From Brevibacterium yomogidense (GTDB taxonomy: Bacteria > Actinomycetota > Actinomycetes > Actinomycetales > Brevibacteriaceae): a stretch of 64,000 bases of DNA. The notes below the pieces were generated by a model. It was not told the origin of the DNA and did no database searches. It saw only the letters and a program-made list of their open reading frames with translations. The stretch lies in contig NZ_FWFF01000017.1 of the NCBI RefSeq assembly GCF_900163715.1, forward strand, positions 496,001 to 560,000, in the 5' to 3' direction. The translations under genes were made by a program, and so were the position numbers. Position 1 is the stretch's first letter. Each line of letters begins with the position of its first letter. Below are positions 1 to 64,000 of this stretch, in pieces.

Positions 1-2529
1 GCGGAGTCTGCGATCAGCTCACTCGAGGCGGAGTCGTCCGGGTCGGACGAGCAGATCGAGCGAGCCGAGGCCGCAGTCGCAGCCGCACGAGATCGGCTCA
101 CTGCGACGGAGGCGGGCGAATCCTCGCTGGACGAGGACCACACCGCCGCAGCGAAGGCGGTCGCCGGCCTCGAGGAGGAGCGCACGGCGCTCGTCGACGA
201 CCGGTCTGCCTGCCAGGCTGAGCTCGTCGGCCTGCGTGCGAAGGCCGAGGGACAGCGCGCCAGCAGTCGCCTCACCGCCGAACTGACCGATCTCGTCGAT
301 GCGGGACTGCCGGGTCTGCGCGGCGCCGTCGCGCAGCACCTGCGGATCGTTCCCGGCTGCGAGGTGGCGGTCACGGCGGCTATCGGCACGCTCTCCAGCG
401 CCGTGCTCACGGAGGACCGCGCGTCCGCTCTGGCCCTGCTCGACTACGTGGGGGAGGAGGGCCTCGTCGATGTCCTCCATCCGCGAGCCGGCGCATCGCA
501 GTCGACCGCAGCGTCCTCCCGCTCAGAAGCGGGGCAGCAGGCATCCGTTCGATCCGCGGCCCCTGTGCCCACCGCAGAGGCGGCTCCCCAGCCGGATGCG
601 ACCCTCCCCGCAGCCTCGGCCGTCACTGCCTCCGCTCCTGACCTCGCAGAGGCCCTCGCCGGACTGCTGACCGACATCACGCTCGCCGGGTCCCGCGATG
701 CGGCGCTCGCACGGCTCGATGAGCATCCGCGGGAGACCGTCATCGCACTCGACGGCACCGTGTACGCGGACGGCCGCGCAGCGCGTGCCGGGTCGCCGGA
801 GGCCGGCCAGATCGCCGCCCGCGCCGCTCTCGACGAGACGCTCGCCGCGATGGATGAGGCTGAGACGCGCATCAGCGACCTGGACGAGCGGATCGCGGCG
901 TTCGACGAACCGCTGGCCGCCGCGCGGGAACGGGAGAGGACCGCGATGGCGGCGCTCCACGAATCCGACGCCGCGATCATGGCCGCCGGCGAGGAGCTCG
1001 CCCGCGCGACCGGTGAGCTCGAACGGCTCGGAGCGCGGGCCTCGGCGACGGCGGACTCACTCACGCAGGCGGCGAAGCGCAGGGAGGCCGCGGTCGCGGA
1101 ACTCGAGGGTGCCCGCAGGGCGGTCGCGGACGACGAGGCCGACGGCGACGATCAGGATGAGCCGGACACCGCCGTGCGCGACGAGCTGGCGGACGCGCGC
1201 GTCGCGATGGGCGAGCGGACCGTCGACGCACGGGTCGGACTGCGGAGCGCCGAGGACCGGGTGACCTTCCTGGCGGACCGCATCCGCTCGCTGCGCCGCC
1301 AGGCGGACCAGGAGGAGGCGGCCCGCGCACAGGCCGCGCGCACGGCGGAGGCGCGCAGGCGCCAGGCCGATGCGGCGGGGGAGATCGCGAGGATCGCAGC
1401 GGCCGTGGCCGAACGCGTGGGCGTGTGGCAGCAGGAGGCCGAGGCCGCTCTCGCGGAGCGCTCCGGCGAGCGCCGGCGCCTCGAGGAGGCCGTGGCAGGA
1501 CTCCGCGCACGCCGAGCGGAGGCCGCGGACGACCTCGCGAAGGCGGCGGATGCGGAGCACGAGGCCCGGCTCGCCCGCGAGCGTCACCTCCTCCACCTCG
1601 AGGAGCTCGAGCGGCGTGCCGTCGACGACGTCGGCCTGTCCGCGGAGAACCTCATCGAGCAGTTCGGCCCGCATCTCCCGGTGCCGGTCCTCGACCCACG
1701 GCCCGGAGACGGCGGCGCGGCTGCGGGCCAGTCAGCCGCTGCAGCCCAGTCAGACGAGGCAGACGAAGTGGGCGAGGCCGACGAGGTCCCCTCCCAGCCG
1801 TACGTGCGCGCGGACGTGGAGAGGACCCTGGCGAAGGCGAAGAAGGAGCGCTCCTCGATCGGACAGGTCAACCCGCTGGCGCTCGAGGAGTTCGCGGCGC
1901 TGCAGGAGAGGCACGACTACCTCGAGAAGCAGATCACGGACGTGGAGCGGACCCGCGAGGAGTTGATGGGGCTCGTCGAGGACGTCGACCGCCACGTGCA
2001 GGAGGTCTTCGAATCCGCCTTCTACGACACCCAGCGAGAGTTCGCGGACATCTTCTCCCGCGTCTTCCCCGGTGGCGAGGGCTCTCTCGACCTCACGGAT
2101 CCGTATGACATGCTCACGACCGGCGTCGAGGTGAGCGCTCGGCCCGCGGGCAAGCGGGTCAAGCGGCTGTCCCTGCTGTCCGGCGGCGAGCGGTCGCTCG
2201 TCGCAGTGGCGATGCTCGTGGCCATCTTCAAGGCGAGGCCCAGTCCGTTCTACGTCATGGACGAGGTCGAGGCGGCGCTGGACGACGTCAACCTGTCCCG
2301 CCTGCTGACGATCTTCCGCGAGCTGCAGGAGACCAGCCAGCTCATCGTCATCACCCACCAGAAGCGCACGATGGAGATCGCCGACGCGCTCTACGGCGTG
2401 ACGATGCACGGCGACGGCATCTCCCGTGTGATCTCCCAGCGCCTGGAGGCGCGTGCCGGTGAGGCGGACACTCCCGGCGATGCGGAGACCGCAGAGTCCG
2501 CGGCGCGTCCCGCGGCAGTCGACGCATGA
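1..2529 (+). CDS. smc: Chromosome partition protein SMC (5' partial)
   Basis: C-terminal 842 residues of the SMC condensin ATPase; the N-terminal Walker A head and first coiled-coil arm lie upstream of the window and the frame is open from base 1. Visible in order: Ala/Glu/Arg-rich coiled coil, the hinge (about residues 95-270), the return coiled coil, and the C-terminal ABC head with the signature LLSGGERS near residue 725 and Walker B FYVMDEVEAALDD near 752. SMC folds and segregates chromosomes with ScpA and ScpB on the nucleoid. Odd points: the hinge holds an Ala/Ser/Pro-rich insertion of about 55 residues (around 160-215), and a second acidic, low-complexity stretch (around 566-600) precedes the head. 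The identity is very secure. Confidence 0.97.
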   Translation, partial: AESAISSLEAESSGSDEQIERAEAAVAAARDRLTATEAGESSLDEDHTAAAKAVAGLEEERTALVDDRSACQAELVGLRAKAEGQRASSRLTAELTDLVDAGLPGLRGAVAQHLRIVPGCEVAVTAAIGTLSSAVLTEDRASALALLDYVGEEGLVDVLHPRAGASQSTAASSRSEAGQQASVRSAAPVPTAEAAPQPDATLPAASAVTASAPDLAEALAGLLTDITLAGSRDAALARLDEHPRETVIALDGTVYADGRAARAGSPEAGQIAARAALDETLAAMDEAETRISDLDERIAAFDEPLAAARERERTAMAALHESDAAIMAAGEELARATGELERLGARASATADSLTQAAKRREAAVAELEGARRAVADDEADGDDQDEPDTAVRDELADARVAMGERTVDARVGLRSAEDRVTFLADRIRSLRRQADQEEAARAQAARTAEARRRQADAAGEIARIAAAVAERVGVWQQEAEAALAERSGERRRLEEAVAGLRARRAEAADDLAKAADAEHEARLARERHLLHLEELERRAVDDVGLSAENLIEQFGPHLPVPVLDPRPGDGGAAAGQSAAAAQSDEADEVGEADEVPSQPYVRADVERTLAKAKKERSSIGQVNPLALEEFAALQERHDYLEKQITDVERTREELMGLVEDVDRHVQEVFESAFYDTQREFADIFSRVFPGGEGSLDLTDPYDMLTTGVEVSARPAGKRVKRLSLLSGGERSLVAVAMLVAIFKARPSPFYVMDEVEAALDDVNLSRLLTIFRELQETSQLIVITHQKRTMEIADALYGVTMHGDGISRVISQRLEARAGEADTPGDAETAESAARPAAVDA

Positions 2530-2617
2530 GCGATCCGCACCGCGGGAGCACTTCCTCTGAGGAGACTGAGATCTGCACGACAACGTCGTGTGGTCGACCG
2601 GTCGCGCGGACGGCGCG

Positions 2618-2625
2618 TATAGACT
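2618..2625 (+). promoter_or_regulatory. Candidate -10 element before the small membrane gene
   Basis: TATAGACT lies 90 nt after smc and 113 nt before the 2738 gene. It contains the TANNNT form (TAGACT) seen before many genes in this window. No good -35 is visible. Inference only. Confidence 0.35.
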
Positions 2626-2737
2626 GTCGCACGATGATCGGCCGGAACCGCTGCGCTGCGGAGCCCGGGTCGAACGACCGTGATGACCGCGAGGAGATCT
2701 TCCCCATGCCCGCACTCATGATGAAGGGAGCCGCCTG

Positions 2738-3139
2738 ATGGCCTCTGGCGGCTTCCTCGTCGTGATCATCGGGCTCGCCGTCACCTTCGTGATCGGCCTC
2801 GTGATCGTCATGCTCGTCGCACTGCCCGGCCTGCGCCGCGACGGTCGGTTCGGCTCCCACGAGAACGACCGCTTCCGCCTGCCGCAGGCCTGGACCGGCT
2901 ACGAATCAGAGGTCCACGGCTACTTCGGCGATGACGAGACGGCCTCTCTCGTCACACGCGAACAGGCCGCCGTCACCGCGATGCGCGAGCACTCCTACGC
3001 ACTGCGTCCGCAGCCCGCACGCCACGCGGCGCCGCCGTGGAGCTCCCTGCGTCCGCGGACGCGCCACTGGAAGGAGCCGGAGTCCGGCACCGGACTCCGC
3101 ACCTCGATGGGCCTGCTGTTCGGTCGGGGAGCGGGCTGA
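2738..3139 (+). CDS. Small single-span membrane protein of unknown function
   Basis: 133-residue protein not recognised as a named family. Residues 5-31 form one strongly hydrophobic helix (GGFLVVIIGLAV onward) near the N terminus; the rest is a soluble Arg-rich tail, so it is probably a membrane-anchored protein with a cytoplasmic domain. The ATG is preceded by AAGGGAG at good spacing. It sits between smc and ftsY on the same strand, only 47 nt before ftsY, which suggests co-transcription with ftsY. Nothing in it points to a reaction. It could still be spurious at the C-terminal end, but the hydrophobic helix and ribosome binding site favour a real gene. Confidence 0.65.
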   Translation: MASGGFLVVIIGLAVTFVIGLVIVMLVALPGLRRDGRFGSHENDRFRLPQAWTGYESEVHGYFGDDETASLVTREQAAVTAMREHSYALRPQPARHAAPPWSSLRPRTRHWKEPESGTGLRTSMGLLFGRGAG

Positions 3140-3186
3140 GCCGGCGTGCTTCCCGCGCCACCACTTCGTCTTCCGGGAGTTGAGTC

Positions 3187-4347
3187 ATGGAATCCCTGAT
3201 CTATGCGGGCATCGGCCTGCTCGTTCTGCTCGTCGTCATCGGCGGGGTGTTCCTGCTGGCGCCCTCGCGACGCCGTCGCAGGGACCAGTCGGCACCCGTC
3301 ACCACGCCCGGGGCACCGGGCACGGGCGTCGGCACCGGCCCGGGGGAGACGGCTCCGGGCGAGGGGGAGGAGGAGCCGGCCGGGGCCTCGGCGCCGGTCC
3401 TCGAGACCCCCACGGAACCCACATCGCGCCTGGCGCGGCTGCGGGACCGCCTGGCCAAGTCGAACACGACGCTGGGCCGCGGACTCCTGACCCTCCTGTC
3501 GCGCGAGACGCTGGACGAGCAGACGTGGGAAGAGGTCGAGGACCTCCTCATCATGGCGGACATCGGCGTCGACCCGACGACGGAGATCGTCGACTCGCTG
3601 CGCGAGAGGGTGCGGGTACTCGGCACGCGCGATCCGCAGGCGCTCACGGAGCTGCTCCGTGAGGAGCTCGTGCGCGCGGTCGACCCGACGATGGAGAGGG
3701 CGCTTGCGGTCGAACCGATCGACGGCTCGCCTCGCGTCGTGCTCGTCGTCGGCGTCAACGGTGCGGGCAAGACGACCACCGTCGGGAAGATCGCGCGCGT
3801 CCTCGTCGCACAGGACCGGTCGGTGCTCCTGGGTGCGGCGGACACCTTCCGCGCGGCCGCCGCAGAGCAGCTGAGCACCTGGGGATCCCGCGTGGGCGTG
3901 GAGACCGTCCGCAAGGAGGAGGGCGCGGACCCGGCCTCCGTCGCGTACACCGCTGTGGAGCGGGGGATCGACGAGGGCGTCGACGTCGTCATGATCGACA
4001 CCGCGGGCCGGCTGCAGAACAAGAAGGGGCTCATGGACGAGCTCGGCAAGGTCAAGCGCGTCGCCGCCCGACCGCTGGGCGACGAGCGTGAGATCGACGA
4101 GGTCCTGCTGGTCCTCGACGCCACGACCGGGCAGAACGGGCTGCAGCAGGCGAAGGTGTTCTCTGAAGCGGTGAACATCACCGGGATCGTCCTCACGAAG
4201 CTCGACGGCACCGCGAAGGGCGGTATCGTCGTCGCTGTCCAGCGGACGCTGGGCGTGCCCGTGAAGCTCATCGGTCTGGGCGAGGGCGCGGACGACCTGG
4301 CGCCCTTCGACGCACACGAGTTCGTGGACGCGATCGTCGACGGGTGA
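3187..4347 (+). CDS. ftsY: Signal recognition particle receptor FtsY
   Basis: SRP receptor GTPase that docks ribosome-nascent-chain-SRP complexes at the membrane for co-translational insertion. The 386-residue protein has an N-terminal membrane helix (about 4-24), a Gly/Glu/Pro-rich linker (about 30-75), an N domain, and the G domain with Walker A GVNGAGKTTT near 189, DTAGR near 270 and TKLDGTAKGG near 337. The start ATG is chosen because it opens directly into the membrane helix after a GGGAGTTGAGTC leader. It pairs functionally with Ffh, encoded 84 nt downstream. An anchored FtsY of this kind is usual in actinobacteria. Nothing is unusual. Confidence 0.97.
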   Translation: MESLIYAGIGLLVLLVVIGGVFLLAPSRRRRRDQSAPVTTPGAPGTGVGTGPGETAPGEGEEEPAGASAPVLETPTEPTSRLARLRDRLAKSNTTLGRGLLTLLSRETLDEQTWEEVEDLLIMADIGVDPTTEIVDSLRERVRVLGTRDPQALTELLREELVRAVDPTMERALAVEPIDGSPRVVLVVGVNGAGKTTTVGKIARVLVAQDRSVLLGAADTFRAAAAEQLSTWGSRVGVETVRKEEGADPASVAYTAVERGIDEGVDVVMIDTAGRLQNKKGLMDELGKVKRVAARPLGDEREIDEVLLVLDATTGQNGLQQAKVFSEAVNITGIVLTKLDGTAKGGIVVAVQRTLGVPVKLIGLGEGADDLAPFDAHEFVDAIVDG

Positions 4348-4374
4348 CGTGACGGCGTCCCCATGGACGCTTGG

Positions 4375-4380
4375 TACGCT
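4375..4380 (+). promoter_or_regulatory. Candidate -10 element for ffh
   Basis: TACGCT, of the TANNNT class, lies 51 nt before the ffh GTG. A convincing -35 is not visible. It would give ffh a promoter separate from ftsY. Confidence 0.35.
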
Positions 4381-4431
4381 GGACTGCTGACCCTGCGGGG
4401 GAGCTCATGACCGATTCCTGCGAGGAGTGCT

Positions 4432-6036
4432 GTGTTCAACTCACTGTCCGACAGGCTGACAACGACCTTCAAGAACCTGCGCGGCAAGGGCCGCCTGTCT
4501 GAGGCCGATGTCGACCAGACCATCCGCGAGATCCGCCGTGCCCTGCTGGACGCGGACGTCGCGCTGCCTGTCGTGCGCGCCTTCACCGGCAGCGTGCGGG
4601 AACGCGCGCTGTCCGAAGAGGTGTCGCAGGCGCTCAACCCCGGCCAGCAGATCGTCAAGATCGTCAACGCGGAGCTCGTGGGCATCCTCGGTGGACAGAC
4701 CCGCCGCATCGCCTTCGCGAAGCGTCCGCCCACCGTCATCATGCTCGCGGGCCTGCAGGGTGCGGGCAAGACGACGCTCGCCGGCAAGCTCTCGCACTGG
4801 CTCAAGCAGGAGGGGCACCGCCCCATGCTCGTCGCGGCGGACCTCCAGCGCCCGAACGCGGTGAATCAGCTCCAGATCGTCGGTGAGCGCGCAGGCGCCT
4901 ACGTGTACGCGCCGGAACCGGGCAACGGCGTGGGCGATCCCGTCCAGGTGGCGACCGACGCGATGGACGTCGCCAAGTCCAAGCTGCACGACGTCGTCAT
5001 CGTCGACACCGCGGGTCGCCTCGGCATCGACGAGGAGCTCATGCAGCAGGCGCGGGACATCCGCGACGCAGTCCAGCCGGACGAGATCCTCTTCGTCATC
5101 GACGCGATGATCGGTCAGGACGCGGTCGCAACGGCCAACGCCTTCAACGAGGGCGTCGACTTCTCCGGCGTCGTGCTCTCCAAGCTCGACGGCGATTCGC
5201 GCGGCGGCGCGGCGCTCTCCGTCGCCCAGGTGACGGGCAAGCCGATCATGTTCGCCTCGACCGGCGAGTCGATGACGGACTTCGAGCTCTTCCACCCCGA
5301 CCGCATGGCGGACCGGATCCTCGACATGGGCGACATCCTCACGCTCATCGAGCAGGCGGAGCGGACCTTCGATGAGAAGGAGACCGAACGGCTCGCGAAG
5401 AAGGTCGAGTCCGGCGAGGACTTCGACCTCAACGACTTCCTCACGCAGATGGCGTCGCTGAAGAAGATGGGCTCGCTCAAGAAGATGCTCGGCATGATGC
5501 CGGGGATGAGCGAGCACAAGGAGCAGCTCGAGTCATTCGACGAGCGCGAGGTCGACCGCATCGAGGCGATCGTGCGGTCGATGACCCCGCAGGAGCGTGC
5601 GAACCCCAAGCTGCTGAACGGATCCCGCCGACAGCGCATCGCGCGCGGTGCCGGCACGACCGTCACCCAGGTGAACCAGCTCATGGAGCGGTTCGGGCAG
5701 GCGCAGAAGATGATGCGGCAGATGCGCAACGGCGGCGGCATGCCGGGGATGGGCGGCGGCCGCTCCCGAGGCCCCCAGGCCGCACCGGGCATGCCCGCGA
5801 TGCCGGGGATGGGCGGTCACGGCGGCGGTGGAGCATCGTCGAAGCGGAAGAAGGGCAAGAAGAAGCCCGCCGGCAAGTCCGGCAATCCCGCGAAGCGGGC
5901 GCAGGAGGCCCAGGCGGCCGAACTGCGGCGCCAGGGCAAGGCTCCCGAGCAGAAGGGCGCAGCGTTCGGCGGGATCGACATGGGCGATGACGACTTCGAC
6001 CTCTCGAAGCTGCCGAAGGGCTTCGGCGGCTTCTGA
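4432..6036 (+). CDS. ffh: Signal recognition particle protein Ffh
   Basis: SRP54 GTPase that binds 4.5S/SRP RNA and hydrophobic signal sequences and delivers nascent chains to FtsY. The 534-residue protein has the N domain, G domain (Walker A GLQGAGKTTL near 107, DTAGRLGID near 192, SKLDGDSRGG near 250) and a Met-rich M domain (about 300-435, with GSLKKMLGMMPGM). A low-complexity tail rich in Gly, Met and Lys follows. GTG start preceded by GAGGAG. The tail is longer than the E. coli form, which is common in actinobacteria. A small stem (gccgaag/cttcggc, 6012-6027) lies in the last codons. The SRP RNA gene is not in this window. Confidence 0.98.
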   Translation: MFNSLSDRLTTTFKNLRGKGRLSEADVDQTIREIRRALLDADVALPVVRAFTGSVRERALSEEVSQALNPGQQIVKIVNAELVGILGGQTRRIAFAKRPPTVIMLAGLQGAGKTTLAGKLSHWLKQEGHRPMLVAADLQRPNAVNQLQIVGERAGAYVYAPEPGNGVGDPVQVATDAMDVAKSKLHDVVIVDTAGRLGIDEELMQQARDIRDAVQPDEILFVIDAMIGQDAVATANAFNEGVDFSGVVLSKLDGDSRGGAALSVAQVTGKPIMFASTGESMTDFELFHPDRMADRILDMGDILTLIEQAERTFDEKETERLAKKVESGEDFDLNDFLTQMASLKKMGSLKKMLGMMPGMSEHKEQLESFDEREVDRIEAIVRSMTPQERANPKLLNGSRRQRIARGAGTTVTQVNQLMERFGQAQKMMRQMRNGGGMPGMGGGRSRGPQAAPGMPAMPGMGGHGGGGASSKRKKGKKKPAGKSGNPAKRAQEAQAAELRRQGKAPEQKGAAFGGIDMGDDDFDLSKLPKGFGGF

Positions 6037-6069
6037 CGCCCCGGTTTCCGATCCTCGCGCTTTCTCTGG

Positions 6070-6075
6070 CATAAT
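6070..6075 (+). promoter_or_regulatory. Extended -10 promoter element for rpsP
   Basis: CATAAT preceded by TGG gives an extended -10 motif (TGGCATAAT) 34 nt after ffh and about 130 nt before rpsP. The -35 region is weak (TTTCCG, 19 nt upstream). It probably drives rpsP-khpA with a leader of about 125 nt. Confidence 0.5.
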
Positions 6076-6206
6076 CAGTCGCTGTACCCGGGCGTGCGCG
6101 GACCCTCTCAACCGCGGACGCTCGACTACATGCAGTGTCCGCACACCGTCTGTCCCCACGGACGGGCCCGGACCCTCACACCTCATCAGAAGGAGACACC
6201 ACTCTC

Positions 6207-6635
6207 GTGGCAGTCAAGATCCGTCTCACCCGCCTGGGCAAGGTCCATGCACCGTCCTACCGTGTCGTCGTCGCCGATTCCCGCACCCGCCGGGACGGCC
6301 CTGCGATCGAGCAGATCGGTCTGTACCACCCCCTCGAGGAGCCCTCGTTCGTCGAGATCAACTCGGAGCGCGCTCAGTACTGGCTCTCCGTGGGCGCACA
6401 GCCCACGGATCAGGTGAAGGCCCTCCTCAAGCTCACCGGCGACTGGCAGAAGTTCACCGGTGAGGGCGAAGCCGTCAACACCGTGCGCGGCCGCGCTGCG
6501 AAGGAATCCTTCGAAGCGCCCGCAGCGAAGTCGGTCATCGTCGAGAAGCCCGCAGAGGCTGAGAAGCCCGCTGAGGCTGAGGCAGACGCTCCGGCAGAGA
6601 CCCCGGCTGAGGACACCGACCAGGCCGAGGCCTGA
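6207..6635 (+). CDS. rpsP: 30S ribosomal protein S16
   Basis: Small-subunit protein S16, needed for 16S rRNA folding during 30S assembly. The start is the GTG giving [12 protein letters not shown], because AGAAGGAGA precedes it at good spacing and S16 proteins begin there; a longer upstream reading has no family support. Core S16 spans about residues 1-95, with [20 protein letters not shown] at the N terminus. It is followed by an Ala/Glu/Pro-rich tail of about 45 residues, longer than in E. coli (82 aa) but typical of actinobacteria. khpA follows after 2 nt, and rimM and trmD lie beyond a terminator. Identity is secure. Confidence 0.97.
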
Positions 6636-6637
6636 TC

Positions 6638-6868
6638 ATGCTCTCTGACGCACTCGACCACCTGGTCCGCGGAATCGTGGACCATCCCGACGACGTGTCC
6701 GTGCGTACGCGCGGAGGCGGGCGCGGGACGACGCTCGAGGTCCGGGTCCACCCCGACGACCTCGGTCGTGTGATCGGGCGTGCCGGTCGCACCGCGAAGG
6801 CCCTGCGGACCGTCATCGGTGCGCTGGCCGGACGCGAACGCGTGCGCGTCGACCTCGTCGACGACTGA
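6638..6868 (+). CDS. khpA: KH-domain RNA-binding protein KhpA
   Basis: 76-residue single KH domain protein. The GxxG loop is seen in VIGRAGRTAKALR (around 46-58), which contacts single-stranded RNA. In Gram-positive bacteria KhpA works with KhpB in RNA binding and cell elongation. Its position directly after rpsP (2 nt gap, probably translationally coupled) is the conserved location for this family. Length equals the usual 75-80 residues. The transcript probably ends at the two hairpins just downstream. Confidence 0.93.
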   Translation: MLSDALDHLVRGIVDHPDDVSVRTRGGGRGTTLEVRVHPDDLGRVIGRAGRTAKALRTVIGALAGRERVRVDLVDD

Positions 6869-6888
6869 GCACACCGGCAGCTGAGCAT

Positions 6889-6924
6889 CCGTGCTCGCCG
6901 GAGGACGCCTCCGGACGAGCACGG
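6889..6924. terminator. Strong hairpin after khpA (first of two)
   Basis: Left arm 6889-6904, loop acg, right arm 6908-6924, with 16 pairs and one bulged A at 6915. No T-tract follows. It is the first of two adjacent GC-rich hairpins between khpA and rimM. Confidence 0.7.
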
Positions 6925-6931
6925 CGCAGGT

Positions 6932-6968
6932 GAAGGGCGGGCACGGGATCACCCCGTGCCCGCCCTTC
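6932..6968. terminator. Perfect 16-bp hairpin after khpA (second of two)
   Basis: Arms 6932-6947 and 6953-6968 pair perfectly around a 5-nt loop. No T-run follows, as is usual for GC-rich actinobacterial terminators. Together with the hairpin at 6889 it should separate rpsP-khpA from rimM-trmD. Confidence 0.8.
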
Positions 6969-7070
6969 CTCCTGTCTGCGGTGCCAGGGGGTGCAAGGAG
7001 GCTCTCGTCGGGAGGGAGACCCCGGGCGCTCCTGTGGCACCATGAGGACGACGCGCGGCAGTCACCACGC

Positions 7071-7100
7071 CGCACACGCACATGCACGCGCACGTGCACG
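7071..7100. other. 30-bp alternating pyrimidine-purine tract
   Basis: Every step from 7071 to 7100 alternates pyrimidine and purine (CA, CG, TG steps). Such tracts favour Z-DNA under negative supercoiling. It lies just upstream of the rimM ribosome binding site. Confidence 0.6.
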
Positions 7101-7114
7101 AAACCAGGAGGAGC

Positions 7115-7684
7115 ATGAGCCAGGTCGTCGCCCGTCTGGGCAAGCCGCACGGCATCCGCGGAGAGGTCACCGTCCAGGTCCGCACCGACGATCCGGAGTC
7201 GCGGTTCGTGCCGGGGGCCGTCTTCACGACGGAGCCGGACATCGGCGCGCTCACGCTCGAGCGCGCCCGCTGGCACCGTGATCGCCTCCTGCTCACATTC
7301 GAGGAGGTCGGGGACCGGTCCCGTGCAGAGGAGGTCCGCAACACGGAGATCCTGATCGACGGCGCCGACGACGAGGTCGAGGACGACGCATGGAGGGTCG
7401 AAGAGCTCGTGGACCTCGCAGTGCACCTGGAGGACGGCACGCGCGTCGGGACGGTCACGGACCTCACCGTCGGTGCGATGCAGGACCTCCTCCACGTCCG
7501 GACGCTCGCCGGTGAGGACGTGCTCGTCCCCTTCGTCGAGGAGATCGTGCCGGAGGTCGACCTCGACGACCGCCGCGTCCTGCTGACCCCGCCGCCCGGG
7601 CTGATCGAAGCGGTGGACGATGAGGACGACGAGACTGCGGACAGTGACGAGACTGCCGAGTCCGCGGAGGGCACGGCGCCGTGA
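7115..7684 (+). CDS. rimM: Ribosome maturation factor RimM
   Basis: 16S rRNA processing factor that binds S19 and helps mature the 30S head. The ATG giving [18 protein letters not shown] is chosen because the KPHGIRGEV motif sits at the usual N-terminal position and AGGAGG precedes it; a longer start at 7082 would lie inside the alternating CA/CG tract. An N-terminal RimM barrel (about 5-85) and a C-terminal PRC-like barrel (about 95-165, with VGTVTDL) are visible, then an acidic tail. It overlaps trmD by one base, so the two are coupled. Two strong hairpins upstream suggest rimM has its own promoter, which I could not locate. Confidence 0.95.
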
Positions 7685-8508
7685 TGCGGCTCGACGTCCT
7701 GAGCATCTTCCCGGAGTACCTCGCGCCGCTGGAGCTCAGCCTGATCGGCCGGGCACGGGAGAAGGGCCTGCTGGAGCTGACGGTCCACGACCTGCGCGAC
7801 TGGACCCATGACCGCCACCGGACAGTGGACGACACTCCCTACGGCGGCGGTGCCGGAATGGTCATGAAGCCCGAACCGTGGGGCGAGGCCCTCGACGCGG
7901 TGCTCGGAGCCTCCGGGGCGCCGGCCGACGCGGCCGACGCCGCCGACCAGCCGGCCGCTGATGCCGGCGGGAGGCCGGTCCTCATCGTGCCGAGCCCTGC
8001 CGGTGAGGTCTTCACGCAGCAGACCGCGCGGGAGCTGGCGGGCCGCGAGCACCTGGTGTTCGCATGCGGACGCTACGAGGGCATCGACCAGCGGGTCGTC
8101 GACTGGGCGTCGGAGCGGATGGACGTCCGCCCCATGAGCATCGGCGACTATGTCCTCAACGGGGGAGAGGTGGCGGTGCTCGCCATGGTCGAGGCGATAG
8201 CACGCCTGCTCCCCGGCGTCATCGGGAATCCGGAGTCGCTCGACGAGGAGAGCCACGAGGACGGACTCCTCGAATACCCCGTCTTCACGAAGCCCTCCGT
8301 CTGGCGGGGGCATGAGGTGCCGGCCGTCCTGCTCTCCGGCGACCACGGGAAGGTCGCTCGCTGGCGGCGCGACCAGCGACTGCGTCGCACCGCGGAGACC
8401 CGACCCGACCTGCTCGCCGCGCTGCCGCCTGAATCTCTGGACGACAGGGACCGCGCCGTCCTGGATGAGGCCCGTGTTGAACGTGACGGGCCGGATCTGG
8501 CACAATAG
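7684..8508 (+). CDS. trmD: tRNA (guanine-37-N1)-methyltransferase TrmD
   Basis: SPOUT enzyme that methylates G37 of tRNAs using S-adenosylmethionine and so prevents +1 frameshifting. [13 protein letters not shown] opens the protein; a GTG three bases earlier is an alternative. Family motifs are [13 protein letters not shown] (around 56-68), the trefoil-knot segments RYEGIDQRV and [11 protein letters not shown], and the C-terminal RNA-binding helices. An Ala/Asp-rich insertion (about 78-98) makes it longer than the usual 240-250 residues. TGATG overlap with rimM. The rplS promoter lies inside its last codons. Confidence 0.97.
8477..8506 (+). promoter_or_regulatory. Promoter for rplS (-35 and -10)
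   Basis: TTGAAC (8477-8482) and CACAAT (8501-8506) are 18 nt apart and TGG precedes the -10. The promoter overlaps the end of trmD and would make a leader of about 165 nt before rplS. One of the best -35/-10 pairs in the window. Confidence 0.6.
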
Positions 8509-8676
8509 GCGATTGCGTTCGCTGCGGTCGCTCTGCCTCGGGGGAGACGACGCACGCGGTGCACGGGTCACCCCTCACGGGGCCCGCACCGGGCGGACGA
8601 ATCCACCGCTCCCACGGCTTGGCCGCGGGCAGAACCACGATCCCACGACCCGAGGCGCGCGATCAGGAGAGACATC

Positions 8677-9018
8677 ATGCAGAAGCTTGATTTCGTCGAC
8701 CAGAAGTCGATCAAGACCGACGTCCCGGAGTTCCGCGCAGGCGACACCGTCTCCGTTGACGTCCGCGTCATCGAGGGCAGCCGCTCGCGTATCCAGGTCT
8801 TCAAGGGCGTCGTCATCCGTCGTCAGGGACACGGCGTCGGCGAGACCTTCACCGTTCGCAAGATCAGCTTCGGGGTGGGCGTCGAGCGCACCTTCCCGCT
8901 GCACGCGCCCAGCATCGAGACGATCGAGGTCAACATCCGCGGTGACGTCCGCCGCGCGAAGCTGTACTACCTGCGCAACCTCCGCGGCAAGGCCGCACGC
9001 ATCCGCGAGAAGCGCTGA
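8677..9018 (+). CDS. rplS: 50S ribosomal protein L19
   Basis: Large-subunit protein L19, located at the 30S-50S interface. The 113-residue length and motifs [26 protein letters not shown] and [15 protein letters not shown] match the family throughout. ATG preceded by CAGGAGAG. It is transcribed from its own promoter in the end of trmD and followed by a perfect 40-bp palindrome (9059-9098) that should end transcription. No autoregulatory leader structure could be assigned. Confidence 0.98.
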
Positions 9019-9037
9019 CCCGGCGGACTCCGCCGCA

Positions 9038-9685
9038 GTGCACCATTCGCACGCTGCTCACGAGGGCGCGAACCGGTCGACCGGTTCGCGCCCTCGTGCG
9101 TCGTCCGGCGGGTGGCGCCGCTGGCTGAGGGTGGGCGGGATCGTCGTCCTGATCGCAGTCGTGGCCGCGGGCCTCATCCGAGGAGTGGGCGTCCAGAGCT
9201 TCACCGTCCCCAGCGCGTCGATGTCACCTGCGCTGGAACCCGGTGACCGGATCGTCGCGCTGCGGGCGCCGGCGCTGTTCGATACCGTCGAGCGCGGCGA
9301 CGTCATCGTCTTCGACGGTCGGGGCTCCTTCGTCGGCAGCCTTCCGCCGGACACGTTCGCCCAGATGGGCGCCTGGTTCGGGATCGGCCCGCGCGACGTC
9401 TACTACGTGAAGAGGGTCATCGGGGTCGGCGGCGACACGGTGCAGTGCTGCGACGACGACGGCCGACTGCTGGTCAATGACCGGCCCCTCGACGAGCCCT
9501 ATCTCAAGGAGCGGCCCCGGGCGGCCTCGGGCGTGGAGTTCGCCGTCGAAGTCCCCGCCGACAGGCTCTGGGTCCTGGGCGACAACCGCTACGACTCGAC
9601 CGATTCGCGCGCGCTGCTGGGTCGACCGGGCGGCGGCATGATCCGTGACGACCGGGTCATCGGGACCGTCACCAGCGTCGGATGA
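9038..9685 (+). CDS. lepB: Signal peptidase I (first of two, start uncertain)
   Basis: Type I signal peptidase that removes signal peptides from exported proteins at the outer face of the membrane. Visible: one N-terminal membrane helix (GGIVVLIAVVAAGLIRG), the catalytic serine box PSASMSPALEPGD, the lysine box YVKRVIGVGGDT, and box E VLGDNRYDSTDSR. The start is uncertain: GTG 9038 gives a 31-residue cytoplasmic lead, but a perfect palindrome at 9059-9098 lies inside that lead and looks like the rplS terminator; GTG 9131 would begin at the membrane helix. A paralogue follows 36 nt downstream. Function is secure. Confidence 0.9.
   Translation: MHHSHAAHEGANRSTGSRPRASSGGWRRWLRVGGIVVLIAVVAAGLIRGVGVQSFTVPSASMSPALEPGDRIVALRAPALFDTVERGDVIVFDGRGSFVGSLPPDTFAQMGAWFGIGPRDVYYVKRVIGVGGDTVQCCDDDGRLLVNDRPLDEPYLKERPRAASGVEFAVEVPADRLWVLGDNRYDSTDSRALLGRPGGGMIRDDRVIGTVTSVG
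9059..9098. terminator. Perfect 40-bp palindrome after rplS
   Basis: All 40 bases are self-complementary: 18-bp arms around a TCGA centre. It lies 41 nt after the L19 stop codon and is likely the rplS terminator. It also lies within the longest reading of the downstream signal peptidase gene. Confidence 0.75.
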
Positions 9686-9707
9686 CGGCCCGGAGGCTGC
9701 GCGCGGC

Positions 9708-9713
9708 TAGACT
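9708..9713 (+). promoter_or_regulatory. -10 element of a leaderless promoter (second lepB)
   Basis: TAGACT ends 8 nt before the GTG at 9722. The expected transcription start falls on or next to that GTG. An upstream TTG start at 9713 would overlap the -10 and is rejected. Confidence 0.6.
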
Positions 9714-9721
9714 TGGCGATC

Positions 9722-10414
9722 GTGAGTGGAAGAGACGGCGAGCCCGGTGACAAGAAGTCCCTGTGGGGCACCCTCCGCGAATTCGCGATCATCATCGTCA
9801 TCGCCCTCATCGTGTCCTGGGCACTGAAGACCTTCGTCGTGCGCAGCTTCCACATCCCGTCCGCGTCGATGGAGCAGACGCTCCAGGTCGGTGACCGCGT
9901 GATGGTCAATCAGCTCTTCTTCAACGACGTCGAGCGCGGCGATGTCGTGGTCTTCGACGATCCGGGCGGATGGCTGGAGCCGGGAGTCGCCGCGCAGTAC
10001 GAGCCGAATCCGGTGCTCGTGTTCGTGGGACTCCAGCCCGCAGATGCGGGGACTCAGCTCATCAAGCGCGTGATCGGGGTCGGGGGCGACACCATCGAAT
10101 GCTGTGACGATGCCGGCACGCTGATGGTCAACGGCGAGCCGATCGACGAATCCGCGTACCTGCAGCCGGGGGTCACTCCGTCCGACGTGCCGTTCTCCGT
10201 CGAAGTCCCCGAGGACCACTACTGGGTGATGGGCGACAACCGCAGCAATTCGCTGGACTCCCGCTACAACACGGATGCGGAGGGGGGCCCCTTCGTCTCC
10301 GACGACAACGTGGTGGGCGAGGTGTTCGTCATCAACTGGCCGATGGACCGCCTGCGGTGGATGGGCGGCGACGAGCCCGCGTTCGACGGTGTGCCCGACG
10401 CGGGGGAGGGCTGA
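9722..10414 (+). CDS. lepB: Signal peptidase I (second of two)
   Basis: Second type I signal peptidase, paralogous to the preceding gene. An N-terminal cytoplasmic segment precedes a membrane helix (FAIIIVIALIVSWALKTF), then the serine box PSASMEQTLQVGD, lysine box LIKRVIGVGGDT and VMGDNRSNSLDSR. Both paralogues carry a Cys-Cys-Asp-Asp sequence just after the lysine box. The start GTG is set by the -10 TAGACT placed 8 nt upstream (leaderless). The stop abuts the rnhB GTG. Duplicate signal peptidases beside rnhB are common in actinobacteria; possible substrate division cannot be read from sequence. Confidence 0.95.
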   Translation: MSGRDGEPGDKKSLWGTLREFAIIIVIALIVSWALKTFVVRSFHIPSASMEQTLQVGDRVMVNQLFFNDVERGDVVVFDDPGGWLEPGVAAQYEPNPVLVFVGLQPADAGTQLIKRVIGVGGDTIECCDDAGTLMVNGEPIDESAYLQPGVTPSDVPFSVEVPEDHYWVMGDNRSNSLDSRYNTDAEGGPFVSDDNVVGEVFVINWPMDRLRWMGGDEPAFDGVPDAGEG

Positions 10415-11110
10415 GTGCCCGTCCCGGCGATCACCGAGCACACGGTGGAGATCGCATGTCACCGTGAGGGTGCACGGTTCGTCATCGGCATGGACGAAGT
10501 GGGCCGCGGCGCGCTCGCGGGCCCCGTCGGAGTCGGCGCCGTCCGCGTGGACGTGGAAGCGCTGGCTGCGGGCGTCGACGACGATGTGTGCCGGGTCCCG
10601 GAGGGGCTGCGGGATTCGAAGCAGGTTCCCGTCTCCCGTCGCACCGCTCTCGCAGAGGCCGTCGGAGCATGGCGGCCCGAGCACGCGGTCGCGTACGCGA
10701 GCGCGGAGGAGATCGACGCGGTGGGGATCACTCTGGCGCTGTGCCTGGCAGGTCGCCGGGCTCTGGCTGCGCTCACGCCGTTCGGCCCTGCAGATCTCGT
10801 CCTGCTGGACGGCAGCCACGACTGGCTGTCCACACCCCTGACCCTCGATGCGGCGCTCGTCTTCGGAGACGCCGTCGATGTCGAGGTGCCGCGCGTGCGC
10901 ACGATCGTGAAGGGCGACGGGTCCGTGGCGACGATCGCGGCTGCGAGCGTGCTCGCGAAGGTCGATCGCGACGCGAGGATGCGGACCCTCCACCGTGAGG
11001 TGCCGTCCTACGGCTGGGAGTCGAACATGGGGTACGGCTCGGCCGCCCATCGCGAGGCGATCGCCTCGCTGGGCGTCACACACCATCACCGGAGGTCCTG
11101 GGCCCTATGA
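10415..11110 (+). CDS. rnhB: Ribonuclease HII
   Basis: Removes ribonucleotides and RNA-DNA hybrids from DNA. The type 2 RNase H motif MDEVGRGALAGPV (near residue 26) supplies the Asp-Glu metal ligands; LLDGSHDWL and ASVLAKVDRDARM carry further active-site residues. The GTG immediately follows the lepB stop, so translation is probably coupled. 231 residues, slightly longer than the E. coli enzyme (198) because of an N-terminal lead and a loop before RDSKQ-type residues (GLRDSKQV). Secure assignment. Confidence 0.96.
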   Translation: MPVPAITEHTVEIACHREGARFVIGMDEVGRGALAGPVGVGAVRVDVEALAAGVDDDVCRVPEGLRDSKQVPVSRRTALAEAVGAWRPEHAVAYASAEEIDAVGITLALCLAGRRALAALTPFGPADLVLLDGSHDWLSTPLTLDAALVFGDAVDVEVPRVRTIVKGDGSVATIAAASVLAKVDRDARMRTLHREVPSYGWESNMGYGSAAHREAIASLGVTHHHRRSWAL

Positions 11111-11122
11111 GCGCTGCATGGC

Positions 11123-11128
11123 TAGGAT
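11123..11128 (+). promoter_or_regulatory. -10 element of a leaderless promoter (DUF2469 gene)
   Basis: TAGGAT ends 7 nt before the ATG at 11136, so the transcript should start at or one base from the ATG. CCCTATGAGCGC occurs both at the end of rnhB (11103) and at this start (11132). Confidence 0.6.
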
Positions 11129-11135
11129 GGCCCCT

Positions 11136-11453
11136 ATGAGCGCCGAGGATCTTGAGGACTACGAAGCGGACCAGGAGCTCCAGCTCTACCGGGAGTACCG
11201 GGATGTGGTCGGACTCTTCTCCTATGTGGTGGAGACCGATCGACGCTTCTATCTGGCCAATTCGGTGGATCTGAAGGCCCACGAGGCGGGCACGGACGTC
11301 TACTTCGAGCTCACTCTCAAGGACGCGTGGGTGTGGGACACCTTCCGCTCCGCACGCTTCGTCAAGCACGTCCACGTGCTGACCTTCAAGGACGTGAACA
11401 TCGAGGAGCTCGCGAAATCCGATCTGGAGCCGCCCTCGTCGCTGCGGCGGTGA
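11136..11453 (+). CDS. DUF2469 family protein
   Basis: 105-residue conserved actinobacterial protein of unknown function. The acidic N terminus MSAEDLEDYEADQELQLYRE and the C-terminal WDTFRSARFVKHVHVLTFKD are the parts I recognise as DUF2469. The family regularly sits between rnhB and yraN, as here. It is soluble with no signal peptide. The start is fixed by the -10 TAGGAT seven nucleotides upstream. Its stop codon lies in the first unit of a 17-bp tandem repeat, and a hairpin at 11492 follows. Confidence 0.92.
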   Translation: MSAEDLEDYEADQELQLYREYRDVVGLFSYVVETDRRFYLANSVDLKAHEAGTDVYFELTLKDAWVWDTFRSARFVKHVHVLTFKDVNIEELAKSDLEPPSSLRR

Positions 11454-11488
11454 TGTTGCTCCGGCGGTGATGTCGCTCCGGTGGTGAT
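11445..11488. repeat. 17-bp tandem repeat across the DUF2469 stop codon
   Basis: Units at 11445-11461 and 11462-11478 differ at one base, and a partial third unit runs to 11488. Each carries TGA (11451, 11468, 11485); these fall in three different frames. The first TGA is the true stop. Confidence 0.8.
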
Positions 11489-11491
11489 CCG

Positions 11492-11524
11492 CGCGAGCAT
11501 GTGACTCACGGTCACAGGCTCGCG
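11492..11524. terminator. Hairpin terminator after DUF2469 gene
   Basis: Arms CGCGAGC-TGTGAC and GTCACA-GCTCGCG pair around TCACG with one internal A/G mismatch. It ends the rnhB-side transcript before yraN. Confidence 0.65.
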
Positions 11525-11629
11525 CGCAGCGATGCCACGGCGCGCACAGCGGACTGTGGGCAGCCGCTCGTCCGTCCACAGGTGCCGACGGGCCTTCCAT
11601 CCGCAGCCTCGTGAGCGTGCCATGGGGGC

Positions 11630-11986
11630 ATGTCCAGACAGACTTTGGGAAGACGAGGCGAGGACTTCGCGGTCCAGCACCTCGAAGCGCACGGATGGAC
11701 CATCCACCAGCGGAACTGGCGCTGTCGCCACGGCGAGATCGACATCATCGCGATCACACCGGACGGGACGACAGTCGTCTTCGTCGAGGTGCGGACACGC
11801 TCATCGGTGAACGCGGGACATCCCCTGGAGACGATCGGAGTGCGCAAGGCCGCGAGGATGCGCCGCACCGCGGGAGCGTGGCTGTCCGCGCAGGATGAGT
11901 TCGTCCCGCGGTTCCGGATCGACGTGATCGGACTCATCTGGGCCGGAACGCAGCCGGAGCTCACGCACCTCGAGGGGCTGGAATGA
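11630..11986 (+). CDS. yraN: UPF0102 family protein YraN
   Basis: 118-residue protein of the YraN/UPF0102 family, which has a restriction-endonuclease-like fold; the biochemical role is not settled. Visible are LGRRGEDFAVQHLE (residues 6-19), the putative metal-binding core GEIDIIA, and VVFVEVRTR, which takes the place of the usual ExK. ATG follows a GGGGGC stretch. It overlaps comM by ATGA, and its position directly before comM and dprA is conserved. Together the set suggests a DNA-processing operon yraN-comM-dprA. Confidence 0.92.
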   Translation: MSRQTLGRRGEDFAVQHLEAHGWTIHQRNWRCRHGEIDIIAITPDGTTVVFVEVRTRSSVNAGHPLETIGVRKAARMRRTAGAWLSAQDEFVPRFRIDVIGLIWAGTQPELTHLEGLE

Positions 11987-13551
11987 GCCGCACCGGGGCG
12001 GAGCGACCGCCCACCGCGCCACCGCCGGTGACCCTGGGCCAGACCGATGCGATCGCCCTTTCCGGGCTCGACGGCACGCCCGTCGTGGTCGAGGCGAGTG
12101 TGAACCCCGGGATCCCCGGCATCGACGTCGTGGGCCTGCCGGACGCCTCCGTGAGCGAATCCCGCAAGCGGATCCGCGCGGCACTCAGCAACCTGGGGGT
12201 GCGGCTCAAGGCGATGCGGTACACGGTCTCCCTGTCTCCCGGCAGCGTCCGGAAGATCGGAAGCGGATTCGACCTCGCGATCGCGACCGCCGTTCTCGGA
12301 GCCGAACAGGTGGTGGATCCGGACCGGACGCGCGGAGTAGTGTTCTGCGGCGAGCTGGGACTGGACGGGAGGATACTGCCCGTGCCGGGAGTGCTGCCGA
12401 CCATCGTGTCTGGCCTGCGGTCCGGCTTCACGCACTTCGTCGTCCCCGCGGGCTGCGCGGAGGAGGCCCACGTGGTCCCCGGTGCGCAGATCATCCCGGT
12501 CGCGAGCCTGGCCGAATGCGCCGCATGGTTCGGTGCGGACATGGTCCCGCACCCGGTCGAGATCGCTCGTGACCGCAGCACGGCCCACGCACAGCGGCCG
12601 GAGGTCCATGACCTGGCTCAGGTGCAGGGCCAGGACGACGCCCGCCAGGCGCTGGAGATCGCAGCGGCGGGGCGGCATCATCTGCTGATGACCGGTGCAC
12701 CCGGCGCGGGGAAGACGCTCCTGGCCGGGTGCCTGCCGGGGATCCTGCCGCCCCTGGACGAGGACGCCGCTGTCGAGGTGCTCGCCCTGGCCTCGCTGGC
12801 GGGGACCCTCTCCACCCGGGACGTGCCGCCCCTGCCGCCGTTCGAGACGCCGCACCATCGCACGACGACGGCCGCGATGCTCGGCAGCTCACGGCCGAAC
12901 AGCGTCGGGGTCTTCTCGCGTGCGCATCACGGAGTCCTGTTCATGGACGAGGCTCCAGAATTCTCACGCGACGTGCTCGAAGCACTGCGCGAACCGCTGG
13001 AGTCGGGATGGTGCCGCGTGTCCCGCAGCTGGGGGTCTGTCGACCTGCCCAGTCGATTCCAACTCGTGATGGCGGCGAATCCCTGTCCGTGCGGGATGGG
13101 CGCGACCGGATCCGCAGGGTGTCGCTGCACGCCGCGTGACCGGCTGCGCTACCGGGGGCGACTGTCGGGTCCGCTGCTGGACCGCATCGACATGCGACTC
13201 GAGATGCTCCCGGTCACAGCAGTCGACGTGCACGCGGCTGAACCGCGTGAGTCGTCTGCGGAGGTCCGGCGTCGTGTGATCGCCGCACGCACCGTGCAGG
13301 CGGATCGCTATGCGGGGATGGGATGGTCCACCAACGGCCAGGCCCCCGGCGGCTGGCTGCGCGGGGAGTTCCGGTTCGCCGCACGCGAGACCCGTGTGCT
13401 CGACCGTGCGCTGGAGACCGGAGTCCTCACGATGCGCGGCTATGACCGGGTGCTGCGCGTCGCGACGACCATCGCAGATCTTGCCGGCCGGGAACGTCCC
13501 GGCGCCGACGAACTGGGCACGGCCCTGCTCATGCGCACACAGGAGGCCTGA
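11983..13551 (+). CDS. comM: YifB/ComM family AAA+ ATPase (Mg-chelatase-like)
   Basis: ComM-type hexameric helicase that promotes branch migration during natural transformation. The 522-residue protein has an N-terminal Lon-like/ChlI domain (GIDVVGLPDASVSESR near 45), an AAA+ module with Walker A GAPGAGKTLL near 238 and Walker B LFMDEAPEF near 320, then a Cys-rich patch CPCGMGATGSAGCRC and the C-terminal Mg-chelatase helical domain. ATGA overlap with yraN; dprA follows after 3 nt. Presence of ComM, DprA and YraN does not by itself prove competence, since these are widespread. Confidence 0.96.
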   Translation: MSRTGAERPPTAPPPVTLGQTDAIALSGLDGTPVVVEASVNPGIPGIDVVGLPDASVSESRKRIRAALSNLGVRLKAMRYTVSLSPGSVRKIGSGFDLAIATAVLGAEQVVDPDRTRGVVFCGELGLDGRILPVPGVLPTIVSGLRSGFTHFVVPAGCAEEAHVVPGAQIIPVASLAECAAWFGADMVPHPVEIARDRSTAHAQRPEVHDLAQVQGQDDARQALEIAAAGRHHLLMTGAPGAGKTLLAGCLPGILPPLDEDAAVEVLALASLAGTLSTRDVPPLPPFETPHHRTTTAAMLGSSRPNSVGVFSRAHHGVLFMDEAPEFSRDVLEALREPLESGWCRVSRSWGSVDLPSRFQLVMAANPCPCGMGATGSAGCRCTPRDRLRYRGRLSGPLLDRIDMRLEMLPVTAVDVHAAEPRESSAEVRRRVIAARTVQADRYAGMGWSTNGQAPGGWLRGEFRFAARETRVLDRALETGVLTMRGYDRVLRVATTIADLAGRERPGADELGTALLMRTQEA

Positions 13552-13554
13552 GAC

Positions 13555-14832
13555 GTGGACGCACACATGGATGATGCGGATCAGACGGGGATGGACGCCC
13601 AGGAACCGCCGGACGCCCAGGAACTGCAGAGCGACCGGGGAACACAGCGCGAGCGCGCGGCGGCGGCAGACCTCGTGCGGATGGCGGAGCCCGGCGATGT
13701 GCTGCTGGCCGCACTCGTCCGTGCCGTCGGCTTAGTCGATGCACGCGGTCTGGCAGTCAGCGGCGCCGGCGGGGATCGACGACGCGCAGTGGAGGCGGTG
13801 GTCGAGGAGCTGGGCGGACGCGGCGGAGGAGCGGATGCCGCCGGCCTCGGAACGCGGATGGAGGAGGCGTTCGCACGGTGGGCCGTACGCGTCGACGAGC
13901 TGGACGGCGCCCGCGATCTGCGGATCATGGCACGGCTCGACGGACGCCTGGTGATCCCCACCGATGACGAATGGCCGATCGGCCTCGACGATCTGGGGAC
14001 CCACGCTCCGATCGCGCTGTGGGTGCGCGGACCGGCACGGCTGAGAACCGTGCTCCAGCGATCGGTGGCGATCGTGGGCGCACGTGCCGCGGACTCGTAC
14101 GGGCTGACGGTCACGAAGATGCTCGCGTGGGACCTCGCGGGTGACGGATGGACGATCGTCTCCGGCGGCGCCTACGGGGTCGATGCCGCCGCCCACCGCA
14201 CGGCGCTCGCCGCGGATGCGTCGACCGTGGCATTCATGGCCGGCGGTGCCGACGCGCTCTACCCCCGCGGCAACGACCAGCTGCTCACCGATGTCCTCAG
14301 GTCAGGCGCGATCGTCTCCGAGGCCGCACCCGGTCAGACGGCGATGCGACACCGCTTCCTGCTGAGGAACCGGCTCATCGCGGCCGCATCGCGCACGACC
14401 GTCGTGACGGCTGCGGGTCACCGGTCCGGGGCGTTGAACACCGCGAACCGAGCAGCGGAACTCCTCCGTCCCGTGGGCGCCGTTCCCGGATCGGTCATGA
14501 GCGACCAGTCCGCCGGCTGCCACCGGCTCATCCGAGAGGGCTCCGCGGTGCTCGTGACGGATGCGCAGGACGTGATCGAGCTCGCCGCGCCGCTCACGGA
14601 GACGGTGGACGAGGGAGGCGACGTGCAGACCGCCCTGCGGATCACCGATGCGATGCAGCCTCACGAGCTGCAGCTGTATTCGGCGCTGCCTGTCCGCAGG
14701 GGCGTGGATGTGCCGACGCTGGCCGCTCGTGCGGGGCTCGGCGTCGGGGCGGCCATGGCGGCCCTGGGGATGCTGGAGCTCGCCGGCCATGCGCGGCGGA
14801 CGGATCACGGCTGGGTGAAGTGCCCCGGGTGA
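13555..14832 (+). CDS. dprA: DNA-processing protein DprA
   Basis: Loads RecA on incoming single-stranded DNA during transformation. The Rossmann-like DprA domain runs from VAIVGARAADSYG (about 171) through SGGAYGVDAAAH, MAGGADALYPRGN and RNRLIAAASRTTVVTAAG. A C-terminal winged helix (about 365-425, ending DHGWVKCPG) follows. The N terminus is acidic and low in complexity; GTG 13555 and ATG 13567 are both possible starts. The gene lies 3 nt after comM and 18 nt before xerC, whose leaderless promoter begins 6 nt after the dprA stop. Confidence 0.95.
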   Translation: MDAHMDDADQTGMDAQEPPDAQELQSDRGTQRERAAAADLVRMAEPGDVLLAALVRAVGLVDARGLAVSGAGGDRRRAVEAVVEELGGRGGGADAAGLGTRMEEAFARWAVRVDELDGARDLRIMARLDGRLVIPTDDEWPIGLDDLGTHAPIALWVRGPARLRTVLQRSVAIVGARAADSYGLTVTKMLAWDLAGDGWTIVSGGAYGVDAAAHRTALAADASTVAFMAGGADALYPRGNDQLLTDVLRSGAIVSEAAPGQTAMRHRFLLRNRLIAAASRTTVVTAAGHRSGALNTANRAAELLRPVGAVPGSVMSDQSAGCHRLIREGSAVLVTDAQDVIELAAPLTETVDEGGDVQTALRITDAMQPHELQLYSALPVRRGVDVPTLAARAGLGVGAAMAALGMLELAGHARRTDHGWVKCPG

Positions 14833-14838
14833 CGGGGC

Positions 14839-14844
14839 TACCCT
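14839..14844 (+). promoter_or_regulatory. -10 element of a leaderless promoter (xerC)
   Basis: TACCCT ends 6 nt before the xerC ATG. The predicted transcription start coincides with the A of that ATG. Confidence 0.6.
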
Positions 14845-14850
14845 GGGAGC

Positions 14851-15912
14851 ATGCCTGCTTCCCCCACGGGCGATCTCATCGGCCGTTCACTGCACGATCC
14901 CGCGTACATCGACGCGGTGGAGGCTTTCGACGCGCACCTGAGGCTTGAGCGCGGAGCATCCGAGCACACGCGCCGCGCGTACGTCGGCGACGTCTGTCGG
15001 CTGCTCGCGACGTTCGAGGGGCCGGACGGCAGAGGGCTGCCGCTCACCGACATCGAGGCGGGCAATCTGCGGGAGTGGGTGCTGACGATGTCGCGCACCG
15101 GGTCGTCACCGGCGACCACCGCCCGGCGGATCGCCTCTGTGCGGAGGTTCTTCGGCCAGTGCCTCCGGTCGGGGAGGATCGCGCAGGATCCCTCGACTCG
15201 GCTCCGCACACCGAAGAAGCCGTCACGGCTCCCCACCGTGCTCCAGCAGGAGCACGCGGCGCGCGTCCTGGACGGTGCCGATGGACGGACGGACAGCGCG
15301 CGGACAGACAGGCCGCCTGCGTCCGCGGTACTGTCCGACGTCTCGGATGCGATGGAGGTGCCGGAAGCGACGAAGGCGTCCGAGCCGTCTGATCCGACGA
15401 GGAGCGCGGTGGGCCTGCGCGATGCGGCGCTGCTCGAGCTGCTGTACGCGACGGGACTGCGGGTGTCGGAGCTCGTGGGCCTCGACCTCGACGACGTCGA
15501 TGGGGCGGCGGGCCTCGTCACGGTGCTGGGCAAGGGCGGCAAGGTGCGACGAGTGCCGTTCGGCGCTCCCGCGGCCCGAGCCGTCGACGCGTGGCGCGAG
15601 GCAGGACGTCCCGCGCTCGCCCACGAGGACTCCGGCCCCGCCCTGTTCCTCGGTGTGCGCGGGGCCCGCCTCGATGTCCGACAGGTGCGTCGCGTCGTGA
15701 AGGCGGCGACTGATGCGGTTCCCGGTACGCCCCACCTGTCTCCCCACGGCCTGCGTCATTCGGCTGCGACCCACATGGTCGAGAACGGCGCTGACATCCG
15801 TCAGGTCCAGGAGTATCTGGGGCATGCGGCACTCAGCTCGACCCAGATCTACACCCACGTGTCGCTGGGCCGGCTCGCCGCGGTGTACGACCGAGCGCAT
15901 CCCCGGGCCTGA
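14851..15912 (+). CDS. xerC: Tyrosine recombinase XerC
   Basis: Site-specific recombinase that resolves chromosome dimers at dif with a partner XerD. An N-terminal SAM-like core-binding domain (about 20-125) precedes the catalytic domain, with R204 (GLRVSELV), the GKGGK lysines near 228-231, H299-R302 (HGLRH), H325 (LGHAAL) and nucleophile Y334 (IYTH). An Asp/Ser/Ala-rich insertion of about 43 residues (143-185) sits between the domains, so the protein is 353 residues rather than about 300. The dprA-xerC position supports XerC. It faces the peptidase gene tail to tail with only 4 nt between stop codons. Confidence 0.94.
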   Translation: MPASPTGDLIGRSLHDPAYIDAVEAFDAHLRLERGASEHTRRAYVGDVCRLLATFEGPDGRGLPLTDIEAGNLREWVLTMSRTGSSPATTARRIASVRRFFGQCLRSGRIAQDPSTRLRTPKKPSRLPTVLQQEHAARVLDGADGRTDSARTDRPPASAVLSDVSDAMEVPEATKASEPSDPTRSAVGLRDAALLELLYATGLRVSELVGLDLDDVDGAAGLVTVLGKGGKVRRVPFGAPAARAVDAWREAGRPALAHEDSGPALFLGVRGARLDVRQVRRVVKAATDAVPGTPHLSPHGLRHSAATHMVENGADIRQVQEYLGHAALSSTQIYTHVSLGRLAAVYDRAHPRA

Positions 15913-15916
15913 CGCG

Positions 15917-16999
15917 TCATCCGCCCGCGAACTCCCAGTGCCACGCCTCCGGCAGCGATCCGTTCTGCCGTGCCCATGACGGGTGGATCCACCCGAAGCG
16001 CGGCCCATTCGTCTGCATCCAGATGTGGGTCTCCGCACCGAAGCGGTTGATCCCACCGCCCAGATCCATGGCCAGTCCCCACCCGTGGTTCGACGTTCCC
16101 GGGGCGGCCGCCATGCGTCCCTTCCTCCGCTTCAGGATCACCTGCGTGTCGTAGTCGCGATACGAGTCCGTGACAGAGATCGGCGCGCCGAATCGCTGTG
16201 CATACGCGTGACTCATCTCGTCGAAGGCACGTGCCGCGTCGCAGCGCAGGAGGTGTCCCGGTGCAGTCTGCACCGCGCAGAGTGCGACGGCGGGGATCCG
16301 GCCGTTGCGATGCCCGCCCCACGGGCCTGCACCGGAGTGACCTGAATCGGAAGGGACCTCGGGGAGCTCTTCCGGCGCCTCCGCCTCCGGGAGCAGGATG
16401 ATGTCGCCCCGGCCGAAGAACGGCATGGGATCGACGTACTCGGTCTTCCTGTCCTGGGGCCAGACACCGACGTGCACACACCCGTCCGAGCAGTGCGCGG
16501 GAGTGGCCACGGCGCCTATCGGATGCCCGGGATGCACCTGATCGCCTGTGCTGACCGTGGCATCGACGTTCTCGACGCTGAGGACCCATGCACCCACTGC
16601 CACGCTCACGACCGGCTTCCCGCCCACCACGCCCGCGAAGCGGACCGTGCCGGCGGCGGGTGCGCGGATCGATTCTCCGGGGAGCGCCGCGAGGTCGACG
16701 CCGCGATGGCCCGTGTGCCAGTCGGCGTCCGGGGGATCGAATCCGCGCACGACGGTCGGCGACGGGACCGGTGCGATCCAGTCGGTGGGATGCGCTGCCG
16801 GATCCAGGCTCGACTGATCGGCGGCTGGAGCGGGCGGCGCTGCGGCGAGCACCTGCCCGGCCGCCACAGCTGGACCGATCACCATGGTCAGGACGAAGCA
16901 CACCGCTGCGACGAGCCGTCGGGTGCTGCGTCCCAGAGGGGATGACCGTCCCAGTGCGGGAGGCGGTGATCCTGGTGCGGGGTGCCGACGCGTGTCCAT
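15917..16999 (-). CDS. Secreted M23-VanY (M15) double-domain peptidase
   Basis: 360-residue putative cell-wall hydrolase. A signal peptide/anchor (about 26-48) is followed by an M23/LytM-like domain with H98xxxD102 (HRGVDL) and C174-V-H176, where the first His of the usual HxH is Cys. A second catalytic module resembles VanY/M15 carboxypeptidases: S303xH305xxG308xA310xD312 and E351-A-W-H354 at the very C terminus. M23 enzymes cut peptide cross-links; VanY enzymes trim the terminal D-Ala of stem peptides. One protein may therefore hold both activities, or use a degenerate M23 domain for binding. ATG 16999 is preferred; GTG 17005 is possible. An M23 gene between xerC and rpsB is usual in actinobacteria, but the VanY fusion is notable. 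Confidence 0.9.
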   Translation of the reverse strand: MDTRRHPAPGSPPPALGRSSPLGRSTRRLVAAVCFVLTMVIGPAVAAGQVLAAAPPAPAADQSSLDPAAHPTDWIAPVPSPTVVRGFDPPDADWHTGHRGVDLAALPGESIRAPAAGTVRFAGVVGGKPVVSVAVGAWVLSVENVDATVSTGDQVHPGHPIGAVATPAHCSDGCVHVGVWPQDRKTEYVDPMPFFGRGDIILLPEAEAPEELPEVPSDSGHSGAGPWGGHRNGRIPAVALCAVQTAPGHLLRCDAARAFDEMSHAYAQRFGAPISVTDSYRDYDTQVILKRRKGRMAAAPGTSNHGWGLAMDLGGGINRFGAETHIWMQTNGPRFGWIHPSWARQNGSLPEAWHWEFAGG

Positions 17000-17168
17000 G
17001 TGCACAGGAAAGCCCTGACGCCGCGGCGCGACCAGAGCGCCGCGACAGCTGTGGACGGATCACCGCTCCTGCACAGCCGCGCGTGCGCACGGATACGTGT
17101 GCGACCCACAGCCGCAGTGCGCGCCCCGACCTCGCCGTTTGGTTCGCCGTGCGGACGGCAGTACGATA

Positions 17169-17189
17169 CGGACAGCAGTACTGTGTCCG
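17169..17189. repeat. Inverted repeat in the rpsB upstream region
   Basis: CGGACA and TGTCCG flank the palindrome CAGTACTG with one unpaired G, giving 10 pairs in 21 bp. It could be an operator or the end of an RNA stem; sequence alone does not decide. Confidence 0.5.
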
Positions 17190-17255
17190 TCTGCTCTCAG
17201 GCTCTCGCCGTGCGACTCCGGTCGCGCGGCCGGCTCCCGGAAGCACGGTCACGGA

Positions 17256-17283
17256 CTGACTTCGCGCATCCGATCTCTACGAT
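17256..17283 (+). promoter_or_regulatory. Candidate rpsB promoter
   Basis: CTGACT (17256-17261) and TACGAT (17278-17283) are 16 nt apart. Transcription from here gives a leader of about 190 nt before rpsB. Confidence 0.4.
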
Positions 17284-17481
17284 CCCGGCCGACGGTGCGA
17301 GCAACTGCTCGCCGGTGGGGATCGCGGATGCCAGGCACAAACCGGAAACGCTGAAACGGACCCTTCCGCTCACCCCCAGATATGGCTTCCACATCCGGGT
17401 GTGCGCGCGGGCGTCCGTGCACTCAGCCTGACAGACGTGCGCAGCCGCGGAAGCGGGGCGCACGTGGAAGGAGTCGTCGGC

Positions 17482-18414
17482 ATGGCCGTCGTCACCATGC
17501 GCCAGCTGCTCGACAGCGGCGTCCACTTCGGACACCAGACCCGCCGTTGGAACCCGAAGATGAAGCGCTTCATCTTCACCGAGCGCAACGGCATCTACAT
17601 CGTGGACCTCCAGCAGACGCTGGGCTACATCGATTCCGCGTACGACTTCGTGAAGGAGACCGTCGCACACGGCGGTTCGATCCTCTTCGTCGGCACGAAG
17701 AAGCAGGGCCAGGAGGCCATCGCCGAGCAGGCGAAGCGCGTCGGCCAGCCCTTCGTCAACCAGCGCTGGCTGGGCGGTATGCTCACGAACTTCCAGACGA
17801 TCTCCGGACGCCTCGCGCGTCTGAAGGAGCTCGAGGAGGTCGACTTCGACGACGTCGCATCGTCGATGTACACGAAGAAGGAACTCCTCATCCTCCGTCG
17901 CGAGAAGGACAAGCTCGAGCGCACGCTCGGCGGCATCCGTGACATGCAGCGGACCCCGTCCGCCGTGTGGATCGTCGACACGAACAAGGAGCACCTCGCA
18001 GTCGATGAGGCGCGCAAGCTCGGCATCCCGATCATCGCGATCCTCGACACGAACTGCGACCCGGACCAGGTCAACTACCCGGTTCCCGGCAACGACGACT
18101 CGATCCGCTCCGTCGGCCTGCTGACCCGCGTCATCGCGGATGCAGTCGCGGAGGGCCTCATCACCCGCCACGGTGTCGACGAGGGCGGCGAGAAGAACGT
18201 CTCCGCCGTCGAGCCGATGCCGGAGTGGGAGCGCGAGCTCCTCGAGGGATCGTCCGACGAGGCACCGGCCGCTGAGGCAGCAACACCTGCTGCTGAGACA
18301 CCTGCTGCAGAGGCACCCGCAGCTGAAGCCCCCGCCGCCGAGGCCGCCGAGGCCCCCGCTGCTGAGGCGACCACCGAAGCCGCTGCGGCTGACGCCGAGT
18401 CGACCGAAGCCTGA
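17482..18414 (+). CDS. rpsB: 30S ribosomal protein S2
   Basis: Small-subunit protein S2, among the last proteins added to the 30S particle. The ATG giving [19 protein letters not shown] is chosen because GGAAGGAG precedes it and S2 begins there; in-frame upstream codons lack family similarity. Conserved segments [26 protein letters not shown] and [11 protein letters not shown] are present. The core ends near residue 260 and an Ala/Glu/Pro-rich tail of about 50 residues follows, as in rpsP of this genome. A 13-bp hairpin separates it from tsf. Confidence 0.98.
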
Positions 18415-18423
18415 TCGTTCCCG

Positions 18424-18453
18424 CCCGCAGCCGGCCCACCGGCCGGCTGCGGG
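18424..18453. terminator. 13-bp hairpin between rpsB and tsf
   Basis: Arms 18424-18436 and 18441-18453 pair perfectly around CACC. Lying in the 67-nt gap of a usually co-transcribed pair, it may be an attenuator or processing site rather than a full terminator. Confidence 0.6.
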
Positions 18454-18481
18454 CACAGACCTCCCAGAAGAAGGAGTGCGT

Positions 18482-19309
18482 ATGGCCAACTACACCGCAG
18501 CTGACATCAAGGAGCTCCGCGAGAAGACCGGCGCGGGCATGATGGACGTCAAGAAGGCTCTCGACGAGTCCGACGGCGATCACGCGAAGGCGATCGAGAT
18601 CCTCCGCGTGAAGGGCCTCAAGGGCGCGACCAAGCGTGAGGGCCGCTCGACCTCGGACGGACTCGTCGCGACGCACGTCGAAGGCGGCGTCGGCACGATG
18701 ATCGAGTTCAACTCCGAGACGGACTTCGTCGCGAAGTCGGACAAGTTCATCGAACTCGCGGACAGCATCCTCGCTCTCGCAGTCGAGCACGGCGCAACGG
18801 ACGCGGAGTCCTTCTCCGCTCTGGAGATCGACGGCAAGCCGGTCTCGCAGATCATCACCGAGGGCGGCGCATCGCTGGGCGAGAAGGTCGAGCTCAAGCG
18901 CGTCGTCCGCGTCGAGGGCGCCAAGGTCGAGTCGTACCTGCACCGCACGAACAAGGACCTGCCCCCGCAGGTCGGCGTGCTCCTCGCGTACGAGGGTGAC
19001 GACGCGACTGCCGCACATGATGTGGCAGTCCACATCGCCGCTCTCACGCCCACCTACTTCTCGCGCGAAGAGGTGCCGGCCGAACTGGTCGAGAAGGAGC
19101 GTGCGATCGCTGAGGAGACTGCTCGCAACGAGGGCAAGCCCGAGCAGGCCATGCCGAAGATCATCGAAGGTCGCGTGAACGGCTTCTTCAAGGAGAACGT
19201 CCTGCTGGATCAGGGCTTCGCCAAGGAGCCGAAGAAGTCTGTCGCCTCCGTCCTGGAGGAGGCCGGCGTCAAGGCCACGGGCTTCGTGCGCTTCCGCGTG
19301 GGCTCCTGA
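18482..19309 (+). CDS. tsf: Elongation factor Ts
   Basis: Guanine nucleotide exchange factor that regenerates EF-Tu-GTP. MANYTAADIKELREKTGAGM starts the protein after AGAAGGAG. The UBA-like N-terminal domain, TDFVAKSDKF (the EF-Tu contact region, around 80) and the C-terminal LLDQGFAKEPKKSV segment are all intact. The 275-residue length matches the family. It follows rpsB as usual. A four-unit 17-bp repeat array and a perfect 16-bp hairpin lie directly after it and separate it from pyrH. Confidence 0.98.
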   Translation: MANYTAADIKELREKTGAGMMDVKKALDESDGDHAKAIEILRVKGLKGATKREGRSTSDGLVATHVEGGVGTMIEFNSETDFVAKSDKFIELADSILALAVEHGATDAESFSALEIDGKPVSQIITEGGASLGEKVELKRVVRVEGAKVESYLHRTNKDLPPQVGVLLAYEGDDATAAHDVAVHIAALTPTYFSREEVPAELVEKERAIAEETARNEGKPEQAMPKIIEGRVNGFFKENVLLDQGFAKEPKKSVASVLEEAGVKATGFVRFRVGS

Positions 19310-19324
19310 TACGGAACCCGATCC

Positions 19325-19393
19325 CTCTCTGAGGGAGCCTCCTCTCTGAGGGAGCCTCGTCTCTGACGGGAATCTCCTCACTGAGGTAGCATC
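19325..19393. repeat. 17-bp tandem repeat array after tsf
   Basis: Units at 19325-19341 and 19342-19358 are identical; degenerate units of 18 and 17 bp follow to 19393. Each holds TGA (19330, 19347, 19364, 19382). The first three fall in three different frames. It begins 16 nt after the tsf stop. Confidence 0.8.
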
Positions 19394-19411
19394 GGCGGAC
19401 TCACTCCGCCA

Positions 19412-19446
19412 CGACAGGGCGGCACCCGACGGGTGCCGCCCTGTCG
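19412..19446. terminator. Perfect 16-bp hairpin after tsf
   Basis: Arms 19412-19427 and 19431-19446 pair without mismatch around a 3-nt loop. No T-run follows. Likely the rpsB-tsf terminator. Confidence 0.8.
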
Positions 19447-19508
19447 GCATTCCGGGCTCGTTCTCCGGGCTCACCGGTGGCGCGTGCGTGCGCGCGATCG
19501 GCGACCGG

Positions 19509-19514
19509 TAGAAT
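19509..19514 (+). promoter_or_regulatory. Candidate -10 for pyrH
   Basis: TAGAAT lies 83 nt before the pyrH ATG and just past the tsf terminator. Leader of about 75 nt. No clear -35. Confidence 0.5.
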
Positions 19515-19596
19515 CGGCGGCGGTCCGCTGGGCGATGATCCGCTCGAGCGGACTGCCAGCGGAATGGTGGCCCCCGAGCTCGCAGGAGATACGACA

Positions 19597-20355
19597 ATGA
19601 ACCACACGCCGGTCCACACCTCATCCCGCGACAACGCCCCGTCGCTGAGGACGCACAAGAGGCGCGTACTGCTCAAGCTGTCCGGTGAGGTGTTCGGCGG
19701 CGGGTCCGTCGGTGTGAACCCGGACGTCGTGTCGCAGGTGGCTCGTCAGATCGCGACGACCATCCCCGAGGTCGAGGTGAGCATCGTCGTGGGCGGCGGC
19801 AACTTCTTCCGGGGCGCCGAACTGTCACAGCGCGGCATGGACCGCACGCGCGCGGACTACATGGGGATGCTCGGCACGGTGATGAACTGCCTCGCCCTGC
19901 AGGACTTCCTCGAGCAGGCGGGCGTGGACACCCGTGTGCAGACCGCGATCCCGATGTCGCAGGTCGCGGAGACGTACATTCCGCGCCGGGCGATCCGCCA
20001 CATGGAGAAGGACCGGATCGTCATCTTCGGCGCGGGAGCGGGGATGCCGTTCTTCTCGACGGACACCGTCGCCGCGCAGCGGGCGCTGGAGATCAGCGCG
20101 GACGAGGTCCTGATCGCCAAGAACGGTGTCGACGGTGTCTACGACGACGATCCTCGGAGCAACCCCGACGCGGTCAAGCTCGACACCCTCACCTACCAGG
20201 ATGCGCTGGTGCGCGGCCTCAAGGTGGTCGACGCGACGGCGTTCTCCCTCTGCATGGACAATGCGCTGCCGATGCGCGTGTTCGGCATGGAGGGCGACGG
20301 GAACCTCGGCCGGGCCATCGCGGGCGACCCGATCGGCACACTCGTCACCGCCTGA
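19597..20355 (+). CDS. pyrH: UMP kinase
   Basis: Hexameric amino-acid-kinase-fold enzyme that phosphorylates UMP to UDP in pyrimidine synthesis. The ATG at [13 protein letters not shown] is chosen for the AGGAG nine bases upstream; an in-frame ATG at 19564 has no comparable site. Motifs are [10 protein letters not shown] (about 24-33), [11 protein letters not shown], and the phosphate-binding [16 protein letters not shown]. Its 252 residues include a Ser/Thr/Asn-rich lead of about 20. The frr gene follows with its own candidate -10. Confidence 0.96.
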
Positions 20356-20378
20356 CCACCCGGACGGCACTGAGACCG

Positions 20379-20384
20379 TAGAAT
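20379..20384 (+). promoter_or_regulatory. Candidate -10 for frr
   Basis: TAGAAT lies 24 nt after the pyrH stop and 87 nt before frr; the flanking GTAGAATCG matches the pyrH and dapB elements. No clear -35. Confidence 0.45.
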
Positions 20385-20471
20385 CGACACCAGCACTGAC
20401 CACACCCCTGCCGGCCGGACCAGCATGAGACGCACCCGGGGTCCCGGCATGATCGAGGAATCGAGGACACC

Positions 20472-21029
20472 GTGATCAAAGAGACTCTGACAGAGGCTCG
20501 TCAGAAGATGGACAAGGCGGTCGAGGTGACGCAGGAGGAGTTCGGAGCCGTGCGCACCGGACGCGCGAACCCGGCGCTCTTCGCGAACCTCACCGTCGAG
20601 TACTACGGTTCGCCCACCCCGATGCAGCAGCTCGCATCGTTCCAGGTGCCGGAGGCCCGTACCGTCCTCATCACCCCGTACGACCGCAGCGCGATGGGCG
20701 ACATCGAGAACGCCCTGCGCAACTCCGATCTGGGGGCGAACCCGGCGAACGACGGAAACGTCATCCGTGTGGTGCTGCCGCAGCTCACCGAGGAGCGCCG
20801 TAAGGAGTACGTCAAGCTCGTGAAGACGAAGGCGGAGGACGGCAAGGTGTCCATCCGCAACATCCGCCGCAAGGCGAAGGAGACCCTCGAGCGCATGTCC
20901 AAGGACGGCGACGTGGGCGAGGACGAGGCGGACCGCGGCATCAAGGAGCTCGACGAGATCACGAAGTCGAAGGCGGACGAGGTCGACCGCCTGCTCGATG
21001 CCAAGGAAGCCGAACTCCTCGAGGTCTGA
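20472..21029 (+). CDS. frr: Ribosome recycling factor
   Basis: With EF-G splits post-termination ribosomes. The 185-residue length and sequence match RRF along its whole length: VRTGRANPALFANLTVEYYG near 27, TPMQQLASFQVPEARTV, and the long C-terminal coiled arm with IRRKAKETLERM. GTG start with a GAGGACACC leader. cdsA begins 6 nt after its stop, so the two are probably co-transcribed. Confidence 0.97.
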   Translation: MIKETLTEARQKMDKAVEVTQEEFGAVRTGRANPALFANLTVEYYGSPTPMQQLASFQVPEARTVLITPYDRSAMGDIENALRNSDLGANPANDGNVIRVVLPQLTEERRKEYVKLVKTKAEDGKVSIRNIRRKAKETLERMSKDGDVGEDEADRGIKELDEITKSKADEVDRLLDAKEAELLEV

Positions 21030-21035
21030 CCGGAC

Positions 21036-22160
21036 GTGGCAGAGACTCAGGACGCCGCGCACACCGCTGACTCCCCGCTCCCATCACGGCGAGAGCTGCG
21101 CCGGATCGCGGAGGAGGCGGAAGCGCGCGGCGAGGGGCCGCTGCCGCAGGACGAGCTCCTGCGGCGCGCCGTCGCGTCCCGTGACGCGGCGGAGGGCGTA
21201 ACCCCGACCGACCCGTCTACCGCGGGGATCCCGACCGACCCGTCGACCGCGGGGATCCCGATCGGCCACGGCTTCGTGACCCCGGCCGCACCGAGCGGGA
21301 CCCGTGGACAGCCGGCGGAGGAGCCGGTCGCGCCCAGGGACTACGGGAAGGCCGGCCGCAACCTGCCCGCGGCGATCGGCGTGGGCGTCGTGCTGGGCGG
21401 TTCCGTCCTCGCGTCGCTCATCTTCTATCCCCCCTCATTCCTCATCATCGTGCTGGTCGGCGTGTGCCTCGCCATGTGGGAACTGGCGGAGGCGCTGTCC
21501 CGCTCCGGTGCTCACGTGTCGCGCATCCCGGTGATCGTCGCGAGCGCCTGCATGGTCCTCGCGACCTACGCTGGTGGCCGTGAGGCCCTGTGGGTCGCCT
21601 TCACCGCGGGAGCCGGCGCCGTCCTGCTCTTCGCTCTGCTGGAGAGGCGCACCGGGAACGCCGTCAAGGACGTCTGCCTGAGCCTCTTCGCACTCACATA
21701 CGTGGGCCTCATGGCCAGCCTCATCGTCTACCTGCTCACGCTGCCGGACGGGAATCTGCTGGTCATCTGCTTCCTCGCACTCGTCGTCGCGAGCGACATC
21801 GGCGGGTACATCGCAGGGGTCCTCTTCGGCAAGCACCCCATCGCGCCGTCGATCTCGCCCAAGAAGTCGTGGGAGGGCTACGCGGGGTCGGCGCTCCTGT
21901 CCACCGCGGTGGGCGTCGCGATGGCGATCTGGGCCTTCGACGCGCCGATGTGGACCGGGATCGCTCTGGGGGTGCTGGTGCCCGCATTCGCCACACTGGG
22001 CGACTTCTCCGAGTCCATGATCAAGCGAGACCTCGAGCTCAAGGACATGGGCTCGCTCCTGCCCGGGCACGGCGGGATCATGGACCGCCTCGACTCGATC
22101 CTGCCGACCGCTCCGGTCGTCCTGGTCCTCTTCAGCTTCCTGCCCGGCTTCGTGGACTGA
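21036..22160 (+). CDS. cdsA: Phosphatidate cytidylyltransferase CdsA
   Basis: Integral membrane enzyme making CDP-diacylglycerol from phosphatidate and CTP, the branch point for phospholipids. A cytoplasmic lead of about 110 residues, rich in Ala and charge, contains a perfect in-frame duplication of DPSTAGIPT-type sequence coded by a 27-bp repeat. About eight membrane helices follow. The CTP-transferase signature is clear near the C terminus: SPKKSWEGYAG, GDFSESMIKRDLELKDMG and LPGHGGIMDRLDS. GTG start. At 374 residues it is longer than E. coli CdsA (285) because of the lead. Confidence 0.95.
   Translation: MAETQDAAHTADSPLPSRRELRRIAEEAEARGEGPLPQDELLRRAVASRDAAEGVTPTDPSTAGIPTDPSTAGIPIGHGFVTPAAPSGTRGQPAEEPVAPRDYGKAGRNLPAAIGVGVVLGGSVLASLIFYPPSFLIIVLVGVCLAMWELAEALSRSGAHVSRIPVIVASACMVLATYAGGREALWVAFTAGAGAVLLFALLERRTGNAVKDVCLSLFALTYVGLMASLIVYLLTLPDGNLLVICFLALVVASDIGGYIAGVLFGKHPIAPSISPKKSWEGYAGSALLSTAVGVAMAIWAFDAPMWTGIALGVLVPAFATLGDFSESMIKRDLELKDMGSLLPGHGGIMDRLDSILPTAPVVLVLFSFLPGFVD
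21204..21257. repeat. 27-bp tandem duplication inside cdsA
   Basis: Two 27-bp units (21204-21230 and 21231-21257) differ at one base. The unit is nine codons, so the frame is kept and the N-terminal lead simply lengthens. Confidence 0.85.
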
Positions 22161-22218
22161 CGGACACCTCCCAGGCGCGCGTCAGGCGACGTTCCCCGTC
22201 AGAAGCCCATGAGCATGA

Positions 22219-22224
22219 GATAAT
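22219..22224 (+). promoter_or_regulatory. -10 element of a near-leaderless promoter (rlmN)
   Basis: GATAAT ends 8 nt before the rlmN ATG at 22233. The transcript should start 0-2 nt before the ATG. Confidence 0.55.
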
Positions 22225-22232
22225 CAACGCAT

Positions 22233-23606
22233 ATGTCTGAGACCACTCCCTCCTCGGTGCCCAGGCGGACCTCCTCGCGGAAGCAGGTCCGTCCCATCGT
22301 CGAACACGAAGACGGGACGACGTCGAGCACGCCGACCCGCAGTGGACGACCCCTCCTCGACTTCCGCGGTCCCCGCGTCTCTCAGCCCCCGCAGCACCTC
22401 GCGGACATGTCGATGGACGAGCGGATCGCCGCAGTGAAGGAGATGGGCCTGCCCGCCTTCCGGGCGAAGCAGCTGTCCACCCACTACTTCGTCCACCACT
22501 CGTCGGACGTGGACCAGATGACCGATCTGCCGAAGGACAGCCGTGCAGAGCTGGGGGAGAGGTTCTTCCCGACGCTGCTCACGGAGGTACATCGTCTGAA
22601 GACCGGCAACGGCGACACGATCAAGTTCCTCTGGCGGCTGTTCGACGGATCCCTCGTCGAATCGGTCCTCATGCGGTACCGCAACCGGATCACCCTGTGC
22701 GTGTCCTCCCAGTGCGGATGCGGGATGAACTGCCCGTTCTGCGCGACCGGGCAGCAGGGCCTCACCCGCAACATGTCCGCCGCAGAGATCGTCGACCAGG
22801 TGGTCCGCGCGAACCAGGTGATCGCCGCAGGAGAACTCGCCGACACCTCCGACGAGGACCGCAATCTGCTCGGTGAGGCCGCAGCGGGCGTGGGAGACGA
22901 GTCCGGCGGCGAGGCCGTCTCGGAGACCGCGCCGACCGGCACCTCGGCCGGTGCGCATGCGACCGCCTCCGGCGGTGCGGCGGAGCGGGTCACGAACATC
23001 GTCTTCATGGGGATGGGCGAGCCGCTGGCCAACTACAAGCGGGTCATGAACGCGGTGCGCCGCTTCGTGGAGCCGGGTCCGTCCGGACTGGGCATGTCCG
23101 CGCGCCGGATCACGATCTCGACGGTGGGCCTGGTGCCCGGCATCAACAAGCTCGCGATGGAGGAGATCCCGGTGACGTTCGCACTGTCGCTGCACGCTCC
23201 GGACGACGGGCTGCGGAACGAGATGATCCCGGTGAACACTCGCTGGAACGCGGATGAGGCGATCGACGCGGCCTACGCGTACTACAAGACGTCGGGCCGG
23301 CGGGTCAGCATCGAGTACGCGCTCATCAAGGACATGAACGATCACGCGTGGCGTGCGGGACTGCTCGCGAAGAAGCTCAACGCGCGCGGGCGCGGCTGGG
23401 TCCACGTCAACCCCATTCCGCTCAACCCGACCCCGGGGTCGGTGTGGACCGCGAGCGAACCGGACGTCGCAGCGGAGTTCGTCCGCGTCCTCCGCGACGC
23501 GGGCGTGCCCACGACGATCCGCGACACCCGCGGCAAGGACATCGACGGTGCGTGCGGCCAGCTCGCCACCTCGCAGCAGAACGACGACGCTGTCACGGCG
23601 GACTGA
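22233..23606 (+). CDS. rlmN: Dual-specificity 23S rRNA/tRNA methyltransferase RlmN
   Basis: Radical SAM enzyme that methylates C2 of A2503 in 23S rRNA and A37 in some tRNAs. The iron-sulphur motif is C163x3C167x2C170 within CGMNCPFCATG. MGMGEPLANY near 257 binds SAM; SLHAPDDGLR and RDTRGKDIDGACGQL carry the remaining conserved residues, the latter with the catalytic Cys. A charged N-terminal lead of about 55 residues and a low-complexity insertion (about 202-250) make it 457 residues, against 370-390 usually. The stop region reads GACTGAGGA twice in tandem. Confidence 0.96.
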   Translation: MSETTPSSVPRRTSSRKQVRPIVEHEDGTTSSTPTRSGRPLLDFRGPRVSQPPQHLADMSMDERIAAVKEMGLPAFRAKQLSTHYFVHHSSDVDQMTDLPKDSRAELGERFFPTLLTEVHRLKTGNGDTIKFLWRLFDGSLVESVLMRYRNRITLCVSSQCGCGMNCPFCATGQQGLTRNMSAAEIVDQVVRANQVIAAGELADTSDEDRNLLGEAAAGVGDESGGEAVSETAPTGTSAGAHATASGGAAERVTNIVFMGMGEPLANYKRVMNAVRRFVEPGPSGLGMSARRITISTVGLVPGINKLAMEEIPVTFALSLHAPDDGLRNEMIPVNTRWNADEAIDAAYAYYKTSGRRVSIEYALIKDMNDHAWRAGLLAKKLNARGRGWVHVNPIPLNPTPGSVWTASEPDVAAEFVRVLRDAGVPTTIRDTRGKDIDGACGQLATSQQNDDAVTAD

Positions 23607-23618
23607 GGAGACTGAGGA
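23601..23618. repeat. 9-bp duplication across the rlmN stop
   Basis: GACTGAGGA occurs twice in tandem. It duplicates the TGA stop in frame (23604, 23613) and the GAGGA that serves as ribosome binding site for the next gene. Confidence 0.7.
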
Positions 23619-23623
23619 GAGGG

Positions 23624-24181
23624 ATGGACGCAAACTTTCCCCGGATGACGGGCTGGAAGTCCGGCTACGATCCGGCCCAGGTCGACAGCTTCTTCCGACG
23701 AGCGCGGGAGTCGTACAACAGGGAGGCCCCGCAGCCGGGCGACCTGGATGCGCGCGCCGTGCGCACCGTCGGCTTCGACCTGGTCCGCAAGGGCTACCAC
23801 GTGGGTGTCGTCGACGCCGCACTCGATCGGCTCGAGGACGCCTTCGCGAAGCAGGCCCGCGACCGCATGGTCTCCCAGGCCGGCCATGACGCCTGGATCA
23901 AGGAGCTCACCCGCGCGGCCGGCTCCCTCAGGGGACGGCTCGAGCGCTCGACGGGTGAGCGCTTCAACCGGGCGGAGAAGGGCGAGGTCGGCTACGACGT
24001 GGGCGAGGTCGACGATCTGTGCGACCGCATCCACGGCTACTTCACCCAGGGCAAGGCGATGAGCGTCGACGAGGTGCGGCGCGTGCTGTTCCGCACCCGC
24101 AAGGGCGATGGTGCGTACAGCGAGGACCAGGTCGATGCGTTCATCGACCGGGTCGTCGAAGTGATGGCGAGTGTGGACTGA
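23624..24181 (+). CDS. Protein with four DivI1A-like (DivIVA) motifs
   Basis: 185-residue soluble protein carrying four copies of the short DivIVA membrane-curvature motif: GYDPAQVDSFF (14-24), GYHVGVVDAAL (57-67), GYDVGEVDDLC (123-133) and AYSEDQVDAFI (164-174). Copies two and four are preceded by the basic VRxVxF...RKG portion of the full DivI1A domain, so the protein looks like two tandem pairs. DivIVA/Wag31 proteins normally have one motif and a long coiled coil; here there is no long coiled coil. ATG after GAGGAGAGGG. It follows rlmN by 17 nt and the next gene by 2 nt. A polar or division-site adaptor role is an inference. Confidence 0.85.
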   Translation: MDANFPRMTGWKSGYDPAQVDSFFRRARESYNREAPQPGDLDARAVRTVGFDLVRKGYHVGVVDAALDRLEDAFAKQARDRMVSQAGHDAWIKELTRAAGSLRGRLERSTGERFNRAEKGEVGYDVGEVDDLCDRIHGYFTQGKAMSVDEVRRVLFRTRKGDGAYSEDQVDAFIDRVVEVMASVD

Positions 24182-24183
24182 GC

Positions 24184-24891
24184 GTGACTGACGTGCACGA
24201 CGCATCCGCGGATGCCACGACGCCTCCCGTGCAGGTCGATCCGACCTTCGATCTGCTCGACCGCCCTGTGGCGCTGGAGAGTGCCGACGACATCGTCCTC
24301 ACCGCTCCTGCGCCGGACGCCCCGACGGTCGACGGGCGTCCCGTCGAGGACCCGCGGCTGATCGAGGCGCTGTCCGTCCCGCAGGAGTTCACCCGCGCCG
24401 ATGTGCTCGACCGTGTGGCGAAGCTCGGGGGAGTGCTCCGGGTGCTGGGCGGCGACGGCGCGTCGAAGCTGATCGTCGCCTCCGACGTGCCGGAACCGTC
24501 CCGCACGTTCGCGGTGCTGGCCGGAGTCCGCATCGGTCTGCTCGTCGAGGTCCCCTCCGCAGCCGCTGACGGCGCATCATCCGCCACGGCGCCGGTCGCC
24601 GACGCAGAGACCCTCACGATCCGCCCGCATCGCGACGGCGAGGACACAGCGGAGGAGGGCGCCCACGCCTTCAAGACCGCCATCCGCACCGTGCGCTCGC
24701 ACTTCGAGGGCGTGGCCGTCGAGGGCGGGGGACGGGCACGCGACCTGGATCGTCTGGTGCGCGACTCGCGGATCCAGCCCGCACCCTCGCGCCTGCGCGA
24801 CGGGACCCGTCGCGCGCTGGTCGTCGCGGGCGAGGACGTGCTCCTCGCAGACGCCGCGTCGTACCTGCTGAGCCTCCTGCAGACGGACTGA
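24184..24891 (+). CDS. Unrecognised protein downstream of the DivIVA-motif gene
   Basis: 235-residue acidic protein I do not recognise. It has no membrane helix or signal peptide. The middle (about 75-125) alternates hydrophobic strands and Gly turns (LGGVLRVLGGDGASKLIVASD), and a linker rich in Ala and Ser (about 125-140) separates it from a C-terminal part ending in VAGEDVLLADAASYLLSLLQ. The GTG start lies 2 nt after the DivIVA-motif gene stop, so the pair is probably translated together. Third positions are GC-rich as in neighbouring genes, supporting a real gene. Function unknown. Confidence 0.75.
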   Translation: MTDVHDASADATTPPVQVDPTFDLLDRPVALESADDIVLTAPAPDAPTVDGRPVEDPRLIEALSVPQEFTRADVLDRVAKLGGVLRVLGGDGASKLIVASDVPEPSRTFAVLAGVRIGLLVEVPSAAADGASSATAPVADAETLTIRPHRDGEDTAEEGAHAFKTAIRTVRSHFEGVAVEGGGRARDLDRLVRDSRIQPAPSRLRDGTRRALVVAGEDVLLADAASYLLSLLQTD

Positions 24892-24954
24892 TGCTCGGCG
24901 GTGCGGACCGCCTGCGACGGGTGCCTGCACCTGCTCCTGTACCTATATCTGTAC

Positions 24955-24974
24955 CGGTCCGCTATCTCGGACCG
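24955..24974. terminator. Small convergent hairpin
   Basis: CGGTCCG and CGGACCG pair around CTATCT in the 90-bp gap between the converging 24184 gene and the hydrolase gene. Seven base pairs only. Confidence 0.4.
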
Positions 24975-24981
24975 CTTCCGT

Positions 24982-26412
24982 CTACGGGAGCCTGCGACCG
25001 GTGACCAGGCCGATCAGCCGGTCGATGACCTCGGTCCCGGACGCGCGGATCCCGTTGTGCTCCCACTCGTTCGTCACCCACGGCGTGAGGGACGGGACGA
25101 GGTCCGCGGTCTCCAGCGAGAACCGGGTCGGCACGTACGCATCGTCGAAGTAGACGATCGCAGCGGACGGGGCCCGGACCTCGGCGAGGGCGTCCGGATC
25201 GTACAGCGACGGCCACGGGACATCGGCGACGCGGTGCGCGATGTCCTTCCACGGCGCCAGCTCCGCGTCCTCGTCGAAGAGCCCGGAGTGGACGTGCTCG
25301 CCGCCCAGTAGCGTGGGGTCGGAGCGGACGTCGTCGGGCATCGTCCGTTCGGCGGCCCAGCGGGTGGCGTGACCGTCGGCCATCGAGGACTCATGGATGA
25401 CCGCATAGAGCGGATTGCGGCCCCCGTAGGGCAGTGCGGCGGCGAGGTCGTGCTGGAACGCCGGGCCGCGATGATCGAGGTGCAGCAGCCAGTGCAGCTG
25501 CTCCGCACCGCCCGTCGCGCCCAGGCGGTGCCCCACGGAGCGCAGCCGTGCGGGAGTGACCGCATCGCCGTTCGGCAGTCGGATCGCGCCCGCGGCGGCG
25601 AGCCCCGCCAGCTCCTCCATCCGCGCCCGGTCATCGGGGAAGCGGCGGTAGAACGCGAGGGACTTCCTGCGCATGATCTCCCAGGTCGCGGAGTAGACCT
25701 CGTCGGGAGTCCGACCCACCGCGGGCAGGCCGCCCGTCATGATCGCACCGGCGAGCGTCTCCGGGCGCGTGGACATCCAGTGCAGGGTCGTGAACCCGCC
25801 GAACGACTGCCCGATGGGCGTGACGGTCTCTGCGCCCAGACGGTGCAGCACGTCCAGGGCGTCGTCGACGATCGCGTCCGCGCGGAAGTGGGTGAGATAC
25901 TCCGCGGCGGAGGCGGGGTCCGCCGTGCGCAGCGTCGTGCCGGCTGCATCCGCAGACGTGCCGGACACCCCTGCCGGGGTCTCGAACACTCCGGCCGGGG
26001 TCTCGAACACTCCGGCCGAGGTCTCGGATACCTCCGCCGAGGTGCTGGTCGGCTGCTGCACAGCCGGCACCTCGGCGGGGGTCCCGGGCAGCAGCCCCGG
26101 GGCCGGTGTGTCGAGGCCCAGCGGTGTCGATCGCCCGGTGCCGCGCTGGTCGAGCAGGATGAGACGGTAGTCCTCGAGTACGCGCGGCAGCCACGACGGC
26201 GACGCCGGCTCCAGCGAGGGCCTGGGCGCCTCGACCCCGGGTCCGCCCTGCAGGTACACGGCGAATGGGCGAGCCTCGCCGCCATGGCCGGTGACGACAC
26301 GGGCGAACACCTCGATCGTGCCCCGCTGCGGGCGGGAGCGATCGAGCGGGACCTCGATCGTGAGGTCGCGGACGTGGAGCCCGGGGAGTGCGAAGCTGAG
26401 GTCGTTCGACAT
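24982..26412 (-). CDS. Alpha/beta hydrolase, proline iminopeptidase-like (S33)
   Basis: Putative prolyl aminopeptidase or related esterase/peptidase of the S33 alpha/beta-hydrolase group. Visible are the oxyanion segment YLQGGPG, LLDQRGTGRST, the nucleophile elbow GQSFGG and a C-terminal NEWEHNG that should supply the catalytic His. An insertion rich in Thr, Ser, Ala and Pro (about 112-165) with repeats of about six residues (GVFETPA) lies after DQRGTGRS, making it 476 residues. No signal peptide. Start ATG 26412 is set by the -10 TAGTGT 7 nt upstream; the ATG at 26421 would overlap that element. Substrate cannot be predicted. Confidence 0.88.
   Translation of the reverse strand: MSNDLSFALPGLHVRDLTIEVPLDRSRPQRGTIEVFARVVTGHGGEARPFAVYLQGGPGVEAPRPSLEPASPSWLPRVLEDYRLILLDQRGTGRSTPLGLDTPAPGLLPGTPAEVPAVQQPTSTSAEVSETSAGVFETPAGVFETPAGVSGTSADAAGTTLRTADPASAAEYLTHFRADAIVDDALDVLHRLGAETVTPIGQSFGGFTTLHWMSTRPETLAGAIMTGGLPAVGRTPDEVYSATWEIMRRKSLAFYRRFPDDRARMEELAGLAAAGAIRLPNGDAVTPARLRSVGHRLGATGGAEQLHWLLHLDHRGPAFQHDLAAALPYGGRNPLYAVIHESSMADGHATRWAAERTMPDDVRSDPTLLGGEHVHSGLFDEDAELAPWKDIAHRVADVPWPSLYDPDALAEVRAPSAAIVYFDDAYVPTRFSLETADLVPSLTPWVTNEWEHNGIRASGTEVIDRLIGLVTGRRLP
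25972..26040. repeat. In-frame repeats of about 18 bp inside the hydrolase gene
   Basis: GGGGTCTCGAACACTCCGGCC-type units recur about three to four times with substitutions. They code for the GVFETPA-like repeat and keep the reading frame. Confidence 0.7.
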
Positions 26413-26419
26413 GGAGTTC

Positions 26420-26425
26420 ACACTA
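26420..26425 (-). promoter_or_regulatory. -10 element of a leaderless promoter (hydrolase)
   Basis: On the minus strand TAGTGT ends 7 nt before the ATG at 26412. Confidence 0.55.
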
Positions 26426-26450
26426 CTCGGGCGCCGTTCGACCGGAGCCT

Positions 26451-26524
26451 CACTCAGCCCGCGCCTCGCTCAGTCTGCAACCCACTCAGCCCGCGCCTCA
26501 CCCAGCCAGCGACCCACTCAGCCC
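26451..26524. repeat. 32-bp tandem repeat across the acyl-CoA synthetase stop
   Basis: Two 32-bp units (26451-26482, 26483-26514) with a few substitutions, and a third partial unit (26515-26524). Each holds TCA, which is TGA on the minus strand (26454, 26486, 26518), in three frames. The last is the stop of the synthetase gene. Confidence 0.85.
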
Positions 26525-28164
26525 TTGATGCGCGAGCCGTGGCCCTCCCACTCCTTCTCACGCAGCGTGTACTTCTGGATCTTGCCGGTGGAGGTCTTGG
26601 GCAGGACCGGGAGGAACTCGAACGCTCGAGGGGTCTTGTAGCGCGCGAGGCGGTCGCGGAGGAACTCGGACATGTCCTCCTCCGCGACGCTCGAGCCTTC
26701 CTTGAGCACGACGAACGCCTTGGGGCGCTCTCCCCACTTGTCGTCGGGGATCCCCACGACCGCGACGTCGTCGACGTCCGGGTGCGCGGCGATCGCCTGC
26801 TCGACCTCGATGGTCGAGATGTTCTCCCCGCCGGACACGACGACGTCCTTCGCACGGTCGCGCAGCTCGACGTACCCGTCCGGGTGCATGACCCCCAGGT
26901 CGCCGGAGTGGAACCAGCCGCCGGCGAACGCGGTGGCTGTGGCAGCTTCGTCGTTGTAGTAGCCCTTCATGACGTTGTTGCCCCGCATCACGACCTCGCC
27001 CATCGTCGTCGCGTCGGCCGGCACGTCGACCAGCTCCTCGCCCTCGACGTCGGTGCGGACCACACGGACGCGGTCGGCGGTGAGCATGCCGACGCCCTGG
27101 CGGGCGAGCTTCGCGGAGCGCGCCTCCCCGTCCAGGTCGCTCCACGTCTCCTGCCACTCGCACACCGTGTAGGGCCCGTAGGTCTCCGTGAGCCCGTACA
27201 CGTGGACGATCTCGAAGCCCATGGCGGCCATGCGCGACAGCATCGACGGGCTGGGCGGTGCGGCCGCGGTCGTGATGACGAGGCGGTGCTCGAGATCATG
27301 TGCCTCGGCCGCGTCCATGATCGTGGAGACGACGGTCGGGGCTCCGTTGAGGTGCGTGACGCCGTGCGTGTCGATGAGGTTCCAGATGACCGGGCCCCGG
27401 ACCTCGCGCAGGCAGACCTGGACGCCGCCCGCGGCTGCGAGCGCCCATCCGGTGCACCAGCCGCTGCAGTGGAACATGGGCAGCGTCCACAGGTAGACGG
27501 AGTCCTTGCCGAACCCGGAGTGCACGATCTCCGACAGCGCGTTGAGGTAGGCGCCGCGGTGGGAGTACATGACGCCCTTGGGCCGCCCGGTGGTCCCCGA
27601 GGTGTAGTTGATCGACAGGGTCTGGTCCTCATCCGCGACGGCCCAGACGAGGTCGGTGTCGTCCTGGTCGGCCCCCGCCAGGAAGTCGTCCAGCGTCAGG
27701 ACGCGGGTGCCCGCGGGGTGCGCACGGCCCGCGGGCTGGTCCGCGTGCTGGGTGTCCTCGGCCAGCACGATGGTGAGGACCGACTCGAGCTCAGGGGCGA
27801 CCTGCGTGATGTCCGGCCAGTAGACGGTGTCCAGGACCAGTGCCTTCGCGCCGGAGTGGTCGCAGATGTAGCGGACCTCCTCGGGAGCGAGGCGGGTGTT
27901 GATGGACACCAGCACGGCATCGATGAGCGGCACCGCGAACTGCGCGATGAGCATCTCCGGCAGGTTCGGCATCATGTAGGCGACTCGGTCGCCGGGCTGG
28001 ATCCCCGCGGCGCGCAGGGCACGCGCGCGGTGCTCGACCGCCGCGTGCAGCTGCGCGTAGGTCCAGGTGTCGTCGCCGTAGACCAGGGCGGTCCTGTCCG
28101 GGTACACCGCCGCCGACCTCGCGAGGAAGGTCAGTGGCGTGAGCTCCGTCTTCCACGTCTCCAC
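26518..28164 (-). CDS. AMP-dependent acyl-CoA synthetase (AlkK/FadD type)
   Basis: 548-residue member of the adenylate-forming family that activates a carboxylic acid with ATP and CoA. The phosphate loop YTSGTTGRPKG is at 187-197; VYGLTETYGPY, GWFHSGDLGVMHPDGYVE and the C-terminal catalytic lysine region PKTSTGKIQKY are all intact. Order and length match medium/long-chain enzymes such as AlkK. GTG start preceded by GAGGAGG. It follows the acyl-CoA dehydrogenase gene by 20 nt in the same transcript, so the pair probably activates and then oxidises the same acyl substrate. The exact chain is unknown. Confidence 0.93.
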   Translation of the reverse strand: METWKTELTPLTFLARSAAVYPDRTALVYGDDTWTYAQLHAAVEHRARALRAAGIQPGDRVAYMMPNLPEMLIAQFAVPLIDAVLVSINTRLAPEEVRYICDHSGAKALVLDTVYWPDITQVAPELESVLTIVLAEDTQHADQPAGRAHPAGTRVLTLDDFLAGADQDDTDLVWAVADEDQTLSINYTSGTTGRPKGVMYSHRGAYLNALSEIVHSGFGKDSVYLWTLPMFHCSGWCTGWALAAAGGVQVCLREVRGPVIWNLIDTHGVTHLNGAPTVVSTIMDAAEAHDLEHRLVITTAAAPPSPSMLSRMAAMGFEIVHVYGLTETYGPYTVCEWQETWSDLDGEARSAKLARQGVGMLTADRVRVVRTDVEGEELVDVPADATTMGEVVMRGNNVMKGYYNDEAATATAFAGGWFHSGDLGVMHPDGYVELRDRAKDVVVSGGENISTIEVEQAIAAHPDVDDVAVVGIPDDKWGERPKAFVVLKEGSSVAEEDMSEFLRDRLARYKTPRAFEFLPVLPKTSTGKIQKYTLREKEWEGHGSRIKG

Positions 28165-28184
28165 AGTGTCGTCCTCCTCAGTTC

Positions 28185-29402
28185 TCAGTTCGCGAAGGCG
28201 TTGATGCCGGTCATCGCACGGCCCAGCGTGAGCTGGTGGACCTCATGGGTGCCCTCGTAGGTGAGGACGGTCTCGAGGTTGATCGCGTGCCGCAGCGGCG
28301 AGTACTCGCTGGTGATGCCGGATCCGCCGAACAGGGCGCGCAGGTCGCGCGCGATGTTCATGGCGGTGTCGACGTTCACCATCTTGCCCAGGCTGATCTG
28401 CTCGGGACGCACCCCGGCGGGGGAGTCCTTGAGGCGGCCGATGTGGGCGGCCGTGAGCGTGATCGCGGAGTACTGCCCGAACGCCTTCGCGAGCTTCTGC
28501 TGCGAGATCTGGAACGACGACAGCGGGCGATCGAACTGGATGCGCGTGTCGGTGTAGCGCAGCGCCTCCTCCAGGGAGTCGCGCGCGGCGCCGGTCACGC
28601 CGAACACGATGCCGTAACGGGCCTCGGACAGCGCGGACAGCGGGCCCTTGAGGCCGGACGCCTTCGGCAGCATGGCGGATTCCGGCAGGCGCACGTTGTC
28701 GAGCACGATCTCACCGGTGATCGACGCGCGCAGCGACAGCTTCCGCTGGACCTCGGGGGTCTCCACACCGGGGGTGTCCGAGGGCACCACGAAGCCGCGG
28801 ACGACACCCTTCTCGCCGGTCTTCTCGTTGACCTCGTCCGTCTTGGCCCAGACGACCATGACATCGGAGACCGGCGAGTTCGTGATCCACATCTTCGCGC
28901 CGTTGAGGATCCAGTCGGACCCGTCCTTCGTCGCGCGGGTCTTCATGCCCGCGGGGTCGGAGCCGACGTCCGGCTCCGTGAGGCCGAAGCAGCCGATCGC
29001 CTTGCCGGCGGCCATCCGCGGCAGCCACTCCTGCTTCTGCTCCTCGGAGCCCCAGTGGTGGATCGAGAACATCGCGAGCGAGCCCTGGACGCTCACGAGC
29101 GAGCGCAGACCTGAGTCCACGGCCTCCAGCTCGCGGCAGGCCAGGCCGTACTGCGTCGCCGTGGAGCCTGCGCACTCGTACCCCTCGAGGTGCATGCCGA
29201 GCACACCCAGCTCGCCGAGGCCCTCGGCCAGCTCACGAGCGGGGATGGTGCCGTCGAGGTACCAGTCACCGATGCTGTCGCGGACGTGCTCGTCCAGCCA
29301 GCTGCGGACGACCCCCGCCCACTCCAGGTCCTCCTTCTCGAAGATCTCATCGACCTGCAGGATCTGATCCGGAGTCTGGGTCTTCCCCTTGGTGACGGCC
29401 AT
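28185..29402 (-). CDS. Acyl-CoA dehydrogenase, glutaryl-CoA dehydrogenase-like
   Basis: FAD-dependent acyl-CoA dehydrogenase of 405 residues. Visible: GCFGLTEPDVGSDPAGM (FAD/substrate site), WILNGAKMWITNSP, RIQFDRPLSSFQISQQKLA and the catalytic base E383 in TYEGTHEVH. The overall pattern is closest to glutaryl-CoA dehydrogenases, which act in lysine/tryptophan breakdown and also decarboxylate; specificity is inferred, not shown. The ATG at MAVTKGK is preferred because AGGAAGGA precedes it. GAACTGA is duplicated at the stop. It heads a two-gene operon with the acyl-CoA synthetase and is divergent from dxr. Confidence 0.9.
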   Translation of the reverse strand: MAVTKGKTQTPDQILQVDEIFEKEDLEWAGVVRSWLDEHVRDSIGDWYLDGTIPARELAEGLGELGVLGMHLEGYECAGSTATQYGLACRELEAVDSGLRSLVSVQGSLAMFSIHHWGSEEQKQEWLPRMAAGKAIGCFGLTEPDVGSDPAGMKTRATKDGSDWILNGAKMWITNSPVSDVMVVWAKTDEVNEKTGEKGVVRGFVVPSDTPGVETPEVQRKLSLRASITGEIVLDNVRLPESAMLPKASGLKGPLSALSEARYGIVFGVTGAARDSLEEALRYTDTRIQFDRPLSSFQISQQKLAKAFGQYSAITLTAAHIGRLKDSPAGVRPEQISLGKMVNVDTAMNIARDLRALFGGSGITSEYSPLRHAINLETVLTYEGTHEVHQLTLGRAMTGINAFAN

Positions 29403-29493
29403 GTGCGCGTCCTTCCTCTCGATCACTGCGGGAAGCCGCCTCGCGGTGCCGCAGTGGGGTTCCCCCGATCAGCGAACTCTTCAGGAACGATGC

Positions 29494-29499
29494 GATGAT
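29494..29499 (+). promoter_or_regulatory. Candidate -10 for dxr
   Basis: GATGAT ends 8 nt before the dxr GTG, the spacing seen at other leaderless starts. Weak match. Confidence 0.35.
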
Positions 29500-29507
29500 C
29501 GGGGACT

Positions 29508-30809
29508 GTGACTGTACGACGACTCAGTGTAATCGGAGCCACAGGCTCGATCGGCACCCAGGCCCGCGACGTGCTCCGGCTGCATCGGGGACGCTTCCGC
29601 GTGACGGGGCTCGCCGCCGGCGGGAACCTGGCGGAGCTCGCGGCCCAGGCCGTGGAGTTCTCCGTCCCCGCGATCGGTCTGGCGCTCCCGCCTGCCGGCA
29701 CCGCCGCCGAGGCCCGGGCCGCCATCCGCTCCGCCCTCGCCTCCGAAGCCGCCCGCCAGTCTCTGCCGGACCCGGTCGAGGTGATTGAGATCGGCCCGGA
29801 GGCCCCTGCGGCGATCGCCGCGCTGCCCACCGACGTCGTGCTCAACGCCGTGACGGGTGCCGCGGGCCTCGACGGGACCCTGGCGGCGCTGGAGGCCAGC
29901 ACGGACGTCGCACTGGCGAACAAGGAGTCCCTCATCATCGGAGGCGACGTGGTGCTGGGGGCCGCTGCGGCCTCGGGAGCGAAGCTCATCCCTGTCGACA
30001 GCGAGCACTCGGCGATCGCCCAGGCGCTGCGCGCGGGTCGTGCGGACGAGGTGTCGAAGCTCATCGTGACAGCATCCGGGGGGCCCTTCCGCGGGTTCAC
30101 CCGCGAGCAGCTGATGGCCGTGACGCCGGAGCAGGCTCTCGCCCACCCCACGTGGGACATGGGACGCGTCGTCACGACGAACTCCGCCGGTCTGGTCAAC
30201 AAGGGCCTCGAGGTCATCGAGGCCCACCTGCTGTTCGGCATCCCCTACGAGCGGATCGAGGTCGTCGTCCACCCGCAGAGCCAGGTGCACTCGATGGTCG
30301 AGTTCACCGACGGCTCGACGATCGCCCAGGTGTCGCCCCCGGACATGCGCCTGCCCATCGCCTACGCGCTGGGAGCGGGGGAGCGGATCAGCTCCGGTGC
30401 CCCCGCCAACGACTGGACGCGAGCGAGCACGTGGACCTTCGAACCCGTCGATCACGAGGCGTTCCCCGCACTCGGGCTGGCAGTGGACGCGGGCCGTCGC
30501 GGCGGGACCTTCCCCGCCGTCTACAACGCGGCGAACGAAGTGCTCGTCGACGCCTTCCACGACCGCCGCATCCCCTTCACCGGGATCGCGGACGGCATCG
30601 CCGCGGCACTCGCGGAGCACGGCCGCGGACACGAGACCGACGGGGACGGCTTCACCGCTGCGGAGGGGGCCGCCCGCTCTGACGTTGGGAGATCAGATGC
30701 GGCCACACCGCTCACCCGCGAGGCGGTGCTTGCGGCGGACGAACGTGCGCGCGTGTTTGCCAGCGAGTGGATAGCCCGCCGCACCGGTGAGGGAGCCGCC
30801 ACCGCATGA
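29508..30809 (+). CDS. dxr: 1-deoxy-D-xylulose 5-phosphate reductoisomerase
   Basis: Second enzyme of the MEP isoprenoid pathway, converting DXP to MEP with NADPH. The NADPH loop GATGSIG is at residues 10-16, NKES near 138 and the metal/substrate motif DSEHSA near 165; ASGGPFRGF and NSAGLVNKGLEVIEAH follow. The C-terminal helical domain contains a Gly/Asp/Ser-rich insertion of about 30 residues (GRGHETDGDGFTAAEG and on). GTG start. It overlaps rseP by ATGA, and ispG follows rseP, a conserved dxr-rseP-ispG order. Confidence 0.97.
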   Translation: MTVRRLSVIGATGSIGTQARDVLRLHRGRFRVTGLAAGGNLAELAAQAVEFSVPAIGLALPPAGTAAEARAAIRSALASEAARQSLPDPVEVIEIGPEAPAAIAALPTDVVLNAVTGAAGLDGTLAALEASTDVALANKESLIIGGDVVLGAAAASGAKLIPVDSEHSAIAQALRAGRADEVSKLIVTASGGPFRGFTREQLMAVTPEQALAHPTWDMGRVVTTNSAGLVNKGLEVIEAHLLFGIPYERIEVVVHPQSQVHSMVEFTDGSTIAQVSPPDMRLPIAYALGAGERISSGAPANDWTRASTWTFEPVDHEAFPALGLAVDAGRRGGTFPAVYNAANEVLVDAFHDRRIPFTGIADGIAAALAEHGRGHETDGDGFTAAEGAARSDVGRSDAATPLTREAVLAADERARVFASEWIARRTGEGAATA

Positions 30810-32212
30810 CCGCGCTGCTCTACACGATCGGCGTCGTCCTCTTCCTCGTCGGCATCTCCGCCTCCATCGCGCTGCACGAGCTCGGGCACCTCGTCCCGGC
30901 CAAGCGGTTCGGGGTGAAGGTCACCCGGTACATGATCGGATTCGGCCCCACCCTGTGGGCGAAGCGCCGGGGCGAGACCGTGTACGGGGTCAAGGCGCTG
31001 CCGCTGGGCGGCTTCATCGCGATGCCCGGCATGTACCCGCCGGAGGACAAGTCGAACACCCGACTGGACGGCAGCGGCCGCCGCGCCCGCCGCAGGAGGC
31101 CCCGACTGTTCGCCGGGGCGATGGAGGACGCACGCGCGTTCTCGAACGAGGAGCTGGAACCGGGGGAGGAACACCGCGCGTTCTACGCGCTGAGCGTGCC
31201 GAAGCGACTCGCCGTCATGTTCGGCGGTCCCTTCGTCAACCTGGTCCTGGGGATCCTCGCGCTCGCCGTGAGCCTCCTGGCCATCGGTGTGCCCGCCCCC
31301 ACGACCACGGTGCAGACCGTCGTCGAATGCGCCGTGCCCGCGCAGGTCGCAGCGGAGCGTTCAGCGGAGGAGCAGGCGGAGTGCCAGCCCGACGACCAGC
31401 TCACCCCCGCGTGGGAGCTCGGCATCGAACCGGGGGATGAGATCCTCGCCGTCGACGGGAGTCCCGCGACGGATTGGGACACGATGACGGAGCTGATCCG
31501 CGACGCCGCCGGGCAGACCGTGCCCGTCACGATCGAGCGCGCGGGCGAGGAGCGCACCCTCGACGTGCCGATCATCGAGACGGAGCGCCCTGCGCTCGAC
31601 GACGACGGTGAGCCGATCGTGGAAGCCGACGGCACCACGAGGACGGTGTCCGCAGGGTTCCTGGGCGTGGGCCCGACGCAGGAGTACCAGCCGATCCCGG
31701 TGGTCGAGTTCCCCGTGGAGGCCGCGCAGGCGGTCGGCGACACGTTCTACGCGCTCGCCACTCTCCCGCAGAAGCTCGTGGAGATCGCGCACGTCGCCTT
31801 CTCGGACGAGCCGCGTGATCCGGAGGGCCCGATGGGCATGGTGGGAGTGGGCCGGGTCGCCGGTGAGATCGCGTCGACGGACGAGGTCGAGACCGCCAGC
31901 GGCGAGGTCATCACGCTCGACATGGTCGACAAGGCGCAGACCGGCGTCGGGCTCTTCGCCTCCCTCAACCTGTTCCTCTTCGCCTTCAACATGGTGCCGC
32001 TCCTGCCCCTGGACGGCGGGCACATCGCCGTCGCGCTCTACGAGGGTGCCCGCCGGAGGATCAGCACGTGGCGGGGCCGGGGGATCGTCGGCCCGTTCGA
32101 CACTGCGCGGCTGCTGCCGCTGACCTACGTCGTCGTCGCGTGCTTCCTGGCGATGACGGCGCTGCTCCTGTACGTCGACATCGTCAAACCCGTGCGCCTG
32201 TTCGGCGCCTAG
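30806..32212 (+). CDS. rseP: Site-2 zinc metalloprotease (RseP/Rip1 family)
   Basis: Membrane-embedded protease that cuts transmembrane segments of anti-sigma factors and other targets. The zinc motif HELGH starts at residue 24 in the first membrane helix, and the third ligand motif [12 protein letters not shown] is near 395. One PDZ domain lies between (around [16 protein letters not shown]), with extra charged loops (about 78-115 and 170-195). Three to four membrane helices. The start overlaps the dxr stop. 468 residues, slightly long for the family. The mycobacterial counterpart Rip1 sits in the same dxr-rip-ispG cluster. Confidence 0.95.
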
Positions 32213-32264
32213 CGGCGTGCCCCGCCTCACCCCCGGCGTCCAGGGTGTTCCCGGGGCCGCGGAG

Positions 32265-32270
32265 TACCAT
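32265..32270 (+). promoter_or_regulatory. Candidate -10 for ispG
   Basis: TACCAT lies 45 nt before the ispG GTG, after the rseP stop. No -35 seen. Confidence 0.4.
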
Positions 32271-32315
32271 GGTGGACGACGTCCGGACCCGACCTGCTCG
32301 AAGGGAACCACATCT

Positions 32316-33464
32316 GTGACCGCAGTGAACCTGGGTATGCCCGCACCTCCTCCACCCGTCCTCTCGCCGCGCAGGAAGACGCGGCAGATCAAGGTCGGCA
32401 AGGTGGGTGTCGGGTCCGACCATCAGGTCTCCGTCCAGTCCATGACGACGACGAAGACCACCGACATCAACGGCACTCTGCAGCAGATCGCAGAACTCAC
32501 GGCGGCCGGCTGCGACATCGTGCGCGTGGCCTGCCCCGCGACAGAGGACGCTGAGGCGCTCCCGGCGATCGCGCAGAAGTCCCAGATCCCGGTCATCGCG
32601 GACATCCACTTCCAGCCCAAGTACGTCTACAAGGCGATCGAGGCCGGCTGTGCGGCGGTGCGCGTGAACCCGGGCAACATCCGCAAGTTCGATGATCAGG
32701 TCAAGCAGATCTCGAAGGAGGCGGCCGACGCCGGCGTTTCCATCCGCATCGGCGTGAACGCCGGTTCCCTGGACAAGCGGCTGATGGAGAAGTACGGCAA
32801 GGCGACGCCGGAGGCGCTCGTCGAGTCCGCGGTCTGGGAGGCATCGCTCTTCGAGGAGCACGGCTTCAACGACTTCAAGATCTCCGTGAAGCACAATGAC
32901 CCCGTCATCATGGTCCGTGCGTACGAACTGCTCGCAGAGCGCGGCGACTGGCCGCTGCACCTGGGCGTGACGGAGGCAGGACCTGCGTTCCAGGGGACGA
33001 TCAAGTCCGCCACCGCATTCGGCACGCTGCTCAGCCAGGGGATCGGCGACACCATCCGCGTGTCCCTGTCCGCACCCCCGGTCGAGGAGATCAAGGTCGG
33101 CAATCAGATCCTCGAATCGCTGAATCTGCGCCCGCGCAAGCTGGAGATCGTGTCCTGCCCGTCCTGCGGCCGCGCCCAGGTGGACGTCTACTCGCTCGCG
33201 GACAAGGTGACAGCAGGCCTCGAAGGGCTCGAGGTGCCGCTGCGCGTCGCCGTCATGGGCTGCGTCGTCAACGGACCCGGCGAAGCGCGGGAAGCCGACC
33301 TGGGAGTCGCGAGCGGCAACGGCAAGGGACAGATCTTCGTCAAGGGCGAGGTCATCAAGACGGTGCCGGAATCCGCGATCGTCGAGACGCTCATCGAAGA
33401 GGCCATGCGGATCGCGGACGAGAGCGGCCTGGCCCAGGGCGCTGCCGAGGTCGTCGTCGGATGA
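32316..33464 (+). CDS. ispG: 4-hydroxy-3-methylbut-2-enyl diphosphate synthase
   Basis: [4Fe-4S] enzyme of the MEP pathway that converts MEcPP to HMBPP. The GTG giving [14 protein letters not shown] is selected because AAGGGA precedes it; an upstream in-frame ATG lacks family similarity. Characteristic motifs are [39 protein letters not shown], and the cluster cysteines in [11 protein letters not shown] and [10 protein letters not shown]. 382 residues, as usual. It completes the dxr-rseP-ispG cluster. Confidence 0.97.
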
Positions 33465-33477
33465 CCCCGCACGCTCG

Positions 33478-34353
33478 GTGAGGATCCAACCGCTCACACA
33501 CCGGTACACGGACTGGCTCATGCACGTCCTGCAGGCGGACCCGGCGCGGAACTGCTATCTGCTGGCACTCGTGAACGCGCGGGGCTCAGCGGACATCTCC
33601 GGCCCCTCCGGCACGCTCTACGGAGTGTTCGACGAGTTCGGACCGATCGCCGCGTACTGGCTGGGAGGGAGCGTCGTCGCCGTCGACGCGACACCGGAGA
33701 CGAACAGGCCGATCGCCACCCTGCTCAATGCGCGGGGACGCTGGTCGACCTCGTTCATCGGCGACGCCTCATGGGTCCTCGACCTCACGGATCAGCTGAA
33801 CTGGGGAGAGGCGCGGGGAGTACGGCCCGCGCAGCCCCTCCTCGTCTGCGAACGGGACCCGGATGTGTTCGCCCACCCCGGTGTGCGACTGGGTGTCGCC
33901 GCAGACTTCGCCCCGGTCTTCGCCGCGTCCGTGGAGATGTTCACGGAGGAGGTGGGCTTCTCTCCGATCGAGCACGGGCAGCGCGAGTACCGTGCGCGAG
34001 TGCGCAGCCTGCTCGACCACCGCAGCACTCTGCTCGTCATGTCGGAGCGGGGACCCGACGGCGGCCCGATCCGCGAATGGCCCGCAGCCGGCAGCTGGCA
34101 GCAGGTGGTCTTCAAGGCGGATCTGGGGATCCGGTCCGCTTCCGCGGTCCAGGTGCAGGGGGTGTGGACCCACCCGGACTTCCGCGGGCGGGGGATCGCG
34201 AGTGCCGCGATGGTGGCCGTCTCGGCCCACACGATGCAGCATGTCGCCCCGACGGTGAGCCTGTACGCGAACTCCTACAACGCTCCTGCGCTGCGCGTGT
34301 ACGAGAAGGCCGGCTACGTCCAGCGCGGCACCTTCGCGACCGTCATGTACTGA
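33478..34353 (+). CDS. GNAT family N-acetyltransferase with DUF4081 domain
   Basis: 291-residue acetyltransferase. The N-terminal half resembles the DUF4081 domain found in actinobacteria directly after ispG; the C-terminal GNAT fold carries the acetyl-CoA loop RGRGIAS (about 238) and NAPALRVYEKAGY. Substrate unknown. GTG start 13 nt after the ispG stop indicates co-transcription. It converges on the S4 gene with only 11 nt between the stop codons and no room for a separate terminator. Confidence 0.88.
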   Translation: MRIQPLTHRYTDWLMHVLQADPARNCYLLALVNARGSADISGPSGTLYGVFDEFGPIAAYWLGGSVVAVDATPETNRPIATLLNARGRWSTSFIGDASWVLDLTDQLNWGEARGVRPAQPLLVCERDPDVFAHPGVRLGVAADFAPVFAASVEMFTEEVGFSPIEHGQREYRARVRSLLDHRSTLLVMSERGPDGGPIREWPAAGSWQQVVFKADLGIRSASAVQVQGVWTHPDFRGRGIASAAMVAVSAHTMQHVAPTVSLYANSYNAPALRVYEKAGYVQRGTFATVMY

Positions 34354-34364
34354 CGAGTGCCCGT

Positions 34365-34757
34365 CTACCTGGACGACCGTCCCCGCAGCCTGTCCATGTC
34401 CCGTCTGTCCTTCTTCGTGGGCCGCCCCATCCCCTTGTCCCGGCGCGGCACAGGAGCGCGCAGTGCGGGGTCCGGGGGAGGCGTGCGGTCCTCGTAGCAC
34501 TGCCGCGCGATCGGTGCCCCGGCGCGCGTGGACAGCATCGCGCGGACGACGAGGATGCGCTCCCCGCCCGGAGTGCGCGCACGGATCGTCTGCCCGGCCG
34601 TGATCTTCGAAGCAGGCTTGACCCGGGCTCCGTCGACGTGGACGTGACCGCCCTTCGCCGCGGCGGTGGCGGCGGAGCGTGCGCGGAACATGCGCACTGC
34701 CCACAGCCACACGTCGACCCGCATCGAGGCTCCTGGGGTGACATCCGGTTCCGGCAT
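34365..34757 (-). CDS. S4-domain RNA-binding protein (Hsp15-like)
   Basis: 130-residue protein with an N-terminal S4 RNA-binding domain: MRVDVWLWAVRMFRARS then GGHVHVDGARVKPASKI. The C terminus is basic (Arg/Lys-rich, ending RDMDRLRGRSSR). Related Hsp15 proteins bind free 50S subunits carrying nascent chains and rescue stalled complexes; that role is inferred. The start ATG 34757 is supported by the -10 TAGTCT 6 nt upstream on the minus strand (leaderless). An internal ATG at MRVDVW is the alternative. Confidence 0.85.
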   Translation of the reverse strand: MPEPDVTPGASMRVDVWLWAVRMFRARSAATAAAKGGHVHVDGARVKPASKITAGQTIRARTPGGERILVVRAMLSTRAGAPIARQCYEDRTPPPDPALRAPVPRRDKGMGRPTKKDRRDMDRLRGRSSR

Positions 34758-34763
34758 GCATGC

Positions 34764-34769
34764 AGACTA
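34764..34769 (-). promoter_or_regulatory. -10 element of a leaderless promoter (S4 gene)
   Basis: TAGTCT on the minus strand ends 6 nt before the ATG at 34757. Confidence 0.55.
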
Positions 34770-34780
34770 CCCGCGGGGGA

Positions 34781-34786
34781 TATCGT
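34781..34786 (+). promoter_or_regulatory. Candidate -10 for the lipoprotein gene
   Basis: TATCGT lies 40 nt before the GTG at 34826, divergent from the S4 promoter 12 nt away. Confidence 0.4.
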
Positions 34787-34825
34787 GTGGATGAAACCGA
34801 GTGGCTCGAGGAGAGGGACATCCCC

Positions 34826-35482
34826 GTGGTATCTCAGTGCGTCGGACGACGAGCGCTCCAGACCGCGGCGATACTCGCCGTCGCTGTGATCGGGCTGATC
34901 GGCTGCGGACCGCCCAGCCCGGAGGACGCTGAGCGGATGCGTCAGGAATTCGTCAGTGAGCTGCCCGACGGACTCTTCTCAGAAGCCGAAGCCGGGGCGA
35001 ACGGCTTCCACGGAGTCGTGGCCGAGGGCGCCGATGCGGTGTCGGTGTCCGAACACGCGTGGCGGTTCATCGACGACGAGCTGGGGACAGTCGACCTCGA
35101 GTCGCCGGAGGGTGCGTCACTCTCCGTCCTCCGCGAGGGCGCCGACTCCCAGGAGCATCTCGCCGCTGCGGTCGGGATCCTCCTGGACGATCGCATCGCA
35201 CCGCTGGTGACGGACGCCGAACCGGCCACACGCGTGAGACTGGACATCGCACCGACGGGCGAGCTCAGCGCCGGTGTGACGTCCGAGGCGCAGGCCGAGC
35301 TCGTCGATGCCTTCGACGCGACGGTGTCCGCCACGGAGCAGGCGGGGCTCGACGCGACGACCGTCACGGGAAGCACGAATGCGCAGGAGATGCCCGAGGT
35401 CCACGCCACGGTCGAGGGACCCGGCTATGGAACCGCAGGGGGGGCTCGTGGGCTCTGTCCTGGCCGCCGTGGACAGCCGTGA
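34826..35482 (+). CDS. Putative lipoprotein, N-terminal part of a frameshifted gene
   Basis: Unrecognised secreted lipoprotein. GTG 34826 follows GAGGAGAGGG and yields a typical signal peptide with lipobox IGLIGC (Cys about residue 27). The mature part is acidic, with helices and short strands; no catalytic motif is seen. The frame ends in an unnatural tail (about 12 residues after GYGTAGG) beyond a G7 tract at 35438-35444. The +1 frame continues as good coding sequence to 35723, so dropping one G would give one protein of about 298 residues. Either the gene is disrupted, a base is wrong, or the G tract allows slippage. Confidence 0.75.
   Translation: MVSQCVGRRALQTAAILAVAVIGLIGCGPPSPEDAERMRQEFVSELPDGLFSEAEAGANGFHGVVAEGADAVSVSEHAWRFIDDELGTVDLESPEGASLSVLREGADSQEHLAAAVGILLDDRIAPLVTDAEPATRVRLDIAPTGELSAGVTSEAQAELVDAFDATVSATEQAGLDATTVTGSTNAQEMPEVHATVEGPGYGTAGGARGLCPGRRGQP
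35438..35444. other. G7 tract at the frameshift point
   Basis: Seven consecutive G bases lie where coding character moves from one frame to the next. With six the two frames would fuse as AGGLVGSVLAAV. Such runs are prone to replication slippage and to sequencing error. Confidence 0.8.
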
Positions 35483-35723
35483 GTTCGAGGAGGCCGCTTT
35501 CGTCGGGGTCGTGTGCAGCGGGCGGAACGCCGAGGTTGCGGCCTATGCGGGTGCAGAGTGCACCGTCGGCATCGATCTCACGCACGCGGGTGGGGATCCG
35601 CACGAGCTCGAGGCCGCGGCCGGGGCGATGCACGCAGAGCTCTCCGAGCACTACCCGACGCTGGTCACCGTGAATGACCAGAGCACAGGGGAGACTGAGG
35701 GCCAGCTGACCCCTGCTGGCTGA
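35445..35723 (+). pseudogene. C-terminal continuation of the lipoprotein (shifted frame)
   Basis: About 92 codons in the +1 frame relative to the lipoprotein, reading LVGSVLAAVDSREFEEAAF and on to GETEGQLTPAG. It has normal GC-rich third positions, contains two Cys residues (VVCSG and AECTV) that could form a disulphide in an exported protein, and has no ribosome binding site of its own. It is best read as the natural C terminus of the gene starting at 34826. Its stop TGA lies in a 14-bp tandem repeat. Confidence 0.65.
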
Positions 35724-35761
35724 CCCCTGCTGGCTGACCGCTGCCGAGCGACCCCTGCCGA
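35706..35761. repeat. 14-bp tandem repeat across the lipoprotein stop
   Basis: Two identical 14-bp units (35706-35719, 35720-35733) and two degenerate ones to 35761. TGA occurs at 35707, 35721 and 35735, in three frames; 35721 is the stop in the restored frame. Confidence 0.85.
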
Positions 35762-35794
35762 TTGAGTTCGACGGCGCAGGCGAGAGGGGTCGCT

Positions 35795-35824
35795 TAACGG
35801 TCGTTAGAACTCTCACGCTATGCT
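35795..35824 (+). promoter_or_regulatory. Operator-like palindrome and -10 before the cytochrome b gene
   Basis: TAACGGTCGTTA (35795-35806) is an inverted repeat with a GT centre of a shape often bound by TetR-type regulators. TATGCT (35819-35824) lies 12 nt further and is a plausible -10. A repressor bound there would cover the -35 region. No regulator gene is nearby. Confidence 0.5.
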
Positions 35825-35918
35825 CAGTCACGAACATCTGCATCCCATTTCCGGTGTGGAGTCGGCAACCGCCCTCGGCGGCCGTCCGTGCTCCCGCCGC
35901 TGGACCAGGAAGGCGCGC

Positions 35919-36872
35919 GTGAACACGTCCTCCAAGAACAAGAAGAAGGGCGGCTTCGACGTCCAGCCCTTCATCAAGCCCGCCCTCATCGCCGGCGGCG
36001 CGATCGTCGTGCTCGCAATCATCGTGCTCATCGCGATCTGGTTGCGCACGATCCCGTCGGTCGAGGCCTTCATCGAGAAGTACCCGGGGCAGGACCCGGT
36101 GAATGAGGTCGAGTCGGGTCTGCCCGCATGGCTCGGCTGGCAGCACTTCCTCAACGCGTTCTTCATGCTCCTCATCATCCGCACCGGCATCCTCGTGCGG
36201 ATCACGGAGCGGCCCAAGGGCCACTGGACCCGGAACAACAAGGGCCTCATCAAGACGAAGAAGGCTCCTGCGAAGATCACGATGAACCTCTGGACGCACT
36301 ACATGGTCGACGCACTGTGGGTCCTCAACGGCATCGTGTTCTTCGTGCTGCTCTTCGCGACGGACCAGTGGAAGCGCGTGGTCCCGCTCAGCTGGGACAT
36401 CTTCCCGCATGCGATCTCCTCGGCGCTGCAGTACGCGTCCCTGGACTGGCCGGCGGAGATGGGCTGGACGAACTACAACGCCCTCCAGCTGCTCGCCTAC
36501 TTCACGGTCATCTTCATCGCTGCGCCGATCTCGCTCATCACCGGCCTGCGGATGTCGAACGCCTGGCCGGAGGACTCGGGGATCAACAAGATCTTCCCGG
36601 CTCCGGTGGCACGCGCACTCCACTTCCCGACGATGGTGTTCTTCCTCGTCTTCATCGTGATCCACGTCTTCCTCGTGTTCGTCGGTGCGGTCGTGGGCGG
36701 CCACGGGATCTTCGGCAACCTCCAGCACATGTATGCGGCGTCCCCCGACGCACCGTGGTTCGCGTTCATCATGTTCGCGCTCTCGATCGTCGTCATGGTC
36801 GCAGCCTGGTTCCTGGCGCGGCCGATCTTCCTCACCCCCATCGCCAACATGTTCGGCAAGGTGAGCCGCTGA
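35919..36872 (+). CDS. Cytochrome b/b6-domain membrane protein
   Basis: 317-residue membrane protein resembling cytochrome b561-type subunits. After a Lys-rich N terminus (SSKNKKKGGF) come about five hydrophobic helices with histidines placed as possible haem ligands: WLGWQHFLN, WTHYMVDALW, ARALHFPTMVFF and FIVIHVFLVF. Such proteins pass electrons between quinols and a partner oxidoreductase; no partner gene is adjacent. GTG 35919 is preferred for AGGAAGG just upstream; an in-frame ATG at 35820 overlaps the -10. A large bidirectional hairpin follows. Confidence 0.85.
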   Translation: MNTSSKNKKKGGFDVQPFIKPALIAGGAIVVLAIIVLIAIWLRTIPSVEAFIEKYPGQDPVNEVESGLPAWLGWQHFLNAFFMLLIIRTGILVRITERPKGHWTRNNKGLIKTKKAPAKITMNLWTHYMVDALWVLNGIVFFVLLFATDQWKRVVPLSWDIFPHAISSALQYASLDWPAEMGWTNYNALQLLAYFTVIFIAAPISLITGLRMSNAWPEDSGINKIFPAPVARALHFPTMVFFLVFIVIHVFLVFVGAVVGGHGIFGNLQHMYAASPDAPWFAFIMFALSIVVMVAAWFLARPIFLTPIANMFGKVSR

Positions 36873-36900
36873 CGGGAGCGGTCTCCTCAGCCCCGTCCGC

Positions 36901-36956
36901 AGGACGCGCGAACGCCCGGCACCCATGAATGATGGGGCCGGGCGTTCGCGCGTCCT
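36901..36956. terminator. Very long bidirectional hairpin
   Basis: A perfect 19-bp outer stem (36901-36919 with 36938-36956) continues as a 5-bp inner stem around GAATG. It sits between the converging cytochrome b and nitrilase genes and should terminate both. Confidence 0.85.
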
Positions 36957-36980
36957 GCGATGCCGCCTCGGGCAGTCTGG

Positions 36981-37010
36981 GGCCGTCTCAGGCCGTCTCA
37001 GGCCGTCTCA
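36981..37010. repeat. 10-bp tandem repeat across the nitrilase stop
   Basis: GGCCGTCTCA occurs three times without mismatch. On the minus strand each copy has TGA (36988, 36998, 37008), in three frames; 37008 is the nitrilase stop. Confidence 0.9.
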
Positions 37011-37937
37011 GGCGTCGAATCGGACGGAGGGCTTGGGCCGCTCATCGACGGTCAGGGAGAACACGTCGGGTCGTGCGTAGTGACCGGTCGGGTCGAAGTC
37101 GAAGGTGAAGCGGGAGCGCTCGGCCACGTCGATGTCGGCGGTGAGGATCGCCTCGCGGTCGTACACGGGCCCGGCCAGCACATCGCCGGACGGCCCGATG
37201 ATGACGCTGCCGCCGCGGATCAGGTAGCCCGCGTCGTCCCCCTCCAGCACGGAGTCGTAGTCGTCGGCGAATGCATCCCGTCGGATCGCCTGGCACGACC
37301 CGAGGACGAAGCACCGTCCCTCGAGTGCGATGTGCTGCATCGTCGACTGCCAGGAGTCGCGGTCGTCGACGGTGGGTGCGCAGTAGATCTCGACTCCCTT
37401 CGCATACATCGCCTGCCGCATCAGCGGCATGTAGTTCTCCCAGCAGATGACCGATCCCACGCGTCCGAAGCCCGTGTCGTCGACGGGCAGCGTCGAGCCG
37501 TCCCCGAAGCCCCACACCAGCCGCTCGGCTCCGGTCGGCATGAGTTTGCGATGGTGTCCGACGACCCCGGCCTCGGGACTGATGTGGACGGAGGTGCAGT
37601 AGAGGGTCCCGCCGTCCTTCTCGATGATGCCCACGACCACGAACACATCGTGTCTCGCTGCGGCCTCCGCGACCGTGGCGATCTCCTCCCCGTCGAGCGA
37701 GACGGCCGCGGCGGCGTACCGCGCGTACTCATCGCGCCCCTGCTCGGTGCGCTTCCCCAGGGGCGCGCCGAAGGTGAGGCCCTTCGGATACGTGCCGATC
37801 ATCGCCTCGGGCAGCACCGCGAGACGTGCGCCCCGTCCGGCCGCATCGGCGATGAGGTCCGCGACCTTCCGTGCGGTCGCAGGGGAGTCGAAGGGGATGG
37901 GTCCGGACTGGATGACGGCGACGGTCGTCGTGCTCAT
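37008..37937 (-). CDS. Nitrilase / carbon-nitrogen hydrolase
   Basis: 309-residue enzyme of the nitrilase branch of the C-N hydrolase superfamily. The catalytic triad is visible: E44 in [13 protein letters not shown]131 in HHRKLMPT and C165 in ICWENYMP. Length, order and the [14 protein letters not shown] and [14 protein letters not shown] segments match true nitrilases (nitrile to acid and ammonia) more than amidases; aliphatic or aromatic preference is not predictable. The ATG at [12 protein letters not shown] is chosen for the upstream GAGGAG on the minus strand. Cytosolic, single gene, no operon partner. Confidence 0.92.
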
Positions 37938-38072
37938 GCTGTGCTCCTCGGGATGGTGGGCTTCCATCCAGAACGTTAGTGCACTCACTGTTGCGGCGGA
38001 AGGTCCAGGCCCCGTGCGTTCGCCTCGGCACGGGGGCTCTGCGATTCCTCGGTCCGGTCACCGGCCCGGTGA

Positions 38073-38078
38073 TAGAGT
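38073..38078 (+). promoter_or_regulatory. Candidate -10 for proS
   Basis: TAGAGT lies 45 nt before the proS GTG. No -35 seen. Confidence 0.4.
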
Positions 38079-38122
38079 TCCAGCGTCCGTCCCGTCGTCG
38101 ATCCGTCCTTCGAGGAGTGCCT

Positions 38123-39955
38123 GTGCCCCTGCGCATGTCCAGTCTGTTTGTGCGTTCTCTCAAGGAGGACCCGGCAGACGCCGAGGTCGCGAGCCACAAG
38201 CTCCTCCACCGCGCCGGCTACATCCGCCGCTCCGCCCCGGGCATCTACACGTGGCTGCCGCTGGGCCTCGCAGTGCTGCGGCGCATCGAGACGGTCGTGC
38301 GGCAGGAGATCGAGCGGGCGGGATCGCAGGAGGTGCACTTCCCCGCGCTGCTTCCGGCGGAGCCGTACAAGGCATCGGGCCGCTGGGAGGCGTTCGGCGA
38401 CCTCCTCTTCGAGCTCAAGGACCGCAGGGAGGGCGACTACCTGCTCGCGCCCACCCATGAAGAGGTCTTCACGCTTCTCGTCAAGGACCTCTACGGCTCC
38501 TACAAGGACCTGCCGCTCAGCCTCTACCAGATCCAGACGAAGTACCGCGATGAGGCCCGCCCGCGTGCGGGTCTGCTGCGCGGTCGCGAATTCATCATGA
38601 AGGACGCGTACTCCTTCGACCTCGATGACGAGGGCCTCGACGCGTCCTACCATGCGATGCGGGAGGCGTACGTCCGCATCTACGACCGGCTGCGCCTGCC
38701 GTATGTGATCGTCGAGGCGACTCCGGGTGCTATGGGCGGCGCCGGCACAGAGGAGTTCCTCTACCCGTCCGCCGTCGGCGAGGACACCTACGTGCGCACC
38801 GCGGGCGGCTACGCGGCGAACGTCGAAGCCGTCACGACGGTGGCTCCGGAGCCCGTCGCCTGGACGGACACCCCGCAGGCGCACATCGAGCCGACCCCGG
38901 ACACTCCGACGATCGCAACGCTCGTCGACGCGGCCAACGCGCAGCAGCCGCGCGAGGATCGGCCCTGGACCGCTGCAGACACGCTGAAGAACGTCGTCGT
39001 CGCGGTCACCCATGCGAACGGTGAGCGCGAGGTGATGGTCATCGGTCTGCCAGGCGACCGCGACGTCGACCTGGACCGCGCCGAGGGCACGGGACGACTG
39101 GGCGACGGCGAGATCGCCGTGGAGCCCGCGACCGAGGCCGACCTCGCGGGCCTGCCTCAGCTGGTCAAGGGCTACATCGGACCCGGAATCTCGCTGGAGG
39201 AGCCCTTCCTGGGACTCGAGGGCGCGTCAGGTCTCCGCTATCTCGTCGATCCGCGGATCGCGGACGGTACCCGGTGGGTCACCGGTGCGAACCAGCACGG
39301 GCACCATGTCTTCGACCTCGTCTTCGGACGCGACTTCGTGGCGGACGGCACGATCGAGGCCTCTGAGATCCGTCCCGGCGACGAGGCACCGGACGGCTCC
39401 GGTCCGCTGGAGCTCGCCCGCGGTGTGGAGATCGGCCAGGTCTTCAAGCTGGGCCGCAAGTACGCCGAGGCGCTGGGGCTGACGGTCCTCGACGAGAACG
39501 GCAAGTCCCGCGTCGTGACGATGGGCTCCTACGGTGTGGGCGTGTCCCGCGTCATGGCGTGCATCGCGGAGGAGTACCACGACGACCGCGGTCTCATCTG
39601 GCCGCAGCACCTCGCGCCCGCGGATGTCCACATCGTCGCCACCGGCAAGGACGCCTCGATCTTCGAGACCGCAGAAGCACTGACCGCTGAGCTCGAGACC
39701 CGCGGCCTCCGCGTGCTGCTCGACGACAGGCCCAAGACGAGCCCGGGTGTGAAGTTCGGCGATGCGGAGCTCCTGGGGATCCCCACGGTCCTCGTGGTGG
39801 GCCGTGGTCTCAAGGACGGGAACGTCGAGCTGCGGAATCGTGCAGACGGCACGTCCGCTGACGTCGCAGTCGCAGACGCGGTCGCGGCGGTCGTGGACCA
39901 GGTCGACGCCGGCTACGCGCTCGTCGGCGATTCCCGCACCACCTACCTCGTGTGA
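38123..39955 (+). CDS. proS: Prolyl-tRNA synthetase (bacterial type)
   Basis: Charges tRNA-Pro with proline. Class II motifs are present: motif 1 near [14 protein letters not shown], motif 2 [17 protein letters not shown], and motif 3 [12 protein letters not shown]. The YbaK-like editing domain, which hydrolyses Ala-tRNA-Pro, fills about residues 225-390 between motifs 2 and 3, so this is the bacterial (ProS type 1) form. The C-terminal anticodon-binding domain ends with [11 protein letters not shown] 38123 is preferred because GAGGAG lies 5 nt upstream; ATG 38135 is possible. It overlaps the permease gene by GTGA. Confidence 0.97.
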
Positions 39956-40764
39956 CCGCTGCGGCAGGCTCGGCCATCGAGGTGACGCTGGGGCTCATCC
40001 TGCTCCTGTTCGCCGTCGGACTGCTCGCCGGGTGGATCGATGCGGTGGTGGGAGGCGGAGGCCTCGTCCAGCTCCCCGCGCTGCTGCTGGTGCCCGGGAT
40101 CACCGCCGTCCAGGCACTCGCGACCAACAAGGTGGGGTCGATCGCCGGGACGACGGTCTCGTCCCTGACGTACCTGCGACGCGTCACCCCGGATCGGTCC
40201 GCGACGTTCCCCGCCGCGGGCCTCGCGCTCGTCGGATCGGTGCTGGGCGCGATGCTCGCCGCGCTCATGCCCGAGGCGGTGCTGCGCCCGGCGATCCTCG
40301 CCGTGCTCGTGGCAGTCGCGGTCTTCACACTCATGAAGCCCAGCCTGGGGGCTGAGGCGCGTCTGCGGTTCCCGCCGGACTCCGCGGCCCACCACACCTC
40401 GGCATGGGCGCTGGGCTTCTTCGTCGGTGTCTACGACGGCGCGCTCGGGCCGGGGACGGGGTCATTCCTCGTGATCGGCTTCGTCGCACTGATCGGCTTC
40501 AGCTTCCTGCAGGCGTCCGCCTCGAGCAAGGTCATCAACTGGGCCACGAACCTCGGTGCGCTGCTGTTCTTCATCCCCGCAGGCCACGTCGTGTGGTCCC
40601 TGGGCCTGGCGATGGCGCTGGGCAACCTGACGGGCGGCTACATCGGAGCGCGGACGGCGATCCGCCTGGGCAGCGGGTTCGTCCGCGTCGTCTTCATCGT
40701 GGTCGTGGGTGCGATGGTGCTGAGCATGGGATGGTCCATGCTCTCCGGGGCACTCGGGCGCTGA
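39952..40764 (+). CDS. TauE/SafE family permease
   Basis: 270-residue integral membrane protein with about seven or eight hydrophobic helices. The family signature [20 protein letters not shown] and the second-half repeat [16 protein letters not shown] mark it as TauE/SafE (DUF81), a group of probable anion or sulphur-compound exporters. Start GTG overlaps the proS stop, implying translational coupling although no functional link is known. It meets the kinase gene tail to tail; 3 nt separate the two stops, which form the palindrome CTGAGGCTCAG. Confidence 0.92.
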
Positions 40765-40767
40765 GGC

Positions 40768-41787
40768 TCAGCCCAGCGGCTTGAGCCGGTGGGCACTCAC
40801 GCCGTGCACGCTGACGTGCGAGAGCGCTCGGGCGACCCACAGCGAACGGGCCGCATCGCCCCAGGCCTTCTGCGTGCCGCCCAGTGCGGAGCGCAGGTAC
40901 CAGAACATGTTCTCCACCTCGCGTGCGACGGCGGCGCCGACGCCCAGCGCGGGGTCGACGGCTGCACATCTGCACAGCTCCGCGGCGAACTCGCGCAGCC
41001 ACGCGGCCTGCCCCTCCGGGTCCACCGCGGGGATCTCCGCCATCCGGTTCCAGAGGAGGGGCGCGATCATGTATTCGGCGGGCCCGGTGAGCGGCTGCGG
41101 GTCGATGGCCTTCCACGTCGCGATCCCCGAGGCGTCGGGGTGCCCGGCGAGGATGTTGTAGTAATGGAGGTCCGCGTGGAGCAGCCACGACTCCTCCGAG
41201 CGTGCGAGCCGTTCGATCCACATCCGCGCAGCGTTCACGACGGACCAGTCCGCCAAGGTGAAGTCGGGGAAATCCCTTAGCAGGGCGGAGTCGGTCTCGA
41301 AGCGATCGAGCCACCCTGCGGCGATGTCCTGGACGCGGACCAGACCCGGCACCCCGGGCACCCGCAGCGCCTGGGCGAGCTGCCCCCACGTCGCCGGCAC
41401 CTGGTCCAGGGGGAGTGCTGAGAGGTTCGTCTCCGTCCGCAGCCGCTCCTGGAGCGTCGCCCGGAAGCTCGAGTCATCCGCCAGCACCTGCACGGCCCCG
41501 CGACCGTTCCACGCGCGGAGCGCGTCGAGGATCTGCGCGTGGACGCGCGGGTTGTCCACGTTCGGCGCCGCGAAGCGGATGATCGCGGGGCGACGCTCCT
41601 GGGTCAGGACGGGGAGGACCAGCGATTCGCAGCCAGCCCACGGACTCGTGGGCTGCGGGTCGAGGGTGAGGCCCCAGCGATCGACGAGCTCGATGACCAT
41701 GAAGTCGAGCGCCCGGGTCCACGCGTGGGTGTGATGCTCCCCGTTGATCTCCCGCGCCGTCTCATACAGCACGTTCGGAACTCTCAT
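40768..41787 (-). CDS. Aminoglycoside/hydroxyurea phosphotransferase-like kinase
   Basis: 339-residue protein of the APH(6)/hydroxyurea kinase branch of the protein-kinase-like fold. The catalytic loop HADLHYYNIL and the metal-binding IDPQPLTGPAEY are clear; the C-terminal helical part contains ENMFWYLRSALGG. Some relatives inactivate streptomycin, but most chromosomal members have unknown small-molecule substrates, so a resistance role is not claimed. ATG after GAGGAGG. It overlaps the DUF4439 lipoprotein gene by 4 nt. A GC stem (40771-40794) within its last codons may terminate the converging transcripts. Confidence 0.88.
   Translation of the reverse strand: MRVPNVLYETAREINGEHHTHAWTRALDFMVIELVDRWGLTLDPQPTSPWAGCESLVLPVLTQERRPAIIRFAAPNVDNPRVHAQILDALRAWNGRGAVQVLADDSSFRATLQERLRTETNLSALPLDQVPATWGQLAQALRVPGVPGLVRVQDIAAGWLDRFETDSALLRDFPDFTLADWSVVNAARMWIERLARSEESWLLHADLHYYNILAGHPDASGIATWKAIDPQPLTGPAEYMIAPLLWNRMAEIPAVDPEGQAAWLREFAAELCRCAAVDPALGVGAAVAREVENMFWYLRSALGGTQKAWGDAARSLWVARALSHVSVHGVSAHRLKPLG
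40771..40794. terminator. Hairpin in the end of the kinase gene
   Basis: GCCCA-G-CGGCT pairs with AGCCG-G-TGGGC around TG, with one G/G mismatch. Because tauE and the kinase gene nearly touch, any terminator must lie inside coding sequence, and this stem fits. Confidence 0.45.
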
Positions 41788-42776
41788 CCGTCCTCCTCGG
41801 GAGTCCGCTGGGTGACCTCGAAGCGCAGGTCCTGGAAGCCGTCGGCGCGGCGGCGCGCGCGTGCGCTGTCGTCCAACCACGACAGGAAGACCGCGGGCGG
41901 AACGGTGCTGCGTGCGCTCCACAGCCGCCCGACCAGGGAGTCCTCCGCGTCGCGTATCGCCGCGAGCGCGGTCTGAGCGTCCTCGGGCGGTTCGGCCACG
42001 TCCCAGGCGGGGGAGCTGGAGGGGACGGACACGTTCTCCGCGAGCGACGGTGCGATCGCCGTGATCCCGCTGAGCCCCGCGATCCTGGAGTGCGACTCCT
42101 GCCGCGCGGGCGCGTCGGCGGGCAGGTGCACCGACGCCCGCTCGTACACGTACTCCGCTATGTGCGCCGCGGTGATGAGGGCGACGAGCGGGTGCACTCC
42201 CGCGCCGTCGGCGGCGGACGAGGATCCGCTCGGGTCGACGGGTGCGCCGGTCGCGTCGCCATCGGTGCGCCCACCGTCGAGCGCGGTACGCACCGCACCG
42301 GCGAGGTCGTCGCGGATCGATCCCGCGGCCTCGGGGTCCAGATCGCTGAGGTGCAGCAGGGCACCTGCGGCCACATCCGCGAGGACCACGGCGGTGAGGT
42401 CCGTGCCGCGGCCCAGTCCGGGCGAGGCGTCGACGAAGCGCCGGGCCGCATCGGCGAGCCCGTCCGCCGCGGTGAGCGGGGAGGGTTCCGGATTGGGCGG
42501 CGGCACCGGTTCGGCGAGGCCCTCGGGCGGGTTCCACGGAGGTCCGACCGCGGCGGCGAACGCAGTGATCGCGTCTGCCGCCTCGTCGTCCGCCTCCGTG
42601 GCCGCGAGCGTGCGCGCCACAGCGTCGCGCAGCACGTCCACGGGGGAGAGGTCGGGCATCCGCGGATCCCGATCGAGGCGTATCCCGCAGCCGGTGGCGC
42701 CCGCTGTGACGAGGCCGAGGGCCGCGACGAGCACCGTTCGACGAACGGGTCCTCGAACACTCCCTCGCCTGCGCAT
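41784..42776 (-). CDS. DUF4439 (ferritin-like) lipoprotein
   Basis: 330-residue predicted lipoprotein: an Arg-rich N terminus, a hydrophobic core and lipobox TAGATGC with Cys near residue 30. The remainder is Ala/Asp-rich and helical, with a C-terminal four-helix region (EYVYERASVHLPA to FLSWLDDSARARRRADGF) that I recognise as the DUF4439 ferritin-like type found before rimP in actinobacteria. Metal binding is not demonstrated. A -10 (TACGAT) lies 7 nt before the ATG on the minus strand, so it is probably leaderless. First gene of an operon with the kinase. Confidence 0.85.
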   Translation of the reverse strand: MRRRGSVRGPVRRTVLVAALGLVTAGATGCGIRLDRDPRMPDLSPVDVLRDAVARTLAATEADDEAADAITAFAAAVGPPWNPPEGLAEPVPPPNPEPSPLTAADGLADAARRFVDASPGLGRGTDLTAVVLADVAAGALLHLSDLDPEAAGSIRDDLAGAVRTALDGGRTDGDATGAPVDPSGSSSAADGAGVHPLVALITAAHIAEYVYERASVHLPADAPARQESHSRIAGLSGITAIAPSLAENVSVPSSSPAWDVAEPPEDAQTALAAIRDAEDSLVGRLWSARSTVPPAVFLSWLDDSARARRRADGFQDLRFEVTQRTPEEDG

Positions 42777-42783
42777 GGGGACA

Positions 42784-42789
42784 ATCGTA
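42784..42789 (-). promoter_or_regulatory. -10 element of a leaderless promoter (DUF4439 gene)
   Basis: TACGAT on the minus strand ends 7 nt before the ATG at 42776. It is 12 bp from the divergent rimP -10. Confidence 0.6.
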
Positions 42790-42801
42790 GCCGCAGGTCG
42801 C

Positions 42802-42807
42802 TAGGCT
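42802..42807 (+). promoter_or_regulatory. Candidate -10 for rimP
   Basis: TAGGCT lies 48 nt before the rimP ATG and is divergent from the DUF4439 promoter. Confidence 0.45.
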
Positions 42808-42855
42808 TCCGTGGAGGCGTCCGACGGGTCGCCCGAACGCACGCGAAAGGGATAC

Positions 42856-43338
42856 ATGGCACTCCACACAGACAGCATCCGCGACGAGCTCGCGGGTCCA
42901 CTCGCCGAGGCGGGGCTGGTCGTCGAGGAGGTCCGCGCCCACGCCGCCGGTCGGCATCGGACGCTCACCGTCGTCATCGACCTCGATGCGGATCACTCGG
43001 ATCCCGTGCCGTTCGACACGGTCACGGAGGCGACCCGCACGGTCTCCGAGGTCCTCGACGGGATCGAGGTCTGGGGAGAGCACCCCTACACGCTCGAGGT
43101 CACTTCCCCGGGCGCCGAGCGTCCGCTGACCGAGCCCCGTCACTTCCGGCGCGCCCGTGGACGGCGCGTGCACGCGGAACTCCGGGCGGAGGAAGGGGCC
43201 CCGAACAGCGGCGAGACCGTCGAGGGCGTCCTCGCGGACGCGGACGCAGCCGGGATCGTGCTGGACGGCGTCCGGGACGGCGATCGGATCCCCTTCGCGG
43301 AGGTCGCGGCGGCCCGAGTCGTCGTCTCCCTGCGCTGA
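42856..43338 (+). CDS. rimP: Ribosome maturation factor RimP
   Basis: Assists 30S subunit maturation. The ATG at MALHTDSIRDELAGPL follows GAAAGGGA. RimP N-domain features are RTLTVVIDLDADH and EVTSPGAERPLTEPRHFRRARGR, the latter being the most conserved stretch of the family; the Sm-like C domain holds GVLADADAAGIVL. 160 residues, as usual. It begins the rimP-nusA-ylxR-infB-rbfA-truB block, although a promoter is also visible right before nusA. Confidence 0.96.
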   Translation: MALHTDSIRDELAGPLAEAGLVVEEVRAHAAGRHRTLTVVIDLDADHSDPVPFDTVTEATRTVSEVLDGIEVWGEHPYTLEVTSPGAERPLTEPRHFRRARGRRVHAELRAEEGAPNSGETVEGVLADADAAGIVLDGVRDGDRIPFAEVAAARVVVSLR

Positions 43339-43362
43339 CCGGGGCGGACGTTCGCCTATAGT
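43335..43362 (+). promoter_or_regulatory. Promoter for nusA
   Basis: CTGACC (43335-43340) and TATAGT (43357-43362) are 16 nt apart; the -35 overlaps the rimP stop. Leader of about 90 nt to nusA. Confidence 0.5.
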
Positions 43363-43461
43363 GGTGAGCCCGGGACGGGCCCTGCAGTGCGGGGCGGACA
43401 TCCCGGGACACGCCGCGCCGCGCAGCACCACTGAGCGCACCACTGAGAAGGACGGGAAGAG

Positions 43462-44421
43462 ATGGACATCGACCTCAGCGCCCTGAGGATGATCGAAACG
43501 GACAAGGAGATCCCGTTCGATACCCTCGTCGAGCTCATCGAACAGGCGCTGCTGCTGGCCTATCAGCGCACGCCGGGAGCATGGCAGGACGCCCGTGCCC
43601 AGATCGACACGAAGACGGGCACGGCAACCATCTGGGCGGTGGAGTTCGACAACGACGACATCCCGATCGGTGAGTTCGACGACACTCCGGAGGACTTCGG
43701 CCGCATCGCGGCGATGACCGCCCGCAACGTCATCCACCAGCGTCTGCGCGATGTCGCGGATGATTCCGTGCTGGGGTCATTCAAGGATCGCGAGGGGGAG
43801 CTGGTCTCCGGTCGCATCCAGCAGGGACGGGATCCGCAGATGGTGCAGGTGGATCTGGGCGACGTCGAAGGCGTCCTCCCGCCGCACGAGCAGGTGCCGG
43901 GCGAGAGCTACGACCACGGCGAACGCATCCGCGTGCTGATCGTCGACGTGCGGAAGGGGACGAGGGGCCCCGCGATCACCGTGTCGCGCAGCCACCCCGA
44001 CCTGGTGCGCCGACTCTTCGCGCACGAGGCGCCGGAGATCGCGGACGGGACCGTGGAGATCACGGCGCTGGCGCGGGAGGCCGGGCACCGCACGAAGATG
44101 GCGGTCCATGCCACGGCGGCGGGCGTCAACGCCAAGGGCGCGTGCATCGGCGAACTCGGATCGCGCGTCCGCTCCGTCATGGCTGAGCTCGGCCAGGAGA
44201 AGATCGACATCGTCGACTGGTCCACGGACCCCGCCGCCTTCATCGCACAGGCACTCTCGCCCGCGAAGGTGAAGAGCGTCGAGGTGCTGGACGCCGCGCA
44301 GCGATCCGCACGGGCCACGGTCCCCGCGGACCAGCTGTCGCTCGCGATCGGCAAGGAGGGCCAGAACGCCCGACTGGCCGCGCGCCTCACCAACTGGAAG
44401 ATCGACATCGTCGCAGGCTGA
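43462..44421 (+). CDS. nusA: Transcription termination/antitermination factor NusA
   Basis: RNA-polymerase-binding factor that modulates pausing, termination and antitermination. Order: N-terminal domain (MDIDLSALRMIETDKEIP onward), S1 domain (about 105-175, VSGRIQQGRDPQMVQVDLG), KH1 (GACIGELGSRVRSVMAEL) and KH2 (LSLAIGKEGQNARLAARL). It ends after KH2 at 319 residues and so lacks the acidic repeats of enterobacterial NusA, as is normal for Gram-positives. ylxR follows after 83 nt. Confidence 0.97.
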   Translation: MDIDLSALRMIETDKEIPFDTLVELIEQALLLAYQRTPGAWQDARAQIDTKTGTATIWAVEFDNDDIPIGEFDDTPEDFGRIAAMTARNVIHQRLRDVADDSVLGSFKDREGELVSGRIQQGRDPQMVQVDLGDVEGVLPPHEQVPGESYDHGERIRVLIVDVRKGTRGPAITVSRSHPDLVRRLFAHEAPEIADGTVEITALAREAGHRTKMAVHATAAGVNAKGACIGELGSRVRSVMAELGQEKIDIVDWSTDPAAFIAQALSPAKVKSVEVLDAAQRSARATVPADQLSLAIGKEGQNARLAARLTNWKIDIVAG

Positions 44422-44492
44422 CGGCGCTCACCGCACGCCCGCCCGTCGCGCACGACACACGTGCGCGAGCAGGGGCCCAGGCCTCGGTGCTG

Positions 44493-44498
44493 TAGACT
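44493..44498 (+). promoter_or_regulatory. -10 element of a leaderless promoter (ylxR)
   Basis: TAGACT ends 6 nt before the GTG at 44505. Confidence 0.6.
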
Positions 44499-44504
44499 GC
44501 TCTG

Positions 44505-44816
44505 GTGTCGATGGCAGTGCAGTCCCACCGGGTACCGACCCGGATGTGCATCGCCTGCCGCCGTCGCGCCCCCCAGACGCAGCTCCTGCGGATGGTCGTG
44601 CGCGGGACGGACGAACCCCGAATCGTCGTCGACGCGGATCGCGTGCTCCCCGGACGGGGCGCATGGATCCATGATTCGGCCGCGTGCTGGAAGAAGGCAC
44701 GCGCGAAGAGAGCCTTCGCCACGGCGCTCAGGTCACCCGGTGCACCCGGTCCGGACCTGCCGTGCGACGAGGGATGGGACCACAGGAAGCAGGTATCTCG
44801 GATGGATTCCGTGTAG
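44505..44816 (+). CDS. ylxR: YlxR family protein (DUF448)
   Basis: 103-residue YlxR-family protein, a small basic nucleic-acid-binding fold found between nusA and infB. The family signature is MCIACRRRAPQTQLLRMV (about 14-31), followed by GRGAWIHDSAACWKKA. Work on relatives suggests binding to RNase P RNA or regulation; the role here is not known. The GTG is set by the -10 six nucleotides upstream. The C-terminal 25 residues are poorly conserved. Confidence 0.93.
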   Translation: MSMAVQSHRVPTRMCIACRRRAPQTQLLRMVVRGTDEPRIVVDADRVLPGRGAWIHDSAACWKKARAKRAFATALRSPGAPGPDLPCDEGWDHRKQVSRMDSV

Positions 44817-44925
44817 ATGAGTGTCGCCCGATGATGACTCGAAACAACGGTCGTGAGCAGTGAGATGAGGACTGCACGACCCTGATGCGGTCCTTCCTGC
44901 CCGGGAGGACCCGGACAGGAGAAAA

Positions 44926-47814
<2,889 letters not shown>

Positions 47815-47831
47815 CTCGCATGACCGTCCGG

Positions 47832-47872
47832 GGGCGGCTGCGGTGGCGCAGACCGCGTCATCGCAGCCGCCC
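47832..47872. terminator. 11-bp hairpin between infB and rbfA
   Basis: GGGCGGCTGCG (47832-47842) pairs with CGCAGCCGCCC (47862-47872) around 19 nt. Either a weak terminator or an attenuator within the operon. Confidence 0.5.
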
Positions 47873-47914
47873 ACGGGCGTCCTCGCACACATCCATCCAT
47901 GACAGGGAGCCCCC

Positions 47915-48397
47915 ATGGCAGATTCGACACGAGCACGGAAGGTCGCCGACCGGATCAAGGTGATCGTCGCCAGTACGCTCGAGAAGCGGGTCAAGGACCC
48001 GCGGCTCGGCTTCGTGACGGTGACCGACGTCCGACTGACGGGTGATCTCCAGAACGCCACCGTCTTCTACACGGTGTTCGGGACGGACACGGACCTCGAG
48101 GCGACCCGCGCCGCACTCGAATCGGCCCGCGGGCTCATCCGCTCTGAGGTCGGCAAGGGCCTGACGATCCGTCTGACTCCGACGATCGAGTTCGTGGCTG
48201 ACGCGGTCCCCGCCGCTGCGGCAGAGCTCGATGAGCTCCTGGCACGGGCGAAGGCCCGTGACGCGGAGATCGCGGAACTGGCGCGTGATGCTGACCCCGT
48301 GGGGGACCCCGACCCGTATCGTCGCGGTCCGGACGAGGAGGCATCGGACGCGGAGTCCGGTGCCGACTCCGGTGCGCAGGATCGGTCTCATGACTGA
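47915..48397 (+). CDS. rbfA: Ribosome-binding factor A
   Basis: Late 30S assembly factor that binds near the 5' helix of 16S rRNA. The type 2 KH fold is seen in RARKVADRIKVIVASTLEK, DPRLGFVTVTDVRLTGDLQ and LIRSEVGKGLTIRLTPTIEFV. An acidic tail of about 40 residues follows. ATG is preceded by CAGGGAGC. 160 residues. A strong terminator follows, so rbfA probably ends the nusA-side transcript. Confidence 0.95.
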   Translation: MADSTRARKVADRIKVIVASTLEKRVKDPRLGFVTVTDVRLTGDLQNATVFYTVFGTDTDLEATRAALESARGLIRSEVGKGLTIRLTPTIEFVADAVPAAAAELDELLARAKARDAEIAELARDADPVGDPDPYRRGPDEEASDAESGADSGAQDRSHD

Positions 48398-48446
48398 CTC
48401 GAACTGATGGTTCGACCGTGACTGTCACGGTCACGTTACAGAAGAT

Positions 48447-48491
48447 CACACCCGTGGAGGGCGGCCGCAGAGGCCGCCCTCCACGCGTGTG
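48447..48491. terminator. Strong hairpin terminator after rbfA
   Basis: A perfect 14-bp stem (48453-48466 with 48472-48485) around GCAGA, extended by five outer pairs across a C/C mismatch. Clear end of the infB-rbfA transcript. Confidence 0.85.
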
Positions 48492-48535
48492 ACCAGGCGT
48501 ATCACGGGAAGACTTGTGCTCGCCCGTGAGATGAG

Positions 48536-48541
48536 TACACT
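48536..48541 (+). promoter_or_regulatory. Candidate -10 for the secreted protein gene
   Basis: TACACT, with TTGTGC 16 nt upstream as a possible -35. The leader would be about 40 nt, too short for a riboswitch. Confidence 0.45.
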
Positions 48542-48587
48542 TGCTCGAGGTAACGGAACGATCACGAATCTGTGAAGGAACATCCGA

Positions 48588-49532
48588 TTGGGTAAGCACT
48601 CGACACCTCAGCAGTCCTGGGTCACGACCGCACGCGATTTTGCGGGCGCGGTGGCAACGCTGCACCGCAAGCCCCAGGGCAGGCACGGCGGCCCCGCACA
48701 GGACCGGGAGATGACCGCAACGGGTGTCCTCCACACGGTTCGCCAGCGTCCCATGGTCGCCGCGATCGCCCTTCCCGCCGCCGCGACCGTCGGCATCGTC
48801 GCCTCGACCTTCGCCATGGGTCAGGCGGAGTCCGGCGGGACCGTCACTGCTGAGGACACCGCGCAGGTGAGCGACGTCGACACGCAGTCGGCCGACGCGG
48901 AGGCCTCGGCTCCCTCTGAGGAGGAGCAGCAGGAGGAGCTCGATCGCGAGCGCGAGGACTACGCCGAGTCCCTCAAGGACGACGACCGGTACGGCGGTGG
49001 CGGCGATTCGAGCATGACCGCCGTCCCGACACCCACGCCGACCCCGAGCTCGCCGTCGGCTGACCGCAGCGTGAGCTCGGCGGCCGGCAGTGCCGGTGCA
49101 GACGCAGAATCGGGTTCTGGGTCCGAATCCTCCGAGTCTGATTCCTCCGGGTCCGGAGGCTCCGGGGGCGGAGTGTCCGAGGCGCCCTGCTCCGTATCGT
49201 CGGAGATCGAATCCGGTCTCACTCCTGGCGGCACCGCGGCGTACCGCGCGGTGTGCGCCGAATTCCCCGAGGTCTCTTCGTACGGCGGGCGCCGTGCCGA
49301 TCCGGGCTCGGATCACAACAGCGGCAACGCCGTCGACATCATGATCTCCGGTTCGACGGGCGACTCCATCAAGGACTACCTGATCCAGAACAAGGACAAG
49401 CTCAACGTCAAGTACGTGATCTGGGAGCAGAAGATCTACGCCTCCTACACGGGCTGGTCCGGTCGTGCGATGGAGGACCGCGGTTCGGTCACCGCCAACC
49501 ACTACGACCACGTCCACGTCTCGGTGAACTGA
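48588..49532 (+). CDS. Secreted protein with ARB_07466-like C-terminal domain
   Basis: 314-residue exported protein. A long cytoplasmic lead (1-55), one membrane helix (56-77) and an extracellular linker of about 115 residues rich in Ser, Glu, Asp and Gly precede a folded domain (about 200-314). That domain carries H243 in DHNSGNAVD and H308/H310 in NHYDHVHVSV, the pattern of the small domain often annotated ARB_07466-like, found in actinobacterial wall proteins and resembling metal-dependent murein peptidases. Activity is unproven. TTG start chosen for GAAGGAAC nine bases upstream; no other start fits. Flanked by the rbfA terminator and truB. Confidence 0.85.
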   Translation: MGKHSTPQQSWVTTARDFAGAVATLHRKPQGRHGGPAQDREMTATGVLHTVRQRPMVAAIALPAAATVGIVASTFAMGQAESGGTVTAEDTAQVSDVDTQSADAEASAPSEEEQQEELDREREDYAESLKDDDRYGGGGDSSMTAVPTPTPTPSSPSADRSVSSAAGSAGADAESGSGSESSESDSSGSGGSGGGVSEAPCSVSSEIESGLTPGGTAAYRAVCAEFPEVSSYGGRRADPGSDHNSGNAVDIMISGSTGDSIKDYLIQNKDKLNVKYVIWEQKIYASYTGWSGRAMEDRGSVTANHYDHVHVSVN

Positions 49533-49543
49533 TCCGGCCTGCC

Positions 49544-50497
49544 GTGGCCGCTGCGCCGAACGGGTTCCTGCTGCTCGACAAGCCCGCCGGATGGTCGAGC
49601 CACCGTGTCGTCTCCCGCGTCAGGAAGTGGCTGGGGACGCGCAAGGTCGGGCATGCGGGCACGCTCGACCCGATGGCCACGGGCGTCCTGGTCGTCGGGG
49701 TCGGGCCCTCCACCCGGCTTCTCACATTCGCCGTGGGCCTCGGCAAGACCTACACCGCCACCATCCGGCTGGGCGCGTCGACGCCCACCGACGACGCCGA
49801 TTCCGCCCCGGACCGCTTCGCCCAGGCCGACCGCCTGGCAGCACTGGATCTGGAGCGGATCGAGGGCGCCCTCGGGTCCCTGCGCGGAGACATCCTGCAG
49901 CGGCCCAGCGCCGTGTCGGCCATCAAGGTGGACGGCCGCAGGGCCTACGCCCGTGTGCGGGCCGGCGAAGACGTCGAGCTCGACGCCCGCCCCGTGACGG
50001 TCTCCCGTTTCGACGTCGTCTCCGCTCTCCGCAGCTCGACTGCCGTCGCCGAGGACGGGGCTGAGCACGGTGTCGTGGACGTCGACGTCGTCGTCGACTG
50101 CTCATCCGGGACCTATGTCCGCGCGCTGGCGCGGGACCTCGGCAATGCGCTCGGCGCCTTCGGCCACCTCACCGCACTCCGTCGCACGCGCGTCGGCGAC
50201 TTCCCGATCGACGAGGCGCTCACCGTCCCCGACTTCGACGCGCATGCTCCGGTTCCGGAGCTCATCACGCCGGCCGCCGCCGCGGCCGCACTGCTGCCGA
50301 CCATCGAGGTGTCCGCCGAGCAGGCCGTGCAGCTGCGGCAGGGTCGGTTCCTCGCACAGTCCGCGCTCAGCGCTCCCGCGGCTCCGGAGCCGTACGCCGC
50401 GATCAGCGGTGCAGAGAGAGGGGAGCATTGCGAACTGGTGGCCGTGCTCGATCGGCGCGACGATTCGTTCAAGTCCAGAGTCGTCTTCCCTGCCTGA
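49544..50497 (+). CDS. truB: tRNA pseudouridine(55) synthase TruB
   Basis: Forms pseudouridine 55 in the T loop of tRNAs. GTG at VAAAPNGFLLLDKPAGWSSH is the start matching the family; it lies 11 nt after the previous stop and has no strong ribosome binding site. The catalytic aspartate is D42 in GHAGTLDPMATGVL; YTATIRLGASTPTDDADS and SGTYVRALARDLG are the other conserved blocks. A C-terminal PUA-like part (about 240-317) ends the protein. 317 residues. Confidence 0.95.
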   Translation: MAAAPNGFLLLDKPAGWSSHRVVSRVRKWLGTRKVGHAGTLDPMATGVLVVGVGPSTRLLTFAVGLGKTYTATIRLGASTPTDDADSAPDRFAQADRLAALDLERIEGALGSLRGDILQRPSAVSAIKVDGRRAYARVRAGEDVELDARPVTVSRFDVVSALRSSTAVAEDGAEHGVVDVDVVVDCSSGTYVRALARDLGNALGAFGHLTALRRTRVGDFPIDEALTVPDFDAHAPVPELITPAAAAAALLPTIEVSAEQAVQLRQGRFLAQSALSAPAAPEPYAAISGAERGEHCELVAVLDRRDDSFKSRVVFPA

Positions 50498-50521
50498 GTA
50501 CGCCGCCCGCTGAGGCTGGAA

Positions 50522-50554
50522 GCAACTTAATGTAGTTGCATTTTACGATGCAAC
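50522..50554. promoter_or_regulatory. Cluster of GCAAC/GTTGC inverted repeats (operator candidate)
   Basis: GCAACT-TAATGT-AGTTGC (50522-50539) and GTTGCAT-TTTACG-ATGCAAC (50535-50554) share a half-site, giving three half-sites in an unusually AT-rich stretch just upstream of the -35 box. This layout suits autoregulation by the downstream HTH protein. Confidence 0.6.
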
Positions 50555-50563
50555 CGAAAAAGA

Positions 50564-50592
50564 TTGACACGAGCTGTGATCTGCGCTTCACT
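50564..50592 (+). promoter_or_regulatory. Strong leaderless promoter (perfect TTGACA)
   Basis: TTGACA (50564-50569), a 17-nt spacer and TTCACT (50587-50592), ending 6 nt before the ATG at 50599. The only perfect -35 consensus noticed in the window. Confidence 0.65.
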
Positions 50593-50598
50593 GGGAGC

Positions 50599-51324
50599 AT
50601 GTTCGTCATGACCGTCGACCAGGTCGATTCCCGGGCTCACGCAGACGCTGTGCCGGCGCTGCTGGCGACTCTGCAGGGCGTGCCGGTGCGGCTTCCCTTC
50701 GAGCGCACCGCGGGCGACGAGGTCCAGGCAGTCCTCGAGGACCCTCGTGCGGTCGTCGACGCGTGGGAGGCCATCGTCCGCGACGGGCGGTGGAGGGTGG
50801 GCATCGGGATCGGTCACGATGTGGAGCTCGCCGACTCGAGCAGAGCCTCGCGCGGGGGGCCGTTCCTCGGAGCGCGGGACGCCGTCGACGAGGCGAAGGG
50901 ACATCCTGATCGGGTCGCCGTGCGTGTGTCGCCCTCGGTCGATGATGCGTCCCAGAGTTCCCAGAGTTCCCAGAGTTCCCAGAGTTCCCAAAGCGAGAGC
51001 CGCGGCAGCGATGCGAGCGCTGCGGCGCGCGACGCGCAGACAGTGCTCCGCCTGCTCTCGATCGTCATCGACGAGCGGACCGACGCCGGATGGCGAGTCA
51101 TCGACGCGGCGCGTGCGGCTCCGGATGCCACGCAGGCGCAGCTCGCGGATCAGCTGGGCATCACCCGTCAGGCCGTCTCGAAGGCCCTGCGCACGCACGA
51201 CGCGGTCACGGTCGACGAGGGCCTGCGCACGGCGGCGCGCCTGCTCGCCCGCACTCTCGAGCTGTGTCCCACGGGCGTGAGCATGACAGCCGCCACGACT
51301 CGTGGAGCGGAGGAGGAGCTGTGA
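50599..51324 (+). CDS. SatD-like palm-domain protein with C-terminal HTH
   Basis: 241-residue putative regulator. The N-terminal part looks like SatD-type cyclase/GGDEF-like palm folds: MTVDQVDSR at the start (a metal-binding Asp position) and AGDEVQAVL further on, then RVGIGIGHD. A Ser/Gln linker encoded by four 9-bp repeats joins a helix-turn-helix (TQAQLADQLGITRQAVSKALR). Known SatD proteins have no settled biochemistry. ATG 50599 is set by the promoter six bases upstream; a longer frame from 50536 would cross the promoter. It overlaps the membrane protein gene by one base. Inverted repeats at the promoter suggest autoregulation. Confidence 0.78.
   Translation: MFVMTVDQVDSRAHADAVPALLATLQGVPVRLPFERTAGDEVQAVLEDPRAVVDAWEAIVRDGRWRVGIGIGHDVELADSSRASRGGPFLGARDAVDEAKGHPDRVAVRVSPSVDDASQSSQSSQSSQSSQSESRGSDASAAARDAQTVLRLLSIVIDERTDAGWRVIDAARAAPDATQAQLADQLGITRQAVSKALRTHDAVTVDEGLRTAARLLARTLELCPTGVSMTAATTRGAEEEL
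50951..50986. repeat. 9-bp microsatellite-like repeat in the SatD-like gene
   Basis: CCCAGAGTT occurs four times without mismatch. The unit is three codons (SQS), so copy-number change alters linker length but not frame. Confidence 0.9.
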
Positions 51325-51809
51325 TGGGCGGAGACGTCGTCACGACCATCGCGGCGCTCGGGGTCGGGATCGTCGCCGCGCTGCTGGGCTGGCCGCTCAC
51401 GCGGCTGGTGCTCCGGGTGGCCGGCGGCCGGGACCGCGCGCGGGCTGCGCACGCTGAGGCGGACGTCGCAGAGGACTGCGCGGTCGCAGAGGAGGCGGTC
51501 GCGGAGGATGTCGAGACCGTCGGGCGGCCCACTGTCGCTGACGAGGTCGAGCCTGCCGCCGATGTCGACGACGACGGGCTCCTGCGCGGAGGGCTGTGGA
51601 TCGGACTGCTGGAGCGGGGGTTCGTCGCAGGAGGGATCGCTCTGGGGGAGCCGTCGATCCTCGCCGTGGTCGTCGCGATCAAGGGGCTGGGGCGAGTCCC
51701 GGAGCTCCTCCGCAGCCCCACGGCCGGGGAACGGTTCATCATCGGCTCGCTGGCGTCGCTCGGAGTCGCGCTGGCCATCGGCGTCATCGGCCGCGCGCTC
51801 GTCGGGTGA
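51324..51809 (+). CDS. Small membrane protein coupled to the SatD-like gene
   Basis: 161-residue membrane protein. One hydrophobic helix at 6-31, a cytoplasmic acidic linker rich in Ala, Glu and Val (about 40-85), then two helices (about 97-122 and 137-160) around a conserved-looking block: LLERGFVAGG, VVAIKGLGRVPELLR and ERFIIGSLAS. I do not know a function; similar ERFIIG membrane proteins occur in other actinobacteria. GGAGGAGGAG precedes the ATG, which overlaps the previous stop (TGATG), so the two proteins are made together. Confidence 0.8.
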   Translation: MGGDVVTTIAALGVGIVAALLGWPLTRLVLRVAGGRDRARAAHAEADVAEDCAVAEEAVAEDVETVGRPTVADEVEPAADVDDDGLLRGGLWIGLLERGFVAGGIALGEPSILAVVVAIKGLGRVPELLRSPTAGERFIIGSLASLGVALAIGVIGRALVG

Positions 51810-51819
51810 GACCCTGCGC

Positions 51820-51825
51820 TACCCT
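51820..51825 (+). promoter_or_regulatory. Candidate -10 for ribF
   Basis: TACCCT lies 11 nt after the membrane protein stop and 92 nt before the ribF GTG. No FMN riboswitch is visible in the leader. Confidence 0.4.
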
Positions 51826-51917
51826 GGACCGGGTGCCTCGCGCATGTGCGGAGGCGACGTCTCCGCGCCGGTCGCCGGCGCGGTCCGCACTGAACCGAGC
51901 TCACTGAGAGGACGCAG

Positions 51918-52856
51918 GTGGACATCTTCCGAAGGCCTGAGGACATACCCGCGGACTACGGCCGCACAGTGATCACCATCGGCAACTTCGATGGTGTGCA
52001 CCGCGGTCATGCGGTCGTGCTCGACGAGCTCCGAGCAGCGGCGGATTCCCGCGGCCTCCGGTCGGTCGTCGTGACGTTCGATCCGCATCCCAGGATCGTG
52101 CACCAGTCGGATTCGCCGGTGGAGCTGATCTGCAGCCTCGACCAGCGCCTCGGGCGGATCGCGCGATCCGGAGTCGATGCCGTCCTCGTCCAGCCGTACA
52201 CGCTCGCCTTCGCGGACCAGTCAGCGGAGGAGTTCGTGCTCGACTACCTCGTGGGGAAGCTCCGCGCCAGCGCCGTCGTGGTCGGTCACGACGTCCGCTT
52301 CGGCCGGGGGAACTCGGGCGATCTGGAGGCGCTCACCGCGCTCGGCCGTCGCCACGGCTTCGACGTCGTCGTCATCGACGAGGTGGGGGAGGGGACGCGG
52401 TACTCCTCGAGCGCCATCCGTCGGCTGCTCGAAGAGGGCGACGTGCGCTCCGCCGCAGACCAGCTCGGATACAACCACACGCTCACGGGCACCGTCGTGC
52501 ACGGAGAGAAGCGCGGGCGCGAGATGGGCTTCCCCACGGCGAATCTGGACCTGGAGGCCGAGGGCCTGGTCCCGGCGGACGGGGTCTACGCCGGGTGGAT
52601 GCACTTCCCCTCCCGCGGGCTGCGGCTGCCCACCGCGATCTCCGTCGGGACGAACCCGACGTTCCACGGCAGCGTGCGGACCGTCGAGGGGCATGCGCTC
52701 GACGTCCGGTTCGCGGATCTCGACGTGTACGGGGACACGATGGAGGTCTCCTTCGTCGAGCGCATCCGCGGCCAGGTCGCCTTCCGGGGGATGGAGCCGC
52801 TCATCGCGCAGATGCACGAGGACGTGGACCGTGCCCGCTCTGTGCTAGTCTCTTAG
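51918..52856 (+). CDS. ribF: Bifunctional riboflavin kinase/FAD synthetase
   Basis: Makes FMN and then FAD from riboflavin and ATP. The N-terminal nucleotidyltransferase half has [12 protein letters not shown] (20-31), [10 protein letters not shown] and the [15 protein letters not shown] block; the C-terminal kinase half has [20 protein letters not shown] and GVYAGWMH. 312 residues is standard. GTG start after GAGGACGCAG. Located between truB and rpsO as in most actinobacteria. The rpsO promoter overlaps its last codons. Confidence 0.96.
52846..52851 (+). promoter_or_regulatory. Candidate -10 for rpsO
   Basis: TAGTCT overlaps the end of ribF and lies 88 nt before rpsO; GTGGAC 16 nt upstream is a possible -35. 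Confidence 0.45.
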
Positions 52857-52939
52857 TCGCCGTTCTATCATCGGCCGCGGTTCCACAGTGCTCGGACAGA
52901 AGGTCCGGGCGCCGCGCAGCGACACCACGGAGGACTCAT

Positions 52940-53209
52940 ATGGCTCTCGACCCCACGGTCAAGCAGGAGATCATCAAGGAGTACGCGACACACGAAGGCG
53001 ACACCGGTTCTCCGGAGGTTCAGATCGCTGTCATGTCTCGCCGCATCGCCGATCTGACGGAGCACTTCAAGGAGCACAAGCACGACCACCACTCGCGTCG
53101 TGGCCTGCTCCTGCTCGTCGGACAGCGCCGCCGGATGCTCAAGTACCTGCAGAACACGGACATCAACCGCTACCGCGAGCTCATCGGCCGCCTCGGCCTG
53201 CGCCGCTGA
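52940..53209 (+). CDS. rpsO: 30S ribosomal protein S15
   Basis: Small-subunit protein S15, a primary binder of the central domain of 16S rRNA. 89 residues with the whole family pattern: [39 protein letters not shown] and [22 protein letters not shown] after CGGAGGAC. Followed by a 16-bp hairpin that separates it from pnp; in many bacteria the two are co-transcribed. Confidence 0.98.
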
Positions 53210-53265
53210 GTCCGCCTGCTCGCCGCCCAGCGCTCCCGGCGCCTGAGCCGGTCGCTGAGCGTTTC

Positions 53266-53301
53266 GAAGCCCCCTTCCACCGTGCGGTGGGAGGGGGCTT
53301 C
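53266..53301. terminator. 16-bp hairpin after rpsO
   Basis: Arms 53266-53281 and 53286-53301 pair with a single G-T wobble around GTGC. Confidence 0.8.
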
Positions 53302-53347
53302 CCTCATCCGCCGGGAGCGTGTGGCCGGAGAGGTCCGGTCCACTTGC

Positions 53348-53353
53348 TACGAT
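53348..53353 (+). promoter_or_regulatory. Candidate -10 for pnp
   Basis: TACGAT, 47 nt after the rpsO terminator. It gives a leader of about 215 nt. A second TACGAT at 53410 would shorten it to about 155 nt. Confidence 0.4.
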
Positions 53354-53574
53354 GGGCGAGTCCAGTACCCGATGGCAGCGTCGTCGGTCCTCGACAGTGG
53401 CCTCCGCAATACGATGTGCGTGGGCTTCGATCGAAGGCCGCCGAAAACACGACGTGCCGCGCGAACGCGCAGCGCACTGCCGTCGGCCACAGCGCGCCGG
53501 TCCCACACGGGGACGCGGCGCAACCATCCCGCCGCCCGCTCGTTCGACGTGCGCGGCGGCAGAACGGAGACACC

Positions 53575-55803
53575 GTGGGGATCAACCCCGAGTCAACCGT
53601 CGCCCATATCGACAACGGGCGCTTCGGTACACACACAGTCCGCTTCGAGACCGGTCGCATCGCCCAGCAGGCCGCGGGCAGCGTCTGCGCCTACCTCGAT
53701 GACGAGACGATGCTCCTGTCGGCCACGACCGCCAGCAAGAAGCCGAAGGAGCACTTCGACTTCTTCCCGCTGACCGTCGACGTCGAGGAGCGCATGTACG
53801 CGGACGGCCGGATCCCCGGCTCGTTCTTCCGCCGTGAGGGCCGTCCGTCCACGGACGCCATCCTCACCTGCCGCCTCATCGACCGCCCGCTGCGCCCCAC
53901 CTTCGTCAAGGGTCTGCGCAACGAGGTCCAGGTCGTCGTCACCGTCATGTCGGTGGCGCCCGGCGTCCTCTACGACACGCTGGCGATCAACGCCGCGTCG
54001 ATGTCGACCCAGCTGTCCGGTCTGCCCTTCAACGGTCCGATCGGCGGTGTGCGCATCGCACTGATCGATGACCAGTGGGTCGCGTTCCCGACCCACGAGC
54101 AGCTCGAGGACGCAGTCTTCGACATGGCCATCGCCGGTCGCGTCGTCGGTGACGACGTCGCGATCATGATGGTCGAGGCGGAGTCGTCGGATCGGGTCAT
54201 CGATCTGGTCCGCGGCGGCGCCACCGCGCCGACCGAAGACGTCGTCGCGAGCGGCCTCGAAGCGGCGAAGCCCTTCATCCGTGAGCTCGTCCGCGCACAG
54301 AGCGAGCTCGCTGCCCGTGCGGCGAAGCCCACGGCCGACTACCCCGTCTTCAGCGAATTCCAGGACGACGTCTACGCGGCCGTCGAGGAGCTCGCACTCG
54401 AGCAGCAGACGAAGAACTTCCAGATCGCGGACAAGCAGGAGCGCGAAGCCGCCGGCGACGTGCTGCTCACCTCCCTCTACGAGCAGCTCGCAGAGCGCTT
54501 CGAGGGACGCGAGGGAGAGATCGCGGGAGCGCTCAATGCGCTCACCAAGCAGGTCATCCGCAAGCGCATCCTCACCGAGCAGGTCCGGATCGACGGCCGT
54601 GGGCTCAAGGACATCCGTCCCCTGTCCGCGGAGACCGGTGTGCTGCCGCGTGTCCACGGATCGGCCCTCTTCGAGCGCGGCGAGACGCAGATCCTCGGCG
54701 TCACGACGCTCAACATGCTCAAGATGGAGCAGCAGATCGACTCGCTGTCGCCGGTGAAGTCGAAGCGCTACATGCACCACTACAACTTCCCGCCGTACTC
54801 CACCGGTGAGACCGGTCGCGTGGGCAGCCCCAAGCGCCGCGAGATCGGTCACGGTGCCCTCGCTGAGCGCGCGCTCATGCCCGTCCTGCCGACGCGCGAG
54901 GAGTTCCCCTACGCCATCCGCCAGGTCTCCGAGGCACTGAGCTCCAACGGCTCGACCTCGATGGGCTCGGTCTGCGCCTCGACGCTGGCGATGCTCCACG
55001 CGGGTGTGCCGCTGCGCGCTCCCGTCGCCGGAATCGCGATGGGCCTCGTCTCCGACCTGGTCGACACGCCGGACGGACCTCAGACCGCCTACGCCGCGCT
55101 CACGGACATCCTGGGTGCAGAGGACGCGTTCGGCGACATGGACTTCAAGGTGGCGGGCACCGGTGAGTTCATCACCGCGATCCAGCTCGACACGAAGCTC
55201 AACGGCCTTCCGGCCACCGTGCTCAGCGCCGCGCTCAAGCAGGCGCGCGAAGCGCGCCTCGCGATCCTCGACGTGATGAAGGAGGAGATCGACGCTCCGG
55301 CGGAGATGGCTCCGACTGCACCGCGGATCATCTCCGTGAACATTCCCGTCGACAAGATCGGTGAGGTCATCGGGCCCAAGGGCAAGATGATCAATCAGAT
55401 CCAGGAGGACACCGGCGCGCAGATCAGCATCGAGGACGACGGCACCGTCCTCATCGGTGCCTCGGACGGCGTCGCGGCGGAAGCCGCCCGCAGTGCGATC
55501 AACGCGATCGCGAACCCGCAGGTCCCTGAGGTCGGAGAGCGCTACCTCGGCACCGTCGTCAAGCTCATGAGCTTCGGCGCGTTCGTGTCGCTGAGCCCGG
55601 GCCGCGACGGCCTGCTCCACATCTCGGAGCTGCGGAAGCTGAACGAGGGCAAGCGCGTGGAAGAGGTCGAGGACGTTCTCAGCGTGGGCCAGAAGGTCCA
55701 GGTCGAGATCACCAAGATCGATGATCGCGGAAAGCTGTCGCTCGTGCCGGTGACGGACGATTCGGACGACGACGCGGCCGCGGAGACGGCCGAGGAGGCC
55801 TGA
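53575..55803 (+). CDS. pnp: Polyribonucleotide nucleotidyltransferase (PNPase)
   Basis: 3'-5' phosphorolytic RNA degradation, and in actinobacteria also RNA tailing. Two RNase PH domains ([22 protein letters not shown] near the start; second from [14 protein letters not shown] to [13 protein letters not shown]), a KH domain ([18 protein letters not shown]) and an S1 domain ([18 protein letters not shown]) are all complete in 742 residues. The start is GTG 53575, after GGAGACACC, giving [15 protein letters not shown]. Reading frame is open far upstream but without family similarity. The M16 peptidase follows after 9 nt. Confidence 0.98.
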
Positions 55804-55812
55804 TCCGCACAC

Positions 55813-57123
55813 GTGAGTGAGCTCCTCTCAGCGGGGGAGGGCGGTCGCATCGAGCGCACCGTCCTCCCCGGCGGCATTCGCATCATCACCGAGACCGTTC
55901 CCGGCCTGCAGTCGGAGACCGTCGGCGTCTGGGTGGGCTCGGGCTCACGCCACGAGTCCCACGTCGCCGCGGGATCCACGCATTTCCTGGAGCACATGCT
56001 CTTCAAGGGAACGGCGACCCGCAGCCCGCGGGACATCGCACGCGGCCTCGAGCGCACCGGCGGTGATTCCAACGCCGTGACGGCGAAGGAGTACACCTGC
56101 TACTACGCGCGGTGCCTCGTGAGCGACCTCGACGGCGTGGGCGAGCTGCTGTGGGACATGGTCCTGCGGTCCACGCTCGACGAAGCGGAGTTCGAGCGCG
56201 AACGCGGCGTCATCGTGGAGGAGCTCGCGATGGCCGCGGACGATCCGACGGACCAGCTGTTCGAGGACTTCGAGCAGCTCGCGTTCGCCGATCAGCCGCT
56301 CGGGCGCCCCGTCGGGGCGACGCGCCGGCAGATCCGTGTGCTCGAGCACAGCGTCCTGCGTGAGCACTACGAGGACGCGTACGCCGGTCCCGGACTGGTG
56401 TTCGCCGCCGCCGGGGGAGCATCCCATGCCGAGGTCGTCGAGCAGGTCACGGCGCACATCGCCGGTACCCGCGCAGTCCGGCCTCTCGCACAGAGCGCGA
56501 AAGCCCGGGACACCGCTGCCGACGCTCTGACCCCCGCTCTCTTCACCCCCGGCATCCATGTGCGGGAACGTGCGACCGAGCAGCAGGGGATCATCCTGGG
56601 CACAGCAGGCCTGCCCGAAGGGCATGATGACCGCTTCGTGCACCTCGTCCTGTCGAACCTGCTGGGCGGAGGCATGGCGTCACGGCTGTTCCAGCGGATA
56701 CGGGAAGAGCATGGTCTCGCGTATTCCGTCCAGACCGTGCTCAGCCAGTACTCGGACGCCGGACTGTTCGGCGTGTACGCAGGGTGCGCGCCGGAATCCT
56801 CGGACCAGGTCCTCGCGCTCGTGCGGGAGGAGCTGCTCCGCATCGCGGACCGCGCACCGGGCGCGGACGAGGTGGACGACGTCGTGTCGCAGCTGGCGGG
56901 CGGCACCGTTCTGGGACTCGAATCGACTGCGGTGCGCATGAATCGGATCGCCCGCCACGAACTGACGGCAGTGCCCCTGCTGAGCGCCGAGGTGCTCATC
57001 GACCGGGTCCGCTCCGTGACGCCGGAGCAGATCCGTGCGCACGCGGTAGGGTTGCTCTCCCAGGAATGGGCGCTCGCAGCAGTCGGCCCGCGGGGCGATC
57101 TGCCGATGCCCTCGCTTCGCTGA
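55813..57123 (+). CDS. M16 family zinc peptidase (processing-peptidase-like)
   Basis: 436-residue member of the M16 (pitrilysin/MPP) family. The inverted zinc motif H57xxE60H61 is in THFLEHMLFKGT, and VIVEELAMAADDP supplies the third ligand region. The second, inactive M16 half contains GLAYSVQTVLSQYSDAGLF. Both halves together match the single-chain bacterial enzymes that sit downstream of pnp. No signal peptide. GTG start 9 nt after pnp, so the two are likely co-transcribed. Substrate unknown. Confidence 0.94.
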   Translation: MSELLSAGEGGRIERTVLPGGIRIITETVPGLQSETVGVWVGSGSRHESHVAAGSTHFLEHMLFKGTATRSPRDIARGLERTGGDSNAVTAKEYTCYYARCLVSDLDGVGELLWDMVLRSTLDEAEFERERGVIVEELAMAADDPTDQLFEDFEQLAFADQPLGRPVGATRRQIRVLEHSVLREHYEDAYAGPGLVFAAAGGASHAEVVEQVTAHIAGTRAVRPLAQSAKARDTAADALTPALFTPGIHVRERATEQQGIILGTAGLPEGHDDRFVHLVLSNLLGGGMASRLFQRIREEHGLAYSVQTVLSQYSDAGLFGVYAGCAPESSDQVLALVREELLRIADRAPGADEVDDVVSQLAGGTVLGLESTAVRMNRIARHELTAVPLLSAEVLIDRVRSVTPEQIRAHAVGLLSQEWALAAVGPRGDLPMPSLR

Positions 57124-57170
57124 TTCCAGAAGGTCCCGCCGTGGGGGAATATCCGCAGGTCCCGGTGCCG

Positions 57171-57199
57171 TTGTCCCTGATAGCGGCCCGGGATAGGGT
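57171..57199 (+). promoter_or_regulatory. Promoter for the superoxide dismutase gene
   Basis: TTGTCC (57171-57176) and TAGGGT (57194-57199) are 17 nt apart. Leader of about 47 nt. Confidence 0.55.
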
Positions 57200-57252
57200 C
57201 GATGAATGTGGAGGGGCGTTCCGCCCACCCGACGAACACAAGGAGGCATCAC

Positions 57253-57873
57253 ATGGCTGAGTACAGCCTTCCCGACCTTCCGTACGATTACGCAGCGCTG
57301 GAGCCGCACATCTCCGGTCGCATCATGGAGCTGCACCACGACAAGCACCATGCGACCTACGTGAAGGGTGCGAACACCGCGCTCGAACAGCTGGCGGAGG
57401 CCCGTGAGAAGGGCGAATTCGGCACGGTGAGCAAGCTGTCGAAGGACCTCTCCTTCAACCTCGGCGGCCACATCAACCACACGATCTTCTGGAACAACAT
57501 GAGCCCGGACGGCGGCGACAAGCCCACCGGAGAGCTCGCAGCGGCGATCGACGACCAGTTCGGCGGATTCGATGCGTTCCAGGGCCACTTCACGGCCGCG
57601 GCGACGTCGATCCAGGGCTCCGGCTGGGCCATCCTCGGGTGGGACACGCTGGGTCAGCGCCTCACCCTCGAGCAGCTCTACGATCAGCAGGGCAACGTGC
57701 AGGTGGGCTACATCCCGCTGCTGCAGCTCGACATGTGGGAGCACGCCTTCTACCTCGACTACCAGAACGTGAAGCCGGACTACGTCAAGGCCTGGTGGAA
57801 CATCGTCAACTGGGAGGACGTGCAGGCACGCTTCGAGCGCGCACGCACGCAGACGCCGGGCCTCATCGCCTGA
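57253..57873 (+). CDS. sodA: Superoxide dismutase (Fe/Mn family)
   Basis: Converts superoxide to hydrogen peroxide and oxygen in the cytoplasm. Metal ligands are seen at H28 (ELHHDKHH), H76 ([10 protein letters not shown]), D160 and H164 ([11 protein letters not shown]). 206 residues with both the helical N-terminal and alpha/beta C-terminal domains. [10 protein letters not shown] near 122 is typical of the Mn-type branch in actinobacteria, but metal choice is not certain. ATG follows AGGAGG. It has its own promoter and a UUCG-capped terminator, so it is monocistronic. Confidence 0.97.
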
Positions 57874-57894
57874 CGCACCACTGCCAGTGCGACA

Positions 57895-57922
57895 GCGCCC
57901 CCGCTCTTCGGAGCGGGGGCGC
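57895..57922. terminator. UUCG-tetraloop terminator after sodA
   Basis: A perfect 12-bp GC stem (57895-57906 with 57911-57922) capped by TTCG, closed by C-G, a very stable tetraloop. Followed by TTCGTCGTTCGG. Confidence 0.85.
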
Positions 57923-57944
57923 TTCGTCGTTCGGCGCCGGCCCG

Positions 57945-57950
57945 TAGAAT
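57945..57950 (+). promoter_or_regulatory. Candidate -10 for dapB
   Basis: TAGAAT, 58 nt before the dapB GTG. No clear -35. Confidence 0.5.
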
Positions 57951-58008
57951 CGGTCACGACCGCGAAGCACAGGCCGATCCACCGGGATCGGGGAACAGGG
58001 AGTGACAC

Positions 58009-58761
58009 GTGAGCGACATCCGAGTGGGCGTCATCGGAGCACAGGGGCGCATGGGGTCGCATGCCGTCGAGGCGATCGAAGCCGCAGACGGGTTCGTCCT
58101 CACCGCCGCGCTCGGCAGCTCGGATCCGATCGAGCAGATCCTCGACGCGAAGGTCGACGTCGCCGTCGAGCTCACGGTCCCCGGCGCGACGGAGGCCAAC
58201 GTGGCGTTCCTGGTCGATCACGGCATCGACACAGTCGTCGGGACGACAGGGTGGACTGCGGAGCGCCTCGACGGACTCCGGACCCGCCTCGCCGATCAGC
58301 CGCAGACCGCCGTGCTCATCGCTCCGAACTTCTCGATCGGTGCCGTGCTCGCGATGCGCTTCGCAGAGCTCGCGGCTCCGTACTTCGATTCGGCGGAGAT
58401 CCTCGAGATCCACCACACGCGCAAGCTGGACGCGCCGTCGGGAACCGCCGTGCACACGGCACAGCGCATCGCGCGGGCGCGTGCGGACGCCGGGCTGCCC
58501 GACATGCCGGATGCCACCGACTCGGATCCCCACGGCGCCCGCGGTGCGGCGATCGACGGCGTCCACGTCCACGCGGTACGCCAGCAGGGGATGAACGCCC
58601 ACGAGGAGATCATGTTCGGCTCCGACGGCGAAGCGCTCACCCTGCGCACGGACACCTTCTCCACCAGTGCCTTCATGCCGGGGATCCTCACCGCCGTGCG
58701 CACGATCGGTGAGCGCAGCGGCCTGGACGTGGGGCTCGAGTCCTACCTGGACCTCGCATGA
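58009..58761 (+). CDS. dapB: 4-hydroxy-tetrahydrodipicolinate reductase
   Basis: NAD(P)H-dependent step of the diaminopimelate/lysine pathway. The dinucleotide-binding GAQGRMG is at 10-16; GTTGWTAERL and the substrate/catalytic motif EIHHTRKLDAPSGTA are intact, as is SAFMPGILTAVR near the C terminus. 250 residues, typical. GTG start. ATGA overlap with the following gene. dapA, the preceding pathway step, lies about 3 kb downstream. Confidence 0.97.
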   Translation: MSDIRVGVIGAQGRMGSHAVEAIEAADGFVLTAALGSSDPIEQILDAKVDVAVELTVPGATEANVAFLVDHGIDTVVGTTGWTAERLDGLRTRLADQPQTAVLIAPNFSIGAVLAMRFAELAAPYFDSAEILEIHHTRKLDAPSGTAVHTAQRIARARADAGLPDMPDATDSDPHGARGAAIDGVHVHAVRQQGMNAHEEIMFGSDGEALTLRTDTFSTSAFMPGILTAVRTIGERSGLDVGLESYLDLA

Positions 58762-59213
58762 CCCGGGCGAAGGTGGGGGTCGCGATCGTCTCGATCGCGC
58801 TGCTGCTCTACTTCTGGTTCACGTATCAGCGGGCCTGGATCATGGTGACGGACGAGTCGCTGCTCGCGAAGGGACTCGGCCTGGCGCTCTTCGCGCTGCC
58901 GATCGTCGGTGCCTGGACGCTCGTGCGCGAGCTGATGTTCGGTGCCCAGACGGAGCGCATCGCCGATGTGCTCGCCAGCGAGGGCGGACTGCCCCCGGAC
59001 AACCTCCCGCGCACGCCCGGCGGCCGCATCGTGCGGGAAGCGGCGGATGCGGAGTTCGAGCGCTACCGCGCGGAGACCGATACGGCGCCCGATGACTGGC
59101 GCTCCTGGTTCCGGCTGTCGTGCGCGTACGACGCCGCGGGGGATCGCAAGCGCGCGCGGGAATCGATGCGACGAGCCATCCGGATGGAGAAGCGCGATAG
59201 CGTGAGCGCATGA
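58758..59213 (+). CDS. TPR-containing membrane protein
   Basis: 151-residue protein with two N-terminal membrane helices (about 6-23 and 40-57) and a soluble C terminus that ends in one TPR-like hairpin ([20 protein letters not shown]). No enzymatic motif. Proteins of this build often follow dapB in actinobacteria, function unknown. ATGA overlaps at both ends (with dapB and the aminotransferase) indicate a tightly coupled three-gene operon. Confidence 0.85.
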
Positions 59214-60418
59214 TCTCCAACCCGCTCCTCGGTCCCACGCGCGCAGACCTCAGAGCGCGCACGAGTATGAAATGGCGCCTGTATCCGGACACCGTCCTGC
59301 CGCTGTGGGTCGCGGAGATGGACGTGACGCTCGCGCCCGCCGTGTCCCAGGCGATCATCCGCGCGGCGGAATCCGGTGACACCGGCTATCCGTACGGCAC
59401 GGACTACGCCGAGGCCGTGGCCCGCTTCGCATCGGAGCGCTGGGGATGGGACGGGCTGGATCCGTCGCGCGCCGCACTCGTGCCGGACGTGATGATGGGG
59501 ATCGTCGAGACGCTCCGCCTGCTGACCGCACCGGGGGACGCCGTGGTCGTCACCTCGCCGGTCTACGCACCGTTCTTCGCCTTCGTCACGCACGCGGACC
59601 GGCAGGTGGTGGAGACGCCGCTCACGGCCGACGGCAGGCTCAACCCCGCCGCGATCGAAGACGCACTGGTGCGCGCACGTTCGCTCGGCTCCGCACATCC
59701 CGTGGTCCTCCTGTCGAACCCGCACAATCCCACGGGCACGGTGCACTCGCGGACGGAGCTCGAGGCGACGGCAGAGGTCGCACGCCGCCACGGCGCGCGG
59801 ATCATCTCCGACGAGATCCACGCGCCGCTCGTCTACTCCGACGCGTCCTTCGTGCCCCTGCTGTCGGTCGCGGGTGCGGAGAACGCGTTCGCGCTCACGA
59901 GCGGCTCGAAGGCCTTCAACCTCGCAGGGCTCAAGGCGGCGCTGCTGATGGCCGGACCCGATGCGGCGTCCGACCTCGCGCGCCTGCCGGAGGAGGTCGG
60001 CCACGGGCCCAGCCACCTCGGCATCCTCGCGCACACCGCCGGGTTCGCCCACAGCGCGGACTGGCTCGATGCCCTGCTCGCGGGACTCGAGGAGAACCGA
60101 TCGCTCCTGGGCGATCTGCTGTCGACCCATCTTCCCCAGGTGGCGTGGACGCCTCCGCAGGCCACGTACCTCGCCTGGCTGGACGCCTCGGCGCTGGGTC
60201 TGGAGGCATCCGCCTCCGCAGACGCGCTCGCAGTGGTCTCCGATCTCGCCGGACCGGCGAAGTTCTTCCTCGACGAGGCTCAGGTGGCGCTGAGCTCCGG
60301 GCACGTGTTCGGGAGAGGCGGGGAGAACGCGGTGCGCCTGAACTTCGCGACACGACCGGAGATCCTCGCGGAGGCCGTCACGCAGATGGGGGAGGCTGCG
60401 GCCGCCTCGGCCCGCTGA
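59210..60418 (+). CDS. PatB/MalY-type PLP-dependent C-S lyase or aminotransferase
   Basis: 402-residue fold-type I PLP enzyme. The Schiff-base lysine is K234 in [20 protein letters not shown] (169-176), SDEIHAPL (200-207) and the C-terminal [12 protein letters not shown] are conserved. SDEIHxPL and [11 protein letters not shown] are characteristic of the MalY/PatB group, which are cystathionine beta-lyases. So sulphur amino-acid metabolism is likelier than a DAP-pathway aminotransferase, despite the dapB neighbour. Its last 41 nt overlap the converging membrane protein gene. Confidence 0.92.
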
Positions 60419-61739
60419 CGCGCGCACCGTCGGGGGGATTCTGACAGTCGGGCGGTGACCGATCGTCGGCAGGAGTCTGGCCCCCGGACGGATCCAGACC
60501 GTCGCCGAGCACCGAACGTTGCACCGCTCGCACGGCCGCGGTGAGCACCGCCTCCAGCGGGCCCCGTCTCGAGACGAGGCCGGTCCACACCAGTCCGGCG
60601 ACGATGACCGCGACGACGTTGACCCAGAACCACTCCGTCTGCGTGTCGAGCCAGGGCACGGTCCTCAGCGCGGTCATCTCTCCGAGCGCCAGGAGGCAGA
60701 TGTGGAGCGTGTACATGCTCAGGGGCATCGAGCCCGGACGCGACAGCCACGCGTGCACGAGTGCCGGGCCGCGGCCCAGGAGCGGGCCCAGCAGGAGGCA
60801 GAGGGCGAGCACCGCCATCGCGACCCCGGCGGTCTGCACGAGGTCGAACGTCGTGCCCGAATGCGGGCCCGCGGTGACGAGCCACCAGGGGGAGTCCGCA
60901 GGAGTGACCCCGTAGGCGCCCAGCATGATGACGCGGTCGACGTATGTGTGGACCCCGGTCACGGACTCCTCACCGTAGAGCGAATCCAGCTCCCAGCGTC
61001 CGCGCATGTTCATGAGGAGGGCCGAGGCGGACAGTGCGAGCGTGGTGAGCGCTCCGCCCGCGATGAGGAGCGTGATCCGGCGATGGAGATCGGACCAGTC
61101 GATCCGTGCGAGCCACATGCCCAGCAGGATGTATCCGACCCACTGCAGCAAGGGGTAGTAGCCGGTCAGGAACAGCCCGACCCATGTGTCCGCCATGTGC
61201 ATGTTGGAGAACGCCGGCACCGTCAACCCCGAATCGGCGAAGCCGGAATCGACGCTGGACCGTATGGCGTGGGACAGCTGCGGGGTGACGAGGAACCAGG
61301 CCCACGCGCTCACGCCCAGCAGCCAGGTGGGCAGGCGCAGGAACAGCGGGGCTATGACGAACAGCACGCCGTAGTTGACGAGGATGATCGCGATGCCGGA
61401 GGGCAGCTCGCCCAGTGCGAATCCGATGAGCGCGATGAGTGCGCCGCGGATCACGAGTCCTGCGGACGCCGCGGCCCACCCGCGACCGCCGGTGTGCGCC
61501 AGCGCGCTGCGCGTCGACAGGATGATGGAGAAGCCGGCCAGGATGGCGAACAGTGCCGACGCGCGCCCCTGGAGCAGTGCGACGGCCGTGAGGTCGCCGG
61601 TCTCGTCCATGCGGGGCAGGACGTGCGTGGCCATCATGCCGAAGAGGGCGAGACCGCGGGCGATGTCGATGCCGAGGATCCGCGCACGCAGGGGCGGTCG
61701 CGGTGTCTGCGGATCGTGCGATGCGGGAGTGGGGGGCAC
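60378..61739 (-). CDS. DUF418/HGSNAT-like multi-pass membrane protein
   Basis: 453-residue membrane protein with about ten hydrophobic helices. The opening [21 protein letters not shown] is the hallmark of the DUF1624 (heparan-glucosaminide acetyltransferase-like) and DUF418 group; the C-terminal half ([15 protein letters not shown] onward) matches DUF418. Relatives may acylate cell-envelope sugars; no substrate can be named. The C-terminal 45 residues are low-complexity Pro/Asp/Ser and overlap the aminotransferase gene on the other strand by 41 nt. GTG start. Divergent from dapA with 47 nt between. Confidence 0.88.
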
Positions 61740-61774
61740 GGCAAGCCTTCGCGGGTTCGCCCGCGCACGGCGGG

Positions 61775-61780
61775 TAGGAT
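61775..61780 (+). promoter_or_regulatory. -10 element of a leaderless promoter (dapA)
   Basis: TAGGAT ends 6 nt before the ATG at 61787. Confidence 0.6.
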
Positions 61781-61786
61781 CGGAGC

Positions 61787-62710
61787 ATGGCCATGATAGA
61801 TGACGCAGCAGGCATCGAGGCGCGAAAGGCCTTCGGCCGCGTCGGTACTGCGATGATCACCCCGTTCACCGCGGACGGCGCTGTCGACTACGCCGCGCTC
61901 GAAGCGACGGCGGACTATCTCGTGCGGCTCGGAAACGACCTCCTGGTCGTGTCCGGCACGACGGGGGAGGCGTCCACGACGACGGATCTGGAGAAGGCGG
62001 AGATCCTCCGCGCCGTGATCTCCGCCACGTCAGGGCGTGCGAAGGTCGTCGCCGGAGTCGGCACGAACCACACGGCCCAGTCGATCGCGCTGTCGCGCAG
62101 CGCAGAGGAGTGCGGAGCCGACGGCCTCCTCGTCGTCACCCCGTACTATTCGCGCCCCACGCAGGACGGGATCATCGCCCACACGCGTGCGATCGCCGAC
62201 TCCACACAGCTGCCCGTCATGCTCTACGACATCCCCGGCCGTTCGGCCGTCCCCCTCACCACCCCGACGATCCTGTCCCTGGCGGAGCATCCGCGCATCC
62301 TGGCGGTCAAGGATGCGAAGGGCGCGCTGGGCGCGTCCCAGGATGTCCTGGGGCACGGAGCGATCGCCGTCTACTCCGGTGAGGACGCACTCAACCTCCC
62401 GCTGCTCGCGATCGGCGCCTCCGGCGTCGTGTCCGTCGTTGGCCATGTCGCCGCGGACCGCATCAGCACCCTCGTCTCCCTCGTCGCGTCGAATGATGTC
62501 GCGGCGGCCCGCCGGATCGCGGCGGACCTGGCACCACTGGTGGACGCGATCATGAACCACATGCCCGGTGTCGTCGCCGCGAAGGCGGCGCTCGAACTCC
62601 TGGGTGTGATCCCGACGCGCACGACGCGCCTCCCTCTGCTGCCGGCTGACGCCCAGCAGGTGGAGGCGGTGCGCCTGGCCCTGCAAAGGAGCGAATACCT
62701 CACGTGTTGA
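61787..62710 (+). CDS. dapA: 4-hydroxy-tetrahydrodipicolinate synthase
   Basis: Condenses pyruvate with aspartate semialdehyde, first step of the DAP/lysine branch. The Schiff-base lysine is K175 in LAVKDAKG; VSGTTGEASTTT, TPYYSRPTQDG and YDIPGRSAV are family motifs. 307 residues. ATG 61787 is set by the -10 six nucleotides upstream; ATG 61793 is the alternative. It overlaps rnj by 7 nt, the conserved dapA-rnj pairing of actinobacteria. Confidence 0.97.
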   Translation: MAMIDDAAGIEARKAFGRVGTAMITPFTADGAVDYAALEATADYLVRLGNDLLVVSGTTGEASTTTDLEKAEILRAVISATSGRAKVVAGVGTNHTAQSIALSRSAEECGADGLLVVTPYYSRPTQDGIIAHTRAIADSTQLPVMLYDIPGRSAVPLTTPTILSLAEHPRILAVKDAKGALGASQDVLGHGAIAVYSGEDALNLPLLAIGASGVVSVVGHVAADRISTLVSLVASNDVAAARRIAADLAPLVDAIMNHMPGVVAAKAALELLGVIPTRTTRLPLLPADAQQVEAVRLALQRSEYLTC

Positions 62711-64000
62711 CTTATCAGACAGAGATCGCGGAGCCGAAAAAGGCCTCCCGCGATGCTCTGAGAATCGTAGCACTCGGCGGACTCGGAGAAGTCGGCCGCA
62801 ATATGACCGTCTTCGAATACCACGACAAGATCCTGATCGTGGACTGCGGCGTGCTGTTCCCGGAAGAGGAGCAGCCGGGCGTGGACCTGATCCTCCCGGA
62901 CCTCACCTACCTCGAGGGTCGGTACGACAAGATCGTCGGCATGGTGCTCACCCACGGGCACGAGGACCACATCGGTGCTGTGCCCTACCTGCTGCGCAAG
63001 CGTGCCGATATCCCGCTGCTGGGATCCACGCTGACGCTCGCGCTGATCGAGGCGAAGCTCAAGGAGCACCGCATCAAGCCGACCACTCGGGTGGTCAAGG
63101 AGAACGACAAGGACCAGCTGGGTCCGTTCGACCTCGAGTTCATCGCGGTGAACCACTCGATCCCCGATGCCCTGGCCGTCATGATCCGGACCGGCGCGGG
63201 GAACGTCCTGCACACGGGCGACTACAAGATGGACCAGCTGCCGCTCGACGGACGCATCACGGACCTGCGCGCGTTCGCCCGGCTGGGGGAGGAGGGCGTC
63301 GATCTCTTCCTCACGGACTCCACGAACGCAGAGGTCCCGGGCTTCACTCCGTTCGAGAAGGACATCGGACCGGTCCTCGTGAACCTGTTCGCGCAGGCGC
63401 CCCGCCGCATCATCGTGGCCTCGTTCGCCTCGCACATGCACCGCGTCCAGCAGGTGCTCGATGCGGCGAGCGCGCACGGCCGCAAGGTCGCCTTCGTCGG
63501 GCGGTCGATGGTCCGCAACATGAAGATCGCACAGGATCTGGGGTACCTCACGGCACCTCCGGGGACCGTCATCGACATGAAGCGGGTGGGCGACTACCCG
63601 GATGACCAGATCGTGCTCATGAGCACCGGCAGCCAGGGCGAGCCCATGGCCGCGCTGGGACGCATGGCCAACCGCAACCACCCCATCGATGTGGGCGAGG
63701 ATGACATGGTCATCCTCGCGTCCTCGCTGGTCCCCGGCAACGAGAACGCCGTCTTCCGCGTCATCAACGGACTCATGAAGCTGGGCGCGAAGGTCGTGCA
63801 CAAAGGGTCCGCCAACATCCACGTGTCGGGTCACGCGTCCGCGGCAGAGCTCCTGTACACGTACAACATCGTCCAGCCGAAGGGCGTCATGCCGGTGCAC
63901 GGCGAATGGCGCCACCTCCTGGCGAACGGCGAACTGGCGGCTCAGACGGGTGTGCCGGAGGATCGGATCATCCTGGCGGAGAACGGCTATGCGGTCGACC
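62704..64000 (+). CDS. rnj: Ribonuclease J (3' partial)
   Basis: Metallo-beta-lactamase/beta-CASP ribonuclease with endo- and 5'-3' exonuclease activity in mRNA and rRNA processing. The first 432 residues are visible. After a lead of about 18 residues come RIVALGGLGEVGRNM, the metal motif H84xH86xD88H89 (THGHEDHIG), HSIPDALAVMI, TGDYKMDQ, the beta-CASP segments (LTDSTNAEVPG, MSTGSQGEPM, VSGHASAAEL) and PVHGEWRHL. The C-terminal domain is cut off by the window end. GTG 62704 overlaps the dapA stop; AAAGGAG lies upstream within dapA. The first 20 codons are less GC-rich than the rest. Confidence 0.97.
   Translation, partial: MLTYQTEIAEPKKASRDALRIVALGGLGEVGRNMTVFEYHDKILIVDCGVLFPEEEQPGVDLILPDLTYLEGRYDKIVGMVLTHGHEDHIGAVPYLLRKRADIPLLGSTLTLALIEAKLKEHRIKPTTRVVKENDKDQLGPFDLEFIAVNHSIPDALAVMIRTGAGNVLHTGDYKMDQLPLDGRITDLRAFARLGEEGVDLFLTDSTNAEVPGFTPFEKDIGPVLVNLFAQAPRRIIVASFASHMHRVQQVLDAASAHGRKVAFVGRSMVRNMKIAQDLGYLTAPPGTVIDMKRVGDYPDDQIVLMSTGSQGEPMAALGRMANRNHPIDVGEDDMVILASSLVPGNENAVFRVINGLMKLGAKVVHKGSANIHVSGHASAAELLYTYNIVQPKGVMPVHGEWRHLLANGELAAQTGVPEDRIILAENGYAVD

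Follow-up and report, generated by a model that had tools for sequence, protein, structure and literature searches.

A stretch of 64 kb from Brevibacterium yomogidense (the window) carries two overlapping genes, coding for a palm/helix-turn-helix protein (P1) and a small membrane protein (P2). The locus raises the question of whether P1 acts on the promoter of its own gene pair, and how its palm domain is connected with P2.

The gene pair and its neighbourhood

The features of the two genes are as follows.

50599..51324, plus strand: P1, putative palm/HTH autoregulator related to SatD, 241 aa (ORF, Pfam, AlphaFold, hhalign, VIA-align)
50599..50928, plus strand: predicted palm domain of P1, residues 1-110, beta-alpha-beta-beta-alpha-beta-alpha-beta (AlphaFold, VIA-align)
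50617..50619, plus strand: Asp7, putative palm metal ligand, altered in most P2-less copies
50716..50721, plus strand: Asp40-Glu41 of the GDE hairpin, putative metal ligands (conservation)
50929..50997, plus strand: P1 linker with SSQ repeats, low model confidence (ORF, AlphaFold)
50998..51264, plus strand: P1 helix-turn-helix (HTH) domain, residues 134-222 (Pfam, AlphaFold)
51166..51195, plus strand: predicted recognition helix, residues 190-199, RQAVSKALRT (co-variation, AlphaFold)
51309..51318, plus strand: Shine-Dalgarno-like GGAGGAGGAG for P2, within the 3' end of P1 (sequence)
51324..51809, plus strand: P2, small membrane protein, 161 aa, with an acidic linker and the blocks LRGGLWIGLLER and ERFIIG (ORF, conserved blocks, model)

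Both palm motifs that an earlier note on this DNA had assigned to one protein, TVDQVDSR and AGDEVQ, lie inside the 241-aa frame that starts at ATG 50599. The proposed coupling to a membrane protein is borne out by the layout: the P2 ATG at 51324 overlaps the P1 TGA (ATGA overlap), and GGAGGAGGAG stands 5 nt upstream of it. The survey of gene neighbourhoods proposed in the same note revealed that the linkage of the two genes is conserved. Matches to the P2 profile adjoin P1 in 106 of the first 110 loci, the other four being L026 and three contig ends (L067, L072, L090), and P2 lies on P1's strand in 90 of 98 further loci. Among the remaining eight, P2 was found on the opposite strand in L259 and just outside the stretch examined in L223. 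In L263, L264 and L259, the P1 or SatD-type gene adjoins P2 with the strands opposed, which means that the link persists where the two are not co-transcribed. P2 matches lacking a P1 of the window's type were examined in six genomes; three of them adjoin SatD-type genes on the same strand, two adjoin such genes on the opposite strand, and one stands alone.

The P1-P2 two-gene unit is common in actinobacteria. The P1 profile matched 203 of the 297 genomes of the order sample (74 of its 94 genera), and 89 of 296 genomes in the class sample (E <= 0.001, weak HTH-only matches included in both). In the order sample, the P2 profile matched 177 of the 297 genomes, from 66 of the 94 genera. In the window, the pair sits between the housekeeping genes truB and ribF. 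The same two genes flank it in 36 of the 110 loci examined (28 same-genus loci among L001-L030 and 8 Brevibacterium loci among L037-L116), and all 36 loci of the window's genus in this set share the truB-ribF site.

The gene order, the overlap and the multi-site operator described below resemble those of toxin-antitoxin pairs, in which case P1 would be an autorepressing antitoxin and P2 a harmful membrane protein. In an excerpt of PMC11323703, satD, the gene of a protein family related to P1, is reported as an accessory gene, and as essential by transposon mutagenesis in the S. pyogenes strains tested. An accessory yet essential gene fits a protein restraining its partner, but the S. pyogenes protein is a remote relative of P1. 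The constant truB-ribF site within the genus, the persistence of P1 copies without P2, and the scarcity of mobile relatives (none in phage records or viral contigs, one plasmid record) argue against such a pair, which we regard as improbable. The same records led us to reject a phage or plasmid origin of the locus.

Predicted folds and relatives of P1 and P2

The AlphaFold model of P1, based on an alignment of 57 sequences, has a mean pLDDT of 90.8 and consists of a palm, a flexible linker and an HTH bundle. In the VIA-align search, the model matched 5mbg with Z 10.6 (rmsd 2.2, 112 residues aligned), Rv1900c with Z 10.2 and Ma1120 with Z 10.1. It also matched other members of the same palm class, namely GTP cyclohydrolase III (Z 9.4), a GGDEF domain (Z 9.2) and a type III CRISPR effector (Cas10, Z 9.1). 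The top Foldseek matches were mycobacterial adenylyl cyclases (E 0.002, none below 0.001). This confident model shows the palm fold that had been proposed for P1, with class III adenylyl cyclases nearest at Z about 10, and the accompanying HTH is seen both in the model and in Pfam matches. Among solved structures, a search by sequence gave no palm match for P1, only HTH-type and a few chance matches. Within the linker, a 9-bp direct repeat at 50950-50990 encodes the SSQ repeats, which occur only in the window's own P1 among 17 aligned proteins.

Like P1, the class III cyclases (Rv1900c, Ma1120, OaPAC, CyaC) have an Asp both in the first strand and in the hairpin. They also share its palm fold, the best rows giving Z 10.6 to about 9 over 105-127 residues. 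By analogy, Asp7 and Asp40 are putative metal ligands of P1. Asp7, Gly39, Asp40, Glu41 and Gln43 are invariant in 179 of 179 unique P2-linked P1 proteins (some of them pattern-selected), and Arg93 is likewise present in all 179. In class III cyclases, the transition-state Asn stands four residues before a conserved Arg (N-x-x-x-R), whereas the window P1 has Phe89 four residues before Arg93 and carries an HTH in addition. With Phe apparently in place of this Asn, ordinary cyclase chemistry is doubtful, and the reaction of P1, if any, may differ from that of class III cyclases. The GG[DE]EF motif of diguanylate cyclases is absent from P1, which has AGDEVQ instead.

P2 has several blocks that are invariant or nearly so in 57 sequences (G22; LRGG..IG..ER; A.KGL.R; E.F.IG...S). 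Its model is all helix, with a pLDDT of 86.6. Foldseek found no match to it among PDB folds (best E 2.4), which does not in itself imply a new fold. Searches for a named family gave chance-level matches only in Pfam, NCBIfam and PHROGs and none in PADLOC; DUF3307, considered as the partner family, was rejected since it had no Pfam match, and the literature on it brought up one unrelated paper.

Pycsar-type systems also hold a cyclase and a membrane effector in one operon, and the shared operon of a cyclase-like palm and a small membrane protein would suit an anti-phage nucleotide system of this kind. P1-P2, in contrast, is chromosomal and syntenic within the genus, and the palm protein doubles as a predicted DNA-binding regulator. 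With PADLOC 2.0.0, only HTH-level matches were obtained for P1 and none for P2. Together with its wide occurrence (in the order sample, 74 of the 94 genera at E <= 0.001, weak HTH matches included), these observations make a Pycsar-like role very improbable.

The relation to SatD proposed in the earlier note stood at the level of profiles and fell short at the level of the Pfam cut-off. The window P1 matched the SatD family (PF16264) with 18.5 bits and E 0.0017, below the gathering score of 29 bits. At E <= 0.1, 9 of 17 aligned P1 proteins match this family, and one relative, L034, passes the cut-off with 30.1 bits. An hhalign comparison of the P1 profile with seven proteins from loci over the cut-off gave a probability of 99.7% and E 1e-25 over 189 columns, and the homology covers both palm and HTH. 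The palm model, its structural neighbours and this profile alignment indicate that P1 is a distant SatD relative with a predicted cyclase-like palm.

SatD-type proteins were found in several bacterial groups. They resemble P1 in the palm, the D...SR/SK motif of the first strand, the GDE-Q hairpin and the C-terminal HTH; those of the loci over the cut-off mostly have GDEFQ[GA] where the window P1 has AGDEVQ. As in the window, a P2-profile match lies nearby in 11 of 15 SatD loci over the cut-off (E 9e-27 to 2e-4), and one of these 11, L034, is of P1's own type. Unlike the window, the over-cut-off loci L117-L120 have no P2-like neighbour, and several partners at SatD loci differ from P2 in their extra hydrophobic N-terminal segments. 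A table in the excerpt of PMC12005413 calls SatD a DNA-binding protein. The parts of PMC10326533, PMC5786311 and PMC2904730 that were covered contain no description of this system, and no established function or mechanism of the SatD family was found in the literature examined, which was covered in part. Among openly licensed PMC papers, no account of such a P1-P2 system was found.

The promoter lattice and the recognition helix of P1

The elements upstream of P1 are listed below.

50522..50526, plus strand: half-site 1, GCAAC, in a slot of the 14-bp lattice (sequence)
50535..50539, minus strand: half-site 2, GTTGC, in the opposite orientation (sequence; TTG at -63 common to 54 of 188 promoters)
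50550..50554, plus strand: half-site 3, GCAAC (sequence)
50564..50569, plus strand: -35 element TTGACA, its TTG being the fourth lattice slot (TTG at -35 in 129 of 188 promoters)
50587..50592, plus strand: putative -10 element TTCACT (in 105 of 188 promoters, a TANNNT ends 6 nt upstream of the start)

The three GCAAC-type half-sites claimed for this promoter are all present. The window has their three-part array once, and none of 100 shuffles reproduced it. A fourth slot, the -35 TTG, is added by comparison with relatives. The array does lie in an AT-rich island: the G+C content of 50520-50575 is 38% compared with 69.3%, and only 5 of the 63,944 overlapping 56-mers of the window are as low. 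TTGACA at 50564-50569 is indeed the sole perfect copy on both strands of the 64-kb window. Shuffles lead one to expect 8.8 copies, so the single copy reflects the scarcity of the word and is no signal in itself. A TANNNT ending 6 nt before the start is the layout of leaderless promoters. In the window, TTCACT follows TTGACA by 17 nt and precedes ATG 50599 by 6 nt; this -10 element is weak, and related promoters keep the same layout, which fits the leaderless promoter that had been suggested.

Across Actinomycetota, the half-sites form a lattice of alternating orientation with dyads 14 bp apart, one of its slots coinciding with the -35 TTG. Over 103 distinct promoters, symmetric pairing gave its five top dyad peaks at -68.5, -54.5, -40.5, -26.5 and -12.5 before the start codon, with z of 6.6, 10.4, 12.1, 13.3 and 9.0, respectively. 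Lesser off-lattice peaks (z 5.1 to 6.0) were observed at -51.5, -49.5, -42.5, -40.0 and -39.0. The folded-lattice score was highest in the 14-bp register (20.3, compared with 15.6-18.0 for other shifts and 13.4 for shuffles). Since 14 bp is about 1.33 turns, three lattice steps make about four turns. Besides its positions at -35 and -63, TTG stands at -7 in 96 of the 188 promoters. Brevibacterium promoters and those with a TEQSVSR helix use mostly upstream slots, and the SPQAVSK type uses downstream ones. The threshold was the 99% null for three matching slots, and 17 of 103 training and 25 of 85 held-out promoters fell below it.

The letters of the half-site were found to co-vary with three residues of the P1 recognition helix, namely 190, 192 and 195 (Arg190, Ala192 and Lys195 in the window). 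Of the 103 training promoters, 86 were above threshold, 81 of them with a readable core. In these 81, residue 190 corresponds to the base after TTG (Q-T 31/31, E-A 19/19, K-A 6/6, P-A 14/15, R-C 5/5; among rarer types, S with two C and one T, A-A 1, T-T 1). Residue 192 corresponds to the first core base (A-T 62/62, N-T 2/2, S-C 16/17), and the base preceding the core follows residue 195 (K-G 22/23, R-G 28/38, Q-C 12/16, D-C 2/2, N-G 1/1, G-A 1). Within the window's genus, L001-L005 have Arg190 with GTTGC; in the genus's remaining loci, found within L006-L030, Gln190 goes with GTTGT or CTTGT-like sites. In permutation tests on clusters defined by the palm, residues 190 and 195 had p 0.0002 whether 62, 35 or 16 clusters were used. 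For residue 192 and its base, p was 0.12 at 16 clusters, and at 8 clusters only residue 190 stays below 0.05. The cross-controls were not clean: all three had p < 0.05 at 62 clusters, and when residue 190 was paired with the base before the core, p was 0.0004 for 35 clusters and 0.11 for 16.

For this reason we relied on a held-out test, for which the code was fixed first. It used 98 further loci with 85 new promoters, 60 of them above threshold and 54 with a readable core. Residues outside the code were skipped, which removed 8, 12 and 7 of the 60 promoters at the three positions, unreadable cores included. The predictions were right in 51 of 52, 45 of 48 and 51 of 53 cases. For proteins with less than 60% palm identity to the training set, they were right in 27/28, 24/24 and 28/28, with permutation means of 11.2, 17.7 and 27.0. 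Residue 192 adds little here because Ala is so common. The regulator-operator match thus holds in both sets, and this co-variation indicates that P1 very probably binds its own promoter. The array might alternatively belong to another regulator, the link with P1-P2 being only a genomic habit; as its letters track the recognition helix of P1 itself, both in the training promoters and in the held-out ones, we find this scarcely credible. The three-position code predicts that a single residue swap would move P1 from GTTGC to GTTGT. Since the lattice covers the -35 element and often the -10 element and the start, repression of P1-P2 rather than activation is most likely.

A wider regulon was considered and rejected, as in four relatives with a P1 close to the window's the perfect array was found only at the P1 promoter. 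Outside the window, its genome has one more perfect array of three half-sites, identically spaced and in reverse (G000:C4:601303-601335; L135 2304-2336). It lies between the converging 3' ends of UbiB/AarF-like and MetQ-like genes (named by eye), at no evident promoter, and is absent without mismatch from the four relatives searched. All six Gln-type Brevibacterium genomes searched also have a second array with up to one mismatch (L159-L161, L163, L164, G010:C4:93649). The flanks of the first five of these loci look alike, and in L160 the array is flanked by the end of a TyrS-like gene and by a YccF-like gene about 190 bp further on. This second array of the Gln-type genomes could be a second target. 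One genome has a third array without mismatch (G012:C1:2725019-2725050, L162).

Joint loss of P2, the putative metal site and the array

Of the unique P2-linked P1 proteins, 126 of 126 have Asp7 and Asp40 both intact, compared with 3 of 32 P2-less ones. Pattern-selected loci were left out of this count, because the patterns of the contig scan contained DQ or GDE. Loci L067, L072 and L090 of the first set, cut off by a contig end ahead of P2, enter the promoter counts and not those of the metal site. One set of 20 P2-less copies was hand-picked from genomes, or as second copies, without a listed P2. Among the first 27 unique P2-less proteins, two keep both Asp (L194, L251), compared with 179 of 179 P2-linked ones. 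On the tree, about four losses of P2 account for these 27. Eleven of the proteins form a clade in the Arthrobacter family and 14 another in the Brachybacterium family (family names read from organism titles and kinship codes), and L281 and L194 stand separately; since most losses fall in two clades, the independent events are few. A fresh batch of 20 was then picked from lower-scoring matches blind to residues. It contained 15 copies with P2, all intact, and five lacking it; among the latter, L302 retains both Asp and is altered at Ser11 and Gly39. The three exceptions (L194, L251, L302) thus lack P2 in the stretch examined yet retain Asp7 and Asp40; for L251, which belongs to the Brachybacterium-family clade, this is expected if P2 was lost first.

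The array follows the same direction. It was above threshold in 152 of 196 P2-linked promoters (86/102, 58/79 and 8/15 by set) and in 4 of 32 P2-less ones (0/1, 2/6, 1/20 and 1/5). This contrast is weaker than that of the metal site, because 17 of 103 training promoters, 25 of 85 held-out ones and 7 of 15 P2-linked ones of the fresh batch are below threshold. By comparison of sequences, the helix-half-site co-variation, the lattice, the gene linkage and the joint loss of P2, metal site and, mostly, array hold, and the palm site, P2 and the array look like one unit. The simplest reading of the co-loss is that the palm site acts through P2; it points to the purpose of the acidic site.

We therefore favour, with little more than even confidence, a closed-loop autorepressor unit in which nucleotide chemistry of the palm works with the membrane partner P2. 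The HTH of P1 would bind the lattice of alternating half-sites, with dyads every 14 bp, over its own leaderless promoter, and lattice-bound P1 would most likely repress transcription of P1-P2. The cyclase/GGDEF-like metal site of the palm most likely binds a nucleotide, which the palm probably makes or turns over, and the most likely role of P2 is to receive this nucleotide, or P1 loaded with it, at the membrane.

P1 may instead be a sensor without catalysis, its palm only binding a nucleotide and P2 holding nucleotide-loaded (or empty) P1 at the membrane, which would free the promoter. Membrane sequestration frees the promoters of some known repressors. Autoregulation and the co-loss of the metal site with P2 fit this equally, and the Asn expected for class III catalysis is apparently replaced in P1. 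The strict invariance of Asp7, Gly39, Asp40, Glu41 and Gln43 (179/179, some pattern-selected) exceeds the needs of simple binding, although it is not decisive, and we consider a pure sensor rather unlikely. A broader form of the favoured closed loop is put forward tentatively, as somewhat short of probable. It would be a vertically inherited, non-defence nucleotide-signalling unit in which the signal-making enzyme is itself the autorepressor bound to its promoter on a helical lattice of sites and P2 is the dedicated receptor, the whole forming one feedback loop with a readable protein-DNA code. If the palm makes a nucleotide, the pair would constitute an unrecognised signalling circuit across much of Actinomycetota.

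Two further arrangements were observed among the P2-less copies. At L194 (G275:C1:1490064-1491992), two SatD-type genes stand in tandem with no P2 within 1.5 kb, and the second has an intact metal site. In the conserved Arthrobacter-family clade of P2-less P1 proteins (L026, L247, L248, L282-L289), Asp7 is replaced by Asn and the HTH is kept; this clade is possibly a dead-enzyme regulator.
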